Shown: positions 1-64,000 of the stretch, in pieces | Layout of the letters: each line of letters opens with the position of its first letter | Position numbering within the stretch: position 1 is the stretch's first letter | Source: Actinokineospora auranticolor | Lineage (GTDB): Bacteria > Actinomycetota > Actinomycetes > Mycobacteriales > Pseudonocardiaceae | DNA: 64,000 nt | Direction: 5' to 3' | Assembly: GCF_002934265.1 (NCBI RefSeq) | Contig: NZ_PTIX01000010.1 | Location: forward strand, 1 to 64,000 | Notes under the pieces: generated by a model | The model's input: only the letters and a program-made list of their open reading frames with translations | Database searches by the model: none | What the model was told of the DNA's origin: nothing | Position numbers and translations under genes: made by a program

Positions 1-205
1 ATCAATTCATCTCAAAGGAACCCACATCGGGGTTCTATCATTCAAGCTCTACTGGCTTAAATCGGCACACTGTTGAGTTCTCAAACAACACACGCTCATC
101 GTACTCGACCGCCGGAAGGGCGACCTCATCCGAGGCTGGTTACTCGCTAAGTTCTTATGTCTCGCTCTGGCCCGGTTTTCCCGGCCCGTTCCGCTGACAG
201 GAAGA
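1..205 (-). other. rRNA operon leader (upstream of a 16S gene outside the window)
   Basis: Read on the minus strand, positions 71-92 give TGTTTGAGAACTCAACA, a block I recognise from leaders and spacers of actinobacterial rrn operons. It is followed by a GAACCC/GGGTTC hairpin near 19-37. No coding frame is convincing here. I infer that the transcript runs leftward and that the 16S gene begins just beyond position 1. The 16S itself is not in the window, so the call rests on the conserved leader block only. Confidence 0.55.
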
Positions 206-234
206 AAGTTACACGGGTGCCAACCCGGGATCAA
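206..234 (-). promoter_or_regulatory. Candidate sigma-70-type promoter for the rrn leader
   Basis: On the minus strand TTGATC (229-234) is followed by a 17-bp spacer and TAACTT (206-211). Both hexamers are near-consensus and lie about 115 bp before the conserved leader block. rRNA operons usually have several promoters, and others may lie in 235-400. Confidence 0.35.
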
Positions 235-636
235 ATCGGGGGTGCACTCGCGCACAATTCCAGGCAAAAACCGTTGCGGCACAACGGTTCCACGCGGGAG
301 GTCCGCACACCGCCGTCGATGGTCGCACAACGGCCGTGAACGCGCCCGACGAACGGGTTTCCGCTGATCAAACCCCCTATCGACACCCCGTCCGTTCACT
401 TAGCCGACCCGCGACACCTGGGAAAGTCAATCCCTGTGATCGCGGTCACTATTCCGTGGGAATGAACTACGCACCGAGTACCCCTAGTCACGGGATGCCA
501 CCCACCGGTGGGCACCCCGCTTCACCCTGCGGCAGGTTCGACGTCGTCGCCGTCCCTTCGGCGTGGCCAACCGCGTGGCAACCATCCGGGTGCGGCCCGC
601 TGTCCCGGCGGGCCGCGGAACAACCAGGAGAACCCC

Positions 637-1206
637 ATGCAACGACGGACTCTCGCGCTCGTCGCGGCCAACGCCCTGGTGGGCGCCGCCGTGGTGCTCG
701 GCGTGGCCGCCCCCGCGAACGCCGCGCAGGACAGCGCGGCGCTGGTCACCAACCTGACCTACAGCGACAGCGGTGCCAGCCAGTACGCCTCGGAGATCGC
801 CCAAGCCGCGTCCATCTGGAACTCGGCGGCGCCGAACGTGCGCATCACCAAGGCGACGGCCGGTCAGCGGGTCAACATCCGCATCGTGTCGGACCCGGGC
901 TGGCCGCAGGCGCAGCTCGGCCCGGTGCGCTCCAGCCAGACGCTGCAGATCTGGTTCGGCAAGCAGGCGGTGGACCAGGGGTACAACAAGGTCCGGATCA
1001 TCACCCACGAGATGGGCCACACCCTGGGCCTGCCGGACCGCCGCACCGGCCTGTGCTCGGACCTGATGTCCGGCAGCTCGGCCCCGGTGAGCTGCGCCAA
1101 CGCCCAGCCCAGCAGCGCCGAGCGGTCCCAGGTCCAGCGCAACTACGCCAACGGCCTGGCCCAGCAGGAGGCCCCCTTGACGGTCATCATCAAGGACGCC
1201 GCCTAA
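637..1206 (+). CDS. Secreted snapalysin-like zinc metalloprotease (M7 family)
   Basis: This 189-residue protein has a signal peptide (MQRR, a hydrophobic core, then an APANAA cleavage region). The mature part matches the small neutral proteases of Streptomyces. The zinc site is visible as [11 protein letters not shown] at about residues 125-135: two His and an Asp as metal ligands, Glu as the catalytic base. Four cysteines lie in the C-terminal part. The length matches the family. I chose ATG 637 because CAGGAG precedes it by about 7 nt and it starts exactly at the signal peptide; the longer frame has no such site. It probably digests extracellular protein. It stands alone, with 233 bp to the next gene. 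Confidence 0.85.
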
Positions 1207-1439
1207 CCCACCCCCCGCGGCGGTCGGCCCCTCCGGGGACCGGCCGCCGCGGTCTTTCCGCACCCGGGGGCCATCCACATACCCCTCCCTCGGCGCTCCA
1301 CTCCCCGGACCTCGCGCCAACCACCGCTCACGCCCTCCCCTGGCTCCGCACCGCCCGCCTGTGGGCCCGGCCCGACGGACCGGAAGTCCGTCAGAGAGAC
1401 TGGGGGCCAGTGCCCGCCCTCTCGACCTGGAGCGTTTTG

Positions 1440-2387
1440 ATGCCGCAAGGGACCGTCCGTTGGTTCGACGTCGAACGGGGTTTCGGCTTCCTCGCCCCCG
1501 AGGACGGCTCGCCGGACGTGTTCGTGCACGCCTCCGAGATCGTCGAGGACGGCGGCGCGAAAGTGCTCCGCGAGGGTCAGGCCGTCGTGTTCGAGGTCGG
1601 CGAGAACGACCGCGGGCCCCAGGCGCTGCGCGTTCGCGTCACCGCCGACGCGGCCACCGGCAGCGCCGTTGGCCTGCTCGGCACCATCAACTGGTACGAG
1701 CCGGGCAAGGGGTACGGCTTCGCGTCGCCGGACGGCGGCGGCGCCGACATCTTCGTGCACAGCTCCGCCATCGTGACCGGCGGCGTGGTCACCGAGGGGC
1801 AGCGGGTGGCCTTCCTGATCGTCGACGGTGAGCGCGGTCCGCAGGCCGGGTACGTGATCCCGCTGGCAGCGGGGGCAGGCTCACCCGCCGCGGCCGGTAT
1901 CGGGGACGGTGCCGACGGCACGGTGGCCTGGTACGACGAGGACAAGGGCTTCGGCTTCATCAACCCCGACTCCGGCGCCGGGGACGTCTTCGTCCACGCC
2001 CGCGCCCTGGCCGAAGGGCTGACGTGGCTCGCGGAGGGCGACCGCGTCGCCTACGAGGTGACCAGCGGCGACAAGGGCCCACAGGCCCGCGACGTGCACC
2101 TGGTCCGGGGCGCCGAACCCCAGACACCGCCCCGGCGGCCGGCACCCGCCACGACCGCGGGACCCGCCACGCGGGACGTGCCCGCACGAGGCGGCGAGGG
2201 CGTCGTCGCGCGCTACGACGGCGACCGCGGCTTCGGGTTCATCACCCCGGACGCGGGCGGCGACGACCTCTTCGCCCACGTGTCCGTGATCATGGGGTCG
2301 GAGCCGCTGCGGAAGGGTGACCGGGTCCGGTACGCGGTGCGTCAGAGCGACCGGGGCCCGCAGGCCGACCGCGTCGAACGCCTCTGA
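1440..2387 (+). CDS. Protein of four tandem cold-shock domains
   Basis: This 315-residue protein consists of four cold-shock domains at about 1-67, 80-140, 159-222 and 252-313, joined by short linkers and one Pro/Ala-rich linker (226-250). Each domain keeps both RNA-binding motifs in a recognisable form: RGFGFL/VFVH, KGYGFA/IFVH, KGFGFI/VFVH and RGFGFI/LFAH. Each ends in a D/E-(K/R)-GPQA signature. Typical bacterial Csp proteins have a single domain of about 67 residues, so this is a multidomain RNA-binding version and may bind longer RNA. The start is ATG 1440 with GGAG seven bases upstream. No signal peptide is visible, so it is cytosolic. RNA chaperone function is inferred from the family. 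Confidence 0.85.
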
Positions 2388-2662
2388 AGCGGCGGCCCCA
2401 CCGATGGCTGATCACTTCCCGGCGAAAAGACCTTCGCGTGGGCTCGGCGCGAAGGGTGAGGTCAGCGGCGTCGAGGAGTAGGCGGGCGCGCTGCCGGGGC
2501 CACGGAGTGCCCTCGCTCAAGTGCGGGTTCGGTGGTAGCCCCTGCTCAGGCGCCACGTGAACCGGCACACCCGCCGGACGCACCGCGAGGAACTTCGAGC
2601 TCGGTTGAACCGGGGCGGGCCCCGGGCCGTGTGGGAGTCAACCGATTCCCCAGGAGGCCCCC

Positions 2663-3544
2663 GTGAACCGCAGGTCCGCCCTCGCCGTCTCCCTGCTCGC
2701 CGCCGGCGCCGTGCTCACCGCCTGCGGTGACGCGCAGCTCCCCGGTACCGCCGACGTCAAGCCCGCCAGCGTCCAGGTCGGTGGCGACGCCAAGGCGGTC
2801 GACTCCGTCGCCACGGCCCTGACCGACGCCATCCGGGCCATGCCCTCGCCCGAGTTCGGGAAGTTGGTGGTCGACGGCGACGGCCGCACCATCTACCGCT
2901 TCGACAAGGACACCGCCAAACCCCCGACCACCAACTGCACCGGCGACTGCGCCGCCGCCTGGCCGCCCGTCCTGGTCGACGACCCCGCCGCCGTCCAGGC
3001 CACCGGGGTCGACGCCACGCTGCTCGGCACCGTCGAGCGGCCCGAGGGCGGCAAGCAGCTGACCATCGCGGGCTGGCCCGCCTACCGCTACGCCAAGGAC
3101 ACCGCTCCCGGCGACGTCAAGGGGCAGGGCGCGGGCGGCAACTGGTTCGCGTTCACCCCCGAGGGCAAGAAGGCCGCGGCGGCGAAGTCGGGCACGGTCG
3201 GGGTCGCGGTGATGAAGGTCGGCAAGCTCGGGCAGATCGTCACCGACCGGGAGGGCATGACGCTCTACCGCTTCGACAAGGACTCCGCCAAGCCGCCGAC
3301 CACCAACTGCAAGGGCGACTGCGCGAAGAAGTGGCCGCCGGTCCTGGTCCCGGACGGCGCGAAGGTCGAGGGGCTGGACTCGCTGGGCACCGTGGACCGC
3401 GGGGACGGGACCCGCCAGCTGACCGTCGGGGGTTGGCCGGTTTACCGCTTCGCCGAGGACAAGGTTCCTTGCGACACCAAGGGTCAGGGTGTCGGGGGCA
3501 CCTGGTTCGCGCTCAACGACACCGGCGCGAAGGTGGGCGCCTGA
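2663..3544 (+). CDS. Lipoprotein with two secreted-repeat domains (PF03640 type)
   Basis: This 293-residue protein has a lipoprotein signal: the lipobox LTAC puts the lipidated Cys at residue 21. Two copies of a roughly 100-residue module follow, each with YRFDKD, KPPTTNC, GDCA, WPPV, a GTV(E/D)R strand and a GGxWFA ending. The modules match the secreted-repeat family of unknown function common in actinobacterial lipoproteins. Each carries a CxGDC pair that could form a disulfide or bind a ligand. The start is GTG 2663 with AGGAGG at 2652-2657. It is monocistronic, anchored outside the membrane, and its role is unknown. Confidence 0.8.
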   Translation: MNRRSALAVSLLAAGAVLTACGDAQLPGTADVKPASVQVGGDAKAVDSVATALTDAIRAMPSPEFGKLVVDGDGRTIYRFDKDTAKPPTTNCTGDCAAAWPPVLVDDPAAVQATGVDATLLGTVERPEGGKQLTIAGWPAYRYAKDTAPGDVKGQGAGGNWFAFTPEGKKAAAAKSGTVGVAVMKVGKLGQIVTDREGMTLYRFDKDSAKPPTTNCKGDCAKKWPPVLVPDGAKVEGLDSLGTVDRGDGTRQLTVGGWPVYRFAEDKVPCDTKGQGVGGTWFALNDTGAKVGA

Positions 3545-3604
3545 CCGGAGGAGGGAGACGGCGGGTGCGTCCATCCACAGGGGACGTACCCGCCGCCCTC
3601 GTCG

Positions 3605-5632
3605 TCACAGGGTTTTCGCCACCAGCGTCAGCACGTCGTAGCGGGCGACGCTGACGCCGTCCTGGTTGCGGACGTCGGCGTCCCACCGGACCTCGCCGTA
3701 GTGGGCGTTCTCCCGCGGGGTGATCTGCTTGGCCGTCAGCGTGACGGTGATCGAGTCACCGGGGTGGACCGGGGTGGTGAAGCGCAGGTTCTCCAGCCCG
3801 TAGTTGGCCAGCACGGGCCCGGGTTCCGGGGAGACGAACAGGCCCGCGGCCAGCGAGATGATCAGGTAGCCGTGCGCGACGATGCCGCCGAAGAACTCGT
3901 TGGCCGCCGCCGCTTCCGGGTTGGTGTGGGCGTAGAAGGTGTCGCCGGTGAACTCGGAGAAGTGGTCGACGTCGGCCTGGTGCACCACGCGCGGCCCGGC
4001 GGTGACGCTGTCGCCGACGCGGAGTTCGGCGAGGCTCTTGCGGAACGGGTGCACACTCGTGTCGGCGACCGGCGCGCCCGCGGTCCACTCCCCCGTGACC
4101 TTGGCCAGCACCTTGGGGCTGCCCTGCACCGCGGTGCGCTGCAGGTGGTGCAGGACCGCCCGGATACCGCCGAGTTCCTCGCCGCCGCCCGCGCGGCCGG
4201 GGCCGCCGTGCACGAGGTTGGGCAGGGGGGAGCCGTGGCCGGTGGACTCGCCCGCGTCGTCCGCGTCGAGCACCAGCAGCCGCCCGTGCCAGGGGGCGAG
4301 GCCGCCGACGACCTCGGCGGCGAAGTCGGCGTCGCCGGTGACGATCGACCCGGTGAGGCTGCCGAGGCCGCGCGCGGCGAGGTCGATCACCTCGTCGGTG
4401 GTCTCGTACGGCATGAGGGTGCTGACCGGCCCGAACGCCTCCACCTCGTGCGGCTCGGCCCGGTCGCCGTCGGCGCGCAGCAGGATCGGGGACAGGAAGG
4501 CGCCGCGCTCGGCGTCGGCGTCGACGACGTCCACGCGGGTCGGGTCGCCGTGGACGACGTCCCCGGCGTCGGTGAGCGCCTTGAGCGCGCGGCGGACCTC
4601 TTCGCGCTGTTCGAGACCGGCGAGCGAGCCCATCCGCACGTCGGGGTTGGCCGGGTTGCCGACGGTGACCTTGCGCAGGCGGGCGACCACGGCCTCGGTG
4701 ACGGGGTCGGCGAGCGCGGCGGGGACGAAGGCGCGGCGGATGGCGGTGCACTTCTGGCCCGCCTTGACCGTCATCTCGTTGACCAGCTGCTTGACGAACA
4801 GGTCGAACTCGGCGGTGCCGGGACCGGCGTCGGGTCCGAGGATGGAGCAGTTGAGCGAGTCCGCCTCGGCGTTGAAGCGGACGGCGTGGCGCACGACGGT
4901 CTCGTGCACGCGGAGCTTGCGGGCGGTGGCGGCGGACCCGGTGAAGGAGACCAGGTCCTGCGGGGTGAGGTGGTCGAGCAGGTCGCCCGCGCTGCCGCAC
5001 ACCAGCTGCACGCTGCCCTCCGGCAGCAGCCCGGTGCCGATGATCAGCTCGACCAGCTTCTCGGTGACGTACGCCGTGGGGCTGGCGGGCTTGACCAGGC
5101 TGGGCACGCCCGCGAGGAACGCGGGGGCGAACTTCTCCAGCGGCCCCCAGACCGGGAAGTTGAAGGCGTTGATCTGCACGGCGACACCGCGCAGCGGCAC
5201 GGCGACGTGCCTGCCGACGAAGGTGCCGCCCTTGCCCAGCGGCTCGACCGGCCCCTCGGGCAGGACCTTGGCGTTGGGCAGTTCGCGGCGGCCCTTGCCG
5301 CTGTAGGCGAACAGGACGCCGATGCCGCCGTCGACGTCGACGAGCGAGTCGCGGCGGGTGGCGCCGGTGCGGGTGGACAGCGCGTAGAGCTCGTCCTTGG
5401 CGTCGGTCAACCGCAGGGCGAGTTCCTTGAGCAGCGCGGCCCGTTGGTGGAAGGTGAGTTCGCGCAGCGCGGGACCGCCGACCCGGCGGCCGTGGTCGAG
5501 CGCGGCGGCCATGTCCACCCCGGCCGAGGAGATCCGGGCGATCTCGGCGCCGGTGACCGCGTCGTGCAGCGGTGCGCCCTCGGTGTCGGGGGTGTGCCAG
5601 TGGCCGCGGACGTAGCTGCGCAGCAACGCCAT
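3605..5632 (-). CDS. paaZ: PaaZ bifunctional oxepin-CoA hydrolase / semialdehyde dehydrogenase
   Basis: This 675-residue protein fuses an aldehyde dehydrogenase (about 1-510) to a MaoC-type hydratase (about 535-675). Dehydrogenase residues: N158 in NAFNFP, K181 in LVKPAS, E256 in FNAEAD and the nucleophile C295 in GQKCTA. The hydratase dyad is in GDTFYAH, with Asp and His five residues apart. In phenylacetate catabolism this enzyme opens oxepin-CoA and oxidises the semialdehyde formed. Length and residue spacing match E. coli PaaZ. ATG 5632 has AGGAGG 8 nt upstream. No paaABCDE genes are adjacent, so it is either an outlying paa gene or serves another CoA-aldehyde pathway. Confidence 0.9.
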   Translation of the reverse strand: MALLRSYVRGHWHTPDTEGAPLHDAVTGAEIARISSAGVDMAAALDHGRRVGGPALRELTFHQRAALLKELALRLTDAKDELYALSTRTGATRRDSLVDVDGGIGVLFAYSGKGRRELPNAKVLPEGPVEPLGKGGTFVGRHVAVPLRGVAVQINAFNFPVWGPLEKFAPAFLAGVPSLVKPASPTAYVTEKLVELIIGTGLLPEGSVQLVCGSAGDLLDHLTPQDLVSFTGSAATARKLRVHETVVRHAVRFNAEADSLNCSILGPDAGPGTAEFDLFVKQLVNEMTVKAGQKCTAIRRAFVPAALADPVTEAVVARLRKVTVGNPANPDVRMGSLAGLEQREEVRRALKALTDAGDVVHGDPTRVDVVDADAERGAFLSPILLRADGDRAEPHEVEAFGPVSTLMPYETTDEVIDLAARGLGSLTGSIVTGDADFAAEVVGGLAPWHGRLLVLDADDAGESTGHGSPLPNLVHGGPGRAGGGEELGGIRAVLHHLQRTAVQGSPKVLAKVTGEWTAGAPVADTSVHPFRKSLAELRVGDSVTAGPRVVHQADVDHFSEFTGDTFYAHTNPEAAAANEFFGGIVAHGYLIISLAAGLFVSPEPGPVLANYGLENLRFTTPVHPGDSITVTLTAKQITPRENAHYGEVRWDADVRNQDGVSVARYDVLTLVAKTL

Positions 5633-5944
5633 GGGGGTTCGCCCTCCTAGAGGCTCGCTCGGGCGCGGCCGCGTTGCCGCCCCACCTGAGGATGTTAGTG
5701 CCGCCCGACCCTGGCCACGCGCGCGCGAAACCGATAAAGCAATTCAGGGCAATCCGGGGGTCGTCGTTACCATTTACCACGCCCGCGGAGTGGGAATGTT
5801 ATGGCGACAGGACACTCTTGCGAATCGCGACATTTGGGTGAAAAAGTGGGTTCTCGACGGCGTGACCGCCTCGGTGCTCACGGTTGCCAGGACTAGCTGA
5901 CCTGGGGTTTCTCCGGGCTCCGCGGTGCGCGCGTTGTCGTTTTT

Positions 5945-5965
5945 CCGCATGGGCCGACCATGCGG
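5945..5965. promoter_or_regulatory. Perfect 8-bp inverted repeat upstream of the serine protease
   Basis: CCGCATGG (5945-5952) and CCATGCGG (5958-5965) are separated by 5 bp and end about 50 bp before the protease start, where an operator could sit. The rest of the gap between paaZ and the protease (5633-6016) is relatively A/T-rich for this window and shows no gene. Confidence 0.3.
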
Positions 5966-6016
5966 TCTTCCCGATTCACCCCTGCCGCGGCTTCGGCCGC
6001 AGAATCGAGAAAAAGT

Positions 6017-6736
6017 ATGAAGATGACCAAGCTCGCCGTCGCTGTCGCCGGCGTGGCGGCGGCCATGGTCGCCGTCGCCCCCTCCGTGCTCGCCGCCGAG
6101 TCGGCGCCGGGTTCGGGGCAGTCCCCCGCGATCATCGGCGGCGGCACGGCCAGCAACGCCCCGTGGGCGGCGCGGCTGTTCGCCAACGGCCAGCAGTCCT
6201 GCACCGCGACCATCATCGCGCCGCAGTACGTGCTGACCGCCAAGCACTGCGTGGCCAGCGGCACGATCAGCTTCCGGATCGGCAGCCTCGACCAGACGAC
6301 CGGTGGCACCACCGCGAACGCCTCGCAGATCTACCGGCACTCGGCCTCCGACCTGGCCATCGCCCGGCTCGACCGCAGCGTGTCGGCGACCTACTCGCCG
6401 CTGGGCACCACCGCGGACGCGCGCGCGGGGCAGCAGGTCCAGGTCTACGGCTGGGGTGCGACCTGCACCAACCAGTCGGAGATCAACTGCCAGTCGCGCT
6501 ACCTGAAGGTCGCGACCGTGCAGGTCAGCTCCACCAACGCGCGGGACGCCTACAACGGTGTCGCGATCCAGGCCCGCCGGGTCAACGGCATCACCGCCGG
6601 TGGCGACTCCGGTGGCCCGATGTTCGGCAACGGCCGCCAGATCGGCGTCGCGTCCACCAGCGACCGGTCGAGCGTGACCAACTACACCAGCGTCGGCCAG
6701 TACCGCAGCTGGATCCAGAGCATCGCGGGTGTCTGA
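6017..6736 (+). CDS. Secreted trypsin-like serine protease (S1)
   Basis: This 239-residue protein has a signal peptide ending near VLAAES, a short propeptide and a trypsin domain opening at IIGGG, which suggests zymogen activation before the Ile. The catalytic triad is visible: His in LTAKHC, Asp in SDLAIA and Ser in GGDSGGP. ATG 6017 is followed by a second possible ATG two codons later. No strong ribosome site is visible. The gene ends 65 bp before the convergent HNH gene. Confidence 0.85.
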   Translation: MKMTKLAVAVAGVAAAMVAVAPSVLAAESAPGSGQSPAIIGGGTASNAPWAARLFANGQQSCTATIIAPQYVLTAKHCVASGTISFRIGSLDQTTGGTTANASQIYRHSASDLAIARLDRSVSATYSPLGTTADARAGQQVQVYGWGATCTNQSEINCQSRYLKVATVQVSSTNARDAYNGVAIQARRVNGITAGGDSGGPMFGNGRQIGVASTSDRSSVTNYTSVGQYRSWIQSIAGV

Positions 6737-6801
6737 GTTCTGACTGTCGCTGAGGACGGTGGAGCGGGTCGTGGCGGCTTTCGCCACGACCCGCTTTCCG
6801 C

Positions 6802-7467
6802 TCATGGGCAGGTGTTGAGCATGCGGGTCAGCTCGGCGAGCTCGGCGTCGTCGACCGAGAGCTTGTACTTGGTCTTGACCGCGACGTAGGCGGTGGCGTA
6901 GTCGCACCAGTACTCGCGGGCCGGGCGCCACTTGCCCGGGTCCCCGTCGCTCTTCTGCGTGTTGGACCGCGCGGAGACGGCGATGAGGTTGGCCGGGTCG
7001 TTGTAGTAGTCGGTGCGCTGCTGGCGGGTCCAGTCACGTGCCCCGGAGCGGTTGGCCTCCGCGATCGGGACTATGTGGTCGATCTGGAGGTCCTTGGGGT
7101 CCTTGGACTTGACCCCGTCGTAGTGACTGGTCCAGCAGGACTCCTTGGGGCAGGACGGCCTGCACTGCGAGTCGACCGCCTCACCGTCACCGTCCCGGAT
7201 GAGGACGCGTTCGCGGGTGTTGCACTTGGACGCGGAGTCCTCGCGCCAGTCACCCCAGTCGTCGCGGTCGTAGTGGGCACCGGTGTCCTCGGGCCGCGGT
7301 TGACCGAGCGCCGCCAGCGCCTCGGCGTGCGGACCACCGATCGCGGGCCCGGGGACGTCCGCCCCGCTCGAGCCGCCACCGGCCCCGCTGTTGATGTCGA
7401 CCTTGCACCCGGCCAGCGGCAGCACGGCGAGCAGGGCGATGGCCGGGACGAGCCGTCGGGAAGCCAT
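6802..7467 (-). CDS. Secreted HNH-family nuclease lipoprotein (DUF1524-like)
   Basis: This 221-residue protein has a lipoprotein signal with LAGC. Its nuclease core is DHIVPIAEANRSGA (the His-metal DHIVP motif), then NDPANLIAV and a Lys/Trp-rich tail. This is the arrangement of extracellular HNH/DUF1524 nucleases of actinobacteria. Cysteines in the middle region probably form disulfides. I chose ATG 7467, not the ATG six codons upstream, because AGGGAG lies five bases before it. The likely role is degradation of DNA outside the cell. Confidence 0.75.
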   Translation of the reverse strand: MASRRLVPAIALLAVLPLAGCKVDINSGAGGGSSGADVPGPAIGGPHAEALAALGQPRPEDTGAHYDRDDWGDWREDSASKCNTRERVLIRDGDGEAVDSQCRPSCPKESCWTSHYDGVKSKDPKDLQIDHIVPIAEANRSGARDWTRQQRTDYYNDPANLIAVSARSNTQKSDGDPGKWRPAREYWCDYATAYVAVKTKYKLSVDDAELAELTRMLNTCP

Positions 7468-7569
7468 GTTCTCTCCCTTATGCATGAACTACTGCATAGA
7501 CTCTCCTGATCATCACTCGTTCGTGGGACCCACGCCGGACGAGGGCGGGAGACCGCGCCCACAGACAGC

Positions 7570-7609
7570 AATGGCCCCCTACCGACCGGGCGGTGGAAAG
7601 GGGGCCATT
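7570..7609 (-). terminator. Perfect 11-bp stem, probable terminator of the actP operon
   Basis: AATGGCCCCCT (7570-7580) pairs perfectly with AGGGGGCCATT (7599-7609) across an 18-nt loop. It lies downstream of the minus-strand symporter operon and just upstream of the HNH gene. There is no long T-run, as is usual in high-GC actinobacteria. The stretch 7610-7820 contains only a possible 33-codon frame (7646-7747, minus) with no ribosome site. Confidence 0.5.
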
Positions 7610-7820
7610 CGGAGTAGCGGGCCTTCGTCTCGAGCAGGATCGCCGCTAGTCGATCCCCAGCAGCCGCGCGCGCAGGAGCCGGGCAACTGCCAGTGCTCGG
7701 CCACTCGTGGGGCGTCCCACCGAGAGATGGCGCCTCGGCCAGGTCACAGCGAGCAGGCCGAGCGGATCGGTTCGCCCGGCCTGTCGCTCTTCCGGCCCGA
7801 TCAGCCGTGATCCGCGGTGG

Positions 7821-9446
7821 TCAGTGTTCGACCGCTTTCTCCGCGCCCGCGCCCGTCAGGGCCCGGACCTCCATCTCCGCGTACTTCGGGCCGCTGCGCT
7901 CCTTCGACAGCACCGTCCCCAGCCACCCCAGCAGGAACGCCAGCGGGATCGACACGATGCCCGGGTTCTCCAGCGGGAACCAGTGGAAGTCCACCCCGGA
8001 GATCATCGACGGGGTCGACGCCGTCGACGGTTTGCCCGACACGGCCGGGGAGAACACGATCAGCACGATGCTGATCGCGAGGCCGCCGTAGGTGCTCCAC
8101 AACGCGCCCTGGGTGTTGAAGCGCTTCCAGAACAGCGAGTACAGGATGGTCGGGAGGTTCGCCGACGCCGCGACGGCGAAGGCGAGTGCCACCAGGAACG
8201 CGACGTTCTGCCCGTTCGCGACGATGCCGCCGACGATGGCCACGATCCCGATCACGACCGCGGTGATCCGGGCGACCCGGACCTCCGCGTTCTTGTCCGA
8301 CAACTCGCCCTTCTTGATGACGTTGGCGTAGATGTCGTGCGCGAACGACGCCGACGCCGTGATCGTCAACCCGGCCACCACCGCGAGGATGGTGGCGAAG
8401 GCGACGGCCGCGATCAGTCCCAGCAGGACCGGGCCGCCCAGGGCCTGGGCCAGCAGCGGCGCCGCCGAGTTGCCCTTGCCCGGCGCGGCGCGGATCGCGT
8501 CCGGGCCGACGATCGCCCCGGCGCCGTAGCCCAGGACCAGGGTGAACAGGTAGAAGATGCCGATCAGCCAGATCGCCCAGACCACCGAGCGGCGGGCTTC
8601 CTTGGCCGTGGGGACGGTGTAGAAGCGCATCAGGATGTGCGGCAGGCCCGCCGTCCCGAGCACCAGGGCGAGGCCGAGCGAGAGGAAGTCGAGCTTGCTG
8701 GTGCCGGTGGCCCCGTACTGCAGGCCCGGTTCCAGCACCTTCGCGCCCGCCTTGGTGTTCGCGTCGACCGCGCCGCCGAGCAGCTCCGAGAGGTTGAAGC
8801 CGAAGCGGGCCAGTACCCAGATGGTCATGGCCAGCGCACCGGTGATCAGCAGCGCGGCCTTGATGATCTGGACCCAGGTGGTGCCCTTCATGCCGCCGAC
8901 CAGCACGTAGACGATCATGATGACGCCGACCACGGCGATCACCACGGCCTGCCCGGCCTTGTTGGTGACGCCGAGCAGCAGCGCGACCAGGCCACCCGCG
9001 CCCGCCATCTGCGCCAGCAGGTAGAAGAACGACACGACCAGCGTCGAGGTGGCGGCGGCGGCGCGCACCGGCCGCTGCCGCATCCGGAACGCCAGCACGT
9101 CGCCCATCGTGTACTTGCCGGTGTTGCGCAGCAGTTCCGCGACCAGCAGCAGGGCCACCAACCAGGCGACCAGGAAGCCGATCGAGTACAGGAAGCCGTC
9201 GTAGCCGTTGAGCGCGATGGCGCCCGCGATGCCCAGGAACGAGGCGGCGGACAGGTAGTCGCCGGAGATCGCCACGCCGTTCTGCGGGCCGGTGAAGCTG
9301 CGGCCCGCGGCGTAGTAGTCGGCGGCGGTCTTGGTGTTGCGGCTCGCCCGGAACACCACCACCAGCGTGATGAGCACGAAGGCGGCGAAGATGCCGATGT
9401 TGAGGGCGGGGTTGTTGCCGGTGACCCCGGCGGCGATCGGGCTCAC
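7821..9446 (-). CDS. actP: ActP-type cation/acetate symporter (SSS family)
   Basis: This 541-residue membrane protein has about 13 hydrophobic segments. The N-terminal motif SGDYLSAASFLGIAG, the loop GGMKGTTWVQIIKA and PHILMRFYTVP are hallmarks of the acetate/pyruvate branch of sodium:solute symporters. It takes up short monocarboxylates with a cation across the inner membrane. The GTG start at 9446 overlaps the stop of the DUF485 gene by 4 nt (GTGA), so the pair is translationally coupled, as in the yjcH-actP arrangement. It closes a minus-strand run beginning with a LytS/LytTR pair. Confidence 0.85.
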   Translation of the reverse strand: MSPIAAGVTGNNPALNIGIFAAFVLITLVVVFRASRNTKTAADYYAAGRSFTGPQNGVAISGDYLSAASFLGIAGAIALNGYDGFLYSIGFLVAWLVALLLVAELLRNTGKYTMGDVLAFRMRQRPVRAAAATSTLVVSFFYLLAQMAGAGGLVALLLGVTNKAGQAVVIAVVGVIMIVYVLVGGMKGTTWVQIIKAALLITGALAMTIWVLARFGFNLSELLGGAVDANTKAGAKVLEPGLQYGATGTSKLDFLSLGLALVLGTAGLPHILMRFYTVPTAKEARRSVVWAIWLIGIFYLFTLVLGYGAGAIVGPDAIRAAPGKGNSAAPLLAQALGGPVLLGLIAAVAFATILAVVAGLTITASASFAHDIYANVIKKGELSDKNAEVRVARITAVVIGIVAIVGGIVANGQNVAFLVALAFAVAASANLPTILYSLFWKRFNTQGALWSTYGGLAISIVLIVFSPAVSGKPSTASTPSMISGVDFHWFPLENPGIVSIPLAFLLGWLGTVLSKERSGPKYAEMEVRALTGAGAEKAVEH

Positions 9447-9796
9447 CGGTCACCACCTTCCACGGTCTCGCGGATGCGGGTGGCCAGCGGGTCGAGCTTG
9501 CGGTCGGCGTAGCGCACGTACCGGCTCGTGATCACGAAGGTGGAGACGAACTGCAGCAGTCCGAGCAGCAGCCCGACGTTGAGGTTGCCGACCAGCCGGG
9601 TCGCCATGAACCCGTGGGCGTAGTCGGCGAGCAGGACGTAGACCAGGTACCACACCAGGAACAGCACGGTCATCGGGAACACGAAGCGGCGTAACCGCCT
9701 GCGCAGCTCGACGAACTCCGCGCTGGCGTGTACCTCCTCCCAGGTGTCCTCCCGGATCTCGCGATCCGTCGGGTCCGGGGCCTTGGCAGTGCCCAT
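9443..9796 (-). CDS. DUF485 membrane protein (YjcH-like partner of ActP)
   Basis: This 117-residue protein has two membrane spans (about 40-60 and 70-93), separated by a short loop with DYAHGFMATRLVG, as in the DUF485/YjcH family normally encoded directly before ActP. GAGGAGG precedes ATG 9796. It overlaps actP by 4 nt. The biochemical role of the family is unclear; an accessory role for the symporter is inferred from context. Confidence 0.8.
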   Translation of the reverse strand: MGTAKAPDPTDREIREDTWEEVHASAEFVELRRRLRRFVFPMTVLFLVWYLVYVLLADYAHGFMATRLVGNLNVGLLLGLLQFVSTFVITSRYVRYADRKLDPLATRIRETVEGGDR

Positions 9797-9866
9797 CCGA
9801 CGCCTCCTCTCCAGCGGCAGGGGTGTTCCGCGTCACGTTAGGGAGGAGATGCTCGCCGTCGGGGGA

Positions 9867-11636
9867 TCAGCGGCTCAATCGACGGATGATGCGACGAACG
9901 GCGGACGAGCGGCGCGCCGACCAGGACGAGTGGCCCAGGTCACGCCCGCGGTCGCGGGTGGGCACCGACGTGCGGCGTTCCACCAGGTGCAGCCGCAACA
10001 TCGCGGCCGACGACCAGGCAGGCGGACGGCCCAGCAGTGATACCGCCACCATGGTGCCGAAGGCCAGCGGGACGGACCAGGGCGCGGGCTGCGCCACCAG
10101 TATGGCCAACCAGCCGGACACCGGCGGCCCGAACAGCGTCGCCACGATCGCGCCCGCCGTGCCGAGCAACCCGGCGGCGACCCCGGCGATGGCGCCGGGC
10201 GCGGTCAGCCGGGGCCACCAGATGCCGAGCACCAGCAGCGGGCAGAACGTCGACGCGGCCACGGTGAAGCCCCACGTGACCAGCACACCCGCGTCCAGCC
10301 GGGCCGACGGCAGCGCCAGCAGCACGACCGCCGCCGCCGCGGCGACGACGGTGAACCGCAGCCGGGCCAGCCCGCCGGGCACCAGGTCGTGCGAGATCGC
10401 GCCCGCCACGACCAGCAGCAGCCCGAGCGAGGTGGCCAGGAACGCGGCGAAGGCGCCCGCGGTCAGCAGGGTGGTGAACACCGTGCCCGCCGCTCCGCTG
10501 TCCACTTGCGACGGCAGGGCGACGACGGCGGTGTCGGTGGCGCCGGAGAGGTAGAGCTGCGGCACCAGGACCTTGGCGAGGGTGCCGTAGACGCCGGGGA
10601 AGAGGTAGAAGACGCCGAGCAGGCCGACGGTGATCGCGGCGGTGCGGCGCGCGGCGCGGCCGTCGGGGCTGGTGTGGAAGCGCATGAGCACGTGCGGCAG
10701 GCCCATGGTGCCGAGCATGGTGGCCAGCAGCACGGCCCAGGTGCCCAGCAGCGGGTGGCCCGCGTCCTGCAGGTCGAGCAGCGGCCGCTGCCAGTCCGGT
10801 CCGCCGGGGGCCGCTCCCCCGCGCACACCGGGCACGGGCGCCCCCGCCGGGAAGACGAGGGTGTCGCCGTCCTCGACGCGGAACTCGCCGGGCGGGATGG
10901 TGAAGACCCGGCCGTCGGAGGCGCGGACGGTGGTGGGCTCGTGGACCTCCAGCGTGACCTCGAGTCCGAAGTCGACCGGGGTGTCGCGGGCGAAGTGGGT
11001 GAACTCGACCGGGTGCACGGCCTCGTGCCGCACCGCGGGCCCGGCGGAGAGCAGCAGCCAGATGGCCGGGACGATGAACAGCACCAGCTTGAAGCAGAAC
11101 TGGAAGGCCTGCACGTACGTCGCCGCGCGCATCCCGCCAACGGCCAGGGTCACGCTGACCACGACCGCCGCGATCACCACGCCCACCCAGTACGGTCCGC
11201 CGCTGACCACGCTGAGCACCAGGCCCGCGGTGCGGAACTGCGGCACCAGGTAGAGGCCTGCGATCACCAGCACGGTCACCGCGGCGAGCTTGCGCAGCGG
11301 GGTCGAGGCGAGCCGGGCCTCGGCGAAGTCGGGGACGGTGACCGCGCCGGAGCGGCGCATCGGGGCGGCGACCAGGACCAGCATCGCCACGTAGCCCGCG
11401 GTGAACCCGACCGGGTACCACAGCGCGCCCACGCCGTCCTTGACGACGAGCCCGGCCACGCCGAGGAACGACGCCGCCGACAGGTACTCCCCCGACACCG
11501 CCGCCGAGTTCAGCAGCGGCGACACCCGGCGGGAGGCGACCAGGAAGTCCGAGGTCGTGCGCATGGCCGCGACCCCGCGCAGGCCCACCAGCAGCGTCAC
11601 CAGCACGACCGGGGCGACGGCGAAGAACGCGATCAC
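9867..11636 (-). CDS. Second sodium:solute symporter, monocarboxylate branch
   Basis: This 589-residue protein is a paralogue of ActP: SGEYLSAASFLGVAG near 48-62, GGMRAATYVQAFQF near 167-180 and PHVLMRFHT. It differs by a hydrophilic insert of about 100 residues (about 200-298; HPVEFTHFARD, then an IPPGEFRVEDGD strand-rich stretch) that should lie outside the membrane. GTG 11636 overlaps the preceding stop by 4 nt. It is co-transcribed with a LytS/LytTR-type two-component system, so its substrate is probably a sensed carboxylate (acetate, pyruvate or propionate). It ends 70 bp before the DUF485 gene. Confidence 0.8.
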   Translation of the reverse strand: MIAFFAVAPVVLVTLLVGLRGVAAMRTTSDFLVASRRVSPLLNSAAVSGEYLSAASFLGVAGLVVKDGVGALWYPVGFTAGYVAMLVLVAAPMRRSGAVTVPDFAEARLASTPLRKLAAVTVLVIAGLYLVPQFRTAGLVLSVVSGGPYWVGVVIAAVVVSVTLAVGGMRAATYVQAFQFCFKLVLFIVPAIWLLLSAGPAVRHEAVHPVEFTHFARDTPVDFGLEVTLEVHEPTTVRASDGRVFTIPPGEFRVEDGDTLVFPAGAPVPGVRGGAAPGGPDWQRPLLDLQDAGHPLLGTWAVLLATMLGTMGLPHVLMRFHTSPDGRAARRTAAITVGLLGVFYLFPGVYGTLAKVLVPQLYLSGATDTAVVALPSQVDSGAAGTVFTTLLTAGAFAAFLATSLGLLLVVAGAISHDLVPGGLARLRFTVVAAAAAVVLLALPSARLDAGVLVTWGFTVAASTFCPLLVLGIWWPRLTAPGAIAGVAAGLLGTAGAIVATLFGPPVSGWLAILVAQPAPWSVPLAFGTMVAVSLLGRPPAWSSAAMLRLHLVERRTSVPTRDRGRDLGHSSWSARRSSAVRRIIRRLSR

Positions 11637-12010
11637 CCGCCGGGTCCCGGGGTGCCCGGCTCGGAGTCGTCCTCCACGCGCTCGGCCCGGCGCAGGTGCC
11701 AGTGCGCGATGGCGACCATGGCCGGGAACGGGACCGCGACGAGCGCGACCCACGACACCGGCACGCCGAGCACCCGCGCGTGGTCGAGCCACGGCGCCAG
11801 GCTCAGCACGACCGGCAGCCCCAGCAGCAGCACCGACAGCGCGCCCAGCGCCACGGCCGCGCGGGAGCGCTGCGCGTGGAAGACGCGCACGGCCTCGTGC
11901 ACCTCGGCCGGGTCGAGCGTCGGCGGGCGCCACGCGGTGCGGTGCCTGCGGCGGGCGTGCGCGAGGCGGGTCTGCGGGCTGGTGACGGCGACGCGGCGGT
12001 GCGGGCTCAC
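11633..12010 (-). CDS. Small two-span membrane protein, DUF485-like
   Basis: This 125-residue protein has a basic N-terminus, DPAEVHEAVRVFHAQR and two membrane spans (about 51-73 and 80-101). It occupies the place that DUF485 proteins occupy before ActP-type symporters. Sequence resemblance to DUF485 is weak, so the call is positional. It overlaps the response regulator upstream and the symporter downstream, each by GTGA. Confidence 0.55.
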   Translation of the reverse strand: MSPHRRVAVTSPQTRLAHARRRHRTAWRPPTLDPAEVHEAVRVFHAQRSRAAVALGALSVLLLGLPVVLSLAPWLDHARVLGVPVSWVALVAVPFPAMVAIAHWHLRRAERVEDDSEPGTPGPGG

Positions 12011-12774
12011 CGCTTGCCCAACTCGCCGCGCTGGGCCGCGCGCAGCAGCCGTTCCCGCAGTTCGCGGGCGTGCCTGCGGCTGACCGGCACGTCGCCGAGG
12101 TCGGTGTGCGCGAGCATGCCGCCGACGGAGTCGCTGCGCAGCTCGCGCACCGCGTCCAGGGCGACCAGGAAGCCGCGGTGCACGCGGGCGAAACCGGAGC
12201 CTTCCCAGTACTCCTGCAACCGGGAGATCGGCATCCGCACCAGGTGCACGCCCGCGGTGGTGTGCAGGCGCACGTAGTCGCCGTGCGCCTCGGCGAACTT
12301 GACGTCGCCGCGCCGCACGTAGCGGGTGCGGCCGTCGGACTCGACCGGCAGCGCGGGCATGGCGTCGGGGCTCGCGGCCTCGGGTTCGGCGGCGGCCTTG
12401 CGGGACTCGGCGATCCGGGTGACCCGGGCCAGCGCCTCGGCCAGCCGCTCGGCGCGGACCGGCTTGAGCAGGTAGTCGACGGCGCCGATGCCGTAGGCGG
12501 TGACCGCGTGGCCGTCGAACGCGGTGACGAACACGATCACCGGCGGCTCGGTCAGCTTGGCCAGCAGCGAGGCGAGTTCCAGGCCGGTGAGGCCCGGCAT
12601 GGAGATGTCGAGGAAGACCGCGTCGAACCGCTCGGCCTGCAGGATCCGCAGCGCGCTGACCGCGTCGCCCGCCGCGCGCACCTCGGCCACGCCCGGGGCG
12701 TCGCGCAGCAGCCTGCACAGCTCCTCGAGCGCGGCGCGCACGTCGTCGACCGCGAGAACCCGGACCCCGTTCAC
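12007..12774 (-). CDS. LytTR-family response regulator
   Basis: This 255-residue protein has a receiver domain (1-120): acidic pair D10/D11, phospho-acceptor D56 in FLDISMPG and Lys in LLKPVRA. A LytTR DNA-binding domain follows (about 150-250) with YVRLHT, RVHRGFLVALDAV and PVSRRH. The family binds direct repeats and often controls carboxylate transporters (BtsR/YpdB type) or cell-wall functions. It overlaps the kinase stop by GTGA and the next gene by GTGA. The co-transcribed symporters suggest it regulates monocarboxylate uptake. Confidence 0.85.
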   Translation of the reverse strand: MNGVRVLAVDDVRAALEELCRLLRDAPGVAEVRAAGDAVSALRILQAERFDAVFLDISMPGLTGLELASLLAKLTEPPVIVFVTAFDGHAVTAYGIGAVDYLLKPVRAERLAEALARVTRIAESRKAAAEPEAASPDAMPALPVESDGRTRYVRRGDVKFAEAHGDYVRLHTTAGVHLVRMPISRLQEYWEGSGFARVHRGFLVALDAVRELRSDSVGGMLAHTDLGDVPVSRRHARELRERLLRAAQRGELGKR

Positions 12775-13871
12775 GGCACCACCCCCGGTGCGAACATCGG
12801 CATCCGGACGACCATCCGGGTGCCCGCGTCCCGCTCGGTCTCCACCACCAGCCCGTACCAGGGGCCGTAGACGGTGCGCAGCCGCCGGTCGACGTTGGCC
12901 AGGCCGACGCTCTCGGCCGGGCCCTTGCCCGCGAGGATCGCCTCGGCGCGCGCGGGCGCCATGCCGACGCCGTCGTCCTCGACGGTGATGACGCAGTCGC
13001 TGCCCTGGGCCTCGCCGCTCACCTGCACCAGCCCGCCGCCGGGGCGCGGCTCGACGCCGTGCCGCACGGCGTTCTCGACCAGGGGTTGCAGCACCAGGTA
13101 GGGGATGGCGACGGCGAGCACCTCGGGGGCCACGCGCACCTGGACGCGCAGCCGGTCGCCCAGCACCGCGCGCTGCAGTGCCAGGTAGGTCTCGATCGCG
13201 TGGAACTCCTCGGCCACAGTGGTGTATTCGCCGTGGCTGGCCAGGCTGTATCGGTTGTAGTCGGCGAAATCGAGCATCAGTTCGTGCGAGCGGTCCGGGT
13301 CGGAGTGCACGAGCGAGGCGATGACGGTGAGCGCGTTGTAGACGAAGTGCGGCGAGATCTCGGCGCGCAGGGCCCGCAGCTCGGCCTGCGCGGCGTACTC
13401 GGCGGAGGCCTCCAGCCGGGCCCGTTCGAGGGCGGCGACCATCCAGTCGGCCACCTCCCGGATGGCCCCGGACCGGGTGCGGCCCGCGACGACGAGGACG
13501 CCCGCGAGTTCGTCGTGCACGTGCAGCGGGACGGCGGTGAGCGGTGGTCGACCCGCGCGGGTCTCGGTGTGCAGGGCGAGGTCGAGCAGGGCGAGCCAGC
13601 GGGTGCCCCGGGGGACGGCGCCGGACCAGGTGGCGGTGCCCGCGAGGTCGACGACCCCGACGGCGTCGGCGCCGAGCAGCGCCCGCACCCGCCGGGCGGC
13701 GGCGCGGACACCGGGCCCGGCCAGGCCGTCGGCCAGGTCCTCGCCGATGCGCCGGGCCATGGCCAGCACGGCGGTGGGGTCGCGCCGGGCGGTCTTGGAC
13801 GACCGGAAGCCGAGGCGCGCGCCCCCATCCGACGGCGCGTCCCCCTCCGACATCTCGTTCGACCGCGGCAT
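12771..13871 (-). CDS. LytS-like sensor histidine kinase, no transmembrane segments
   Basis: This 366-residue protein has an N-terminal GAF-like region (about 35-155), then the His-kinase box ISPHFVYNALT with the phospho-acceptor His. An HATPase domain follows, with LVENAVRHGVEP (N box) and VEDDGVGM (G1). This is the LytS/YehU class. Unlike LytS or BtsS it shows no membrane spans, so it probably senses a cytoplasmic ligand or needs a partner. I chose ATG 13871 because AAGGGA lies 8 nt upstream; a longer frame to 13949 has no ribosome site. It is the first gene of the overlapping operon. Confidence 0.8.
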   Translation of the reverse strand: MPRSNEMSEGDAPSDGGARLGFRSSKTARRDPTAVLAMARRIGEDLADGLAGPGVRAAARRVRALLGADAVGVVDLAGTATWSGAVPRGTRWLALLDLALHTETRAGRPPLTAVPLHVHDELAGVLVVAGRTRSGAIREVADWMVAALERARLEASAEYAAQAELRALRAEISPHFVYNALTVIASLVHSDPDRSHELMLDFADYNRYSLASHGEYTTVAEEFHAIETYLALQRAVLGDRLRVQVRVAPEVLAVAIPYLVLQPLVENAVRHGVEPRPGGGLVQVSGEAQGSDCVITVEDDGVGMAPARAEAILAGKGPAESVGLANVDRRLRTVYGPWYGLVVETERDAGTRMVVRMPMFAPGVVP

Positions 13872-13985
13872 CCGCACAGTCCCTTCGGCGGCTGCCCGCA
13901 TCGTAGGCCGCGACCACACGAAGGGGTGAAGGTAGTGGACGCCCACCACGGGCGGTCATGCGGTGGCCCGGTGGGCGTCGTCCGA

Positions 13986-14228
13986 TCAGGGTCTGGCGGT
14001 GCGGATGGGGGTGAGGATCCCGGTCATCGCGGCGAGCCGGGCATTGGCCCGGCGGCGGAGCAGGCGCCCGAAGTCCGCGGGCACGGCGGATCGCCCGACC
14101 AGCTCACCCGCCGCCTGGTACACCACGGCCGTGACCACGTCGGCGGCCACCGTGGGGTGCGCGAGGGCCAGCGCCTGCCGGACGGCGTCGGCGGTCTCGT
14201 TGACCGCGCTCGAGGGGGGAGTAGGCAT
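13986..14228 (-). CDS. Hypothetical 80-residue helical protein
   Basis: I do not recognise this gene. The product is mostly helical (NETADAVRQALALAHPTVAADVV, broken here by the length limit of a single motif, then a basic RRRANARLA stretch). It lies 114 bp upstream of the kinase on the same strand and could belong to that transcript. The start at ATG 14228 is uncertain, and there is no clear ribosome site. The frame extends upstream to 14306. Confidence 0.35.
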   Translation of the reverse strand: MPTPPSSAVNETADAVRQALALAHPTVAADVVTAVVYQAAGELVGRSAVPADFGRLLRRRANARLAAMTGILTPIRTARP

Positions 14229-14949
14229 TGGTCCAGCATGCCGGATCGGTAAAGTCGCCCGGTTGCCGTAACGGGACGCGCCGAACATCGTTCCGATGTC
14301 CCGCAACCCCAGGCAATCCCCGGTGCGGACGGGCGCAGGCCCCCTCGGGGGCGCACTGTCCTTTCCGGACTGACGGGACGGACTTCACTCGATCGGACGC
14401 CCCCGGAGCGGTGACCACACCCGCGGAACCTGACGAAGTCCACGATCCGGAACACGTGCTGAACCAGCGCTTCCCCGGCCCGCTCCCCTTCCTTAGGCCC
14501 CACTCCCCGCACTCCCGCACAACACCTTCCGCCGCACCACGTCCCCTGCACCTCTCGGGCGGATCCTCCGCCCCTCCCCTCCCGCATCCGGGACCTCTAC
14601 GCCCGCGAGGGGTCGCCCGCCAAGGGGAACCCCTTGTTGTGACTCCACTTCGCGGTGCCGGGCGAGGGAAGCGGGTGACGTCCTCCTGTGGACAACTCCG
14701 GACGCGTGTGGGGAAGCAGCGGGAACCCGCCGTCAGCAAAGGCCTGCGCTGCGGAACCCCGGCTCGCACGAACAGCCAGGCAACACCCGTCGCCACGAGC
14801 CTCACACAGCAATGGAGCGGATTCGGCAGCCCCGACCACAACATGTGGATCGCATACCGCGCCACCACCGGGTGACAATCGCCTCGACATCGCCTACGCC
14901 GCCACCCCAAGGCAGCCAACCCGCCCACGCAGCCAGCACCCCGGCTATT
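14229..14949. other. Gene-poor stretch with one DnaA-box-like site
   Basis: No frame here has a convincing start and recognisable product. At 14687-14695 the minus strand reads TTGTCCACA, an exact actinobacterial DnaA-box sequence. A further copy lies at 15438-15446, on the other side of the transposase fragment. Confidence 0.4.
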
Positions 14950-15333
14950 TCACCGCCCCGGCCCCCAAAAGACAGCCCCCGCCCACCTCGGGGGACAGCC
15001 CTGCTCCATTGTCGCCGAGCCAGGTGCTGGGCTCTCTGTGGGAGTTGCGGTCGTCGAGAGATCGTCGGCCGCGGGAATGCACTGTTCGAGCACGCCGGCC
15101 AACAATGGTGTCATCGCCGCGATCACCCGACTGATCGTCGGCTGTGACACCTCGAACGCTTCCGCCAACTCCGCTTGCACTCGATTCCGCCGCAAGTACG
15201 CCAACGTGACCACTACGGACCGATGTAAAACCAGAACCGGCGGCCACCGGCGAATCGATTCGCTGGTGGCTTCGTGGATCAAAGCGCACAATTCCTCGAC
15301 ACGGCCTCGGGTGAGGCCGGTGATATGACACAT
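14950..15333 (-). pseudogene. Truncated IS5-type transposase (N-terminal HTH part)
   Basis: The first 90 or so codons match the N-terminus of IS5-group transposases with an HTH_Tnp_4 domain: LTRGRVEELCALIHEA, RWPPVLVLHRSVVV, YLRRNRVQAELAEAF, SQPTISRVIAAMTPLL. After IPAADDL the similarity stops and the frame runs into unrelated low-complexity sequence before a stop. The catalytic DDE domain is absent, so this is a dead insertion-sequence remnant. The real homologous part is about 15055-15333. A TTGTCCACA site lies on each side (14687 and 15438). Confidence 0.7.
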
Positions 15334-15481
15334 GAAGGCGGTCCGTTTTTGAGAGTGATGTGCGGTAACTGAATTCTCCCAAACGGGCCGCCACCTCTTA
15401 CTTTCGGATACTCACCCCGGGGTTGTGAATAAGCCTCTGTGGACAACTCCGAGTTATGTGAAGGAAAGCGAGAATCGGCCA

Positions 15482-17362
15482 TCAGGCCACGGCGGGTTGA
15501 TCTTCACTGGCGAACTGCGTCCGGTACAGCTCGGCGTACCGCCCACCGGCCGCCAGCAGTTCCTCGTGTCCGCCGCGCTCCACCACCTGGCCCGCTTCCA
15601 CGACCAGGATCAGGTCCGCCGCGCGGATCGTGGACAGCCGGTGGGCGATGACCAGGGCCGTTCGGCCCTCCAGCGCCTCCGCGAGCGCCGCCTGCACCGC
15701 CGCCTCCGAGGTGGAGTCCAGGTGGGCCGTGGCCTCGTCGAGGATCACCACTCGGGGGCGGGCCAGCAGGAGTCGGGCGATGGTGAGGCGCTGGCGTTCA
15801 CCGCCGGAGAGCCGGTAGCCGCGTTCACCGACGACGGTGTCCAGGCCGTCCGGCAGCGACCGGACCAGGTCTTCGAGCCGGGCGCGGCGCAGCGCGTCCC
15901 ACACCTCGGCCTCGGCGGCCTCGGGGCGGGCCAGCAGCAGGTTGGCCCGGATCGTGTCGTGGAACAGGTGCCCGTCCTGGGTGACCATGCCGAGCGCGTC
16001 CCGAATGGACTCCGACGTCAGCTCCCGCACGTCCACACCGGACAGCCGCACCGCACCCGTGTCCACGTCGTAGAGCCGGGGGGTGAGCTGGGCGATCGTC
16101 GACTTGCCCGCGCCGGACGACCCGACCAGCGCGACCAGCTGCCCCGGCTCGGCGCGGAACGACACGTCGCGCAGGACCTCGACGCCGCCGCGCGTGTCCA
16201 GCGTCGCGACCTCCTCCAACGACGCCAGCGACACCTTGTCCGCCGACGGGTACGCGAAGCCCACCCCGTCGAACTCCACCGACACCGGCCCGTCCGGCAC
16301 CGCCCGCGCGTCCGGCGCGTCGCTGATCAGCGGCGGCAGGTCCAGCACCTCGAACACCCGCTCGAAGCTGACCAGCGCGCTCATCGCCTCCACCCGGGCG
16401 CCCGCGAGCGCGGTCAGCGGCGAGTAGAGCCTGGTCAGCAGCAGCGCCAGGGACACGACCGCGCCCGGCTCCAGCGCGTCGGTGATCGCCAGGTAGCCGC
16501 CGAGCCCGTAGACCAGAGCCAGGGCCAGCGCCGACACCAGGGTCAGCGCGGTGACGAACACCCACTGCACCATCGCCGAGCGCACGCCGATGTCGCGCAC
16601 CCGCCCGGCGCGCAGCGCGAACTCTCGCGACTCCTGCGCGGGCCGCCCGAACAGCTTGACCAGCGTCGCGCCCGGCGCGGAGAACCGCTCGGTCATCTGC
16701 GTGCTCATCGCCGCGTTGTGCTCGGCCGCCTCCCGCTGCAGCCCGGCCAGCCGCGCGCCCATGCGCCGCGCGGGGATGACGAACACCGGCAGCAGCACCA
16801 GCGCCAGCAGCGTCACCTGCCACGAGATGCCGATCATCACGACCAGCGTCAGGGTGAGCGTGACCAGGTTGCCGACGATCCCGGACAGGACGTCGCTGAA
16901 GGCCCGTTGCGCCCCGATGACGTCGTGCCCGAGCCTGCTGACCAGCGCCCCGGTGCGGGTGCGGGTGAAGAACGCGACGGGCATCCGCTGCACGTGGTCG
17001 AACACGCGGGTGCGCAGGTCGAGGATCAGGCTCTCGCCGATGCTCGCCGACAGGAACCGGCTGACCAGGCCGAACCCGGCCTCGAGGACGGCGGCGACGG
17101 CGATGACCGCGGCCAGGCCGATCACCACCCCCGGTGATGATCGCTGGACTATCGCGTCGACCACCCACCCGGCGAGCACGGGCGTGGCCACGGCCAACGC
17201 CGACAGCACCACGCTGACCAGCAGGAACCGCACGATGCGGGATCGGTGCGGGCGGGCGAAGACCAGGATCCGACGCAGCGTCGCGCGGGTGAGCGTCCGC
17301 TGGTCCTGCTGGGCGTGCATGGTGCGGTAGAGCGTGCTCCACGCGGTCATGTTCATGTCCAT
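15482..17362 (-). CDS. ABC transporter, fused permease and ATPase (exporter type)
   Basis: This 626-residue half-transporter has six membrane spans in about 45-340. The nucleotide-binding domain contains GSSGAGKST (Walker A), LSGGERQRLTIAR (signature) and VVILDEATAHLD (Walker B), ending in an IAHRLST switch. It is an exporter-type (MsbA/LmrA-like) protein that must homodimerise or pair with another half. ATG 17362 has AGGAGT 7 nt upstream. No partner gene is adjacent and the substrate is unknown. Confidence 0.85.
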   Translation of the reverse strand: MDMNMTAWSTLYRTMHAQQDQRTLTRATLRRILVFARPHRSRIVRFLLVSVVLSALAVATPVLAGWVVDAIVQRSSPGVVIGLAAVIAVAAVLEAGFGLVSRFLSASIGESLILDLRTRVFDHVQRMPVAFFTRTRTGALVSRLGHDVIGAQRAFSDVLSGIVGNLVTLTLTLVVMIGISWQVTLLALVLLPVFVIPARRMGARLAGLQREAAEHNAAMSTQMTERFSAPGATLVKLFGRPAQESREFALRAGRVRDIGVRSAMVQWVFVTALTLVSALALALVYGLGGYLAITDALEPGAVVSLALLLTRLYSPLTALAGARVEAMSALVSFERVFEVLDLPPLISDAPDARAVPDGPVSVEFDGVGFAYPSADKVSLASLEEVATLDTRGGVEVLRDVSFRAEPGQLVALVGSSGAGKSTIAQLTPRLYDVDTGAVRLSGVDVRELTSESIRDALGMVTQDGHLFHDTIRANLLLARPEAAEAEVWDALRRARLEDLVRSLPDGLDTVVGERGYRLSGGERQRLTIARLLLARPRVVILDEATAHLDSTSEAAVQAALAEALEGRTALVIAHRLSTIRAADLILVVEAGQVVERGGHEELLAAGGRYAELYRTQFASEDQPAVA

Positions 17363-17447
17363 CGGTGACTCCTGCCGTCGGGGGTGCGCGGGCGACAGTA
17401 GGAGCTAAGGCGAACTGGAGGTCAAGTCGATTTGTACGATTCCCGTC

Positions 17448-18230
17448 GTGATCACTCCCCTTCGCGACTTCGGTGCGGGCGTCGGCCTGCTGGCCCGCGG
17501 CTTCCGGCTGGTCCTCAGCGACCGCCGCCTGCTGGTGCGGGGCGCGCTGCCCGCCCTGGTGACCAGCGTCCTGCTCTTCGCCGCGCTCATCGGCCTGGCG
17601 TTCTCGGTCGGCGACCTGGTCGCCTGGGCGACCCCCTTCGCCGACGACTGGGCGGCGCTGTGGCGGACGCTGCTGCGCGTGAGCGTGGGCATCTCGGTCG
17701 TGGTGGGCGCGATCGCGCTGTCGCAGGTGCTGTTCTGCGCGCTGACGCTGATCGTCGGCGGTCCGTTCTACGAGAGCATCGCCGAGGAGGTCGAGGACCG
17801 GGAGCTCGGCGGTGTGCCGTCGGCCCAGGAGATCGGCTGGGGGCGGGCCGCGTGGATCGGGCTGCGCGACGCGGTGCTGCTGGTCGTGCGGGGGCTGCTG
17901 TGGGCCGTCGTGCTGTTCGCGGCCGGGTTCATCCCGGTGGTGGGGCAGACGGTGGTGCCGGTGCTGGCGGTGTGCGTCGGCGCGTGGATGCTGGCGATCG
18001 AGCTGACCGCGATCCCGTTCGTCCGGCGCGGCGTCAGCCTGCGGGCGCGGCGGCGGGCCCTGAAGACCCGCCGCGCGCTGACGCTGGGGCTGGCGGTGCC
18101 GGTCTACCTGCTGTGCCTGGTGCCGCTGGCCGCCCTGTTCGTCTTCCCGGCGGCGATGGCGGGCGGCACGCTGCTGGCGCACCAGGTCATCGACCGGGTC
18201 CCGGCAGCAGCGGGCGCGGGTCGAAGGTGA
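17448..18230 (+). CDS. EI24-domain integral membrane protein
   Basis: This 260-residue protein has about four to six hydrophobic segments and the EI24/CysZ-like arrangement: GFRLVLSDRRLLVRG near the N-terminus, GGPFYESIAEEVED in the middle and ELTAIPFVRRG before the last spans. Members are inner-membrane proteins; CysZ transports sulfate, but that role cannot be assigned here. GTG 17448 lacks a ribosome site, while TACGAT (17435-17440) ends 7 nt upstream, so the mRNA is probably leaderless. Its 3' end overlaps the convergent SnoaL gene by 44 bp. Confidence 0.75.
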   Translation: MITPLRDFGAGVGLLARGFRLVLSDRRLLVRGALPALVTSVLLFAALIGLAFSVGDLVAWATPFADDWAALWRTLLRVSVGISVVVGAIALSQVLFCALTLIVGGPFYESIAEEVEDRELGGVPSAQEIGWGRAAWIGLRDAVLLVVRGLLWAVVLFAAGFIPVVGQTVVPVLAVCVGAWMLAIELTAIPFVRRGVSLRARRRALKTRRALTLGLAVPVYLLCLVPLAALFVFPAAMAGGTLLAHQVIDRVPAAAGAGRR

Positions 18231-18543
18231 CCCGGATCCGGGTGATCAGCCCGTCCACCACGTGACTCCAGTTGGCGGTGGGCACGGGCGGGGCGTCGGC
18301 GGTGCGCAGCTCGAACCAGGTGAGGACGTCAGGCCCGTCGACGAAGCGGTGCACGACGTCGATCCCGGTGACGATCTTGGAGAGCCCTTCGATGCCCGCC
18401 CGTGCCTCGTCGGCGTTGTCGGCGGTGCCGAGGGGCCCGCGGAAGGTGACGTCGTCGGCGAGGACGGACCGGAACCGCGCGAAGTCCCGCTCCCGCCACG
18501 CGTCGAAGTAGGTCTCCACGGCCGCACGGGGTGTCTTGGTCAT
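18187..18543 (-). CDS. SnoaL-like (NTF2-fold) protein
   Basis: This 118-residue protein shows the NTF2/SnoaL pattern: TYFDAWRERDFARFRSVLAD at the N-terminus, DDVTFRGPLG, a central helix, then strands ending in ITRIRVTFDPRP. Such proteins are polyketide cyclases, isomerases or binding proteins; the substrate cannot be inferred. ATG 18543 lies 70 bp from the divergent LysR start, the usual arrangement of a LysR regulator and its target. Confidence 0.75.
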   Translation of the reverse strand: MTKTPRAAVETYFDAWRERDFARFRSVLADDVTFRGPLGTADNADEARAGIEGLSKIVTGIDVVHRFVDGPDVLTWFELRTADAPPVPTANWSHVVDGLITRIRVTFDPRPLLPGPGR

Positions 18544-18613
18544 ACCCCGAGTCTGTGCCGCGTCGACCCATAAGTCGAATAGCGGCTCGTTGCTGATGCT
18601 AGAACTGACGCTT

Positions 18614-19546
18614 ATGGAACTACGGCAACTGGAGTACTTCCTCGCCATCACCGAGGAAGGCGGCTTCACCCGGGCGGCGGCACGCGCGCACGTGGCGCAG
18701 CCCGGGGTGAGCGTCCAGATCCGCCGCCTGGAGCGGGAGCTGGGCCAGGAACTGTTCGACCGCACGGGCCGCACCATCCGCCTCACCCAGGCGGGCGAGG
18801 CCCTGCTCCCCTACGCCCGAGCCGCCCTGAGAGCCATCGACGACGGGCGGCTGGCGGTGGACGAGTTGGCGGGGCTGCTGCGGGGGCGGGTGACGGTCGG
18901 GATGCTGACGGCCACACCCGCCGACAACCTGATCGACCTGCTGGCGGACTTCCACACCGCGCACCCCCGGGTGGAGGTCAGTCTGCGGGAGGACACGTCG
19001 GACAACCTGGTCGAGGGACTGATCACCGGAACCATCGACCTCGCCTGGGTCAGCACGGCGGGCCGGACGCCGGACGGTCTGACGGGGGTTGTCGTGACCG
19101 ATGAGCCGCTGGTCGCCGTCGTCATCCCGGATGACCCGCTCGCGACCCGCGCGTCCCTGCCGTTGGCCGCCCTCGCCGACCGCGTCCTGGGCAGCCTGCC
19201 GCCGGGGACGGGCCTGCGGGCCGCACTCGAGCAGTCCTGCGCCACGGCAGGCTTCACCCCGCGTATCGGGTTCGAGGCGAGCGCCCCGGAGGTCCTGGTC
19301 AAGCTCGCGGCTCGCGGCATGGGTGTAGCCGTCGTCCCCGCCCCCGTCGCCGCCCTCCACCCGACCACGACCCGCCACATCCCCTTGACCGACCCCGAAC
19401 CCCGAGGCCGCATCGAACTCGCGTGGCGCGCCGAAGGCCCCCTGAGCCCACCCGCCCAAGCCCTGATCACCGCCGCCCGCCGCGCCCCCACCCCCGGACA
19501 CACGACCCACCCCCAGGCATCCGCCATTGCCGGTGCACACGAATGA
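18614..19546 (+). CDS. LysR-family transcriptional regulator
   Basis: This 310-residue protein has a winged HTH at 1-60 (MELRQLEYFLAITEEGGFTR, then AQPGVSVQIRRLE) and a periplasmic-binding-like effector domain from about 90. It is divergent from the SnoaL gene and probably regulates it. The shared 70-bp region has ATAAG (from 18571) and CTTAT (to 18615) as possible half sites. The start at ATG 18614 fits the conserved LysR N-terminus. The C-terminal 25 residues are low-complexity. Confidence 0.85.
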   Translation: MELRQLEYFLAITEEGGFTRAAARAHVAQPGVSVQIRRLERELGQELFDRTGRTIRLTQAGEALLPYARAALRAIDDGRLAVDELAGLLRGRVTVGMLTATPADNLIDLLADFHTAHPRVEVSLREDTSDNLVEGLITGTIDLAWVSTAGRTPDGLTGVVVTDEPLVAVVIPDDPLATRASLPLAALADRVLGSLPPGTGLRAALEQSCATAGFTPRIGFEASAPEVLVKLAARGMGVAVVPAPVAALHPTTTRHIPLTDPEPRGRIELAWRAEGPLSPPAQALITAARRAPTPGHTTHPQASAIAGAHE

Positions 19547-19649
19547 TCCGGGTCAACACGGCCGAGGCGCCCGGCAGGGGCAGGAGGTCTGGCCGCCACC
19601 GGCAGCCGTTGCCCGCCGCCGGTTCGACAGGCCAGGCGCCTCGGCCAGA

Positions 19650-19870
19650 TCCGGCACTCCCACCTCGACCTCCGGGCCGGAGGCGAAAAGGCGCTCTTGG
19701 CACACACCGCACGGAGCCAGCGGGCCCGGCCGGAGCGTCGACCACGCACACCGACGCCACAACCCGACCGTCGACCTCGTACGCCTCGCAGATCGCCCCG
19801 CCCGCGCACCGTCGTCCGCAACCCCGAATCTCTTGCGCATCAACGAGATCGCGGCGTTCACGAGCTCCAC
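19650..19870 (-). pseudogene. Decayed cytidine/blasticidin-type deaminase
   Basis: Two minus-strand frames together give the order of an actinobacterial cytidine deaminase. One frame reads ELVNAAISLMRKRFG (19870-19823). The other reads CAGGAICEAYEVDGRVVASV (about 19808-19745). The first frame then resumes with LAPCGVCQERLF and GPEVEVGVPD (19720-19650). The zinc-binding PCxxC is intact, but the catalytic C-A-E has become C-A-G, the region between the first two blocks is deleted, and two frameshifts are needed. It lies in a repeat-rich stretch. Identity is from memory of the family; an alignment would settle it. Confidence 0.5.
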
Positions 19871-20075
19871 ATCGACAGCCGCGAGCGGTCAGCCCACCGC
19901 GCCTCATAGCGGCCTACATCCACTGAATACAACGCTCGAGCCCAAGACCGGATTGACCTCCCTCCGCACCTCCGCCAAGCCGCGTGCGGCGGCACCAGAC
20001 CGGCAAATTGCTCCACTGTGGACAAATCGCAGGCATGGGGACTACTCCGAGCTGAAATCGTTACGGGCGAAGCCA

Positions 20076-20170
20076 GTTGTCCACAGCCTTGATCAACTAC
20101 GGCCGGAACTGTCGGTGTGCGCCGGTAGCATGGACACCGGGGGCCGGAGGCGCGCCTTGATCATCAGGGC
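20076..20170 (+). repeat. Dispersed element copy R1 (DnaA-box repeat)
   Basis: Begins gTTGTCCACAg (DnaA-box-like, 20077-20085), then cTTGATC, CTGTCGGTG, TAGCATGGA and GGGGGCCGGAGGC, and ends cTTGATCATC. It is one of six copies in the window. Sixteen bases beyond it lies a copied 3' end of the CDF gene on the opposite strand. An extra TTGTCCACA (minus) is at 20017-20025. Confidence 0.8.
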
Positions 20171-20185
20171 ACGCTGGGCAGTGGG

Positions 20186-20282
20186 TCAGCAGCAGCGCTC
20201 GCCCCGCCAAACCGTGCGCCCCTCCACCACCGCCGCGATCGCCGGCCCGACCACCGGACCCGCCCTCACCAAACCAGGCACG
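20186..20282 (-). pseudogene. Copied 3' end of the CDF efflux gene
   Basis: The minus strand reads PVVGPAIAAVVEGRTVWRGE, then RCC and a stop. The intact CDF gene (23171-23800) ends PVVGLAIAAAAVNEGRTAW, then RGEHCC and a stop. Upstream the similarity continues with a frameshift. Downstream the spacer to the repeat is also nearly identical in both loci. The fragment has no start and is non-functional. It indicates duplication of a CDF-tail-plus-repeat block in inverted orientation. Confidence 0.7.
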
Positions 20283-20336
20283 ACCCACCCGGACCCCGAT
20301 GTCCACAGCACCACCTCGGTCGCGCAGGCCACCGAG

Positions 20337-20424
20337 GTGTCCACAGGCTTGATCGTCTTCGCTCAGCACTGTCGGTGCCCGCGACTAGAATGGAAACCGG
20401 GGGCCGGAGGCATACCAAGATCAG
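20337..20424 (+). repeat. Dispersed element copy R2
   Basis: Same order of blocks as R1, but the first base of the DnaA-like box differs (GTGTCCACA, 20337-20345) and the right end is degenerate (CCAAGATCAG). R1 and R2 flank the CDF remnant in the same orientation. Confidence 0.7.
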
Positions 20425-20514
20425 CGCGAGGCGGATGACTGTTGAGCCGATCCACTGACAGGCGAGCGCTCCGAGGCCAACGACACCTGGGCAACGAGCA
20501 CGACCCCGCGCGAA

Positions 20515-21357
20515 TCAGGGCTTCTGCGCGAGCGCGCCCAGCATCAGGTGGTTGAGTTCGCACAGCGGTGTCAGCCGGGGACCGTCGGGCCACCACTTGT
20601 GCAGCAGCACCAGGCCCGGCTCGATGAGCCGCAACCCCTCGAAGTACCCCTCGATCTCCGGCCGCTCCCGGAACGACGTCGCCACCGCCGTCCCCATGAA
20701 CTCCTTGAACAGCGTCCGCGCCAGCACGCTGTGCACGCTGCCGTCGGCCGGGTCGTACTGCTGGCTCAGCACCAGGTACGAACCCGACGGCAGGGCCTCC
20801 ACCCAGCCGCGCACCAGGGCGCGGACCACGTCGTCGTCGAGGATGTGGCCGGTCACCGCGCACAGCAGGACCGCCATCGGGCGGTCGAAGTCGACGCACT
20901 TGCGCAGGCCGGGGTCGGTGGTGACCCGGTCCGGGCGGGTGATGTCGAAGTCGAGCATGTGCGTGTACTCGTTCTCCTCCAGCAGCGCGCGGCCGTGCGC
21001 GAGGACGACCGGGTCGTTGTCGATGTAGACGACCTTCGCCTCGGGGTTCTGCCGCTGCACGATCTGGTGGGTGTTGTCGCCGGACGGCAGTCCCGAGCCC
21101 AGGTCGAGGAACTGGTCGACGCCACGCCGCGTGACCAGCAGCCGCAGGACCCGACCCACCCACTCGCGGTGGTCGCGGGCCATCTGCTCGACGCCGGGGG
21201 CCATCGCGGCGAGCCGGGCGACGACCTCGCGGTCGGCGGCGTAGTTGTCCCGCCCGCCGAGCAGCGCGTCGAACAGCCGCGCCTGGTTGGGCGCGTCGAA
21301 GTCGAGGGAGGCCCCCGGCGGGCGGGGGTCCCACGGCGAGCGTTCGGCAGCGGACAT
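20515..21357 (-). CDS. SAM-dependent methyltransferase, DUF574 family
   Basis: This 280-residue protein matches the actinomycete S-adenosyl methyltransferase family PF04672: DAPNQARLFDALLGGRDNYAAD at the N-terminus (quoted here in family terms), FLDLGSGLP as the SAM-binding glycine motif, VVYIDNDPVVLAH as the acidic loop, then SGSYLVLSQ and GYFEGLRLIEPGLV. ATG 21357 has GGAG 8 nt upstream. These genes are numerous in Streptomyces-like genomes and their substrates are unknown. It is monocistronic. Confidence 0.85.
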   Translation of the reverse strand: MSAAERSPWDPRPPGASLDFDAPNQARLFDALLGGRDNYAADREVVARLAAMAPGVEQMARDHREWVGRVLRLLVTRRGVDQFLDLGSGLPSGDNTHQIVQRQNPEAKVVYIDNDPVVLAHGRALLEENEYTHMLDFDITRPDRVTTDPGLRKCVDFDRPMAVLLCAVTGHILDDDVVRALVRGWVEALPSGSYLVLSQQYDPADGSVHSVLARTLFKEFMGTAVATSFRERPEIEGYFEGLRLIEPGLVLLHKWWPDGPRLTPLCELNHLMLGALAQKP

Positions 21358-21564
21358 GTGACGGACTCCACAGGAGCGGCGACGGACGGTGAACAGGGTA
21401 GGACACCGGGTGGCCATCGCGGACAGCCCCCGTCGTACGTCGTACTCGTTCTCCGCTGCGTTCGCGCCCCGTCCGGTCATCGTCACCCGGAAGTCGGAGG
21501 CCCGCTGGTACGTGTGGGGTACGGCCACTGCGCCCGGTGACGGTTTGTAGCCCACCGTGCGCGA

Positions 21565-22455
21565 CTAGGGCAACGCGTCGACCGCGGTCCCCAACTCGGC
21601 GAGCGAGGGCGGGTCGGCACCCGCGCGCGTGCAGGTGGTGGCGGCGACGGTGCACGCGAAGTCGAGTGCGGTCGCCAGGTCGAGGGTGCTCGGGTCGGCG
21701 CCGGGCCCCAGCAGGCCGGACCGGGAGAGCACGCACAGCAGGCCCGCGGTGAACGCGTCACCCGCGCCGACGGTGTCGACCGCGGTGACCTGCGGGGCGG
21801 GTCGGGTGAGCCGGGTGTTGGCCGTGATCGCGTGCGCACCCCGGGAACCGAGCGTGACCACCACCAGCCTCGGCCCCCGACCCAGCCACTCGTTGGAGTG
21901 AAACACCGGATCGACGGACGGGTAGAGCCAGGCGAGGTCCTCCGCGCTGGCCTTCACGACGTCCGCCAGCGCCACTTGCCGCGCCACCCGCGCCCGCTCG
22001 TCCGCCACGGCACCCGCGAGGGACGGCCGGATGTTCGGGTCGTAGGACACCGTGCGCCCGGCATCGCGCGCGGCGCGCATCGCGTCCTCGACGGCGCGGG
22101 GCGACAGCGCGGCGGCCAGCGACCCGGTGTGCAGGCAGGTGGCGCCCTCGACGGCCGGGACGCGGTCGACGTCCCAGCCGATGCGGAAGTCGTAGGCGGC
22201 GACGCCGTCGAGGTCGGTCGAGGCGAAGGCGACGCTGGTCGCGGCGGTGTCGAGGGTGCGCAGGGAGACCTCGGCGAGGTGTTCGCGCAGCAGGGCACCG
22301 AGCAGGTCGTCGCCGATGCTCGTCGACAGCGCGACCGGCACCCCGAGCCGCGCCAGCCCCACGGCGACGTTCGCCGGGCTGCCGCCGGGGTGCGCGGTGA
22401 ACACCCGGCCGTCGGCGATCATGTCGACCAGGGCCTCGCCGACGACGCTGATCAC
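21565..22455 (-). CDS. PfkB-family sugar kinase
   Basis: This 296-residue protein has the ribokinase/fructokinase signatures GGSPANVAVGLARLG near the N-terminus and VDTVGAGDAFTAGLL near the C-terminus, the latter with the catalytic Asp and anion hole. It resembles fructokinases. GTG 22455 overlaps the stop of the upstream 111-residue gene by 4 nt, so the two are coupled. The sugar cannot be told from sequence alone. Confidence 0.85.
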   Translation of the reverse strand: MISVVGEALVDMIADGRVFTAHPGGSPANVAVGLARLGVPVALSTSIGDDLLGALLREHLAEVSLRTLDTAATSVAFASTDLDGVAAYDFRIGWDVDRVPAVEGATCLHTGSLAAALSPRAVEDAMRAARDAGRTVSYDPNIRPSLAGAVADERARVARQVALADVVKASAEDLAWLYPSVDPVFHSNEWLGRGPRLVVVTLGSRGAHAITANTRLTRPAPQVTAVDTVGAGDAFTAGLLCVLSRSGLLGPGADPSTLDLATALDFACTVAATTCTRAGADPPSLAELGTAVDALP

Positions 22456-22787
22456 TGGCGCGGGAACGGCAGCTGCGGTTGGGACGCCTGGTCGCCCGCG
22501 ACCGCGGCGGCGCGGGCCTCGGCGGAGGCGCGGCAGTGCCCGCAGTTGACCGTCTCGGCGACCGGGTGCAGCTCGCCCGCGCCCGCGCCGGACCAGCCCT
22601 GGCCGCAGGCGGGCGCGGGCATGGTCAGCCCGGACACCCACGGCACCATCCGCACGGCGTGCACCACCGGCGACCGCCGCACCCGCAGGTTCCGGTCGGC
22701 GAACCGGGCGGCCTCCTGGCGCGCGACCGACGACAGCGCCGCGTACAGCGGGTCTTGCTCGGCGGCCTGCGGGAACAGCGGTTCCAT
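22452..22787 (-). CDS. Hypothetical protein coupled to the PfkB kinase
   Basis: This 111-residue protein is not recognised. It has a helical N-terminus (MEPLFPQAAEQDPLYAALSS), a middle part with VRMVPWVSG and a C-terminal NCGHCRASAEARA, in which two cysteines and a His could bind metal. Its stop overlaps the kinase start (GTGA), which argues that it is real. The start is either ATG 22787 or GTG 22793. It is divergent from the CmtR-like gene. Confidence 0.5.
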   Translation of the reverse strand: MEPLFPQAAEQDPLYAALSSVARQEAARFADRNLRVRRSPVVHAVRMVPWVSGLTMPAPACGQGWSGAGAGELHPVAETVNCGHCRASAEARAAAVAGDQASQPQLPFPRQ

Positions 22788-22856
22788 GGTCACGAGCCCA
22801 GCATGCCGCACGGGACCGACAACCGACAGTTCAGTGGATGCTGTACGGTTTCCGCT

Positions 22857-23174
22857 GTGCTGAAGTGTGAAACACGGGAGGACGCCCTCGCCCGCCTCGG
22901 CAAGGCGCTCGCCGACCCGACCCGCTGCCGGATCCTGGTCGCCGTGCTGGACGGGGTCAGCTACCCCGCGCACCTCGCCGACCACCTGGGCCTGACGCGC
23001 TCCAACGTCTCCAACCACCTGTCGTGCCTGCGCGGCTGCGGGCTGCTCGTGGCCACCTACGAGGGCCGCCAGGTGCGGTACGCGCCAGCCGACGAACACC
23101 TGGCGCGGGCGCTGGGCGAACTGGTCAAGGTGGTGCTGGCCGTGGACACCGATGAGACGTGCCTGAACGGATGA
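22857..23174 (+). CDS. cmtR: CmtR-like metal-sensing ArsR repressor
   Basis: This 105-residue winged-helix repressor matches mycobacterial CmtR closely: ADPTRCRILVA, then LTRSNVSNHLSCLRGCG. The Cd/Pb ligands fall at exactly the CmtR positions: C57 and C61 in the recognition-helix region and C102 in the tail. C4 and C24 are also kept. The family represses metal-efflux genes until Cd(II) or Pb(II) binds. GTG 22857 is probably leaderless, with TACGGT at 22844-22849. Its stop overlaps the CDF transporter start, so repressor and efflux pump form one unit. Confidence 0.85.
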   Translation: MLKCETREDALARLGKALADPTRCRILVAVLDGVSYPAHLADHLGLTRSNVSNHLSCLRGCGLLVATYEGRQVRYAPADEHLARALGELVKVVLAVDTDETCLNG

Positions 23175-23800
23175 GCACCGACGCGTGTGCGTGTTGCAAC
23201 ACGACCGCAGAACGCACAACGTTGCTCACCCGCCGGGTCCGATGGCTGGTCGGTGCCACCATCACCTACAACGTTGCCGAAGCGGTCGTCGCAATCACCG
23301 CAGGCGCGGTCGCGTCCTCAACGGCGCTGATCGGCTTCGGCCTCGACTCGGTGATCGAGGTCGCCTCGGCAACGGCCGTCGCCTGGCAGTTCTCCGGCAC
23401 GGACCACGCCAAGCGCGAACGCGCGGCCCTGCGGGTCATCGCGGTGTCGTTCTTCGCACTGGCCGCCTACGTGGCGATCGAATCCGCCCGGGCGCTGGCG
23501 GGTGGGGAGGTCGCGGCCCACTCGACGGTCGGCATCGCACTGGCGGCGGTGTCGTTGGCGGTCATGCCGTTCCTGTCGGCGGCGCAGCGGCGGGCGGGGC
23601 GGGAGCTGGGGTCGGCGAGCGCGGTGGCGGACTCCCGGCAGACGTTGCTGTGCACGTACCTGTCGGGGGTACTGCTGGTGGGGTTGCTGCTCAACTCGTG
23701 GCTGGGCTGGTGGTGGGCAGACCCGGTGGTCGGCCTGGCAATCGCGGCGGCGGCGGTGAACGAGGGCCGCACGGCTTGGCGGGGCGAGCACTGCTGCTGA
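23171..23800 (+). CDS. Cation efflux (CDF-like) transporter
   Basis: This 209-residue protein has about five to six membrane spans. GFGLDSVIEVASA contains the first conserved acidic site, ADSRQT lies before the later spans, and WWADPVVGLAIAAAAV contains the second Asp site. It lacks the long cytoplasmic C-terminal domain of classical CDFs (about 300 residues). Both ends are cysteine-rich (DACACC at the start, EHCC at the end), a possible soft-metal site. ATG 23171 overlaps the cmtR stop (ATGA), so Cd/Pb/Zn export is likely. The last codons are duplicated as a remnant at 20186-20282. Confidence 0.8.
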   Translation: MSTDACACCNTTAERTTLLTRRVRWLVGATITYNVAEAVVAITAGAVASSTALIGFGLDSVIEVASATAVAWQFSGTDHAKRERAALRVIAVSFFALAAYVAIESARALAGGEVAAHSTVGIALAAVSLAVMPFLSAAQRRAGRELGSASAVADSRQTLLCTYLSGVLLVGLLLNSWLGWWWADPVVGLAIAAAAVNEGRTAWRGEHCC

Positions 23801-23816
23801 CCCGCAGCCCAGCGGC

Positions 23817-23911
23817 CCCTGATGATCAAGGCGCGCCTCCGGCCCCCACTATCCATCCTAGCCAGGGCGACCGACAAAACCGGAAGATCAACAGCGAGCC
23901 TGTGGACAACT
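23817..23911 (-). repeat. Dispersed element copy R3
   Basis: Minus-strand copy with an exact TTGTCCACA (23901-23909), a TTGATC block, TGTCGGT, TAGGATGGA, GGGGGCCGGAGGC and TTGATCATC. It starts 16 bases after the CDF stop, the same spacing as between the CDF remnant and R1. It reaches the end of the XRE gene. Confidence 0.8.
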
Positions 23912-23915
23912 CCGC

Positions 23916-24812
23916 CTAGCGGCCCCAAGCCCAGCGAAGGCCGTAGCGGCCCTGCAAGTCAGTCGCGTAGGCGTGAGCCGTGTGCGCGGAGTCCAGATCA
24001 ACAGCCCGAACCTGTTCTCGACCCCCGATCTCCGAGTACTGGACGCAGTACCTCGGCAGCGCCCGCGGATCGAACCGAACCTCCAACAGATACCCCCGCA
24101 CCGGCAGCCTGCTCACCCTCTGGTGCCCGAGCGCGATCGGACTGGGCTGAGGAATCCGGTACTCGTGCTCCACGATGATCGTCTCCCGGCGCGCCAGGGT
24201 GTGGTCGAAGAGGAGTTCCGCCGCGATCTGGCCGCCCGTGCGGTCGATGTTGACCCGACCGACGGTGCAGTTGCGCAGGCCCGTCACCGAAGGTGGCGGA
24301 CCTCCTCGGCGCTCCGCCCAGCTGGTGACCACGATCCGGTCCACACCATCACGTTCCGCGCGCAATACCTGGCGGGTGCGCTGGACCCTCTTGACCCGGT
24401 CGGCGCCGATCTCGATGTGGTCGTGGGCGCTCAGCCTGGTCAGCAGGGCATCCTGGCTCAGGTCCAGCTCCGCCACCAACCTGCGGAACTCCCCCATGTC
24501 CGACCACGGCGCCGACACGGCCAGCGGCTGCGGCACGCGGCGGGCCGCCCGGCCGCGCGGCTTGGGGGCCTCCAGCAGCGACCGCAGCGACCCGGGCGCC
24601 AGGCCGAGCAGCGCCTCCAGGTGGTCGAGCGCGGCCAACGACCGGGGGCGTTCGGGGCGGCTGCGGCCGGTCTGCCAGTAGCTCAGGGTCGCCAGGCTGA
24701 CCGGCGTGCCGCGGGCGCGCAGTTGCTCGGCGAGTCGCTCCAGGGTGGTCTCGCGGACCTGGATCGCCGCGCGCAGGGCATCGGCGAAGCAGCCGGGGGC
24801 CGGGACGGTCAC
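23916..24812 (-). CDS. XRE-type helix-turn-helix regulator
   Basis: This 298-residue protein has an N-terminal Cro/C1-type HTH (about 20-75: LERLAEQLRARGTPVSLATL, then YWQTGRSRP) and a long C-terminal domain of unknown function rich in strands. This architecture is frequent in actinomycetes. GTG 24812 is preceded by TACGTT (minus, 24820-24825) with a 7-nt gap, so the message is probably leaderless; a longer frame to 24878 has no ribosome site. The target is unknown. Confidence 0.65.
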   Translation of the reverse strand: MTVPAPGCFADALRAAIQVRETTLERLAEQLRARGTPVSLATLSYWQTGRSRPERPRSLAALDHLEALLGLAPGSLRSLLEAPKPRGRAARRVPQPLAVSAPWSDMGEFRRLVAELDLSQDALLTRLSAHDHIEIGADRVKRVQRTRQVLRAERDGVDRIVVTSWAERRGGPPPSVTGLRNCTVGRVNIDRTGGQIAAELLFDHTLARRETIIVEHEYRIPQPSPIALGHQRVSRLPVRGYLLEVRFDPRALPRYCVQYSEIGGREQVRAVDLDSAHTAHAYATDLQGRYGLRWAWGR

Positions 24813-25329
24813 CTCCCGGAACGTAGCTTTCCTCGCCCGTTCGTGGGAAGAGGCGGTTCGTTGCGGCGGCCCTGCCATGCGCGGTCACAATCACCAGAAC
24901 GCTCACGGAAATCGACGTCCTATTCCCTGATAGGCCCGTACGCGACCCGATCCGACTAGGGTTTTCCCGCCGCGTCATGACTGAGGGAAACCGGGCCCGG
25001 GCGAGTCGGACGATTCTCCGTCACGTTCGTGGCGTGCGGGTTTCATCTTTACCACCGAGCGGCGATCGCCCAGCGTTACGTCGCTGACCTGCTGATAACC
25101 CGATTCCACACCCGCGCATCGCCCTGTTGGGTGATTCCCAATACGCAATTCTCGACTGGGAAAGATCCGGCAACATCCCATCGGGATCCTCCCCTTGCCG
25201 CACCCGGACCCGTCGGGCCAGTATTCGCCGGGTAACGCGGTCGGCGGGTGTTCCGGGTGAGGGTGCGCGCGCGCCGACGGCGTGCCGTTCCCTCCAGCGC
25301 CGTCACCGGCGCTCCCTGCGGGAGGTACC

Positions 25330-26991
25330 TTGAAACGCACTCGTCTTTCCCTGCTCGCCTGCGCGCTGACCGCCATGGTCGTGGTGACCACGGCGGCACC
25401 GGCGACCAGCGTCGCCACGGCCGCGGCCGCCGAGCCGCGCGCGACCGCCGAGTACACCGTCAGCGGTGTGCGCACGGTCGAGCAGCGCACCGCCGTCGCG
25501 GCCACCGGCGCCGCGATCAACGGCCGCGAGGACAGCCGCACGCTGATCACCGCGACCCCCGAGGAGGTCGCCCGGATCCGCGCGCTCGGCTTCACCGTGA
25601 CCCCCGACGCCGCCGCGCCGACCGGCCGCGGGCTCGCGAACCCGCTGGACTTCCCCAGCGCGGACTCGGGGTACCACAACTACGCCGAGATGACCGCCGA
25701 GATCGACAAAGCCGTCGCCGCCTACCCCAACCTGATCACCAAGCAGGTGGTCGGCAAGTCGTCGCAGGGCCGGGACCTGTACGCGATCAAGATCTCGGAC
25801 AACGCGGCGACCGACGAGGACGAGCCGGAGGTGCTGTTCACCCACCACCAGCACGCCCGCGAGCACATCACCGTCGAGATGGCGCTGTACCTGGTCAACC
25901 TGTTCACCGGCTCCTACGCCACCGACAGCCGGGTCAAGGCGCTGGTGGACAGCCGGGAGATCTGGATCCTGCCCGACCTCAACCCCGACGGCGGCGAGTA
26001 CGACATCGCCACGGGCTCGTACCGCAGCTGGCGCAAGAACCGCCAGGCCAACTCGGGTTCCACCGCGGTCGGCACCGACCTCAACCGCAACTGGGACTTC
26101 AAGTGGGGCTGCTGCAACGGTTCCTCCACGAGCCCCTCCTCCGACACCTACCGCGGCACCTTCGCCGGGTCGGCGCCCGAGGTGTCGTCGGTGCAGAACT
26201 TCGTGAAGAGCCGCAACGTCGGCGGCAAGCAGCAGATCACCGCGGCCATCGACTTCCACTCCTACAGCGAGCTGGTCATGTGGCCGTTCGGGTGGACGCA
26301 GTCGCAGGTCGTGCCGGGCATGACGCAGAGCGAGTACAACACCTTCCAGACGCTGGGCCGCGCGATGGCGCAGACCAACGGCTACACCCCCGAGCAGGAC
26401 TCGGCGCTCTACATCACCGACGGCGCGATCGACGACTACCTGTGGGGCGTGCACAAGATCTGGGCGTTCACCTTCGAGATGTACCCGACCAGCTCGGGCT
26501 CCGGCGGCGGCTTCTACCCGCCCGACGAGGTGATCGGCCGGGAGACCGCGCGCAACAAGAACGCCGTGCTGCACCTGCTCGACTACGCCGACTGCCCGCC
26601 GCGCGCGACCGGCGGCACCTGCGGCGGCACGAACCCGCCGGGTGGCAAGGTCTTCGAGAACACCGCCAACGTGGACATCCCGGACGCGGGGGCGGCCGTC
26701 TACAGCGACATCGCGGTCACCGGGGTGCCGGGCAACGCGCCCGCGACGTTGAAGGTGGACGTCGACATCAAGCACACCTTCCGCGGTGACGTCGTGGTCG
26801 ACCTGGTCGCCCCCGACGGCAGCACCTACCGGCTGAAGAACTCCAGCACCAGCGACTCGGCCGACAACATCCTCGCCACCTACACCGTGAACGCCTCCTC
26901 CGAGGTCGCCAACGGCACCTGGCGGCTGAAGGCCCAGGACACCTACCGCTCGGACACCGGCTACATCGACGGCTGGAAGCTCTCCTTCTAG
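25330..26991 (+). CDS. Secreted M14 zinc carboxypeptidase with a C-terminal P-domain
   Basis: This 553-residue protein has a signal peptide, a propeptide (to about 105), then an M14 peptidase domain. HAREH provides the first His and Glu zinc ligands, DFHSYSE the last His, and FTFEMYP the catalytic Glu. The substrate-binding region reads [11 protein letters not shown]. The last 110 residues (from about [12 protein letters not shown]) form a proprotein-convertase P-type beta domain ([24 protein letters not shown]), often found on secreted peptidases. The TTG start at 25330 is chosen from GGGAGG four bases upstream. An excellent terminator follows. Confidence 0.88.
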
Positions 26992-27008
26992 CTTCCAGGT
27001 AGCCGGAC

Positions 27009-27053
27009 GTCACCCCCGCCTAGGTCGGTCAGGCGGGGGTGACACTTATTTTT
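27009..27053 (+). terminator. Intrinsic terminator of the carboxypeptidase gene
   Basis: GTCACCCCCGCCT (27009-27021) pairs perfectly with AGGCGGGGGTGAC (27031-27043) across 9 nt and is followed by ACTTATTTTT. It is one of the few hairpins here with a real T-run. Confidence 0.9.
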
Positions 27054-27198
27054 CGCCGTCCGCACACCGGGCGAACAGCGCGAATTCACCCGTCTAGCAG
27101 CGGTACTTCGACGGCCAAGCAGTAAACGGGTGAACTGTGCGGGTTTGGGCCGTACGGCGTATAGCCCTGGGCCATCTCACCGGAGCAGCCTGCTGAAC

Positions 27199-28362
27199 AT
27201 GTCTCAACTCCCTGCTCCGCGCCGCGTGTTCCCCGCGGCGCTGCTGCTCCTGGCGCTGGCCCCGGTGGCCGCGCCCGCGTCGGCCGCGGACGACCGCGGT
27301 CCGGTGCTCTCCGCCGCTCCCCTGCCCCTGCCACCCGGCCACACCAGCGCCGACGCGGTCGCGCTCAACGAGCGCGGCGAGATCGTCGGCGGCAGCCGCG
27401 GCCCCGGGGCGTCGCGCGCCGTGCTGTGGCGCGGCGCGACCGTCACCGACCTCGGTCCCGGCGCCGCCACCGGGATCAACGAGCGCGGCCAGGTCGTGGG
27501 CGGCGAACAGGTGTCCGGGTCGGTCGGCGCGTACGAGCGCACGCCGCGGCTGTACTTCCGCGGCACGTCGACCGCGCTGCCGCTGCCCAACCGGGCGTTC
27601 GCGATCACCGGCCCGATCGCCGACGACGGCACCGCGCCGGTCGCCTTCCCCAGCACGACCCAGAGCTACCACATGGAGCGCGTCGGCTACTGGAAGGACG
27701 GCGCGTTCGTCGGCCTGCCCGTGCCGGGTCCGCACCTGAGCCTCAACGCGGTGAACAACAACGGCGTGCTGGCGGGCGCGTACGTGCCGCAGTTCGGCAA
27801 CCACCCGTACGCGTTCCGGTGCCAGGGCGCGACGTGCGAGGAGCTGGCCTGGCTGCCCGGCGCGACCGGCCTGGCGTCGGTGTCGGCGATCAACGACCGG
27901 GGCGCGATCGTGGGCACCATCGGCACCAACGCGGTGCGCTGGGACGGCGCGGCGGTGACCGGGCTGCCCGCGCTGCCGTCGGCGACGTGGTCGTCGGTGT
28001 CGGCGAACCGGCAGGCGGTCAACGAACGCGGCGACATCGTCGGCACCTCCGGCAACCGCGCGGTGCTGTGGCGCGACGGCCGGGTGGTCGACCTCGGGTC
28101 GCCGCTGGGCGGGGCGAGCGGCGCGGTGGCGGTCAACGACCTCGGTGACGTGGTCGGCTGGAGCGAGACCCCGGACTACTCGCGGCGGCAGGCCTTCCTG
28201 TGGCGGCAGGGCCGGGTCACCGACCTCGGCACGGCGGGCGCGCCGAACTCGACCAACGCGATGCCGACCGCGCTGAACAACCAGGGCGTGATCATCGGGC
28301 GGGCGGTGACGCCGCAGTGGGAGACCGTGCCGCTGCGCTGGACCGTCCGACCGCCGCGCTAG
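27199..28362 (+). CDS. Secreted HAF-repeat protein
   Basis: This 387-residue protein has a signal peptide (PAALLLLALAP, then APASAA). The rest is made of repeats in which a LNERG(E/Q)(I/V)VG motif alternates with AVLWRGATVTDLG. About seven such units are visible (for example INERGQVVGG, INDRGAIVG, VNERGDIVG, VNDLGDVVG, LNNQGVIIG). This is the extracellular HAF repeat pattern, probably a beta-propeller. Its function is unknown. The start at ATG 27199 fits the signal peptide, although the ribosome site is weak. Confidence 0.75.
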   Translation: MSQLPAPRRVFPAALLLLALAPVAAPASAADDRGPVLSAAPLPLPPGHTSADAVALNERGEIVGGSRGPGASRAVLWRGATVTDLGPGAATGINERGQVVGGEQVSGSVGAYERTPRLYFRGTSTALPLPNRAFAITGPIADDGTAPVAFPSTTQSYHMERVGYWKDGAFVGLPVPGPHLSLNAVNNNGVLAGAYVPQFGNHPYAFRCQGATCEELAWLPGATGLASVSAINDRGAIVGTIGTNAVRWDGAAVTGLPALPSATWSSVSANRQAVNERGDIVGTSGNRAVLWRDGRVVDLGSPLGGASGAVAVNDLGDVVGWSETPDYSRRQAFLWRQGRVTDLGTAGAPNSTNAMPTALNNQGVIIGRAVTPQWETVPLRWTVRPPR

Positions 28363-28379
28363 TCCACTCTTCGTCCACT

Positions 28380-28410
28380 GTGGAGCCTCGGGCCCGGCCC
28401 GGGGCTCCAC
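28380..28410 (+). terminator. GC-rich hairpin after the HAF-repeat gene
   Basis: GTGGAGCC (28380-28387) pairs with GGCTCCAC (28403-28410) just after the stop. There is no T-run. It overlaps one copy of the palindrome CCACTGTGG (28375-28383). Confidence 0.4.
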
Positions 28411-28463
28411 CCGGGAATATGTTTCCCGGCACCCGGACTCGATCAAGGCACTAGGGTGTCGGG

Positions 28464-29432
28464 ATGGCACACCTGTTAGGGCCGGTCGGGCTCAACGAGA
28501 CCGACAACGCGGTGTACCTCGCCCTCGCCACCACCCCGCGCGGGACGGCGCAGGACATCGCGGAATCCGCCGAACTCGCGCTCCCGGCCGTCCGCCGCGC
28601 GTTGCGCACCCTCACCGAGGCCGGGTTGGTCACCACCCTGCTGGCCCGCCCCATGCGCTACGTCGTGGCCCCGCCGGAGGTGTCCATCGACGCGCTCGTC
28701 TCGCGCAGGCAACAGGAGTTGGAGGGGCTGCGCGCCTCGGCCAGGGAACTGGCGCTGCGGCTGCGGGAGACACCCGCGTCGGCCGAGACGGACGTGGTGG
28801 AGATCCTGGAGGGCAACGACGTCATCCAGCACCGGTTGGCGCAGATGCAGTTGAGCGCGCAGGACGAGGTGCTGATCATCGACGCGCCGCCGTACCTGCA
28901 CGGCACACCGGTGCAGAACGACCAGGAACTCGTGACCCTGCGGCGCGGCGTGCGGTACCGCTCGCTCTACCACGGACCCGCCTTGCAGTTGCCCGGCCAC
29001 TACGAGCAGATGATGGCCTGCATCGCGGCGGGCGAGCAGGCGCGCACACTCGCGTCGGCACCGATGAAGATGCTCATCGTGGACCGCCGCGTCGCGCTGA
29101 TGCCGGTCTCGTTCGCCGCCGCGGAAACCAGGACGCGTCTGCTGGTGCACGCCGCACCGCTGGTCGAGGGCCTGGTGGTGTGCTTCGAGGCGCTGTGGGA
29201 ACAGGCCGCGCCGGTGCACGGCGGCAGCCAACCCCCGCGCGAGGGGCTGTCCGACCGCGACCGCCAAGTGCTGTCCCTGATGGCGGCGGGCCTGAAAGAC
29301 CAGGCCATCGCCCGCGCGCTGGGGGTGGCGCAGCGCACGGTGGTCCGCCGGATCGCGGAGATGATGACCACCCTCGGCGCCGACACCCGGTTCCAGGCGG
29401 GCATGCTGGCGGCCCGGCGGGGGTGGATCTAG
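28464..29432 (+). CDS. Regulator with TrmB-like N-terminus and LuxR-type C-terminal HTH
   Basis: This 322-residue protein has a TrmB-like winged helix at about 1-70 (GLNETDNAVYLAL, then AVRRALRTLTEAGLV), a coiled segment (80-105), a phospholipase-D-like or sugar-binding middle, and a LuxR HTH at about 258-315 (LSDRDRQVLSLMAAGLKDQA, then VAQRTVVRRI). Two DNA-binding domains in one chain are a known actinomycete class without a clear ligand. TAGGGT (28452-28457) lies 6 nt before ATG 28464, suggesting a leaderless mRNA. Confidence 0.75.
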   Translation: MAHLLGPVGLNETDNAVYLALATTPRGTAQDIAESAELALPAVRRALRTLTEAGLVTTLLARPMRYVVAPPEVSIDALVSRRQQELEGLRASARELALRLRETPASAETDVVEILEGNDVIQHRLAQMQLSAQDEVLIIDAPPYLHGTPVQNDQELVTLRRGVRYRSLYHGPALQLPGHYEQMMACIAAGEQARTLASAPMKMLIVDRRVALMPVSFAAAETRTRLLVHAAPLVEGLVVCFEALWEQAAPVHGGSQPPREGLSDRDRQVLSLMAAGLKDQAIARALGVAQRTVVRRIAEMMTTLGADTRFQAGMLAARRGWI

Positions 29433-29536
29433 CAGGGGAAGTGGACAGCGGGTCACCGACCGATCACGTTCGGTCGAGCCGGTGGTCACCCGGGCCGGGG
29501 GTTTGAGTCCGGGGGCGGAGGGCGTAGCGTCGGGGT

Positions 29537-29561
29537 TGTCACGATCACGCTGTCACGATCA
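29537..29561. promoter_or_regulatory. Direct repeat TGTCACGATCA x2
   Basis: TGTCACGATCA occurs at 29537-29547 and 29551-29561, 14 bp apart start to start, about 95 bp upstream of the STAS gene. It could be a regulator binding site, such as for the adjacent LuxR-type protein. No -10/-35 pair is evident. Confidence 0.3.
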
Positions 29562-29654
29562 TCCGGTGACGCCGCGTCGGAGATGCCATTCGGGTGTCAG
29601 ACCGAACTCGGACTACATTTTCTTCGTGGCCGCCCCGACACCTGGGAGCGCCAC

Positions 29655-29996
29655 ATGAGGTCGACCCCTCTGGAACTCGCCATCTCGCACGACCGCAGAG
29701 CCCCGGTGCTCCGGTTGAGCGGGGACATAGACCTGGCCACCTGCCCCACCGTGGAAGCCGCCCTGGCGGTGCGGCTGCGCCGGGCGCCTGCGCTCTTGGT
29801 CGTCGACCTGGGGGCGGTGGGGTTCATCGGGTCGTGCGGCCTGGAGTTGCTGGCGGAGACGCGGCGGACGGCGTTGGGGAGTGTGCGGGTGGCGGCGTGT
29901 GTGCCCGCGGTGCTGCGGGCTATGGAGGTCACGGGCACCATCGAGGCGATCGCGCCGTATCGCACCGTCGCTGACGCGTTGACGGTTGACGCCTGA
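29655..29996 (+). CDS. STAS-domain anti-anti-sigma factor
   Basis: This 113-residue protein is a single STAS domain: LRLSGDIDLATCPTVEAAL, then LVVDLGAVGFIGSCGLELL, in which the Ser of GSCGLELL occupies the phosphorylation site of SpoIIAA/RsbV proteins. It would bind an anti-sigma kinase when dephosphorylated. ATG 29655 has GGGAG 7 nt upstream. No kinase or sigma gene is adjacent. It ends 10 bp before repeat R4. Confidence 0.8.
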   Translation: MRSTPLELAISHDRRAPVLRLSGDIDLATCPTVEAALAVRLRRAPALLVVDLGAVGFIGSCGLELLAETRRTALGSVRVAACVPAVLRAMEVTGTIEAIAPYRTVADALTVDA

Positions 29997-30005
29997 TCTC
30001 TTGAG

Positions 30006-30096
30006 GTTGTCCACAGGCTTGATCATCTTTGGGCGGTTTTGTCGGTCCTCTTGGCTAGGATGGATAGTGGGGGCCGGAGGCATGCGTTGATCATCT
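30006..30096 (+). repeat. Dispersed element copy R4
   Basis: Exact TTGTCCACA at 30007-30015, then TTGATCATC, TGTCGGT, TAGGATGGA, GGGGGCCGGAGGC and TTGATCATC. Its right end is continuous with the 48-bp tandem array, so the array appears to have grown from the right end of the element. Confidence 0.8.
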
Positions 30097-30290
30097 TGCG
30101 GTCTGCGGGGTGCCGGTTGCGGGCGTGGCCGGGTTGATCGCTTTGTGGCCCGTGGGGTGTCGCTGGGGCCGGAGGCGTGCGTTGATCGCCTTGCGGCCTG
30201 CGGAGTGCCGTTGGGGCCGGAGGCGTGCGTTGATCGCCTTCTGATCTGCGGGGTGCCGGTCGGGGCCGTGGCCGGGTTGATCGGTCCGGC
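30070..30290. repeat. 48-bp tandem repeat, about five units
   Basis: TTGATC recurs at 30087, 30134, 30182, 30230 and 30277, a period of 47-48 bp. Units share GGGGCCGGAGGCGTGCG before TTGATC and a TGCGGGGTGCCG-like tail after it. A 48-bp period keeps a reading frame (16 codons), but no gene is supported. The units are imperfect and have no spacers, so this is not a CRISPR array. Confidence 0.85.
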
Positions 30291-30312
30291 TGTTCGCGGA
30301 AAAGCTGGGAGG

Positions 30313-30455
30313 CCCCGATTGGGCGAACTTGCTTTGCGCGGGGCCCCTACGAGCCTGCGGTGGGGCAAGAGCGGTGGGGAGGGGCAAGCCCCCACCCGCA
30401 GGAGAGCTTGGCAGGCCCGTCCCCCCACACAAAGCAAGTCCACCCAATCAAGGCG
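30313..30455. repeat. Long imperfect inverted repeat (hairpin or MITE-like)
   Basis: The outer 20-bp arms at 30317-30336 and 30430-30449 differ at two positions. The inner arms (CCTGCGGTGGGG at 30354-30365 and its partner ending at 30402) also pair. The whole could fold into one stem of about 60 bp per side. It sits between the two tandem arrays and contains no gene. Confidence 0.65.
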
Positions 30456-30483
30456 AATGGCAGGGGCGCGTTGCGTCAGGCGG

Positions 30484-30700
30484 GGCTGGGCTCAAGCGGC
30501 GGTTATGGGGTGGGTCCGGTACAGCCGCATTGCGTTCTGTGTGTGGTGGGTGGGTGGGATCCCGCGGCGGTTGCGGGGTGGGTCCGGTACCGCCGTGTTG
30601 CGCTGGGTGGGGGCTGGGATCCTGCGGCGGATTCGGGGTGAGTCCGGTACAGCCACGTTGCGGTGCGCGAGGGCTGGGATCCTGCGGCGGTGGTGGGGGT
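30484..30700. repeat. 60-bp tandem repeat, three to four units
   Basis: GGGATC recurs at 30556, 30616 and 30676 (60-bp steps). TCCGGTAC recurs at 30515, 30583 and 30643. Each unit contains CTGGGATCCTGCGGCGG, GGGTCCGGTAC and CCACGTTGCG-like blocks. A first, diverged unit starts near 30484. Its sequence is unrelated to the 48-bp array. Confidence 0.8.
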
Positions 30701-30794
30701 GGCTGGGAAGAGAAGGGTGTTGCTGGGCCGGGATTCGGGCGCGGGCGTCTGGGGGTGGTGGGGCGCCTGGGCAAGAAGGACGGCAGGAGCGGCA

Positions 30795-30886
30795 AGATGA
30801 TCAACGCGTGCCTCCGGCCCCCGGTATCCATGCTAGCGAGAGGGGCCGACAGTTCCGGGCGAAAATGATCAAGGCTGTGGACAACT
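30795..30886 (-). repeat. Dispersed element copy R5
   Basis: Minus-strand copy with an exact TTGTCCACA (30876-30884). Together with R4 in plus orientation it brackets the tandem arrays and hairpin as an inverted pair about 700 bp apart. Confidence 0.8.
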
Positions 30887-31197
30887 CTGGGCGCGTGTGT
30901 GAAAACGGCTCGGACGATGTGGTGGGGGCGCGTTGGGTCGGGCAGGAAGCGGGCTTTCACGGCGGTTTCCGGGGGGCCGAGGAGGAATCGAAACCCACCG
31001 ATGACGTGACGGGGCGTGTTGGGTCAGGCTGGGATTGTGCGGCGGGGTGCGCAGTCAAGCGCTTCGGGTTGGTGCTGGGTGGCGGTTGCGCGTCCGGCAT
31101 AGCGCGGCTGGGTGGAGGTCGGGGCTGGGTGTCGATCGTGGGGCGGCCTTCGGGGCAGGCGGTTGGCGTGGGCGGCACAGGCCAAGCAGGCGGGGCG

Positions 31198-31277
31198 GTT
31201 GTCCACAGGCTTGATCGTCTTCGGCCGGAACTGTCAGCGCTCGCCGGTAGATTGGATACCGGGGGCGGAGGCGCATC
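31198..31277 (+). repeat. Dispersed element copy R6
   Basis: Exact TTGTCCACA (31199-31207), TTGATC, CTGTCAGCG (one change from the usual TGTCGGT), TAGATTGGATACC and GGGGGCGGAGGC. The right TTGATC end is missing. It lies 35 bp from the end of surE. The interval 30887-31197 between R5 and R6 contains no supported gene. Confidence 0.75.
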
Positions 31278-31311
31278 CCCCTGCCTCAAGGGAAATCTCG
31301 GCGGGCGGGCC

Positions 31312-32070
31312 TCAGCGGGTGAACGGCGCGCGGTCGATTCGGGGGTCTTCGGCCACCGAGCGGATCGGTGTGATGGTCGGGTGGCCCGCCGCCAGCAGGG
31401 CGGCGTCGGTGCCCGGGGCGGGTTCCGCGTCGCCCGCCACGGTGGTCACGCCGATCGCCCCGTCGTCCAGGCGGGTCACGGAGCTGCGGACCGAGCCGAA
31501 TTCCGACAGGTCGGCCCACTTGAGGGTGGGCAGGTGCGCGGTCGGGACATTCGGGACGTTGACGTTGAACACCGTGCCCGGCGGGCAGTCGCGCAGGAGG
31601 TCGAGGACCTCCGGCACCAGGCTCGCCACCGTCTCCCAGTGCTCCACGGTCCCCCGCGCGGGCCACACGTCGAGGGAGAAGGCCGCCGCGCGGATACCCG
31701 CGACGCTCGCCGTCAGGGCCGCCCCCGCGGTGCCGGAGTGCAGGAGCGCGCGGCCGAGGTTGGCGCCCCGGTTGATGCCGGACAGCAGCACGTCCGGTCG
31801 TTCCCCGAACGCCCCCTGACAACCCGCCAGGGCGATCAGGCCCGGGTGGGCGCCGACGCCCAGTGCCGGGAGGCCGTCGAGGTCCACTTCCCGCGTCACC
31901 ACGCGGCGGTGGCTTTCCGCTGCTCGCAGGCTCGCGCCGGTGCCGCTGGCGTCGGTGAGCGGGGCGGCGACCGTGACCCGCAGACCGGCAGCGAGCGCCG
32001 CGGTGGCCAGCGCGCGCAGGCCGGGGGCCTCGACGCCGTCGTCGTTGGTGATCAGGGCCGTACCGACCAT
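31312..32070 (-). CDS. surE: 5'/3'-nucleotidase SurE
   Basis: This 252-residue protein has the SurE signatures: TNDDG with metal ligands D10 and D11, SGTGASL (the Ser ligand) near 42-48, and LLSGINRGANLG with the Asn ligand near 96. It hydrolyses 5'- and 3'-nucleoside monophosphates, and exopolyphosphate in some species. The start at ATG 32070 fits the family. The usual partner pcm is not adjacent. It ends beside repeat R6. Confidence 0.88.
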   Translation of the reverse strand: MVGTALITNDDGVEAPGLRALATAALAAGLRVTVAAPLTDASGTGASLRAAESHRRVVTREVDLDGLPALGVGAHPGLIALAGCQGAFGERPDVLLSGINRGANLGRALLHSGTAGAALTASVAGIRAAAFSLDVWPARGTVEHWETVASLVPEVLDLLRDCPPGTVFNVNVPNVPTAHLPTLKWADLSEFGSVRSSVTRLDDGAIGVTTVAGDAEPAPGTDAALLAAGHPTITPIRSVAEDPRIDRAPFTR

Positions 32071-32090
32071 GCCACCAACCTACCCGGGGA

Positions 32091-32945
32091 TCACACGTGG
32101 AAGACGATGTTGCGGGGGTGCATGCCGGGCGCGCGGTGCTGCCGGTAGCCCAGCGGCGCCAGGCGTTCGGCCAGGTCGGCGCGGGCGTAGCCGGTGGGGG
32201 CGTCGACGACGAGCAGCGGGCGGTCGCGGGTCAACAGGGTCGTGGCGCCGCGCAGCACGTCCGGTTCCGCGCCCTCGACGTCGACCTTCACCGCGTCGAC
32301 CCGCGGCCAGCCGCGGTGCGCCCACAGCTCGTCGAGCGGGAGCACCGGGCAGCGCACCTCCCCCGTCTCCGGCAGGGCGCCGCGGACCGGGTCGATGTCG
32401 GACTGGTGGGCGAAGCTGCTGTCCGGGTGCGTGGTGAACCAGGCGGAGGCCCGGCGCGGGCCCGCCGCCACCCGGATCAGCTCCACAGTGGACAGACCGG
32501 ACGCGGCCAGGTTCGCGCCGAGCGCGTCCGCGGTCAGCGGTACCGGTTCCAGCGCCCACACGAACGTGTCCGGCCGGTGCGCGGCGATCAGCAGGCTCAG
32601 CCACCCGACGTGCGCGCCGACGTCGACGAACACCCCGCCCGGCCGCAGCGCCGCCGTCAGGATCTCCGCTTCCCGGTGCTCGTGCCCGGCGGCGACCACC
32701 GCCGTCCTGGCCAGCGCGCCCTCGACGCGCAGGGAGACCCCCGGCGCGAGCGTCGCGGCGACCGGCGGTAGCGGACCGCGCGGCAGCACCCGGTCGAGCA
32801 CCGCCAGCACCGGCGAGCTCAGCGACCCGCGGGTGATCCGCGCGTGCGCCCGCGCCAGCCCGTGCGCCAGCCCCACGCGCACCGGCGCGGGCCTGCCCAC
32901 CCGCAGCGCGGGCCTCGGCAGCGTCGCGCTCCGCGGCCCGGTCAC
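32091..32945 (-). CDS. FkbM-family methyltransferase
   Basis: This 284-residue protein has FVDVGAHVGWLSLLIA (SAM-binding glycine loop), WALEPVPLTADAL (acidic motif) and DAVKVDVEGAEPDVLRG, the FkbM signature. Such enzymes O-methylate sugars or natural products. GTG 32945 is chosen because GGGAG lies 8 nt upstream; the open frame continues to 33212 but is arginine/proline-rich and has no start signal. It lies 20 bp upstream of surE on the same strand, so co-transcription is possible. Confidence 0.75.
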   Translation of the reverse strand: MTGPRSATLPRPALRVGRPAPVRVGLAHGLARAHARITRGSLSSPVLAVLDRVLPRGPLPPVAATLAPGVSLRVEGALARTAVVAAGHEHREAEILTAALRPGGVFVDVGAHVGWLSLLIAAHRPDTFVWALEPVPLTADALGANLAASGLSTVELIRVAAGPRRASAWFTTHPDSSFAHQSDIDPVRGALPETGEVRCPVLPLDELWAHRGWPRVDAVKVDVEGAEPDVLRGATTLLTRDRPLLVVDAPTGYARADLAERLAPLGYRQHRAPGMHPRNIVFHV

Positions 32946-33621
32946 GCCGCGCGCTCCCGCGCGGCAGCCGTCCCACGCGCCTTGGACCACACCAACCCCT
33001 TGCGCCACAACGATCCGTTCCCAACCATTGGAGTCCACAGTGGATTTTCCGCACCGCGGCGGGTGGCGACCGGTCTCCACTCCGGCGGGCGGGTCCAGGG
33101 GCGCGGGGACACCGGCGGGCTCCCATCCTTCGATACGGCGAACATCGCCGTCCCGTGGGGCGGCGGGGGCTCGATTGTGGACGTTGCGCGTGCCGGTCGG
33201 CGGGAACGCCACGGCGAGACAACCCGATCGGGTGGCGATCCGCCCACGACGACCGACGGTGCGCCACCCGCGCCGGGCCGAGAGCCCACCTCGGCACCGC
33301 GAAACCCACTCGATCGTGCTAACGGAGACCCGTAACGCGCCCGCTGCCTCTGCCCTGCATCGCGGGCCGTCACCACACCCGACGGTCGGCTCACTCGACT
33401 AGCGGATCTAACGCGACCACCAACCGGCAGTACGCCCACTGCGAGTGGGCCCCCACCCGGCCCTGCCACGGCGCCCGGCGCGGCGACACCGCCGGACGGG
33501 GGCGATCCACCCGGTTACCTGCCATCCTGGCCGGGGCCGACGGTGATCAACGCGCGGGTGCGCGCCGGGCGGACGGTGATCACCGGCAGCCGACGCCGCC
33601 CGCGCAACGGAAGGGATCGCC
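32946..33621. other. Gap without a supported gene
   Basis: No convincing coding frame is visible between the FkbM and fucose-synthase-like genes. It should hold both divergent promoters. One copy of the palindrome TCCACAGTGGA lies at 33034-33044. Confidence 0.4.
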
Positions 33622-34611
33622 ATGCGTGCCCCGGAGCTCACCCCGGACGCCCGGATCTTCGTCGCGGGCCACCGCGGCCTGGCCGGGTCGGCCCTGTGCA
33701 GGCGCCTGCGCGCGGCGGGCTACGAGAACCTGGTGCTGGCCGAGTCGTCCGAAGTGGACCTGCGGGCGCGCGGGGCGACCGCGCGGTTCCTGGCCGACAA
33801 CGCCCCGGCCGCGATCGTGCTGTGCGCGGCGCGCGGCGGCGGAATCGCCGCGGAGGCCGCCCAGCCCGCGGACTTCCTCTCCGACAACCTGCGCATCCAG
33901 CTCTCCGTGCTCGACGCCGCGCGGGCGCTGCGGGTGCCGCGGCTGCTGTTCCTCGGCTCGTCGCGGCTGTACCCGCGGGAGTCGCGGCAGCCGATCCGGG
34001 AGACGTCGCTGCTGTCGGGCCCGCTGGAACCGGCGAACCACACGTACGCCATCGGCAAGTTCGCGGGCATGGCGCAGGTGCGGGCGGTGCGCGAGCAGGA
34101 CGGCCTGCCGTGGATCACCGCGCTGCCGACCAACCTCTACGGCCCGGGCGACAACTTCCACCCCACCGACTCGCACGTGCTCGCGGGGCTGATGCGCCGC
34201 TTCCACGAGGCCGCGCAGACCGGTGCCGAGTCGGTCGCGGTGTGGGGCACCGGCACCCCGCGCCGCGAGTTCCTGCACGCCGACGACCTCGCCGACGCGT
34301 GCATCACCCTGCTGTCGCACTACGACCGGGCCGAGCCGGTGAACGTGGGCACCGGCCGGGACATCAGCATCGCCGACCTGGCCAGGATGATCGCGGACAC
34401 GGTCGGCTACCAGGGCGGCATCACCTTCGACCCCAGCCGCCCGGACGGCACGCCGCGGCGGGTGCTGGACATCGGTGTGCTGACGGCGCTGGGCTGGGCG
34501 CCGCGGATCCGGCTGCGCGCGGGGGTGGCGTCGACGTACCAGTGGTACCTCAACAGCCTGGCCCTGCCGCGCCCCCGGATGGCGGTGCGCGGCCACGAGG
34601 TGGTCCGCTGA
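33622..34611 (+). CDS. GDP-L-fucose-synthase-like SDR epimerase/reductase
   Basis: This 329-residue extended SDR protein looks like Fcl: GHRGLAG (16-22) for NADP binding, LGSSRLYP (111-118), the YxxxK pair Y142/K146 and NLYGPGDNFHP. The expected Cys after the catalytic Ser pair (SSC in E. coli Fcl, C109) is Arg here (R115), while a His in DSHVLAGL is kept. The loss of this acid/base Cys argues against assuming normal GDP-fucose synthesis. GDP-mannose dehydratase (gmd) is not adjacent. ATG 33622 has GGAAGGGA about 7 nt upstream. Confidence 0.7.
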   Translation: MRAPELTPDARIFVAGHRGLAGSALCRRLRAAGYENLVLAESSEVDLRARGATARFLADNAPAAIVLCAARGGGIAAEAAQPADFLSDNLRIQLSVLDAARALRVPRLLFLGSSRLYPRESRQPIRETSLLSGPLEPANHTYAIGKFAGMAQVRAVREQDGLPWITALPTNLYGPGDNFHPTDSHVLAGLMRRFHEAAQTGAESVAVWGTGTPRREFLHADDLADACITLLSHYDRAEPVNVGTGRDISIADLARMIADTVGYQGGITFDPSRPDGTPRRVLDIGVLTALGWAPRIRLRAGVASTYQWYLNSLALPRPRMAVRGHEVVR

Positions 34612-34653
34612 TAGGTTCGACCGCGTCGGTTTCCAGGCGGGCCCGGGGAGGGG

Positions 34654-35448
34654 GTGGCCGCGCTGGGTGCCTCGGCGTGGGGACCCGGGCGGTTGGACCG
34701 CGCGCGGTCGGTGCCGCTGTGGTCGCAGTTGCGCGCGGACCTGCTGCGGCGGGTCGACGCGGGCGAGTTCGACGACGCGTTCCCGGGTGAGCTGGCGCTG
34801 GCCGCCGAGTACGCCGTCAGCCGCAACACCGTGCGCGAGGCCCTGCGGCGGCTGCGCGCCGACGGGACCGTGGTCGCCGGGCGCGGGCAGCCGCCCAGGC
34901 TGGGCCGGTCGACGGAGATCACGCAGCCGCTGGGCGCGCTGTACAGCCTGTTCGCATCGGTTCAGGAAGCCGGGCTGACGGCCCGCAGCGTCGTGCTGGT
35001 GCTCGACCGCCGCGCCGACGGGGTGGTGGCGACCCGGCTGGGCCTGGAGGAGTCGACCCCGCTGCTGTACCTGGAGCGCCTGCGCCTGGCGGGCGACGCG
35101 CCGCTGGCGGTGGACCGCGTCTGGCTGCCGTACGCGCTGGCCGCGGGGCTGCGGGCAGCCGATTTCGCCGAGACGTCGCTGTACCGGGAACTGGACGAGC
35201 GGTGCGGCCTCCGGTTGACGGCCGGGCAGGAGCGGATCCGGGCCGTGACCCCCACCCCGGGCGAGCGGCGGCTGCTGGCCGCGCCGGTGGGCACGGCGGC
35301 GTTGGCGGTGGACCGGCTCGGGCTGGTGGACGGGACGCCGGTGGAGTGGCGGCACACGGTGGTGCGCGGGGACCGGTTCAGCGTGGTCGCGGAGTTCTCG
35401 GCGCGCGCGGGGTACCAGCTCGGCGTCCACTCGGGACAGTGGGAGTGA
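34654..35448 (+). CDS. GntR/HutC-family regulator with UTRA domain
   Basis: This 264-residue protein has a GntR winged HTH (about 22-85: PLWSQLRADLLRRV, ELALAAEYAVSRNTVREALR) and a UTRA effector domain (about 105-260: PLLYLERLRLAGDAPLAVDR). The family senses sugars, amino sugars or histidine-pathway metabolites. GTG 34654 lies only three bases after GGGGAGG, so the true start may be a downstream codon. It is in the same direction as the preceding gene, 42 bp away. It lacks the DasR-typical N-terminus. Confidence 0.8.
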   Translation: MAALGASAWGPGRLDRARSVPLWSQLRADLLRRVDAGEFDDAFPGELALAAEYAVSRNTVREALRRLRADGTVVAGRGQPPRLGRSTEITQPLGALYSLFASVQEAGLTARSVVLVLDRRADGVVATRLGLEESTPLLYLERLRLAGDAPLAVDRVWLPYALAAGLRAADFAETSLYRELDERCGLRLTAGQERIRAVTPTPGERRLLAAPVGTAALAVDRLGLVDGTPVEWRHTVVRGDRFSVVAEFSARAGYQLGVHSGQWE

Positions 35449-35557
35449 GTTCGCCGGGAATAGGTGCTCCGCAGTGGACTGCGGCACCCGGGGCAATCAT
35501 CGGATGCCCCGACGAGTGAACAGAAATGGCAACTGGTAAGGACTTCTGACGCAGGAC

Positions 35558-35589
35558 GGGGCGCCGAGCCCTGCTGTGCTCGGCGCCCC
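35558..35589 (+). terminator. Perfect 11-bp hairpin after the GntR gene
   Basis: GGGGCGCCGAG (35558-35568) pairs with CTCGGCGCCCC (35579-35589) over a 10-nt loop. It has no T-run. The remainder of the gap (35590-35878) shows no gene; TCCACAGTGGA occurs at 35822-35832. Confidence 0.55.
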
Positions 35590-35878
35590 TACCCCCGTGG
35601 CCGTTCCCCGGCCGGTCCGACCCGGGGGCGACCGCGAGTCCGACGGGACGTGCTGCTGTGCGGGCGACACCTGACCCGACGCGGGCGGTGGCGGGGCGCG
35701 AGGCGTAGGTGCACGGTCCGCCTTCGGTTTTCCGCCGCGTCGGGTGGCGTCGTCCGGGTGGGCGGGTCATCGCCGTCGGACGTCTCTTGGCCCCCGCCAC
35801 CCCACCGGGACCCGGCTAGGGTCCACAGTGGAGTGGTGGTGGTGTCACGCGTCGTGCCTGATCAAGCAGGGAAGTTGA

Positions 35879-36550
35879 TCAGGCAACGTTCAGCACGAAG
35901 TCGAACGTGGCTTCCTTCGCCGACCCCACGGTGCGGACGTTCATCAGCAGCCGCCGGTCGTAGATGGTGTCGGTGTTGTTCCTCGGCTCACCCGGGAAGT
36001 ACGTCTGGGTGGTGAGGATCCGACCGCCGGGGTTCTGCACCTTGACGTGGATGTGCCGGGTGCGGCCGGGGTACAGGCCGGGCACGATCGTGGTCAGGGT
36101 GTACTTGCCGCTGGCGTCGGTGAACTGGTGCCCGCGGAAGGTGTAGCCGACGTTGTCGTAGTTGCCGCCGTTGTCCGCCTGCCAGAAGTCCAGCTTGACG
36201 TTGGCCAGCGGCTTGCAGGAGCGGCTGAACACGAAGCCGCTCACGGTCAGCCGGGTGCCCTGGGTGCCGGGCTGGACCAGGCTGGTGCGCTGCGGGGAAC
36301 CCGACTTGAAGTACGGGCCCTCCGTCTGCGCGATGGTGGTCTGCTGGCCCGGGGTGCAGGCGAGCAGCTCACCGTTGACGTTCGGCGCGACCTCGGGGGT
36401 GGCGGCCGACGCGGTGAAACCACCGGCCGCCGTCACGCCGAGCACGCCCGCGGCGGGCACGACGAGCGCGCCGAGCTGCAGCAGGCGCTTGCGAGTGATG
36501 TTGCCCTCGCCCGCGAGTTCGTCTTCGACCGGTGGGAGTTCTGCAGTCAC
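35879..36550 (-). CDS. Secreted intradiol ring-cleavage dioxygenase
   Basis: This 223-residue protein has an N-terminal signal anchor (TRKRLLQLGALVVPAAG, only weakly Tat-like) and a dioxygenase domain. It shows FWQADNGGNYDNVGYTFRG, then the iron-binding Tyr in LYPGR and the two His in RHIHVKV, matching the Fe(III) Tyr2-His2 site of catechol dioxygenases. Secreted members act on catecholic aromatics such as lignin fragments. GTG 36550 has AGGAGG 10 nt upstream. It is divergent from the LAL regulator. Confidence 0.8.
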   Translation of the reverse strand: MTAELPPVEDELAGEGNITRKRLLQLGALVVPAAGVLGVTAAGGFTASAATPEVAPNVNGELLACTPGQQTTIAQTEGPYFKSGSPQRTSLVQPGTQGTRLTVSGFVFSRSCKPLANVKLDFWQADNGGNYDNVGYTFRGHQFTDASGKYTLTTIVPGLYPGRTRHIHVKVQNPGGRILTTQTYFPGEPRNNTDTIYDRRLLMNVRTVGSAKEATFDFVLNVA

Positions 36551-36744
36551 TTGGGAAGTACCTCCTACGACGAGATCACCGGGTCGGCGATCGTCACGGA
36601 TTGGCACAACCGATGCTGTTGCAGTGACAGGTTCGTTGCAATCCGTGGTGATACGGGCTTAACTCAGGCGCTACCGTGAGCGGAAACGTGGTGAACGCAC
36701 GGCATCCGGCCGGCGCGCGGTCATCCGAGGTATGAGGACGCAGC

Positions 36745-39537
36745 ATGGAAACCGGTCCCCTGGGAACCACAGTGGACAGATCTCCCCCGGCGGTCGACCG
36801 GCCGCCGCTGGTGGGTCGCGCGGCCGAACTGGCCCGGCTGTCCGCCGTTTCCGCCCCCGCGCTTCTGCTGGTCGCGGGCGAGGCGGGGGTCGGGAAGAGC
36901 CGTCTGGTCAGCGAGTTCCGCGACCGCCCCGACGCGCGCGAGGGGCACTGGTTGGTCGGTGAGTGCCTGCCGCTGCGCGAGCCGTTCCCACTTGGCCCGG
37001 TGCTCGACGCGCTCAAGGGGATCGACGTGTTCACACCCCCGGTGGGAAGGGTCGACCGGGTGGACGTTTTTCCCAGAATTCGCGCGGGACTGGCGGAACT
37101 CGGTCCCGCGGTGCTCGTCGTGGAGGACCTGCACTGGGCCGACGAGGCGACGTACGAGTTCCTCCGGTTCCTGTGCCGCGGGCTGCCGCCGAAGCTGCGC
37201 GTCGTGGTGACGTACCGGCCGGAGAGCGTGCGGATGGAGCGCCCCGTCGTGGATCTCGCGGGCTACCTGCCGCGGTGGGCGCGCGCGGTGGAGACGACCG
37301 TGCGACCGCTGCGCGCGCGCGAAGTCGGCGAACTGGCGGCGAGGTTGTTGGGACTGACGAAAGTAACCGACGAGTTCGCCATCCGGTTGCACGAGCTGAC
37401 CGGCGGTGTTCCGTTCGTGGTCGAGGAAGTGGCGCGCGCGCTGCCCGCCGAACCCGCGCCCCGGCTGGCCGACGCGCCGCGCTCGGTGCTGGACCGGCTG
37501 ACCGCGCCGGTCGCGCTGCGCGGCTCCATCGCCGAGCGGCTGGCCACGTTGCCGCCCGCCGTGCGCGAGGTGGTCGGCGCGGCGGCGGTGCTGGCCGCGC
37601 CCGCCGACGAGGAACTGCTCGGCCGCGTCGCGGGTCTGGACGCGGAAACCGCCACCGACGCCATCGACCGCGCGCTCGCGCACGGCCTGCTGCGGCAGGG
37701 CGGTCCCGGGATGCTGGCCACCCGGCACGCGCTGGCCACCCGCGCGGTGATCGACCTGCTGGCCCCCGGCGACCTGCGCCGCGCGCACCGCAACGCGGCC
37801 GCCGCGCTGGCCGGTGCCGACCCGGTGCCGCACGCCCGGCTGGCCCGGCACTGCCGCCACGCGGGCCTGGTGGAGGACTGGGTGCGGCACGCCGAGGCCG
37901 CCGCCACCCGCGCGATCGCGCTGGGCGACGGCGACACCGCCGTGGACCTGCTGGCCGACGTGGTGGCCGCGGCCGGCGTCGAGATCGACGTGCGGGCCAG
38001 GGTGGCGTCACTGCTCAGCCGGGCCGCGCAGCCCGGTCTGCGGCACGGTGAGGCGGTGTCGGCGCTGCGCGCGGTGCTGGCCGAGGACGACCTGCCCCCG
38101 CGCAGGCGCGGCGAGATCCGGTTCGGCCTGGGCATGCTGCTGATCGCGCAGTCCGGCGAGGCGAGCGCGGGCCGCGGCGAGCTGCGGGCGGCGGTGCCGG
38201 AGCTGCCCGACCGCCCCGACCTGGCCGCGCGGGCGATGGCGGCGCTGGCGATCCCGTCGGACAGCTCCGGCACCATCACCGAGCACCTGGCCTGGGCCAC
38301 GCGCGCGCTGGACCTGCTGGGCTCGTTCGACGACCACGCGGTGCACACGGCCGTGCACGTCAACCACGCGTCGGTGCTGCTGTACTCCGGCGACCCGGCG
38401 GGCTGGCCGGTGTGGCGGGCCGCGCTGGCGCGGGGAACCACGCCGGAGGCCCGCCTGCACCTGCTGCGGGGCGCGAGCAACGGTGCCGACGCCGCGCTGT
38501 GGCTGGGCCACGACGCGCGCGCACGGGAGCTGCTGGAGCTGATCCCGACCCTCGTCGACGAGGACCCCGCCCTCTACACCGTGCGCCTGCTCGACGGTGC
38601 CCGGCTGCGCCTGGACCTGGCGGCGGGCCGCTGGGACGGCCTCGCCGAACGCGTCGCGAACGTGCGCGCGGGCGCGGGCGCGCACCGGTTGCCGCAACTG
38701 GACGTCGAGGCCCGCCTGGTGGCCGCCGAGCTGGCGCTGGCGACGGGGTCGCTGGCGGACGCGGAGGTGGACCTGCGGACGGTGGCCGAGACGGGCGCGT
38801 CCCTGCAGATCCCCCTGATGACGGCGGCCGCGGCGGCCCGCGCGCGGATCGCGCTGTCCGGCGGGCGCGCGGACGAGGCGCTGGCGTTGCTGACCCCGGC
38901 CCTGGATGCCGTGCGGCGTCAGGGGAACTGGGTGTGGGCGGCGGCGGTGGTGCCGTTGACGTGCGCGGCCCTGGCCTCGCTGGGGGAACGGGTCCGGGCG
39001 TCCCACGCGCAGGCGGAGTTCGCGGAAGCCGTTGCGGGACGCGACGCGCCGCTGGCGGACGCCGCGGTTCGGTTGGCGGCCGGTCACGTCGCGCGCAAGG
39101 CGTCTACGGGGGTAGACGAGTTCGGTGCCGCGGCGGCCCTGTTCGACGCGATGGGGCGCCCGTACGCGGCGTGCCAGGCGCGGGAGGAGACGGCCGCGGT
39201 GCACCTGGGGTCGGGGGACAAGCAGGCGATGCTGGACGTGGTGGCGGTGTACACGGCCCTGGGCGCCCGCTGGGACGCCGCGCGGTGCGCGCAGGTGCTG
39301 CGCAAACACGGGGTGGCGCCGCGGCACCGCGGGGGCAGGCGGGGGTACGGGGACGCGTTGTCGCCGCGCGAGGAGGCCGTCGCGCGGATGGCGGCTCGGG
39401 GGAGCACGAACAAGGAGATCGCCGAGGCGCTGTTCATCTCGGTGCGGACCGTGGAGGACCACGTGGCGAACGCGCTGCGCAAGTGCGGGGTCCGCACGCG
39501 CGCGGACCTGCCGTGGGACTTCCCCCGCTCGTCGTGA
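36745..39537 (+). CDS. LAL-type LuxR regulator (large ATP-binding)
   Basis: This 930-residue protein begins with an AAA/STAND ATPase: VGRAAEL near 23, GEAGVGKS (45-52, Walker A) and LVVEDLHWADEAT (about 124-136, Walker B). A long helical TPR-like middle follows. It ends in a LuxR HTH (about 870-925: LSPREEAVARMAARGSTNKE, then ISVRTVEDHVANALRK). LAL proteins activate secondary metabolism, sugar use or other regulons on ligand and ATP binding. ATG 36745 has GAGG 7 nt upstream. The next gene is convergent and no target is evident. Confidence 0.85.
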   Translation: METGPLGTTVDRSPPAVDRPPLVGRAAELARLSAVSAPALLLVAGEAGVGKSRLVSEFRDRPDAREGHWLVGECLPLREPFPLGPVLDALKGIDVFTPPVGRVDRVDVFPRIRAGLAELGPAVLVVEDLHWADEATYEFLRFLCRGLPPKLRVVVTYRPESVRMERPVVDLAGYLPRWARAVETTVRPLRAREVGELAARLLGLTKVTDEFAIRLHELTGGVPFVVEEVARALPAEPAPRLADAPRSVLDRLTAPVALRGSIAERLATLPPAVREVVGAAAVLAAPADEELLGRVAGLDAETATDAIDRALAHGLLRQGGPGMLATRHALATRAVIDLLAPGDLRRAHRNAAAALAGADPVPHARLARHCRHAGLVEDWVRHAEAAATRAIALGDGDTAVDLLADVVAAAGVEIDVRARVASLLSRAAQPGLRHGEAVSALRAVLAEDDLPPRRRGEIRFGLGMLLIAQSGEASAGRGELRAAVPELPDRPDLAARAMAALAIPSDSSGTITEHLAWATRALDLLGSFDDHAVHTAVHVNHASVLLYSGDPAGWPVWRAALARGTTPEARLHLLRGASNGADAALWLGHDARARELLELIPTLVDEDPALYTVRLLDGARLRLDLAAGRWDGLAERVANVRAGAGAHRLPQLDVEARLVAAELALATGSLADAEVDLRTVAETGASLQIPLMTAAAAARARIALSGGRADEALALLTPALDAVRRQGNWVWAAAVVPLTCAALASLGERVRASHAQAEFAEAVAGRDAPLADAAVRLAAGHVARKASTGVDEFGAAAALFDAMGRPYAACQAREETAAVHLGSGDKQAMLDVVAVYTALGARWDAARCAQVLRKHGVAPRHRGGRRGYGDALSPREEAVARMAARGSTNKEIAEALFISVRTVEDHVANALRKCGVRTRADLPWDFPRSS

Positions 39538-39882
39538 GGTGACGGCCGGTGCGCCGACGCTCCTGAGGGCACGCGGCGCGGGTGGTGGGTGTGGGTCGGG
39601 CCGGCCCCGCTGGTGGGTGCGCTGGGCCGGTGGGTCCTGTCGGTGACGCTGCCGGCGGGGTCGGCCAGGGCCGATGCCCGTCCCCGTCGCGGGTCTCGTA
39701 TCGGCGACCCCCGAAGCCACTCCCCCGCCGACCAGCGGACCACTGTGCCGGTGCCCATGCTGTTCACCCTCACCGGTTGGGATCCGCCACCGCGCGTCCG
39801 GCTTTCGGACCCGCGTTCGGGGTCGCCGCCGGACTCGCGTTCCGGCACGCCACCCTCCGAGACCGCCTCACCGCGCACCAAA

Positions 39883-39918
39883 CCTGCCCAGGTCCGAGGG
39901 AGGTGGGCCTGGGCAGGT
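39883..39918 (-). terminator. Probable terminator of the streptogrisin-like protease gene
   Basis: ACCTGCCCAGG (39883-39893) pairs perfectly with CCTGGGCAGGT (39908-39918), 16 bp past the protease stop on the minus strand. A short TTT follows in that direction. The rest of 39538-39882 holds no supported gene. Confidence 0.6.
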
Positions 39919-39934
39919 CGGGTGGTGGAACCGA

Positions 39935-41065
39935 CTAGCTGGTGACCAGGGTCAGCCGGTAGACCGACAGGATCTCGCCGATCGGCTGGAAGTACGTGGT
40001 GCCGCCGGACGAGCAGTTGCCCGACCCGCCCGACGTGACGCCCTGGGCCTGGTTGCCGCTGAGCCACGAACCGCCCGAGTCGCCGGGTTCGGCGCAGGCG
40101 TTGGTGCGGGTCAGGTCGGAGACGGTGCCCTGGGGGTAGTTGACCGACTGGTTCTTCGACTGGACCGTGCCGCACTTCCAGCCCGTGGTGGAACCCGAGC
40201 GGCAGATGGACGCGCCGACCGCGGACTCCTGGCTGCCCTTGACCGCGACGGTCTGCGAGCCGCTGTAGCGGTTGACGACGCCGCGCGGGGTCCACTGGGC
40301 GTTGGTGCGGACCCATGAGTAGTCGTTGCCGGGGAAGGACGAGCCCGCGAAGGTGCCCTGGGCCTGGCGGTTGGAGCCGGTGGTGGAGGCGCCGGTGTTG
40401 CCGCAGTGCCCGGCCGAGACGAAGCCGCCCTGGACCGAGAAGCCGATGGAGCAGCGGGAGCCGGAACCGATGTAGTACGCGTCGCCGCCGCGGACGTCGG
40501 CGAGGGTGCGGGGGGCCTCGGTGGACTCGACCACCGAGATCGCCGAGCTGATGGTGGACGCGTACTTGGTCGCGGCCTCGGTGGCGCCCTTGGCGGCGGT
40601 CAGCGTGACGGTGTTGCGCTGCACGTCGACGTACCAGCCGGTCACGCCCGCGGGGGCGGTACGGGCGTTCAGGGTGTCGGCGACCCGGTCGAGCTCGGCC
40701 GCGCTGTGCTTGACCAGGGTGGCGCTGCCGCCCTGGGCGCGCACCGACTCGGCGCGCGCGGCGTCGGTGACGCCGACGACCAGCTTGGCCGACGCGGCGT
40801 CGTAGTAGGCGCCGCCGAAGGTGTCGCCGAGCGAACCGCGCAGGCTGGTCTCCAGCTCCGTCGCGGCCTTCTCGCTGCCCAACCGGGCGATGGCGGCGTC
40901 ACGGGACAGGCCGAGGTCGCGCTCCATCGCGCTCAGCAACTCCGGGGCGACGGCGTCGGCGGCGGCCGGGGCGGGTGCCGCCTCCTGACCGGCCCAGGCG
41001 GGCAGGGAGGCCACGGCGGCCGCCGAGGCGGTCAGCAGCGCGGCGACGACGAGTGAGCGTTTCAC
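39935..41065 (-). CDS. Secreted alpha-lytic/streptogrisin-type serine protease
   Basis: This 376-residue preproenzyme has a signal peptide (to about PAWA), an alpha-lytic-type prodomain (about 30-175) and a mature protease. The catalytic residues are His in SAGHCG, Asp in GNDYSWV and Ser in EPGDSGGS. The mature N-terminus near ADVRGGDAYYIG and the paired cysteines fit streptogrisins. The prodomain acts as a folding chaperone in this family. GTG 41065 has GGAGA 8 nt upstream. A second, longer paralogue is at 54776-56242. Confidence 0.88.
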   Translation of the reverse strand: MKRSLVVAALLTASAAAVASLPAWAGQEAAPAPAAADAVAPELLSAMERDLGLSRDAAIARLGSEKAATELETSLRGSLGDTFGGAYYDAASAKLVVGVTDAARAESVRAQGGSATLVKHSAAELDRVADTLNARTAPAGVTGWYVDVQRNTVTLTAAKGATEAATKYASTISSAISVVESTEAPRTLADVRGGDAYYIGSGSRCSIGFSVQGGFVSAGHCGNTGASTTGSNRQAQGTFAGSSFPGNDYSWVRTNAQWTPRGVVNRYSGSQTVAVKGSQESAVGASICRSGSTTGWKCGTVQSKNQSVNYPQGTVSDLTRTNACAEPGDSGGSWLSGNQAQGVTSGGSGNCSSGGTTYFQPIGEILSVYRLTLVTS

Positions 41066-41590
41066 GAGGTTGTCTCCATCGGTGCTCGATTGCAGGGAAG
41101 TGGCCGCGGCACCCATAGGCACCGACGACCGCGATTTCACCGAATCCGCAAAGGGCCCTCACCAGCGACAATCCGGTGATACCGCATAAATAGTGCTCAC
41201 CTCGACGCGCGCACCACAAGGGGAACTTGTTACCGGATATCCATAATCTGGTAAAAGATCGCCCGCTACGCGCGGAAACCCGACTCACATTCGGCGACAC
41301 CGCAGCTCGGCACCAGCACCGGCGGCCAACACGAGCGGCTGTTAACTGTGGAAAGGTGATGATTTAACAGTTGCGCGCGCAGCTTTCCGGCGCGGCGCGG
41401 ACCCTACCAACCTCGGGCGTAAGGTGATTATTCGAAAGCAGGGTCCGCGCCCGCCCCGGGTGGCATAGGCTCCCGGAGCCGATAATGGTAGCGACACCCC
41501 ACTCGCGGTTTCCGCAGGGGTTTTCCGGTCACCGCGCGCAGCGCCACGACCAGCGGGGAAGGGGTGCCGGGCACCCCTCCCCCAGCACGG
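41066..41590. other. A/T-rich intergenic region with a parC terminator hairpin
   Basis: This 525-bp gap is clearly less GC-rich than its surroundings. It contains CTGTTAA (41339-41345) and TTAACAG (41364-41370) as an inverted repeat and, at 41554-41582, a GGGGAAGGGGTGCC/GGGCACCCCTCCCC hairpin that should terminate parC. It also holds the protease promoter. No gene is visible. Confidence 0.45.
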
Positions 41591-44500
41591 TCAGTCCCGC
41601 TCGATGACGTGGCCGACGACGTCCGGTCCCGGGTGCGCGGCCCCCGAGCCGTCGCGGCGGGGGTCGGTTTCGGGGAGCTCGACGGCCGAGCCGGACTTGT
41701 TCGCCCCGGCCGGGCGCGGGCCGACCCAGGCCAGGATCAGGCCGCCCTCGCCCTTGAGGAAGCGGTGCGCGCGGACGCCGCCGGTCGCGCGGCCCTTCGC
41801 CGGGTACTCGATGAACGGGGTGACCTTGACCGTCTGGCCCGTCGACGTGACGACCATGGGCTCGCCGTGGTCGGGGTCGTCCGTGCGCACCGCGCCGAAG
41901 AACACCGCCGTCGACGCGCCCGGCAGGGTGATGCCCGCCATGCCGCCGCCCTTGAGGCCCTGGGGGCGGACCAGGCTGACGGAGTACCGCAGGAGAGCGG
42001 CCTCGGAGCTGACGAACACCAGCGTCTCCGTGCCGTCGGTCAACCAGGTGGCGCCGATGACCTCGTCGCCGTCCTTGAGCGTGATGACCTCGAACTCGTC
42101 CGAGCGGACCGGCCACTCCGGGGCGCACACCTTCACCACGCCCTGCCGCGTGCCCAGCGCCAGGCCCGGCGAGCCCGCGCCGCGCTCGCCCAGCGGCGCG
42201 ATGCCGATCACCCGCTCGTCCTTCGCCAGCGGCGCCAGCTCGCTCGCCGCCATGCCGCCGCTGAGCGACACCGTGCCGCTCTGCTCGGGCAGCACCGGCA
42301 GCGGCAGCACGTCGGTCTTGAAGGCGCGGCCGCGGTTGGTGATCAGCAGGATCTGGCCGCGCGCGGTCGAGTGGACCAGCGCGGCGACCGTGTCGTGCCG
42401 GGCCCGGCCCTTGCGCCTGCGGCCCTCGGCCGACTCCTCGGACTCCGCGGCCGTGCGGGCGACCAGGCCGGTCGCCGACAGGATGATCTGGCAGGGGTCG
42501 TCGGCGACCTCCAGCGGCCCGGCGGGCTTGGAGGCGGCCAGCACCTCCTTGAGGTCGCCGTCGATCAGCGCGGTGCGGCGCTCGGCGGTGTGGTCCCTGG
42601 CGACCTTGGCCAGCTCGTTCGACACGACCCGGCGCAGCACCTTGTCGTCGTCGAGGATCTTCGCCAGCTCGGCGATCTCACCGAGCAGCTTGTCCTGCTC
42701 GGCCTCCAGCTCGATCTTGTCGAACCGGGTGAGCCTGCGCAGCGGGGTGTCCAGGATGTAGGTGGCCTGGATCTCCGAGAGCTTGAACCGGCTCATCAGG
42801 CCCGACTTCGCGGCGGCGGCGTCGTCACTGCCGCGGATCAGCCGGATGACCTTGTCGATGTCGATCAGCGCCCGCAGCAGGCCCTCGACCAGGTGCAGCC
42901 GTTCCTCGCGCTTGCGCTTGCGGTACCGGGTGCGGCGGGTGACGACCTCGTAGCGGTGGTTGAGGAAGACTTCCAGCAGCGCCTTGAGCCCGAGCGTGCG
43001 CGGCTGGCCCTCGACGAGCACGAGGTTGTTGATGCCGAAGGACTGCTCCATCGGCGTCAACCGGTACAGGTCGGCCAGCAGCGCCTGCGGGTTGACCCCG
43101 ACCTTGCACTCGACGACCAGCCGGGTGCCGTTCTCCCGGTCGGTGAGGTCCTTGACGTCGGCGATCCCCGTCAGGCGCTTGGACTTGTTGACCTCTTCGG
43201 TGATCTTCTCGATGATCTTCTCGGTGCCGACCTGGTACGGCAGCTCGGTGACCGTGATGGCCTGGCGCCCCCGGCTGCCCTCCAGCGGCCCGATCTCGAC
43301 CTTGGCCCGCATCCGCACGACGCCGCGGCCGGTCTCGTAGGCCTTGCGCACCTCGTCGAGGCCCAGCAGCATGCCGCCGGTCGGGAGGTCGGGGCCGGGG
43401 ACGAACTCCATCAGCTTGTCGAGCGTGGCGTCCGGGTGCGAGATCAGGTGCCGCGCGGCGGCGACGACCTCGCCGAGGTTGTGCGGGATCATGTTGGTCG
43501 CCATGCCGACGGCGATGCCGGAGGTGCCGTTGACCAGCAGGTTCGGGAACGCGGCGGGCAGAACTGTCGGCTCGAACAGCGACCCGTCGTAGTTCGGCCG
43601 GAAGTCGATGGTGTCCTCGCCCAGTTCCCCGACCAGCAGCATCGCCTCGTGGGACATCCGGGCTTCGGTGTTGTGGTTGACGAACCCACCCGCGAGGAAC
43701 GAGTGGTCATCGGACGCCACCCGCAGCGAGTACACCTCCGCGGGGTCGTCCGCGACGACCTCGGTCACCGACTCGAAGCGGTACCCGGAGTCCATCACCG
43801 GCAGGATCGTGGCCAGGACCTCGGGTTCCTCGATCCGGTCGATGATGCGCGAGCGCTCGGTTTCCCAGCGCTCGACCCGGTCGAAGTCGTACTGGGTCAG
43901 CCGGTCGAGGGAGTCGCGCACGTAGTTCGCGACGAACGGCACGGAGTCCGAGCCGGGCAGGCGTGGCGAACGCGCGCGCAGGTCTTCGAGCTCGGCCTGC
44001 TTGGTCTCGAGGAATCCCACGCGCTCGGCGAACGCGCGCACGTCGCGCGAACCCGAGATCAGCAGGCGGTGCTCGACCACCCCGCTCGCCCCGGCGCGGT
44101 CCTGGCGCGTGGCGATCACGCCGAACTCGGCCAGCATCTCCTGCAGCTCACGAGCCAGCCGCGCGCTGCCGGTCGAGCAGTGGACGGTCAGGCCGTCCTC
44201 GGTGACCCGCGACCCGCCGTCGCCGTCGAACACGGCCGCGAGGAAGGCGCGCTTGGCCTCCCAGCCACCGGTCCAGACGCACTCCGGGATGAACTCCTCC
44301 CCGGCACCGACCACCTGGGCGCCTGCCGCGGGCGCCACCTGCGTCCAGGCGTTGCGCGCGATGCAGACGGTCATCCCCGGGGTCAACTCGTCGAGCCTGC
44401 GCCACTGGAAGAGCGGGACACCGGCGGGCGCTTCCAGGCACAGCACCAGGTGGTTCTCGCTGCCGCGCAGCGAGAAACCCGACGTAGTCGACATGCGCAG

Positions 44501-45079
44501 CGTCGGGTGCACACCGGAGTTGAAGACCCGGTTCACCCGCACCGACTTGCCGTCCTTGTCCAAGACCTCGAAGTCGGCGTCGGCCTCCGAATCCGCGGGG
44601 AGGTCGACCAGGTCGGCGATCCGCGGGCTGGAGCCGTCGGGGAGCCGAACCCGGGTCTCGCCCACGACGCAGTAGCGGCTGGCGGCCGGTCCGTCGTCCG
44701 GGGAGCCGAAGTTCCCGTGCCCGTCGATGAGCGGGGCGTTCAGCGAGAAGTCCTGGGCCAGCCGGACCATCGCGTCGTAGATGGCCGTGTCGCCGTGGGG
44801 GTGGTACTTGCCCATGACGTCGCCGACGACCCGGGAGGACTTCACGTAGGCCGACGTCGGCCGGTGGCCCTGCTCGTGCATCGAGTACAGGATCCGCCGG
44901 TGGACCGGCTTGAGGCCGTCCCGGGCGTCGGGGAGCGCGCGGGAGTGGATGACCGAGTAGGCGTACTCCAGGTACGAGTCCTCGATCTCGGTCTTGAGCG
45001 AGTTGTCGAAGACCTGGGCGCCCGGCTGGTCGAACGCGGCGGGGTCGACCTTGGTCGAGGGGGCCTTGCGGCGGGCCAT
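41591..45079 (-). CDS. parC: DNA topoisomerase IV subunit A with intein
   Basis: This 1162-residue precursor becomes 828 residues after splicing. The N-terminal breakage-reunion domain is clear: [40 protein letters not shown]. The active-site Tyr is Y136 in PAASRY. The intein (C137-N470) interrupts the chain directly after it, and the host resumes [10 protein letters not shown]. The C-terminal beta-pinwheel lacks an evident GyrA box, and the N-terminus differs from GyrA. Both facts, and the adjacent parE, favour topoisomerase IV, which unlinks daughter chromosomes, over gyrase. The start at ATG 45079 lies 35 bp after parE. Confidence 0.9.
43670..44671 (-). other. Intein in ParC, GyrA-a type insertion site
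   Basis: This in-frame insertion of 334 codons starts with [13 protein letters not shown] (C1) and ends GGFVNHN followed by Thr. This is the splicing chemistry of GyrA inteins: Cys1, penultimate His, terminal Asn, +1 Thr. Block B reads SENHLVLC (Ser in place of the usual Thr; His kept). Internal similarity to the Mxe GyrA mini-intein is visible (PRIADLV, NSGVHPT). A single LAGLIDADG-like motif ([11 protein letters not shown], host numbering about 279-289) and [11 protein letters not shown] show half a homing endonuclease. The first half domain appears deleted. Confidence 0.92.
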
Positions 45080-45114
45080 TGCTCAGCGCTCTCTCTCGTG
45101 GCGGCTTCGATGAC

Positions 45115-47175
45115 TCAGGCGTCGATGGCCGACTGGTCCACCCGGGCGGCGGACTCGACCAGCCAGTTGCGGCGGGGCTCGACCTTCTCCCCCATCAGCA
45201 GCTCCAGCGCGGTCTCGGCGGCCTCGACGTCGTCGAGGGTGATCCGGCGGACCGAGCGGGTGGCCGGGTTCATGGTGGTCTCCCACAGCTCGTCCGCGTC
45301 CATCTCGCCGAGGCCCTTGAACCGCGGCACGGGCGTGACGACCTGCTTGCCCGCCTTCTCCAGCCGGGCGAGGGTGGTCTCCATCTCGCGCTGGGTGAAG
45401 GTGAAGATGGTCTCGGCACCGCGGCCCTTGGTGGTGATCTTGTGCAGCGGCGGCATCGCGGCGTAGAGCCTGCCGTCGGTGATCACGGGGCGCATGTACT
45501 TGGCGAACAGGGTGATCAGCAGGGTCCGGATGTGCGAGCCGTCGACGTCGGCGTCGGCCATCAGGATGACCCGGCCGTAGCGCATCGCGGGCAGGTCGAA
45601 GGTGCGGCCGGTGCCCGCGCCGAGCACTTGGACGATGGCGGCGATCTCGGCGTTGCGCAGGGTGTCGGCCAGGCTGGCCTTCTGCACGTTGAGGATCTTG
45701 CCGCGCAGCGGCAGCAGGGCCTGGTACTCCGACACCCTGGCCATCCGCGCCGAGCCGAGCGCGCTGTCGCCCTCGACCAGGAACAGCTCGCTGCGGGCCA
45801 GGCCCGTGGTGCGGCAGTCGACGAGCTTGGCGGGCATGGCCGCGCCCTCCAGCGCGGTCTTGCGCCGGGCGGCGTCCTTCTGCTGCTTCTGCGCGATCCG
45901 CACCCGGCCCGCGTCGACGATCTTCTGCAGCACGACCTTGGCCTCGGCCTTGGTGCGCCGGTCCTCGGTCCACTCGCGCAGCTTGCGCTCGACCACGCCC
46001 TGGATGACCTTGGTGATGCCCGCGGTGGACAGCTCGTCCTTGGTCTGGGAGGTGAACTGCGGCTCGGGGATGCGCACGTGCACGACCGCGGTCATGCCCT
46101 CGAGCACGTCGTCGAGCGTCGGCGGGTCCTCCTTGGGCTTGAGCAGGCCGCGGGTCTTGGTGATCGCCTCCTGCAGCGCCCGCACGGCGGCCCGCTCGTA
46201 GCCGCGGCGGTGGGTGCCGCCGTGCATGTTGCGGATCGTGTTGGTGAAGCACTCGACGGTGCGCTCGTAGCCGGTGCCCCAGCGCAGGGCGACCTCGACC
46301 TCGGCGCGGCGCTCCACCTTGGACCGCATGACGCCGTTCTCGTCGGCCGCGTTCTCCTGGTAGGTGCCCTCGCCGGTGATCAGAATGGTGCCCGAGACCG
46401 GCTTCTCGCTCGACGGCGCCAGGTAGTCGACCATGTCGACCAGGCCGTTAGGGAAGTGGAAGGTCTCGGTGTCGAACTTGTCCGGATCGTCCGCGCGGGG
46501 CACGCGCAGCGCGTAGGTGACGCCGGGGACCAGGAAGGCGGTGTTGCGCATCTTCGACCGCACCGCGTCGACGTCGAGGGCGGCGCCGTTCTCGAAGTAG
46601 CGGGCGTCGTACCAGTAGCGGATCGAGGTGCCGGTGGACTCGTTGCGGCGGGTCTTGCCGACGACGTCCAACCCGGACTGGCGGGTGAACGGGGCCTTGG
46701 GGCCGTCGCCGTCGAAGACGCCGGGGGCGCCGTGCGCGAACGACATCCGGTGGACCTTGCCGTCGCGCTTGACGGTGATGTCGAAGCGGTGGGACAGGGC
46801 GTTGACCGCGGACGCGCCGACGCCGTGCAGGCCGCCGGAGGTCTTGTAGCCGGAGCCGCCGAACTTGCCGCCCGCGTGCAGCCGGGTGAGCACCAGCTCC
46901 ACACCGGACAACCCGGACTTGGCGTGCACGCCGGTCGGGATGCCGCGCCCGTCGTCGTCGACCTGCACGCTGCCGTCGGGGTGCAGGGTGACCTCGACCC
47001 TGGTCGCGTGGCCCGCGACGCCCTCGTCGGTGGAGTTGTCGACGATCTCGGAGAACAGGTGGTTGATGCCCCGGCTGTCGGTGGAGCCGATGTACATGCC
47101 GGGCCGCTTGCGCACGGCCTCCAGACCCTCCAGATGCGTCAGGTCGTCGGCCCCGTAGAGGGTCTCGGCAGTCAC
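45115..47175 (-). CDS. parE: DNA topoisomerase IV subunit B
   Basis: This 686-residue ATPase subunit has a GHKL fold: LEGLEAVRKRPGMYIGST, EIVDNSTDEG with the catalytic Glu and the Mg-binding Asn, DDGRGIP, and GGLHGVGASAVNAL. The TOPRIM domain has EGDSALGSA and DADVDGSHI. GTG 47175 has AGGAGAG about 8 nt upstream; the open frame continues to 47481 without a start signal. It is co-transcribed with parC. Because of the gyrase-like core it could be mislabelled gyrB, but the ParC partner supports parE. Confidence 0.88.
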   Translation of the reverse strand: MTAETLYGADDLTHLEGLEAVRKRPGMYIGSTDSRGINHLFSEIVDNSTDEGVAGHATRVEVTLHPDGSVQVDDDGRGIPTGVHAKSGLSGVELVLTRLHAGGKFGGSGYKTSGGLHGVGASAVNALSHRFDITVKRDGKVHRMSFAHGAPGVFDGDGPKAPFTRQSGLDVVGKTRRNESTGTSIRYWYDARYFENGAALDVDAVRSKMRNTAFLVPGVTYALRVPRADDPDKFDTETFHFPNGLVDMVDYLAPSSEKPVSGTILITGEGTYQENAADENGVMRSKVERRAEVEVALRWGTGYERTVECFTNTIRNMHGGTHRRGYERAAVRALQEAITKTRGLLKPKEDPPTLDDVLEGMTAVVHVRIPEPQFTSQTKDELSTAGITKVIQGVVERKLREWTEDRRTKAEAKVVLQKIVDAGRVRIAQKQQKDAARRKTALEGAAMPAKLVDCRTTGLARSELFLVEGDSALGSARMARVSEYQALLPLRGKILNVQKASLADTLRNAEIAAIVQVLGAGTGRTFDLPAMRYGRVILMADADVDGSHIRTLLITLFAKYMRPVITDGRLYAAMPPLHKITTKGRGAETIFTFTQREMETTLARLEKAGKQVVTPVPRFKGLGEMDADELWETTMNPATRSVRRITLDDVEAAETALELLMGEKVEPRRNWLVESAARVDQSAIDA

Positions 47176-47522
47176 TGGGTCGCTCTCCTGGATTCTGGTC
47201 CGTGGTGCTGGTCGAACAGGTGTCCCAAGGTACCGGAGGGTATCCGGCCGACCCGACGGCCAGGCGTAAGCGCGCCGGTGCGGGTCGGGATCGCGCCCGC
47301 CGCGGGCGCCCGCGGGGCGAATAGTCGGATTCGATGGTGGGCATTGGTCCAGTCCGGGCGGCCCGGTCCGCCGATGCGACCGAACGGTCGCCACCGGGAG
47401 GCCGGTTGGCGGTCCACAGCGGCCCCACTGGTGATGACATGCGCCGTACGGTCCATTGACCGGGGCTTGAAACATTGGCAACGATATGTGAATTTACCGC
47501 CGCGCGGCCGGTAGTCGTCGTC

Positions 47523-47560
47523 TTGACGGGTGATCGAGGCCGCGTTTATGGTCTAGACCA
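47523..47560 (+). promoter_or_regulatory. Promoter of the LPMO gene with DasR-type operator (dre)
   Basis: TTGACG (47523-47528), an 18-bp spacer and TATGGT (47547-47552) make a promoter. The palindrome TGGTCTAGACCA (47549-47560) overlaps the -10 box. It matches the core of the DasR-responsive element known from Streptomyces (a TGGTCTAGACCA core). DasR represses chitin and N-acetylglucosamine genes until amino-sugar phosphates bind. The remaining gap to parE (47176-47522) shows no gene. Confidence 0.8.
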
Positions 47561-47709
47561 CAGCAACACCAGTTTCACCCTCCGGCGTCCGGGTCCGGCC
47601 GTACGCCCGACGGGAGGCGAGCGTCCCCTTGCTCCCCGTTTCCCCCCTGCGCCGGTCGCTAGCCGCGACCGGCGGAAACGCCGTCCACACAAGTGGAGGA
47701 GCACTGAAT

Positions 47710-48483
47710 ATGAAGCACACGCGCAAGATCGCCGCGGCAGCGGCCGGGGTCGGCATCGCACCCCTGCTCATGGTCGCCCTGCCCGCGGGCCCCGCGTCCG
47801 CGCACGGGTACATCAGCTCCCCGCCCAGCCGCCAGGCCAACTGCGCGGCGGGCAAGGTCAGCAACTGCGGCCAGATCATCTACGAGCCCCAGAGCGTCGA
47901 GGGCCCCAAGGGCCTCAAGAGCTGCAACGGTGGACTGTCCCAGTTCGCCCAGCTCAACGACGACTCGAAGGCGTGGCCCGCGGCCTCGGTCGGCAACTCG
48001 GTGGACTTCACCTGGACGCTGACCGCCCGGCACGCGACCACCACCTGGGAGTACTTCGTCGGTGGCGAGCGCATCGCCGTCTTCAACGACGGTGGCAAGC
48101 AGCCGGGTGCGACCAAGACGCACAACGTGAACCTGGGTGGCCGCAGCGGCCGCATCAAGCTGCTCGCGGTGTGGAACATCGCCGACACCGCGATGGCGTT
48201 CTACAGCTGCGTCGACCTGCAGGTCGGCGGCGGTGGCCCCACCACCCCGCCCACCACGCCGCCGACGACCACGACGCCGCCGACGACGACCACCCCGCCC
48301 ACCACCACCACGCCCCCGACCACCACCACGCCGCCGCAGACCGGCACGTGGGCCGCGGGCACGAGCTACGCCACGGGCGCGACCGTGACCTACAACGGCG
48401 GCAGCTACCGCTGCCTCCAGGGCCACACCGCGATCGCGGGCTGGGAGCCCAGCACCACGCCCGCCCTCTGGGCCAAGGCGTAA
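47710..48483 (+). CDS. AA10 lytic polysaccharide monooxygenase with chitin-binding domain
   Basis: This 257-residue protein has a signal peptide (1-31) cleaved to expose His32, the N-terminal half of the copper histidine brace (HGYISSPPSRQ). The second His is in LTARHATTTWEYF. The catalytic domain ends near residue 175, followed by a Thr/Pro linker (TTPPTTTTPP repeats) and a C-terminal CBM5/12 module (WAAGTSYATGATVTYNG, then GWEPS). It oxidatively cleaves crystalline chitin outside the cell. ATG 47710 has GGAGGAG about 8 nt upstream. It is controlled by a DasR-type site. Confidence 0.92.
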   Translation: MKHTRKIAAAAAGVGIAPLLMVALPAGPASAHGYISSPPSRQANCAAGKVSNCGQIIYEPQSVEGPKGLKSCNGGLSQFAQLNDDSKAWPAASVGNSVDFTWTLTARHATTTWEYFVGGERIAVFNDGGKQPGATKTHNVNLGGRSGRIKLLAVWNIADTAMAFYSCVDLQVGGGGPTTPPTTPPTTTTPPTTTTPPTTTTPPTTTTPPQTGTWAAGTSYATGATVTYNGGSYRCLQGHTAIAGWEPSTTPALWAKA

Positions 48484-48546
48484 CCAGTGGCAACCCGGCC
48501 CGGGTCTCGGCGGGCCCGGGCCGGGTCCCCTCATGAGGAGGCACGC

Positions 48547-49218
48547 ATGAGACGTCCGCTGGTAGCCGTCGCCGCCTGCGTCACCCTGCTGGTCGCGGGG
48601 TGCGGCAGCGACAGCCACGCCGGACACGCTGATCCTGCGGGCCACGCCGGTCATGGCGCCGCCACCACGTCGAGTTCCCCCGCGTCGCCGTCGGCCCAGG
48701 CTCCGGCAGGTGGCGCGGCGAGCGCGAGCGCGGCGGCGGCGCCTGCCGTCGGCGGTGACTGGAACCTCGCCGACGTGATGTTCCTGCAGATGGCGATCGC
48801 CAACCACAAGCGCGGCATCGAGCTGGTTCAGTTGGCCGACAAGCACCAGGTGCGCGCCGACGTGCGCAACCTGGCCGACGCCATCCGGCTGACCCAGGAG
48901 CAGGAGGTGAGCCAGATGAGCAAGTGGCTCACCGACTGGAAGCAGCCCGTGGAGGTCAGCGGCGACCCCAGCGCGCACGCCCACCACGGCGGCATGCCGC
49001 TCACCGACCCCCAGACGATCGCCGAACTGGACGCCCAGCCGGACGGCCAGTTCGAGAAGCAGTTCGTGACGATCCTGACGGGCCACCAGCACAACGCGGT
49101 GGAGTTCGCCCTGACGGAGAAGAAGGACGGCGCGAACGCCGACGTGAAGGCGTTCGCCGACAAGGTCGTGAAGTCCCGGACGGCGCAGATCCAGCAGCTG
49201 CTGAACTTCTCGCAGTAG
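48547..49218 (+). CDS. DUF305 lipoprotein
   Basis: This 223-residue protein has a lipobox (LLVAGC), a His-rich stretch (SHAGHADPAGHAGH) and a Ser/Ala linker. The DUF305 four-helix domain shows DVMFLQMAIANHKRGIELV, then TQEQEVSQMSKWL and FVTILTGHQHNAVEFA. His, Met and Gln residues at these helices suggest copper binding, as proposed for some family members. ATG 48547 has GAGGAGG close upstream. It lies 63 bp after the LPMO gene in the same direction; a link to copper supply for the LPMO is a guess. Confidence 0.8.
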   Translation: MRRPLVAVAACVTLLVAGCGSDSHAGHADPAGHAGHGAATTSSSPASPSAQAPAGGAASASAAAAPAVGGDWNLADVMFLQMAIANHKRGIELVQLADKHQVRADVRNLADAIRLTQEQEVSQMSKWLTDWKQPVEVSGDPSAHAHHGGMPLTDPQTIAELDAQPDGQFEKQFVTILTGHQHNAVEFALTEKKDGANADVKAFADKVVKSRTAQIQQLLNFSQ

Positions 49219-49232
49219 TCCGGTCCAGGATC

Positions 49233-49268
49233 AGCGGTGCCCCTGTTCTGTCGAACAGGGGCACCGCT
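49233..49268 (+). terminator. Strong bidirectional terminator
   Basis: AGCGGTGCCCCTGTTC (49233-49248) pairs perfectly with GAACAGGGGCACCGCT (49253-49268) over a TGTC loop: 16 bp without mismatch. It separates the DUF305 gene from the convergent mtn operon. Confidence 0.85.
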
Positions 49269-49385
49269 GTCATTTCCGAGCTGTCACATCCGGTTGAGCG
49301 CGATCACGCCATTCCCCGGCCACCGGCGGAACCGGGCCCGGGAGCAGGACCGGTCCGTCCGGCTGAGCGCGGGCGAGGCCGGGAA

Positions 49386-49952
49386 TCAGGCGGTGATCTG
49401 GTCGTAGGTCGGGAAGTTGTGGGCGATGGAGTTCTCCACGAAGTCCGCCACCCAGCCGTCGTCGTCGTGGAAGAAGCGGATTGACACGTAGTCCGGGCGG
49501 GTGCCCATGTCGAACCAGTGCGTCGTCTTCGCCGGGACGCTCAGCAGGTCGCCTTCGGTGCACAGCACGGCGTGGACCTTGCCGTCGATGTGCAGGTAGA
49601 AGATTCCCGAACCCCGCGCGAAGAACCGGTCCTCGTCATCGTCGTGGGTGTGTTCCGAGAGGAACTTGGCGCGGGCGGTCGCGGCCTTCGAACGCCATTC
49701 CGCGGAATCCTCCGGCGTCATCGTGACCGCGTCGACGAAGGTGTAGCCCTCGCGGTCGTTCACCTCGTCCACCCGCGCCTGGTAGGCCGCGATCACCTCG
49801 TCCGAGGTCGGGTTCGGGGGCAGGTCGACGACCGGCCACCGCGAGAAGCGGACGCCGAGGGCGCCCAGGGTCGCGGTGATCTCCTCCACATCGGACGTGC
49901 GGGTCAGCTCCACCCCGGGGTCGTCGTCGGCCCAGATGGTCAGCAGGGTCAT
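49386..49952 (-). CDS. mtnD: Acireductone dioxygenase
   Basis: This 188-residue cupin has metal ligands H101, H103, E107 and H145 (EHTHDDDEDRFF and AKTTHWFDMG), offset by five from the Klebsiella enzyme. With Fe it converts acireductone to the methionine precursor 2-oxo-4-methylthiobutyrate and formate; with Ni it gives an off-pathway product. ATG 49952 overlaps the mtnB stop by one base (TGATG). It is the last gene of the methionine-salvage operon. Confidence 0.9.
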   Translation of the reverse strand: MTLLTIWADDDPGVELTRTSDVEEITATLGALGVRFSRWPVVDLPPNPTSDEVIAAYQARVDEVNDREGYTFVDAVTMTPEDSAEWRSKAATARAKFLSEHTHDDDEDRFFARGSGIFYLHIDGKVHAVLCTEGDLLSVPAKTTHWFDMGTRPDYVSIRFFHDDDGWVADFVENSIAHNFPTYDQITA

Positions 49953-50557
49953 CACCGGCCTCCTTCGATCGCGGTCTTGAAGCGCAGCAGCCACTCCAGG
50001 CACTCGGCCCGCCACCGCGCCTCGAGCAGGTCGTCCCCCCACACGTACACCCCGTGCCGGGCGACCACCAGTGCGGGGGTCGCCGGGTCGTACCCGGCCT
50101 CGAACGCGTCCCCCAGCACACCCATGTCCTGCGAGTTCGGCACGACCGGGACCCGCACGAGGTCGTCGTGGGCGGCGCGGCCGAAGCCCTTCAGCATCTC
50201 CAGGTCGCGCAGTTCGATGCCGTCGGGCCAGCGCTCAGCGGCGACCACGGGGGCCAGCACGTGCAGGTGGACCACCGCGCCCGCACCCGCGACGCGGGCG
50301 ATGCGCGCGTGCAGGCCCGCCTCGGCGGACGGGCGCAGCCGCTGGCCGGGCAGTGCCTCCCCGGCCTCGTCGACCTCGACGACGTCGTGCGCGGTCAGCT
50401 CGCCCTTGTCCAGGCCGCTGGCCGTCACCGCGAGCCGCAGGGGGTCTCGGCCCAGGGTGACCGACAGGTTGCCCGACGTGCCGCGCATCCAGCCCAGGTC
50501 CGTGTAGCGGGCGGCCTCGGCGGCGAGGGCTCGGCCCACGGTGACCAGCGCGGTCAT
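49952..50557 (-). CDS. mtnB: Methylthioribulose-1-phosphate dehydratase
   Basis: This 201-residue class II aldolase-fold protein has RGTSGNLSV (phosphate binding), zinc ligands H97/H99 in VVHLHV and a third His in VARHGVYVWG. It dehydrates 5-methylthioribulose-1-phosphate to the diketone substrate of MtnC. ATG 50557 overlaps the mtnC stop (ATGA). Confidence 0.88.
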   Translation of the reverse strand: MTALVTVGRALAAEAARYTDLGWMRGTSGNLSVTLGRDPLRLAVTASGLDKGELTAHDVVEVDEAGEALPGQRLRPSAEAGLHARIARVAGAGAVVHLHVLAPVVAAERWPDGIELRDLEMLKGFGRAAHDDLVRVPVVPNSQDMGVLGDAFEAGYDPATPALVVARHGVYVWGDDLLEARWRAECLEWLLRFKTAIEGGR

Positions 50558-51273
50558 CCGGGCACGACGCGGAACTCGTCGAAGGACTTGGCGACCCGGT
50601 GCGCGCCGAAGTCGGCCGACGCGTACGGCTCGCCGTCGCGGGCCAGGCCGACGGTCTGCCAGCCCGCCTCGGCGGCGGCGTCGAGTTCGGCGGGGACGTC
50701 GGACAGGAACACGATCCGGGACGGCACCGGTCCGCCGATGCCCTCCGCGATGGCCGCGTACGACGCGGACTCGCGCTTCGGGCCCGCGTTGACGGTGTCG
50801 AAGTGGTGGCGGAACAGCCTGGTCAGGTCGCCCTCGGTGGTCGTGGAGAACGACGCGATCTGGCCCGCGACCGAACCCGACGAGAACACGGCCAGCTTGA
50901 GGCCCGCGGCGTCCCAGGCCCGCAGCGCGGGCACCACGTCCGGGAAGTACTCGGAGACCAGGTCGCCGCGCGCGTAACCGTCCTGCCAGATCAGGCCCTG
51001 CAGGTCCTTGAGCGGCGCGGCCTTGCGGTCGGCGGACATCCACCCGTGCAGCACGGCGACGACGTCGGCGGTGGTCGCCGAGTCGGGCAGCCCGGCCTCG
51101 GCCTTGGTGCGGGCCACGGCCGAGCGCACGGTCGGGTCGTCGGGGTGGGCATCGATCCACGGACCGAGTCGGGGCCGGGCGTAGTCGTAGAGGACGACGT
51201 GGACACCGGCGGTCGGCATCAGGGTGCCCTCGATGTCCAGGACGACCCAGTGGGCGGACAGCGTGTCGGTCAC
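50554..51273 (-). CDS. mtnC: Enolase-phosphatase E1
   Basis: This 239-residue HAD-fold enzyme has D13 and E15 in VLDIEGTLMP, Ser in VFSSGSV, Lys in GPKRESASY and Asp in FLSDVPAELDAA. It enolises and dephosphorylates the diketone to acireductone, the substrate of MtnD. GTG 51273 overlaps the mtnA stop (GTGA). The length is normal. Confidence 0.9.
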   Translation of the reverse strand: MTDTLSAHWVVLDIEGTLMPTAGVHVVLYDYARPRLGPWIDAHPDDPTVRSAVARTKAEAGLPDSATTADVVAVLHGWMSADRKAAPLKDLQGLIWQDGYARGDLVSEYFPDVVPALRAWDAAGLKLAVFSSGSVAGQIASFSTTTEGDLTRLFRHHFDTVNAGPKRESASYAAIAEGIGGPVPSRIVFLSDVPAELDAAAEAGWQTVGLARDGEPYASADFGAHRVAKSFDEFRVVPG

Positions 51274-52289
51274 GGTTGCTCTCTCCGGTTGTAGACGGCC
51301 GAGTGGTAAGCGGCCAGGGCGTCGGGGGCGAAGGGCCCGCGGTCGGTGACGACGGTGCGCACGAAGCGCGGCGGCGTGACGTCGAAGGCCGGGTAGAAGC
51401 CGCGCACCCTGGCGCTGGCGGTGCGCGCACCCAGCGTGTGCTTGACCTCCTCGCCGTCGCGGTGCTCGATCGGCACGTCCGCCGCGGTCCGCGCGGCCAG
51501 GTCCGGGGCCTGCACCTGCGCCAGGAACGGCACGCCGAACGCGTGCGCGGCGACCGCCAGGCCCAGCGTGCCGACCTTGTTGACCACGTGCCCGTCCATG
51601 GTGACGCGGTCGGCGGCGGTCAGCAGGACGTCGACCATCCCCGCCGACAGCACGGACGCGCCCATGCCGTCGGTGATGAGCGTGGTGTCGACGCCCATCT
51701 CGGCGAGGGTCTCCGCGGTCAGCCGGGCCCCTTGCAGGTAGGGGCGGGTCTCGGTGCAGACGAAGGAGACGTCCTTGCCCGCCCGCTGGACGGCCGCGAC
51801 GGTCTCGATGAGGTACGCGTCGGCCCAGCAGTGGGTGAGGACGCGGGCGCCGTCGGGCAGCAGGGCGGCGCTGTGCTCGCCGAGCGCGCGGCTGTCGGCG
51901 CGGTAGCGCGCGTCGCCCGCCTCGGCGCCCCGGGTCGCGGCGGCCACCAGGTCGTCGCCCGAGTCGACCTCGGCGAGGACGGCGGCGACCGCCTTGCGCA
52001 GGTGGTTGTTGGTGGGCCTGCTCGCGATGAGCCGGTCGCCCGCGGTGCCGAGCGCGGCGCGGGCCGCGGCGGCGGGCAGGTGGGCGTGCGCGCGGGCGGC
52101 GAGGACCATGGCGTAGAGGGCCGCGTAGTAGGGGCCGGAGGACTGGGTGACCATGTCCTCGATGGCGACCGCGACCTCCTCGGCGGTGGCGCAGCGCACC
52201 CAGACCCGCTCGAACGGGAACCGGCGCCGGTCGAGGATGATCACGGCGTCCTCGGTGAGGCGGACGCTGCGGTCGAGGGTCGGGGACAT
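51270..52289 (-). CDS. mtnA: Methylthioribose-1-phosphate isomerase
   Basis: This 339-residue eIF2B-like isomerase has the active-site Cys C154 in VLTHCWADAY and the active-site Asp about 73 residues later (D227 in LTAADRV), with GHVVNKVGT near the end. It opens methylthioribose-1-phosphate to the ribulose form. ATG 52289 overlaps the stop of the flavin monooxygenase gene. MtnP or MtnK, which supply the substrate, are not in the window. Confidence 0.9.
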   Translation of the reverse strand: MSPTLDRSVRLTEDAVIILDRRRFPFERVWVRCATAEEVAVAIEDMVTQSSGPYYAALYAMVLAARAHAHLPAAAARAALGTAGDRLIASRPTNNHLRKAVAAVLAEVDSGDDLVAAATRGAEAGDARYRADSRALGEHSAALLPDGARVLTHCWADAYLIETVAAVQRAGKDVSFVCTETRPYLQGARLTAETLAEMGVDTTLITDGMGASVLSAGMVDVLLTAADRVTMDGHVVNKVGTLGLAVAAHAFGVPFLAQVQAPDLAARTAADVPIEHRDGEEVKHTLGARTASARVRGFYPAFDVTPPRFVRTVVTDRGPFAPDALAAYHSAVYNRREQP

Positions 52290-53485
52290 CAGCTGTACCC
52301 GCTGGGGGCGGGGAACTCGCCGGTGAGCAGGTGCCTGCCGACCTCGGTGGCCTTGTAGACGGCCGGGTCGTGCAGGGTGAGCGTGCGGGCGTTGCGCCAG
52401 AACCGGTCGAGGCCGTACCGGGCGGCGGTGGCGCGGGCGCCAGTCAGCTCGAACACCCGGCTGCCGATCTCGGTGGCCAGTTCGCTCGACACGACCTTGG
52501 CGGCGGAGATCCGCACGGACGTCTCGCCGCGCCGCTCGGCGCCGAGGTCCGGGTCGGCCGCCGCGGCCTCGAACGCGCGGGCCGCGGCGTCGACGAGGAG
52601 TTCGGCGGCGTCGAGGCGGGCGGTGAGGGTGCCGTACGCGGCGAGGGTGTGCGGGTCGTCGGCGGCGCGCTCGACACCGGAGGCGGGCCAGGCGCGGGAG
52701 ACGTCGCGGGTGTAGCGGGCGGCCTCGGCGAGCGCGCCACGACCGACGGCCACCAGCACGCGGCTCAGGACGAGCTGGAACCCGAGCGCGGCAAGGGAAT
52801 CGCGGTTGGCGCGGGGCTCGCCGGGCGCAGGCTGGGCGCCGAGCACGGCGGACTCGGGGACGTGGACGTCGGTGAACTCGACGCCGCCGCTGGCGGAGAG
52901 GCGCTGGCCCAGGTTGTCCCAGTCGCCGAGGTACCGGATGCCCGGCGCGGCGGCGTCGAGGGTGAAGGTGAGCTTGCGGCCACTCGCCTCGTGGTGACCG
53001 CTGACCACGAGCCGGTCGGCGACGCTGGCGCCGGTGGCGAAGAACTTGCGCCCGTTGACCAGGTAGCCGCCGTCGTGAGTGGACAGCACGAGCGCGTCGT
53101 CGCGGGGGTTGGCGACACCGGCCCAGAACCAGCCGTGCGCGGCCGTCGCCCGGTTGGCGGCGGTGGTGGCGTCGGGGCGGTCGAAGAGGGTGGTGCGCCA
53201 GACGTGGAGGTAGTGGTAGCCGAGCAGGTGCCCGACCGACGCGTCGGCGGCGGCGACCTCGGCGAGGACGGCGTGCGCGGTGGTCCAGTCCGCGCCGTGC
53301 CCGCCGTCGGCAGTGGGGATCATGAGGGGCAGCAGGCCGGACTCGCGGAGCAGGGCGACCTCGGCCACGGGCTCGGCGCCCTTGGCCTCCCGCTCGACCG
53401 CGTCGGCGGCCAACCGGGCGGCGACGTCCCGCGCGACCGCCACCCACCGCTGTCGGTCCGCCACGCCTTCGCTGCCAGTTGTCAC
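52289..53485 (-). CDS. DszC/SfnB-like flavin-dependent monooxygenase (acyl-CoA dehydrogenase fold)
   Basis: This 398-residue protein of the acyl-CoA dehydrogenase superfamily shows LMIPTADGGHGADW, VANPRDDALVL, GYLVNGRKFFATG and a C-terminal ARYGLDRFWRNARTLTLHD. The signature resembles the DszC/SfnB branch, which oxidises organosulfur compounds with reduced flavin, rather than true acyl-CoA dehydrogenases. GTG 53485 lies 6 nt after CATACT (53492-53497), suggesting a leaderless transcript that begins the mtn operon. Coupling with mtnA by a 1-nt overlap implies a role in sulfur or methylthio metabolism. The substrate is unknown. Confidence 0.7.
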   Translation of the reverse strand: MTTGSEGVADRQRWVAVARDVAARLAADAVEREAKGAEPVAEVALLRESGLLPLMIPTADGGHGADWTTAHAVLAEVAAADASVGHLLGYHYLHVWRTTLFDRPDATTAANRATAAHGWFWAGVANPRDDALVLSTHDGGYLVNGRKFFATGASVADRLVVSGHHEASGRKLTFTLDAAAPGIRYLGDWDNLGQRLSASGGVEFTDVHVPESAVLGAQPAPGEPRANRDSLAALGFQLVLSRVLVAVGRGALAEAARYTRDVSRAWPASGVERAADDPHTLAAYGTLTARLDAAELLVDAAARAFEAAAADPDLGAERRGETSVRISAAKVVSSELATEIGSRVFELTGARATAARYGLDRFWRNARTLTLHDPAVYKATEVGRHLLTGEFPAPSGYS

Positions 53486-53568
53486 CAAGGCAGTATGCCG
53501 GGCGACGAAGGGGGAACCGGCATGTGGGATGGGGGAAGGACGGTGTGACCCGAGTTGTATGGCGGTGG

Positions 53569-53599
53569 GATCTCGCCATGCCGCGCCACACGCGAGATC
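53569..53599. promoter_or_regulatory. Inverted repeat GATCTCGC/GCGAGATC upstream of the mtn operon
   Basis: GATCTCGC (53569-53576) and GCGAGATC (53592-53599) are perfect 8-bp arms about 85-115 bp upstream of the operon start, in the gap after the LysR gene. It is a candidate operator for that LysR protein, which would fit its position. I see no SAM-riboswitch-like sequence. Confidence 0.4.
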
Positions 53600-53681
53600 G
53601 CGCCGGTTTCCGGGCTGACCGGACTCGCGGACCCGAGGGGGATCCGGTTCCAGGGCCGCCGCGGGGCCGTGGCACAACTCC

Positions 53682-54656
53682 CTAGCCGGTCAGGGCCAGG
53701 TCCGCGCCGCGGTCGCGCCACCAGGAGTCGTACGCCGTGCTGCAACCCTGGCGGCGGCGGTAGAAGGCGAGGACCTGTTCGTTGATCTCCTCGATGTGCG
53801 CGGCCACCGAGGTGCCCTGGCGGTAGAACAGCCGGAGTTCCTGGTGCATCGGCATGTCCTCGATCGGGCGGATCACGATCGACCCCGGGTGGTCCCGGCT
53901 GGTCGCCAGGGCCGGACCGACCGCCAGGCCCGCGGACACCAGTTCCAGCATCGTGGCCAGGCACTGGGTGCTGTGCGGTTGGTCGAACACGACGCCGTTC
54001 TCGTGTGCCACCTGGGTGACGAAGGTCGACCAGCGCGTCGTGCCCGGCGCGTCGTCGATCCACGGGTGTTCGGCGACGTCGGCCAGCTTGAGGCGCGCCT
54101 GCCCGGCTAGCGGGTGGTCGTGCGCCAAGGCCACGAACACGGGCTCCGCCGGGTGCACGAGCACGCTGGAAACCCCTGGGGGCACGGTGATCCCGGCCAA
54201 CGGCGGCCGGTACACCAGCGCCAGGTCCAGCGCCCCGATCGCGACCTTGTCGACGCTGATCCGCTCGTCGATGTCCTCCTGCACGCTCACCCCGGAGCAC
54301 CACGACTGCTCCCGCAGCCACCGGCACACCACGACGTGCAGGAAACCGCAGTAGCCGCCGACCCGCAGGGGGTCGGACGGCAGGCCGCGCCTGGACCACT
54401 CCCCCACGCGCTCGGCGATGGCGGACATGCCGCTGAGCACGACGCGGGCCTCGGTGAGCACCTCGGCGCCCAGCGGGGTGGGCAGGCAGCCGTACTCGGC
54501 GCGGAAGAAGAGCCTGCCGCCGACGGTGCGTTCGATGCGTTGCAGCAGACCGGAAAGCGCGGGCTGGGACATGCCGAGCCTGCGCGCGGCCTGGGTCAGG
54601 CTGCCGGTGTCGTCGATCGCGGCCAGCGCGCGCAGGTGGCGGATCTCTAGCTCCAC
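53682..54656 (-). CDS. LysR-family regulator of the mtn/monooxygenase operon (inferred)
   Basis: This 324-residue protein has an HTH at about 1-60 (LEIRHLRALAAIDDTGSLTQ, then SQPALSGLLQRIE) and a substrate-binding domain from about 90. It lies on the same strand directly upstream of the monooxygenase-mtn operon, with 196 bp between them. That fits regulation of a sulfur-related operon (CysB/Cbl-like role), but this is inference. GTG 54656 is preferred over ATG 54668 because GGAGG lies five bases before it. Confidence 0.8.
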   Translation of the reverse strand: MELEIRHLRALAAIDDTGSLTQAARRLGMSQPALSGLLQRIERTVGGRLFFRAEYGCLPTPLGAEVLTEARVVLSGMSAIAERVGEWSRRGLPSDPLRVGGYCGFLHVVVCRWLREQSWCSGVSVQEDIDERISVDKVAIGALDLALVYRPPLAGITVPPGVSSVLVHPAEPVFVALAHDHPLAGQARLKLADVAEHPWIDDAPGTTRWSTFVTQVAHENGVVFDQPHSTQCLATMLELVSAGLAVGPALATSRDHPGSIVIRPIEDMPMHQELRLFYRQGTSVAAHIEEINEQVLAFYRRRQGCSTAYDSWWRDRGADLALTG

Positions 54657-54732
54657 GGGGTCCTCCATCCCCGCCGGACCGCGAGCGACCGGCGGTTCAG
54701 CGACGGTACCTCCGGTGCGCGCGCGCTGGGAA

Positions 54733-54755
54733 GGGGCCCGCGGTCCGCGGGCCCC
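54733..54755. terminator. Perfect GC palindrome after the second alpha-lytic-type protease
   Basis: GGGGCCCGCGG (54733-54743) and CCGCGGGCCCC (54745-54755) form a hairpin 20 bp past the protease stop on the minus strand. Confidence 0.55.
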
Positions 54756-54775
54756 TCCGGTCGGTGAGAGGTCGA

Positions 54776-56242
54776 CTAGGGGGTCTTGGCCTCCAGCGTG
54801 TACGCGCCCGAGCCGCGGTAGGCGTTGATCCGCCAGCGGTAGCGGCCCGCCGTGCCGGTGTAGTCGACCTTCTCGGTGGCACTCGGCCCGGCGCTGGTGG
54901 CGACGGTGCTCCACCGGGTGCCGGACTGCTTCTCCAGGTACAGGTCGAAGTCGCTGCCGGACGGGCCCGCCAGGCACGCGGTGTGCTTGCCCGCGGCGGC
55001 CTGGTACGAGCCGGTGGCGCGCGGTTCGTAGACCGTGCCGCCCTGGTTCACCGAGCCGGTGGTGGCGGTGCCGCACTGGCCGCCCGGCGGCTCACCGGGG
55101 CCGTCGGAGGTCAGCAGCGTGACGTTGTACCTGCTCAGGATCTCCGGCACCGGCTGGAAGTACGTCGTCGCCGCGCCGCCCTTGCAGTCGCCGGACCCGC
55201 CGGAGGTCACGCCCTGGGCCTGCTGGCCGGAGATCGCCGAGCCGCCGGAGTCGCCGGGTTCGGCGCACGCGGTGGTCTCGATGGCCTCGTAGACCTTGCC
55301 GACCTGCGAGCCGTAGTCGACGGTGGCGTTGCGGTAGCGGATGGTGCCGCAGTGCCAGCCGGTGGTGCCGCCGGAGCGGCAGATCGACGCGCCGACCGGG
55401 GCCTCCTGCGCGCCCGCCACGGCCACCCGGCCGCCGCTGTAGTCGTTGACCGCGCCGATCGGCGTCTCGCCCGCGCTGGTGCGGATGAACGCCATGTCGT
55501 CGACCGGGAAGGTGGAGCCGTCGAACCGGCCGCCCGGCTGGGTGGTGGTCTCGCCGACCTTGCCGCAGTGCCCGGCGGAGATGAAGCCGCCCTGCACGGA
55601 GAAGCCGACCGAGCAGCCGTACTTGCTGGTCCAGTACCGGTTGCCGCCGACGACGTCGATCAGCGGACGCGCGCGTTCGGTGCTCGACTCGTACCGCACG
55701 GCGGACTGGTCGACCCCGGCCGCGCTCACCCAGGCCCGGGCCTTGGACTCGGCACCGGGCGCGTGCTTGACCACGACCGCGTTGCGCTCCTGGTCGACCC
55801 GCCAGCCCGGCAGCGCGGGCGCGCCCGCGGCGGCGGCGTCGAGGCGGGTCTTGGCGGCGTCGAGGGCGGCGGCCGACCGGGCGAGCAGCCGCGGCTCGGC
55901 ACCGACCGCGCGGACCTCGGCGAAGGCGGACGCGCTGGTCACGCCGACGACGAGCCCGCCGCGCGCGGCGTCGAACCAGGTGCCCGCCAGGTCGCCGCCG
56001 AGGGTGGCGCGGACCTGGTGGTCGGCCTTGGTGGCGGTCCGCTCGGCGTCGAGCCGGGCGACCGCCTGGGCCGGTGCGAGGCCGAGGTCGCGGGACAGCG
56101 CGGTGAGCACGGCGGGGGCGGCCGCCAGTGGTGCCGCGACGGGTTGCGCGGGTTGCGCGGCGTTGGCGGTCGTCAGGCCGACGACCGTGATCGGGACAGC
56201 CAAGACCACCGCGATCAGCGGTGATGTCCGTGGTCTGCGCAT
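54776..56242 (-). CDS. Alpha-lytic-type serine protease with PPC-like C-terminal domain
   Basis: This 488-residue preproenzyme has a signal peptide (TTANAA region), an alpha-lytic-type prodomain (about 45-190) and a protease domain. The catalytic residues are His in SAGHCGK, Asp in PVDDMAFI and Ser in EPGDSGGS. An extra roughly 105-residue domain follows from GPGEPPGGQCG to the end (DFDLYLEKQSGTRW, RYRWRINAYRGSGAY), resembling bacterial pre-peptidase C-terminal domains. It is a paralogue of the 39935-41065 protease, which lacks this domain. ATG 56242 has GAGGAG 10 nt upstream. Confidence 0.88.
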   Translation of the reverse strand: MRRPRTSPLIAVVLAVPITVVGLTTANAAQPAQPVAAPLAAAPAVLTALSRDLGLAPAQAVARLDAERTATKADHQVRATLGGDLAGTWFDAARGGLVVGVTSASAFAEVRAVGAEPRLLARSAAALDAAKTRLDAAAAGAPALPGWRVDQERNAVVVKHAPGAESKARAWVSAAGVDQSAVRYESSTERARPLIDVVGGNRYWTSKYGCSVGFSVQGGFISAGHCGKVGETTTQPGGRFDGSTFPVDDMAFIRTSAGETPIGAVNDYSGGRVAVAGAQEAPVGASICRSGGTTGWHCGTIRYRNATVDYGSQVGKVYEAIETTACAEPGDSGGSAISGQQAQGVTSGGSGDCKGGAATTYFQPVPEILSRYNVTLLTSDGPGEPPGGQCGTATTGSVNQGGTVYEPRATGSYQAAAGKHTACLAGPSGSDFDLYLEKQSGTRWSTVATSAGPSATEKVDYTGTAGRYRWRINAYRGSGAYTLEAKTP

Positions 56243-56449
56243 GGCTGGGTGACTCCTCGGTGCAGGGTTCGGGGGGCTCGCCCCGACCGCCGGGGACGCG
56301 GCGGTGAACCAACGGTAAATGCGGCGTGAGCAGGGCAGACAGATCACAGATCCCCATAACGATTCCCAGCTCCACGCCCTGACACGTTCGGAGTAGGCGG
56401 ACGCACCCGGTGCGGCCGGCGGAGATCATCCGCACTAGCCTGTTCAGGT

Positions 56450-56716
56450 ATGGCGGGTGTGGAGGAGCTGCGTTCGTGGGTCGCGGTGGCGACTCAGCGG
56501 ACCCAGGGCGCGGTCGCGGCGGTCGCGCAGGCGTCGTTGCAGCTCGAGGAGGCGCGGACCGCGCTCGTGGCCGCGGGCTCCGCGATCGGCACGGGGTCGG
56601 CCGAGCTGGACCGCTCGTCCGGGTTGCTCGACGAGGCCCGGGCGTCGCTGGCCGAGGCCCAGCGCGCCGCCATGGCCGCCGTCTCCACCGCCGAGGCGTA
56701 CGCGGCCCGCCGTTGA
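56450..56716 (+). CDS. Small helical-hairpin protein upstream of the FtsK-like ATPase
   Basis: This 88-residue Ala-rich protein is predicted as two long amphipathic helices (about 3-42 and 50-86) separated by GSAIGTGS. Size and shape recall WXG100/ESAT-6-type proteins, but there is no WXG motif. TAGCCT (56436-56441) lies 8 nt before ATG 56450 and no ribosome site is visible, so it is probably leaderless and heads the operon. The ATPase gene follows after 84 bp. Function is unknown. Confidence 0.55.
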   Translation: MAGVEELRSWVAVATQRTQGAVAAVAQASLQLEEARTALVAAGSAIGTGSAELDRSSGLLDEARASLAEAQRAAMAAVSTAEAYAARR

Positions 56717-56800
56717 CACGCGGTGCGGGCGCGCCGGGTAGCGGGACGCGCGCACGGGTAGCCCGTCCGCGGGTAGCCACTGTCACGAGGAGAAACCCCG

Positions 56801-59512
56801 ATGCTGGGTAGGCGGGAGCGCAGGGATCGCGCGACCGAGGCGTTCAACCGGCTGCGCACCGTGTTGAACCGGGCGTTGGGCGCGGCGGCGGGGGCGCGGG
56901 AGCGGGCCGAGGTCCGCAAGCGGCAGCTGGAGTTCGAGCGCGAGGTCCAGCGGGTCGGGCTGGGCGCCGCCGCGCTGGACCCGGAGCTGGCGGAGAAGCT
57001 GGCCGACCCGGCGTTCGCGCAGGTGTGGGCCCGGATCAACGCCGAGCGCGACGAGAGCTACGTCGAGTGGCGGGCCGAGGGCCTGGGCGCGGTGCGGGAG
57101 CTGGTCGCGGCCGAGGCGTGGGGTCCGGCGGGGGCGCACTGGGAGCACTGGCTGGGCGCGATCGGGCAGGACCCCGGGGTGCGCTCGCCGCGGCTGTGGC
57201 GGATCGGGTCGGCGCAGGTCGAGCACGCGTCGCCTGCGGACGGGTTCCCGCTGGCGGTGCCGTTGTTGGACCAGGGGAACCTGCGGTTGAACTCGGTGCC
57301 GGAGGCGCGCGCCGCGGTGGACTCCATCGTGGAGACGCTGCTGCTGCGGCTGCTGAGCACGTTCACCCCGGGTCTGGTGCGGCTGCACCTGTGGGACATC
57401 GGGCACCTGACCGGTCCGCTGCCGAACCTGCACCCGCTCACCGCGGGCGGGCTGCTGGTCGTGCACGACCCGACCCGGCTCGACGACCTGCTGGGCCTGC
57501 TGGCCGGGCACATCCGGAAGGTGCACGCGAACGCGTTGCGCGCCTCGGGCCGCACGACGCTGCGGGAGGCCTGCGAGGTGGCCGGGCGGCGGGTGGAGCC
57601 GTGGCGGGTCGCGGTGCTGTTCGGCAACGGCGAGCGGCTGGCCGACGAGCAGTACCGGGAGCTGAACCGGGTCGCCCGCACGGGACCGGACGCGGGGGTG
57701 CACCTGATCCTGGTGGACATGCCGGTGTCCGCGAGCAGTCCACTGGAGACGGTGAGCTTCACCGACGCCGAGCGGGCGACGGCGAGCATCACCGGCCCGG
57801 GCATCGTGGTGCGGGCCGACCCGCCGATGCCGCCGGGGATCGTCAGCCGGGCCGCCGCGGCGATCCGCGACGACGTGGTGGTGCGCCGGGGCAGGCCGCG
57901 CTCGTTCGTCGACCTGCTGCCGGACGAGCTGGGCCGGGGCAGCTCCCGCGAGGAGCTGCGCACGGTCATCGGGTTCGACGAGGGCGAGCCGGTGGAGGTG
58001 GTGCTGGGCGACGCGACCCCGCACGCGCTGGTCGCCGGGCCGAGCGGGTCGGGCAAGACGAACTTCCTCTACGCCATGCTCGGTGGCTTCGCCGCCCGGT
58101 ACCCGCCGGACGAGCTGGAGCTGTACCTGTTGGACTTCAAGGAAGGCGTGTCGTTCGCGGGTCTGACCCCGGGCCGCAAGGACCCGAGTTGGCTGCCGCA
58201 GGCGCGGCTGGTCGGGGTGAACGTCAACACCGACCGCGAGTTCGGGTTGGCGCTGCTGCGGTACCTGACCCGTGAGCTGGCGCGGCGCGCGGAGGCGGCG
58301 AAGCGGCAGGAGGTCACCAAGCTGGCCGAGCTGCGCGACGCGGAGCCGGAGGCGCGGTGGCCGCGGATCGTCGCGGTGATCGACGAGTTCCAGGCGCTGT
58401 TCGGCAGCCGCGACCAGATCACCCAGCAGGCCGCGGCGCTGCTGGAGGACGTGGCCAGGCGCGGCCGGTCCCAGGGCATCCACCTGGTGCTGGCCAGCCA
58501 GGACATCGCCGGGATCGAGGCGTTCTGGGGCAAGCCCGCGGTGTACGACCAGTGCACGCTGCGGATCGCGATGCCCAAGGCGAAGCGGGTGCTGACCGAC
58601 GACAACTACGCGCCGGTGAGCCTGCCCCGCTGGCACGCGGTGATCAACCACGATTCCGGTGTGCCGCACGGCAACGAGGTCGCGCACGTACCGGACGCGT
58701 CGAGCCGGGGCACCTTCGACGAGTTGCAGCAGCGGCTGTGGCGGGAGCAGGCGGGGGCGGTGCCGCGGCTGTTCGACGGCGCGCACCAGCCGGACCTGGC
58801 GTCGGCGCCGGAGTTCGCGCACCCGTCGGGTCCCCTGCTGGGTCAGGTGATCGCGGTCGAGGACAGCGCGGCGACGCTGCGGGTGGAGCCCGCGCCGGGC
58901 CGGAACCTGGCGGTGCTGGGCACGGCGCAGAACGACGCTTTGTCCATTTTGGACAGCCTGGCGCTGTCGCTGGGCAAGATCCACCGGGGCGAGAACTGCG
59001 AGTTCCACCTGTGGTGCGCGGTCGCTTCGCTGAACGAGCACGTCGCGCTGGTCCAGCACGCGCTGGAGGACATGGGGCACCGGGTGCACCCCCGGTTCGA
59101 CAGCGTGATCCCGGACTTCCCCGACAACGGCGTGCCGCAGTTCGTGTTCTTCTACGCGGTGGACGCGGCGCACCCGGTGTTGGAGGTCAAGGAGGGTTTC
59201 GGCCCCAGCGGCCTGGACCGGCTGCGGGCGCTGCTGAAGAACGGGCCCGCCAACCACGTGCACACCTTCGGCTGGTGGCGCGGGGTCGGCAGGCTCAAGG
59301 ACACCCTGGGCTTCGCGGGCACCGACGACGTCGGCGCCTGGGTGGCGCTCGACGTCCAAGGCGCCGAACTGAACGCGTTGGCGGCCGGGCAGATCGTGGA
59401 CTGGTCACCGCGCCCGCACCGGGCGATCTTCTTCGACCGGTCCACGCACAGCAGACCGGACGTGCTGATCCCCTTCGACACCACCACCGCGCTGCACCCG
59501 GAGGAGTCGTGA
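56801..59512 (+). CDS. Soluble FtsK/EccC-like tandem ATPase
   Basis: This 903-residue protein has an N-terminal coiled region (about 1-60) and a mixed domain to about 330. An FtsK/SpoIIIE ATPase domain follows, with GPSGSGKTNF (about 412-421, Walker A), LYLLDFKEG, IVAVIDEFQALF (about 523-534, Walker B) and VLASQDIAG. A second domain (about 680-890) looks like a degenerate copy: the P-loop position reads LGTAQNDAL without Lys, and it ends RAIFFDRSTHSRP. Tandem active and inactive ATPase domains are typical of EccC in type VII secretion, but no membrane span is seen. GAGGAG precedes ATG 56801. Confidence 0.75.
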   Translation: MLGRRERRDRATEAFNRLRTVLNRALGAAAGARERAEVRKRQLEFEREVQRVGLGAAALDPELAEKLADPAFAQVWARINAERDESYVEWRAEGLGAVRELVAAEAWGPAGAHWEHWLGAIGQDPGVRSPRLWRIGSAQVEHASPADGFPLAVPLLDQGNLRLNSVPEARAAVDSIVETLLLRLLSTFTPGLVRLHLWDIGHLTGPLPNLHPLTAGGLLVVHDPTRLDDLLGLLAGHIRKVHANALRASGRTTLREACEVAGRRVEPWRVAVLFGNGERLADEQYRELNRVARTGPDAGVHLILVDMPVSASSPLETVSFTDAERATASITGPGIVVRADPPMPPGIVSRAAAAIRDDVVVRRGRPRSFVDLLPDELGRGSSREELRTVIGFDEGEPVEVVLGDATPHALVAGPSGSGKTNFLYAMLGGFAARYPPDELELYLLDFKEGVSFAGLTPGRKDPSWLPQARLVGVNVNTDREFGLALLRYLTRELARRAEAAKRQEVTKLAELRDAEPEARWPRIVAVIDEFQALFGSRDQITQQAAALLEDVARRGRSQGIHLVLASQDIAGIEAFWGKPAVYDQCTLRIAMPKAKRVLTDDNYAPVSLPRWHAVINHDSGVPHGNEVAHVPDASSRGTFDELQQRLWREQAGAVPRLFDGAHQPDLASAPEFAHPSGPLLGQVIAVEDSAATLRVEPAPGRNLAVLGTAQNDALSILDSLALSLGKIHRGENCEFHLWCAVASLNEHVALVQHALEDMGHRVHPRFDSVIPDFPDNGVPQFVFFYAVDAAHPVLEVKEGFGPSGLDRLRALLKNGPANHVHTFGWWRGVGRLKDTLGFAGTDDVGAWVALDVQGAELNALAAGQIVDWSPRPHRAIFFDRSTHSRPDVLIPFDTTTALHPEES

Positions 59513-59868
59513 CCGATCCCGCCGCCCGCTACCGCGAACTGCTGGACACCGCGCACCGCGCCGCCCGCAAGCACACCGACCACGAACGGCGGCGGCTGAT
59601 CGACTTGGTCGCCGAGATCCACGCCACCGATAAGGAGATCCACGCCGCGACCGAGGCGGAGGCCCAGGTCGTCGGCGAGATCAACGGCTGGTGGCGGCAG
59701 GTGGTGAACTCGGTGGAAGGCCAGAGCTGGCTGGTGACCACCCCCCGCCCGGCCCCGGACACCACCGCGCGACCGGAGAGCCTGCGGGAGTACCTGGCCC
59801 AGATCGAACCGGCCACCAAGGCGTTCCGGACCGCGTTGCGGAAAGCGATGTGGCCCCGGCGGCCGTAA
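59509..59868 (+). CDS. Small helical protein coupled to the FtsK-like ATPase
   Basis: This 119-residue protein, rich in charged helices (YRELLDTAHRAARKHTDHER, then AEIHATDKEIHAATEAEAQ), has GEINGWWRQVVNS in the middle and a basic C-terminus (KAMWPRRP). It is not recognised. GTG 59509 overlaps the ATPase stop by 4 nt (GTGA), so the two proteins are probably made together and may interact. Confidence 0.6.
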   Translation: MTDPAARYRELLDTAHRAARKHTDHERRRLIDLVAEIHATDKEIHAATEAEAQVVGEINGWWRQVVNSVEGQSWLVTTPRPAPDTTARPESLREYLAQIEPATKAFRTALRKAMWPRRP

Positions 59869-59913
59869 TGGGGATTTCACCCGTAGCGGTATTTCTTCTC
59901 CCGGTTAACGAGT

Positions 59914-59944
59914 TGCGCCAACCGTACAATTGATCGGTTGCGCA
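59914..59944 (+). promoter_or_regulatory. -10 box flanked by an inverted repeat upstream of the HelD-like gene
   Basis: TACAAT (59925-59930) is a good -10 hexamer. It lies between TGCGCCAACCG (59914-59924) and CGGTTGCGCA (59935-59944), arms that pair with one bulge. A repressor bound here would block transcription. No clear -35 is visible. Confidence 0.45.
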
Positions 59945-59970
59945 CTTCTGCCGTGGGGGAAATCTCAACC

Positions 59971-62058
59971 GTGAACCAGCCCGTCCTCGAACCCGAGATA
60001 CGCGCCGAGCGCGACTACATGGACCTGTGCCGGGTCACCCTCACCGCGATGCGCGAGGAGGTCGCGGCGATGCTGGCGACCGGCGCGGGCGAGGGCGACG
60101 CGGTCGTCGACAAGTACCTCAACAACGCGCTGCGCGAGGTCCGGGTGCGCGCGCTCGAGGAGTTGGCCGACCTCGACGACGTGCCGCTGTTCTTCGGGCG
60201 CCTCGACTTCCCGCCGGGCGAGGTCCACGACGGCGACGTGGTCCGCGCCGCGGGCTCGCCGACCCACCCGCCGGACCGGGACCTCGTCTACATCGGACGG
60301 CGCGGTGTCCGCGACGACGACGGCGAGCCGCTGGTCATCGACTGGCGCGCGGCCGTGTCGCGGGCGTTCTACGAGGCGGCCCACCAGGACCCGATGGGCG
60401 TGCGGGTCCGGCGCCGCTACGGGTTCGACACCAGGGGCCTGGTGACCGCCTACGAGGACGAGGCGCTCACCCCGCGGGCAGCGGCGGGCGGGGACGGCCT
60501 GCTGGCCGCCGAGATCGAGCGCCCGCGCAAGGGCCCGATGCGCGACATCGTCGCCACCATCCAGCCCGAGCAGATGCGCTTGGTGCGCGCGCCCCTGGGG
60601 GACACGGTGTGCGTGCAGGGGGCGCCGGGAACGGGCAAGACGGCGGTGGGGCTGCACAGGTTGGCGTACCTGCTCTACGCCGAGCGGGACCGGTTGCGCC
60701 GGGACGGCGGGGTCGCGGTCATCGGGCCGAACCGGGCGTTCCTGTCCTACATCCGCAACGTGCTGCCCGCGCTGGGCGAGGTGGAGGTCGCGCAGACGAC
60801 GATCGAGGAGGTCACCGGGGCGCGGCTCGCGGTCGGCCGGGTGGACGAGCCCGACGCCGCCCGGGTCAAGGGGGACGCGCGGATGGCCGAGGTCGTCCGC
60901 CGGTACCTGCGGTCGCGGATCCGGCGGCCGGTCGACGGGGTGGAGGTCAAGCGGCAGAACCGGGTGTGGCGGGTGCCGGTGGAGTACTTCGCCGCCGAAC
61001 TCGACGCCGTGCTCGCCCGGGACCTCGACTACGGCCCGGGCCGCGACCTGCTGGCCAAGCGGCTGGCGCTGCGCGTGCTGCGGCGGATGGAGTTGTCCGG
61101 TATCGGCTCCTCGTCGGTGGAGGCGCTGGCCCGCGACCGCGGCATCGACCGGGCCCTGCGCGCCGTGTGGCCCGCCGTCAACGCCGCGCGGGTCGTGTTC
61201 GACCTGCTCACCGACGCGGCCGTGCTGGCGGAGGCGGCGGACGGGGTCCTGTCCCCCGACGAGCAACAGGTCGTCCTGCGCACCCCCAAGCCCAGGTCGG
61301 TGAAGGCGATGACGTGGAGCAGCCTGGACCTGGCGCTGCTCGACGAGGTCGCGGGCAGGCTCGCCCGACCGGCCCGGCTGGGGCACGTCGTGGTCGACGA
61401 GGCCCAGGACCTGAGCCCCATGCACCTGCGCGCGATCGCCCGCAGGCTGGCGGGTTCCTGCACCGTGCTCGGCGACCTGGCCCAGGCGACGAGCCCGGCG
61501 GCGGTGTCGGACTGGGCGGCCGTGCTCACCCACCTCGATCGCGCGGACGGGCGGATCGCCGAGCTGACCCGCGGCTACCGCGTCCCGGCCCAGATCATCG
61601 ACTTCGCCGCCCGCCTGCTGCCGCGCATCGCCCCGGACCTGCGCGGCCCGGCGTCCTTCCGCAGCAGGCCGGGTGCGCTGAACCTCGAGGAGACCACCCC
61701 CGAGAAGCTCGCCGCGACCATCTCCGCGACCTGTGCGACGGCCCTGGTCGAGGAGGGGTCCGTCGCCCTCATCGCGGCCGACGCCGACCTCCCCGCCATC
61801 GCCGAGGCCTTGGCGGACGGCGGGTTCCGCTACGTCGTGCTCGGCGACGACGCCGACCCGGAGGCCGAACGCCTGGCACTCGTGCCGGTGACCCTGGCCA
61901 AGGGCCTCGAGTTCGACACCGTCCTGGTCGTCGAGCCGTCCCGCATCGCCACCGCGGAACAGCGCGGCCTCCAGCGCCTCTACGTGGCCCTGACCCGCGC
62001 GGTGACCACCCTGCACGTCATCCACGCCGACCCGCTGCCGGAGGCGCTGCGGTTCTAG
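59971..62058 (+). CDS. HelD/HelR-like RNA-polymerase-associated ATPase (UvrD superfamily)
   Basis: This 695-residue superfamily-1 ATPase has an N-terminal coiled region, then LVYIGRRGVRDDDGEPLVID (a HelD-family hallmark). Other motifs are QGAPGTGKTAVGLHR (Walker A), VVVDEAQDLSP (Walker B), TLAKGLEFDTVLVVEPS and RLYVALTRAV. HelD proteins release stalled RNA polymerase; the HelR branch protects against rifamycins in Streptomyces. The start is uncertain: GTG 59971 with GGGGGAA upstream, or a leaderless TTG at 59938. Its stop shares CTAG with the stop of the convergent corA-like gene. Confidence 0.8.
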   Translation: MNQPVLEPEIRAERDYMDLCRVTLTAMREEVAAMLATGAGEGDAVVDKYLNNALREVRVRALEELADLDDVPLFFGRLDFPPGEVHDGDVVRAAGSPTHPPDRDLVYIGRRGVRDDDGEPLVIDWRAAVSRAFYEAAHQDPMGVRVRRRYGFDTRGLVTAYEDEALTPRAAAGGDGLLAAEIERPRKGPMRDIVATIQPEQMRLVRAPLGDTVCVQGAPGTGKTAVGLHRLAYLLYAERDRLRRDGGVAVIGPNRAFLSYIRNVLPALGEVEVAQTTIEEVTGARLAVGRVDEPDAARVKGDARMAEVVRRYLRSRIRRPVDGVEVKRQNRVWRVPVEYFAAELDAVLARDLDYGPGRDLLAKRLALRVLRRMELSGIGSSSVEALARDRGIDRALRAVWPAVNAARVVFDLLTDAAVLAEAADGVLSPDEQQVVLRTPKPRSVKAMTWSSLDLALLDEVAGRLARPARLGHVVVDEAQDLSPMHLRAIARRLAGSCTVLGDLAQATSPAAVSDWAAVLTHLDRADGRIAELTRGYRVPAQIIDFAARLLPRIAPDLRGPASFRSRPGALNLEETTPEKLAATISATCATALVEEGSVALIAADADLPAIAEALADGGFRYVVLGDDADPEAERLALVPVTLAKGLEFDTVLVVEPSRIATAEQRGLQRLYVALTRAVTTLHVIHADPLPEALRF

Positions 62059-62999
62059 AGCCAGTCCTTGCGGCGGAACATGGCGTAGAGGCCGCCGCCG
62101 ATGGCGATGATGGCGGCGGTGGAGGCCCAGAAGCCCCAGGGCTGGTCGTAGCCGGGGTAGGGGACGTTCTGGCCGTAGAAGCCGGTGATGGCGGTGGGGA
62201 TCGCGATCACCGCGGCCCAGCCGGTGACCTTCTTCATGATCATGTTGAGCTGGTTGCTCTGGATGTTGAGCTGGGTCTCGCGCAGCGCGGTGATGTGGTC
62301 GCGCAGGGACTCGGTCCACTCGGCGGCGTGGGCGACGTGGTCGCGGATGTCGCCGAAGTAGGGCTGCAGCTCGGCGTCGACCAGGTTCTTGTCGCGCGGC
62401 AGCTCGGTCATGATGTCGCGCATCGGCAGCACGACCCGGCGCAGGCCCGCGAGGGCGCGGCGCACCCGGACGGAGTGCCGCTGGAGTTCGCGGACGTCGG
62501 GGCGCTCCTCGAAGACCACGCCCTCCAGATCCTCGATCAGCTCGTCGAGCCGCGAGGTGGCCTCCAGGTGGCCGTCGACCACGATGTCGAGCACCGCGTG
62601 CAGCAGCACCCCGACCCGGTCGCAGGGCAGCGCGGAGGCGTCCCAGCGGCGGGTCACGGCGGCCATGTCGAAGCCGTCGCGCACGGTGACCAGGGTGTTC
62701 GGGGTGACGAACATCGACAACTCGTGGCACTCGAGGGTGCCGTCGGCGGCCACGGACACCCCGTAGACCGAGACGAACTGGTGGGTGCGGTAGTGGTCGA
62801 GCTTGGGCCGCTGGTGGCGCTCCTGGCTGTCCTCCAGCGCCAGCTCGTGCAGGCCGAGCTCGCGGCCGACGACCTCCAGCGCCTTGTCGTCGGAGATGTC
62901 GACCCAGGCGACCCCGCCGCCCGCCAGCCGCTCCGCCAGCTGGTCGAGCGGGAAGTCCTCCTCGACGGAGCCGTCCCGGTACAGCCGCGTCCGACTCAC
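62055..62999 (-). CDS. CorA-family divalent cation transporter
   Basis: This 314-residue protein has a large cytosolic N-terminal domain and two C-terminal spans (about 258-275 and 290-306). The canonical YGMN motif between the spans reads TGFYGQNVPYPGY, with Gln in place of Met. The long helix RETQLNIQSNQLNMIMKKV fits the CorA funnel. The family moves Mg, Co, Ni or Zn; substrate is unclear with the GQN variant. GTG 62999 overlaps the stop of the type III polyketide synthase (GTGA), so the two are co-translated. Confidence 0.8.
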   Translation of the reverse strand: MSRTRLYRDGSVEEDFPLDQLAERLAGGGVAWVDISDDKALEVVGRELGLHELALEDSQERHQRPKLDHYRTHQFVSVYGVSVAADGTLECHELSMFVTPNTLVTVRDGFDMAAVTRRWDASALPCDRVGVLLHAVLDIVVDGHLEATSRLDELIEDLEGVVFEERPDVRELQRHSVRVRRALAGLRRVVLPMRDIMTELPRDKNLVDAELQPYFGDIRDHVAHAAEWTESLRDHITALRETQLNIQSNQLNMIMKKVTGWAAVIAIPTAITGFYGQNVPYPGYDQPWGFWASTAAIIAIGGGLYAMFRRKDWL

Positions 63000-64000
63000 G
63001 CCGACCGCCTCAGCAACACCGCGTACAGGGTCAACCCCGGGCCGAACGCCATCGCCACCACCAGCTCTCCCGGCCGCGCGGACAGTTCGCGCAGCACCAG
63101 CAACACCGTCGCCGACGAGCAGTTCCCGCGCTCGGCGAGCACCCCTCGCGAGGCGGCCAGCGCCGCGGGCGGCAGGCCCAGTCCGGCGGCCACAGTGTCC
63201 AGCACGCGCGGCCCGCCGGGGTGCACCGCCCAGCCCGCCACGCCGTCGACGTCGGCGCCGTGCCGGGCCAGCATCTTCTCCACGACCGGGCGCACCGCCA
63301 CCGCCAGCACGTCCGGCACCCGCGCGGACAGGCCCATCCGGAAGCCGTGGTCGGTGATCCGCCAGGTCATCAGGTCGCGGGTGTCGGTGTCGGTGTGCGA
63401 CACGACGTCGAGGACCTCCCAGCCGGGCGCGTCGGGGTGCACCACGGCCGCCGCCGCGGCGTCACCGAACAGCGCGTGCGCCACCACCTGCTCGGGGTCG
63501 CGGTCGGGTGGCTGGATGTGCAACGACGTCAGCTCGACGCACACGAGCGCGGCGGGCAGGCCGCGCGCGGTGGCGAAGTCGGACACCGCGCCCAGGCCGG
63601 GCAGCGCGGCGTAGCAGCCCATGTGGCCGATGGCGAGCCGTTGCGCGTCGGCGGCCAGGCCGAGGTCGGCGGCGAGGCCGATGTCGAGGCCGGGGGTGCC
63701 GTAGCCGGTGCAGGACACGACCGCGACGAGCCCGAGGTCGCCGGGGGCGAGGTTCGCGTCGTCGAGCGCCTCGCGCAGGGCCGCCCGGGCCAGCGGTGGG
63801 GCCTCCCGGTCGAACCGGGCCATCCGCTGCGCGGTGGACCACCCGGCGACACCCTCCGCGAACGGGTCCACGACGGTGTGTCGCGAGCGGACACCGGACC
63901 CGGCGAACACCCGCCGGGCGAAGCCGCTGTCGCCGAAGTGCGCGCGGAAACCGCGCTCCCACAGGGCTTCCTGGTCCACCGACCGGGGCAGTGCCGTGCC
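62996..64000 (-). CDS. Type III polyketide synthase (5' end beyond the window)
   Basis: This thiolase-fold, chalcone-synthase-like protein has its Cys-His-Asn triad visible: Cys in IGHMGCYAALPGL, His in GWAVHPGGPRVLD and Asn in ERGNCSSATV. VSCTGYGTPGLD and a GPGLTLYAVLL ending also fit the family. The frame stays open to the right edge and reads GTALPRSVDQEALW, which looks like an internal beta-strand start, so the true start lies outside the window. Such enzymes make pyrones, alkylresorcinols or tetrahydroxynaphthalene. Its stop overlaps the corA-like start. Confidence 0.85.
   Translation of the reverse strand, partial: GTALPRSVDQEALWERGFRAHFGDSGFARRVFAGSGVRSRHTVVDPFAEGVAGWSTAQRMARFDREAPPLARAALREALDDANLAPGDLGLVAVVSCTGYGTPGLDIGLAADLGLAADAQRLAIGHMGCYAALPGLGAVSDFATARGLPAALVCVELTSLHIQPPDRDPEQVVAHALFGDAAAAAVVHPDAPGWEVLDVVSHTDTDTRDLMTWRITDHGFRMGLSARVPDVLAVAVRPVVEKMLARHGADVDGVAGWAVHPGGPRVLDTVAAGLGLPPAALAASRGVLAERGNCSSATVLLVLRELSARPGELVVAMAFGPGLTLYAVLLRRSA

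Follow-up and report, generated by a model that had tools for sequence, protein, structure and literature searches.

A soluble EccC-like ATPase cassette of Pseudonocardiaceae with a helical-hairpin partner related to the tag of DddA-like deaminase toxins

A cassette of three linked genes was identified in a stretch of 64,000 nucleotides of Actinokineospora auranticolor DNA (the window; contig NZ_PTIX01000010.1). It encodes a small helical-hairpin protein (P0001), a soluble ATPase of the FtsK/EccC type (P0002), and a second small protein (P0003). Within the soluble YueA/EssC-like class of ATPases, the cassette represents an actinobacterial, non-WXG variant that is inherited vertically. DNA-deaminating toxins of the same bacterial family bear a tag to which P0001 is related, and so the probable role of the trio is the handling or export of toxins with such a tag. 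We give a little better than even odds (approximately 0.55) to the reading that the cassette supplies the cytosolic motor and targeting functions for clients that carry a hairpin tag, with a mechanism similar to type VII secretion (T7SS).

Organization and Conservation of the Cassette

All three open reading frames were confirmed on the forward strand (Table 1). The GTG start codon of P0003 overlaps the stop codon of the ATPase gene as GTGA.

Table 1. Features of the cassette, in positions of the window.
Feature	Position (strand)	Length or residues	Assignment	Basis
P0001	56450..56716 (+)	88 aa	Helical-hairpin protein, partner/tag family	AlphaFold2 hairpin, ATPase linkage, co-occurrence
Tail of P0001	56699..56713 (+)		C-terminal YAARR (family consensus Y-x-x-R-L)	Residue counts in 78 homologs
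P0002	56801..59512 (+)	903 aa	Soluble FtsK/EccC-like ATPase	Pfam FtsK_SpoIIIE, NCBIfam EccCa, AlphaFold2, Foldseek EccC
N-terminal region of P0002	56801..57130 (+)	1-110	Predicted helical/coiled region in the place of the EccC TM and stalk	AlphaFold2
Domain N of P0002	57134..57898 (+)	112-366	Degenerate FtsK-type domain, EccC DUF-like	VIA-align, profile alignment, no Walker A
Domain M of P0002	57899..58765 (+)	367-655	Active FtsK domain	Walker motifs, hhalign to EccC D1
Walker A	58037..58060 (+)	413-420	GPSGSGKT	Invariant in 38 relatives
Walker B	58367..58390 (+)	523-530	IVAVIDEF	At least 95% conserved
Domain C of P0002	58766..59509 (+)	656-903	Degenerate FtsK-type domain	hhalign to EccC D2, GWWR motif
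P0003	59509..59868 (+)	119 aa		80/80 loci, alignment A3, no TM

The linkage of the trio is not due to chance, because the hairpin gene lies upstream of the ATPase gene in 78 of 80 homologous loci and the P0003 gene lies downstream in all 80, mostly with an overlap of -4 or -8. The sequence-only reading had treated the cassette as one unit and had left the conservation of its small genes to be checked; both points are borne out, as the three genes form a conserved set across Pseudonocardiaceae. In a sample of 120 genomes from this family, neither the hairpin nor the ATPase occurs without the other: both are present in 94 and neither in 26. The joint absences represent at least two independent cases (p-AU 2e-4 against one clade). 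The ATPase is a single-copy gene in 92 of the 94 genomes, and its gene tree groups by genus. No gene past the trio is common to the genera, and the flanking genes are unrelated and change from genus to genus. The locus contains neither EccB, EccD, or EccE nor EssA, EssB, or EsaA, and neither the cassette nor its surroundings encode a membrane component. At related loci, WXG100 proteins occupy the same setting beside the ATPase.

Domain Architecture of the ATPase

The highest Kyte-Doolittle 19-residue window of the ATPase is 1.31, so it has no transmembrane (TM) segment; the highest value among 38 relatives is 1.97. Its top Foldseek match is T. curvata EccC (4nh0; E 2e-28). The protein had therefore been read correctly as soluble and EccC-like. 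Pfam FtsK_SpoIIIE matches residues 388-570 (E 4e-22), and NCBIfam EccCa matches with 2e-23, yet far under the family cut-off. The mad8 and SspH models of PADLOC match the ATPase core only, and no known anti-phage system in this collection is matched by all cassette components.

The AlphaFold2 model (pLDDT 85, pTM 0.69) contains N-terminal helices at residues 2-52, 54-59, 61-66, and 70-105, and two extra FtsK-like domains, one on each side of the active domain. On this model, the ATPase is built of three FtsK-type domains (degenerate, active, degenerate) after an N-terminal coil. The active domain with a degenerate one behind it had been recognized from the sequence; the total of two domains had not counted the further degenerate domain that comes first. 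In 38 sequences, the Walker A and B motifs are invariant in the middle domain only (Walker B at least 95%), and Walker A is absent from domain N in the alignment of relatives. Domain N aligns with the EccC5 DUF domain (8rin; Z 15.0 across residues 100-361), domain M is nearest to EccC D1 (hhalign 6e-30), and domain C is nearest to D2 (2e-7 versus 0.006 for D3). In domain C, the motif GWWR (residues 824-827) occupies the position of the sensor motif of the active domain, and W825 and W826 are nearly invariant, distant relatives included. Global hhalign comparison found the ATPase co-linear with EccC DUF-D1-D2 (1.6e-63 versus 1.4e-42 for D1-D2-D3), and this better alignment suggests that D3 is absent.

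The Small Proteins

AlphaFold2 predicts P0001 as a two-helix hairpin (helices 2-46 and 50-87; pLDDT 90.9), and most relatives have 86 aa. As had been noticed, it resembles WXG100 proteins in size and hairpin shape and lacks their motif: neither WxG nor the C-terminal YxxxD/E occurs in any of 78 homologs, and the turn of P0001 is G-S instead of W-x-G. The tail is conserved, with Y at -5 in 76, R at -2 in 73, and a final L in 71 of the 78 homologs. P0001 does not match WXG100 (PF06013) at the curated Pfam cut-off; relatives give sub-threshold matches, and one close homolog (L098) matches it weakly (E 0.011). Direct Pfam, NCBIfam, and PADLOC searches gave no significant match for P0001 or P0003, and PDB sequence searches with both profiles returned nothing meaningful. 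The hairpin fold is common: Foldseek found no match at E <1 and no WXG100 structure among the best 50 matches listed, and YscO of the T3SS, the best TM match, was not significant. A DUF6244 search had no match in any genome and is uninformative on the proposed link.

P0003 evolves faster (mean identity 37% in alignment A3), with Y8 and W62 invariant. A hydrophobicity scan found no TM segment in it, and the best PDB matches of its profile are designed coiled coils. In distant relatives, the protein at this position is sometimes tail-anchored in the membrane.

Hairpin-Tagged Deaminase Toxins

Beyond the cassette, the hairpin is found again with DddA-like deaminase toxins, either as their N-terminal domain or as a partner encoded immediately upstream; several of these toxins adjoin Imm1 immunity genes. 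Even a profile built without any toxin sequence detects hairpin genes that immediately precede genes for DddA-like toxins and have Imm1 close by. With a threshold of more than 10 bits, the hairpin was found at 31 of 43 toxin loci in genomes with the ATPase (12 scored lower) versus 0 of 7 in genomes without it (p 5e-4), where the seven toxins are not independent because they come from only three genomes. Above the same threshold were 2 of 141 reversed-sequence controls and none of the WXG100, P0003, and ATPase-coil controls. The toxins also differ in their N-terminus: a hydrophobic, signal/TM-like segment is present in 7 of 7 toxins from ATPase-negative genomes and in 0 of 41 scorable toxins from ATPase-positive ones. 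Outside Pseudonocardiaceae, DddA matched only 1 other genome of 392, hence no contrast is available there. The window has no toxin gene beside the cassette. Some toxins resemble the hairpin only weakly: of those in the A. auranticolor genome, one reaches 10.5 bits and two stay under the threshold. DddA-like toxins are absent from 40 of the 94 ATPase-positive genomes, and the cassette must therefore have other clients.

Comparison with Known Systems

The sequence-only reading could match the cassette to no described system, but its class is in the literature. Soluble YueA/EssC-like ATPases with solo WXG100 proteins were noted as 'mobile T7SS' (Zhang et al. 2012, PMC3482391, where T7SS toxins are also treated), and the class was described as the Type III-A CoCoNuT extension (eLife 2024, PMC11090510), with the stand-alone form credited to Anantharaman et al. 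2012. The cassette shares with it three FtsK/HerA domains of which the middle one alone is active, an N-terminal coil (a predicted helical N-terminus here) instead of TM helices, and adjoining small hairpin proteins; the CoCoNuT paper likewise reports that one of its two small proteins lacks WxG (PMC11090510). A Caballeronia locus of the CoCoNuT type is a sequence relative (tblastn 4e-31). In a tree based on the active domain only, and with long branches, 39 soluble sequences including the Caballeronia one stand apart from 9 EccC sequences (SH-aLRT 100). In contrast to the published class, the cassette is not mobile (94 of 120 family genomes, grouped by genus), it has a hairpin without WxG and no accompanying vWA/TerY-P, CARF, or nuclease genes, its clients appear to be DddA-like toxins, and the domain order of its ATPase fits DUF-D1-D2 better than the published D1-D2-D3.

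EccC/EssC of ESX systems share the fold, the co-linear domains, an active domain that is most D1-like, and a small helical-hairpin partner, whereas the cassette lacks the TM/stalk, nearby EccB/D/E, WxG, YxxxD/E, and, by the best alignment, a third C-terminal domain. P0001 resembles WXG100 (PF06013) in its size of about 100 residues, two-helix hairpin, and gene position beside an FtsK ATPase, but differs in the missing Pfam match, the G-S turn, and the Y-x-x-R-L tail. LXG/WXG polymorphic toxins with small helical partners combine an N-terminal helical domain with a C-terminal toxin. At some hairpin-tagged loci, the toxin gene likewise follows a gene for a small partner and precedes an immunity gene; however, their toxins have a different N-terminal domain family and co-occur with the soluble ATPase.

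A homologous ATPase is also encoded by Hsp70-DnaJ(TPR)-GrpE-FtsK loci of other actinobacteria (L099-L102, L105), for which no published description was located. Complete ones share a hairpin, which is about 86-90 aa long, and a coiled-coil protein whose gene overlaps that of the ATPase. Unlike the cassette, they encode a dedicated Hsp70 chaperone set and have a TM segment in the DnaJ protein and, in two loci, in the coiled-coil protein. Homology of the cassette hairpin to those of L102, L103, L106, and L107 was rejected, as the scores do not differ from shuffled sequence; the L105 hairpin is a marginal case.

Proposed Function and Alternative Explanations

In the proposed mechanism, the ATPase, as is usual for motors of the FtsK/EccC type, probably forms a hexamer. 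The middle domain would hydrolyze ATP, and the two degenerate domains may be structural or regulatory. P0001 would be the prototype of a non-WXG helical-hairpin family, an adaptor and targeting tag that probably docks through its conserved C-terminal tail. Putative clients include DddA-like double-stranded-DNA deaminase toxins with a related hairpin fused N-terminally or encoded just upstream. The motor would engage such toxins, alone or paired with a small hairpin, and feed them to a putative membrane exit, replacing the Sec-type signal of genomes without the cassette. P0003 is proposed as a cassette-specific cofactor, possibly an adaptor. Of the functions suggested from the sequence, secretion thus gains support from the hairpin-tagged toxins; the export itself we infer.

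Alternatively, the trio may be an intracellular defence or conflict module, in which the ATPase and hairpins control tagged effectors (deaminases, peptidase-like proteins) to counter phage or integrating elements, with no export involved. The missing membrane parts, relatives located in CoCoNuT/TerY-P defence loci, and hairpin paralogs on integrative-element-like loci near FtsK-like translocases agree with this explanation. Nevertheless, we regard it as rather unlikely. The cassette's neighbours are non-defence genes; PADLOC on 77 neighbouring proteins found no model that matched more than two, and the suggested enrichment near defence genes was not found. Typical defence genes also differ from a mostly single-copy, vertically inherited cassette, and the Imm1 genes, together with the signal/TM-like segments that the same toxins bear elsewhere, point to toxins that are exported.

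It is quite unlikely that the soluble ATPase is an adaptor loading hairpin clients onto an EccBCDE channel of a resident ESX system. Two EccC genes and WXG100 genes elsewhere in the same genome would provide the missing channel, but no gene linkage of the cassette to ESX loci was seen, and the hairpin is devoid of WxG and YxxxD/E.

A conserved Pseudonocardiaceae housekeeping unit unrelated to toxins, with the toxin hairpins as a separate, convergent, or merely ancestral helical domain, is very unlikely. Hairpins are indeed simple helices and some toxin scores are weak; yet 27 toxin-locus sequences exceed 15 bits, as does a single reversed control but none of the other helical controls, and the best matches begin at the first residues of the toxin. 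An FtsK/HerA-like machine that pumps the DNA of chromosomes or plasmids and has small structural partners, also among the earlier suggestions, is highly improbable: domain M does align with FtsK motor and TcpA structures (Z 25-28), but EccC fits better by sequence and domain order, the hairpin partner recurs on toxins and not on DNA-binding proteins, and nothing specific speaks in favour.

Significance

Since 2012, soluble EssC-like ATPases have received passing mention in the literature, without a demonstrated substrate. The partner hairpin now gives the class concrete candidate clients, namely DddA-like deaminase toxins with Imm1, and there is a natural contrast, as the same toxins bear a signal/TM-like segment in genomes without the motor. 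What the class does thereby becomes directly testable. The toxin hairpin is a candidate new toxin-targeting domain. DddA-type deaminases are used in base editing, and the hairpin-tagged loci are a source of such enzymes. A broader proposal, to which we tentatively give somewhat less than an even chance, is that Pseudonocardiaceae have a previously uncharacterised protein-export route, in which a soluble three-domain EccC-like motor would read a non-WXG hairpin tag with a Y-x-x-R-L tail and deliver polymorphic DNA-deaminase toxins, while mobile elements would carry extra tagged cargos or decoys.

An inherited three-gene cassette

An ORF check of the window confirmed the three genes and their coordinates: the hairpin gene P0001, the soluble ATPase gene P0002 and P0003, whose start shares a GTGA overlap with the P0002 stop. 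The window is part of contig 10 of an 8.4-Mb genome, and the closest relatives at this locus are found in Actinokineospora species (ATPase identity 67–78%). A UvrD/HelD-like helicase gene begins about 70 bases past the cassette but is not kept as a neighbour in relatives.

The tight linkage from which a single machine had been proposed held up in 80 homologous loci taken from species genomes. The hairpin lies upstream of the ATPase in 78 of them (76 by tblastn and the other two by profile; of the two loci left over, one is at a contig edge). All 80 have the third gene downstream, and in most it shares 4 or 8 bases with the ATPase gene. No gene beyond this trio was found to be conserved across genera, and the flanks are housekeeping or genus-specific. 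In 22 Amycolatopsis loci, a genus-specific DNA-methyltransferase-like gene lies about 4 kb upstream on the opposite strand. The check for enrichment near defence genes came out negative: PADLOC on 77 flanking proteins gave at most two matches for any model.

The ATPase is present in 94 of 120 evenly sampled Pseudonocardiaceae genomes, in single copy in 92, and the hairpin occurs in the identical 94. Two ATPase-lacking genomes are not sisters in the chromosomal FtsK tree (p-AU 2e-4); thus, if the ancestor had the cassette, ATPase and hairpin are jointly absent at least twice independently. Beyond the family the ATPase is scarce (5/396 phylum genomes at 1e-30, the window's genome included), and its gene-tree clusters track genera. 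The cassette is inherited vertically and is not mobile. A contig labelled Rhodococcus rhodnii carries a cassette as near the query as that of Kibdelosporangium; the label is probably wrong or the genome contaminated.

An EccC-like ATPase and two small proteins

The AlphaFold2 model of P0002, built with 38 family sequences (pLDDT 85, pTM 0.69), has a helical N-terminal region followed by three FtsK/RecA-like domains. The sequence-only reading of a soluble protein with an active and a degenerate FtsK domain stands, except for its count of two domains. The invariant Walker A (GPSGSGKT) and the Walker B (IVAVIDEF) are confined to the middle domain. The top Foldseek match is EccC of T. curvata (2e-28), and the N domain is similar to the EccC5 DUF domain (VIA Z 15.0), an ATPase domain that is itself degenerate and has an extended helix as its Walker A (PMC11154593). 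Against profiles of 18 EccC sequences, a co-linear D1-D2-D3 alignment reaches a global E of 1.4e-42, and DUF-D1-D2 does better (1.6e-63); taken singly, the middle domain is nearest D1 (6e-30) and the last nearest D2 (2e-7). Because both comparisons favour DUF-D1-D2, P0002 looks, from sequence and model, like an EccC with a coil in place of the membrane part and, by inference, lacking D3.

P0001 is modelled as a confident helical hairpin. As anticipated, it has no WXG motif: WxG occurs in 0/78 homologs, and YxxxD/E, also sought, is absent from all 78, most of which carry a Y-x-x-R-L tail. With the family profile, a close homolog from elsewhere (L098) reaches 42.9 bits, and it also shows a weak match to WXG100. 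P0003 evolves faster, with Y8 and W62 invariant; no transmembrane segment was found in it.

Distant relatives and further hairpins

Distant ATPase homologs (identity about 25–31%) fall into several locus types. All are soluble and stand apart from EccC at support 100 in an active-domain tree, whose long branches call for caution. The Hsp70-linked loci are a chaperone-linked form of the system, and the hairpin of one (L100) outscores all 2000 shuffles with the P0001 family profile. Their DnaJ-TPR protein has a transmembrane segment, the coiled-coil protein is tail-anchored in two loci, and the Rhodococcus locus is on a plasmid. A second-copy soluble relative (L097, genome G038) has a destroyed active-domain Walker A (GRSDADRS) and is possibly a regulatory pseudo-motor.

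Further hairpins lie on integrative-element-like loci, either as tandem copies or as the C-terminal part of a longer ORF. In the fused ORFs, the protein sequence has GG-T/S immediately before an internal Met or Val, which is what a Shine-Dalgarno sequence followed by a start would encode, so that fused and stand-alone hairpins may both be produced. One N-domain matches Peptidase_M50B (L150) and another has an HEAAH motif (L142). Of the two tandem loci, one has an FtsK-like gene and a RapZ-C-domain gene, and the other a Zot-like gene nearby; one paralog matches DUF6507 at threshold. These tandem hairpins are possibly cargo or decoys.

Features of the cassette, its relatives and hairpin-bearing loci
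Feature	Locus	Position	Remarks
P0001 hairpin	window	56450-56716 (+)	88 aa
P0002 ATPase	window	56801-59512 (+)	903 aa
P0003	window	59509-59868 (+)	119 aa
UvrD/HelD-like helicase	window	59938-62058	706 aa
DddA-like genes	L169, L186, L187	C11:244548, C2:219226, C12:225640	window's genome (G000), outside window
DNA-methyltransferase-like gene	L037, L050	3572-5323, 6230-7921	Amycolatopsis examples
Cassette, R. rhodnii label	L022		
Second-copy ATPase relative	L097	3947-6868	
P0001-like hairpin ending longer ORF	L139, L140, L141, L142, L150	5023-5934, 5033-5587, 4558-5430, 4867-6658, 4189-5253	Pro/Thr-rich linker
Tandem hairpin paralogs	L136, L137	5239-5805, 4965-5846	pair and triplet, each exactly 86 aa
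Hsp70-linked loci	L099-L102, L105		Hsp70, DnaJ-TPR, sometimes GrpE, ATPase, coiled-coil protein, hairpin
TerD- or WXG100-like-linked loci	L103, L107		mycobacterial-type genomes
CoCoNuT-type plasmid locus	L106		vWA, WXG100, CARF, PP2C, kinase genes

Candidate toxin clients

A hairpin profile built without any toxin revealed more hairpins in genomes with the ATPase, one set of them immediately in front of genes whose proteins end in a DddA-like deaminase domain; several of this set adjoin Imm1 immunity genes. By a PF14428 search, 59/120 family genomes encode toxins of this type. Of the toxin loci from ATPase-bearing genomes, 31/43 have a hairpin that scores above 10 bits, either built into the toxin as its N-terminal domain or encoded by a small gene upstream, against 0/7 from three genomes without the ATPase (p 5e-4, a guide only, since the loci are best hits plus a hand-picked set, non-random and kin by descent). 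Among controls, 2/141 reversed sequences exceeded 10 bits, and WXG100, P0003 and ATPase-coil sequences gave none. In all seven toxins from genomes lacking the ATPase, the N-terminus includes a strongly hydrophobic segment (15-residue score at least 2.47), such as signal peptides and membrane anchors typically have, whereas all 41 scorable toxins from ATPase-bearing genomes score at most 1.92. Of the three DddA-like genes in the window's genome, one carries a hairpin (10.5 bits) and another is preceded by a gene for a small 85-aa helical protein that falls below threshold.

Proposed function and relation to described systems

In the simplest account, the hairpins would serve the soluble ATPase motor as targeting or partner domains, the part that WXG100 and LXG domains play in T7SS; toxins would use the hairpin in genomes with the motor and a Sec-type signal in genomes without it. 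The data establish the architecture, the linkage, the co-occurrence and the contrast between tag and signal, and we infer a hexamer, tail docking, export and a role for P0003. The main weakness of this targeting account is the missing membrane channel, which could be supplied by the genome's own resident ESX system or an unlinked channel.

The cassette had at first not been matched to any described system. However, its class, soluble ATPases whose sole active domain is the middle one and which occur with WXG proteins, is already in Zhang et al. 2012 (PMC3482391) and the 2024 CoCoNuT paper (PMC11090510), where it is read as a 'mobile T7SS' or as secretion serving defence. What this analysis adds is the vertically inherited form in Pseudonocardiaceae, its hairpin without WXG, the reading of the ATPase domains as DUF-D1-D2 and the toxins as candidate clients; no prior description of these four points was found in the literature searched, with partial open-access coverage. 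The DUF-D1-D2 order of P0002 would revise the published D1-D2-D3 reading of the class.
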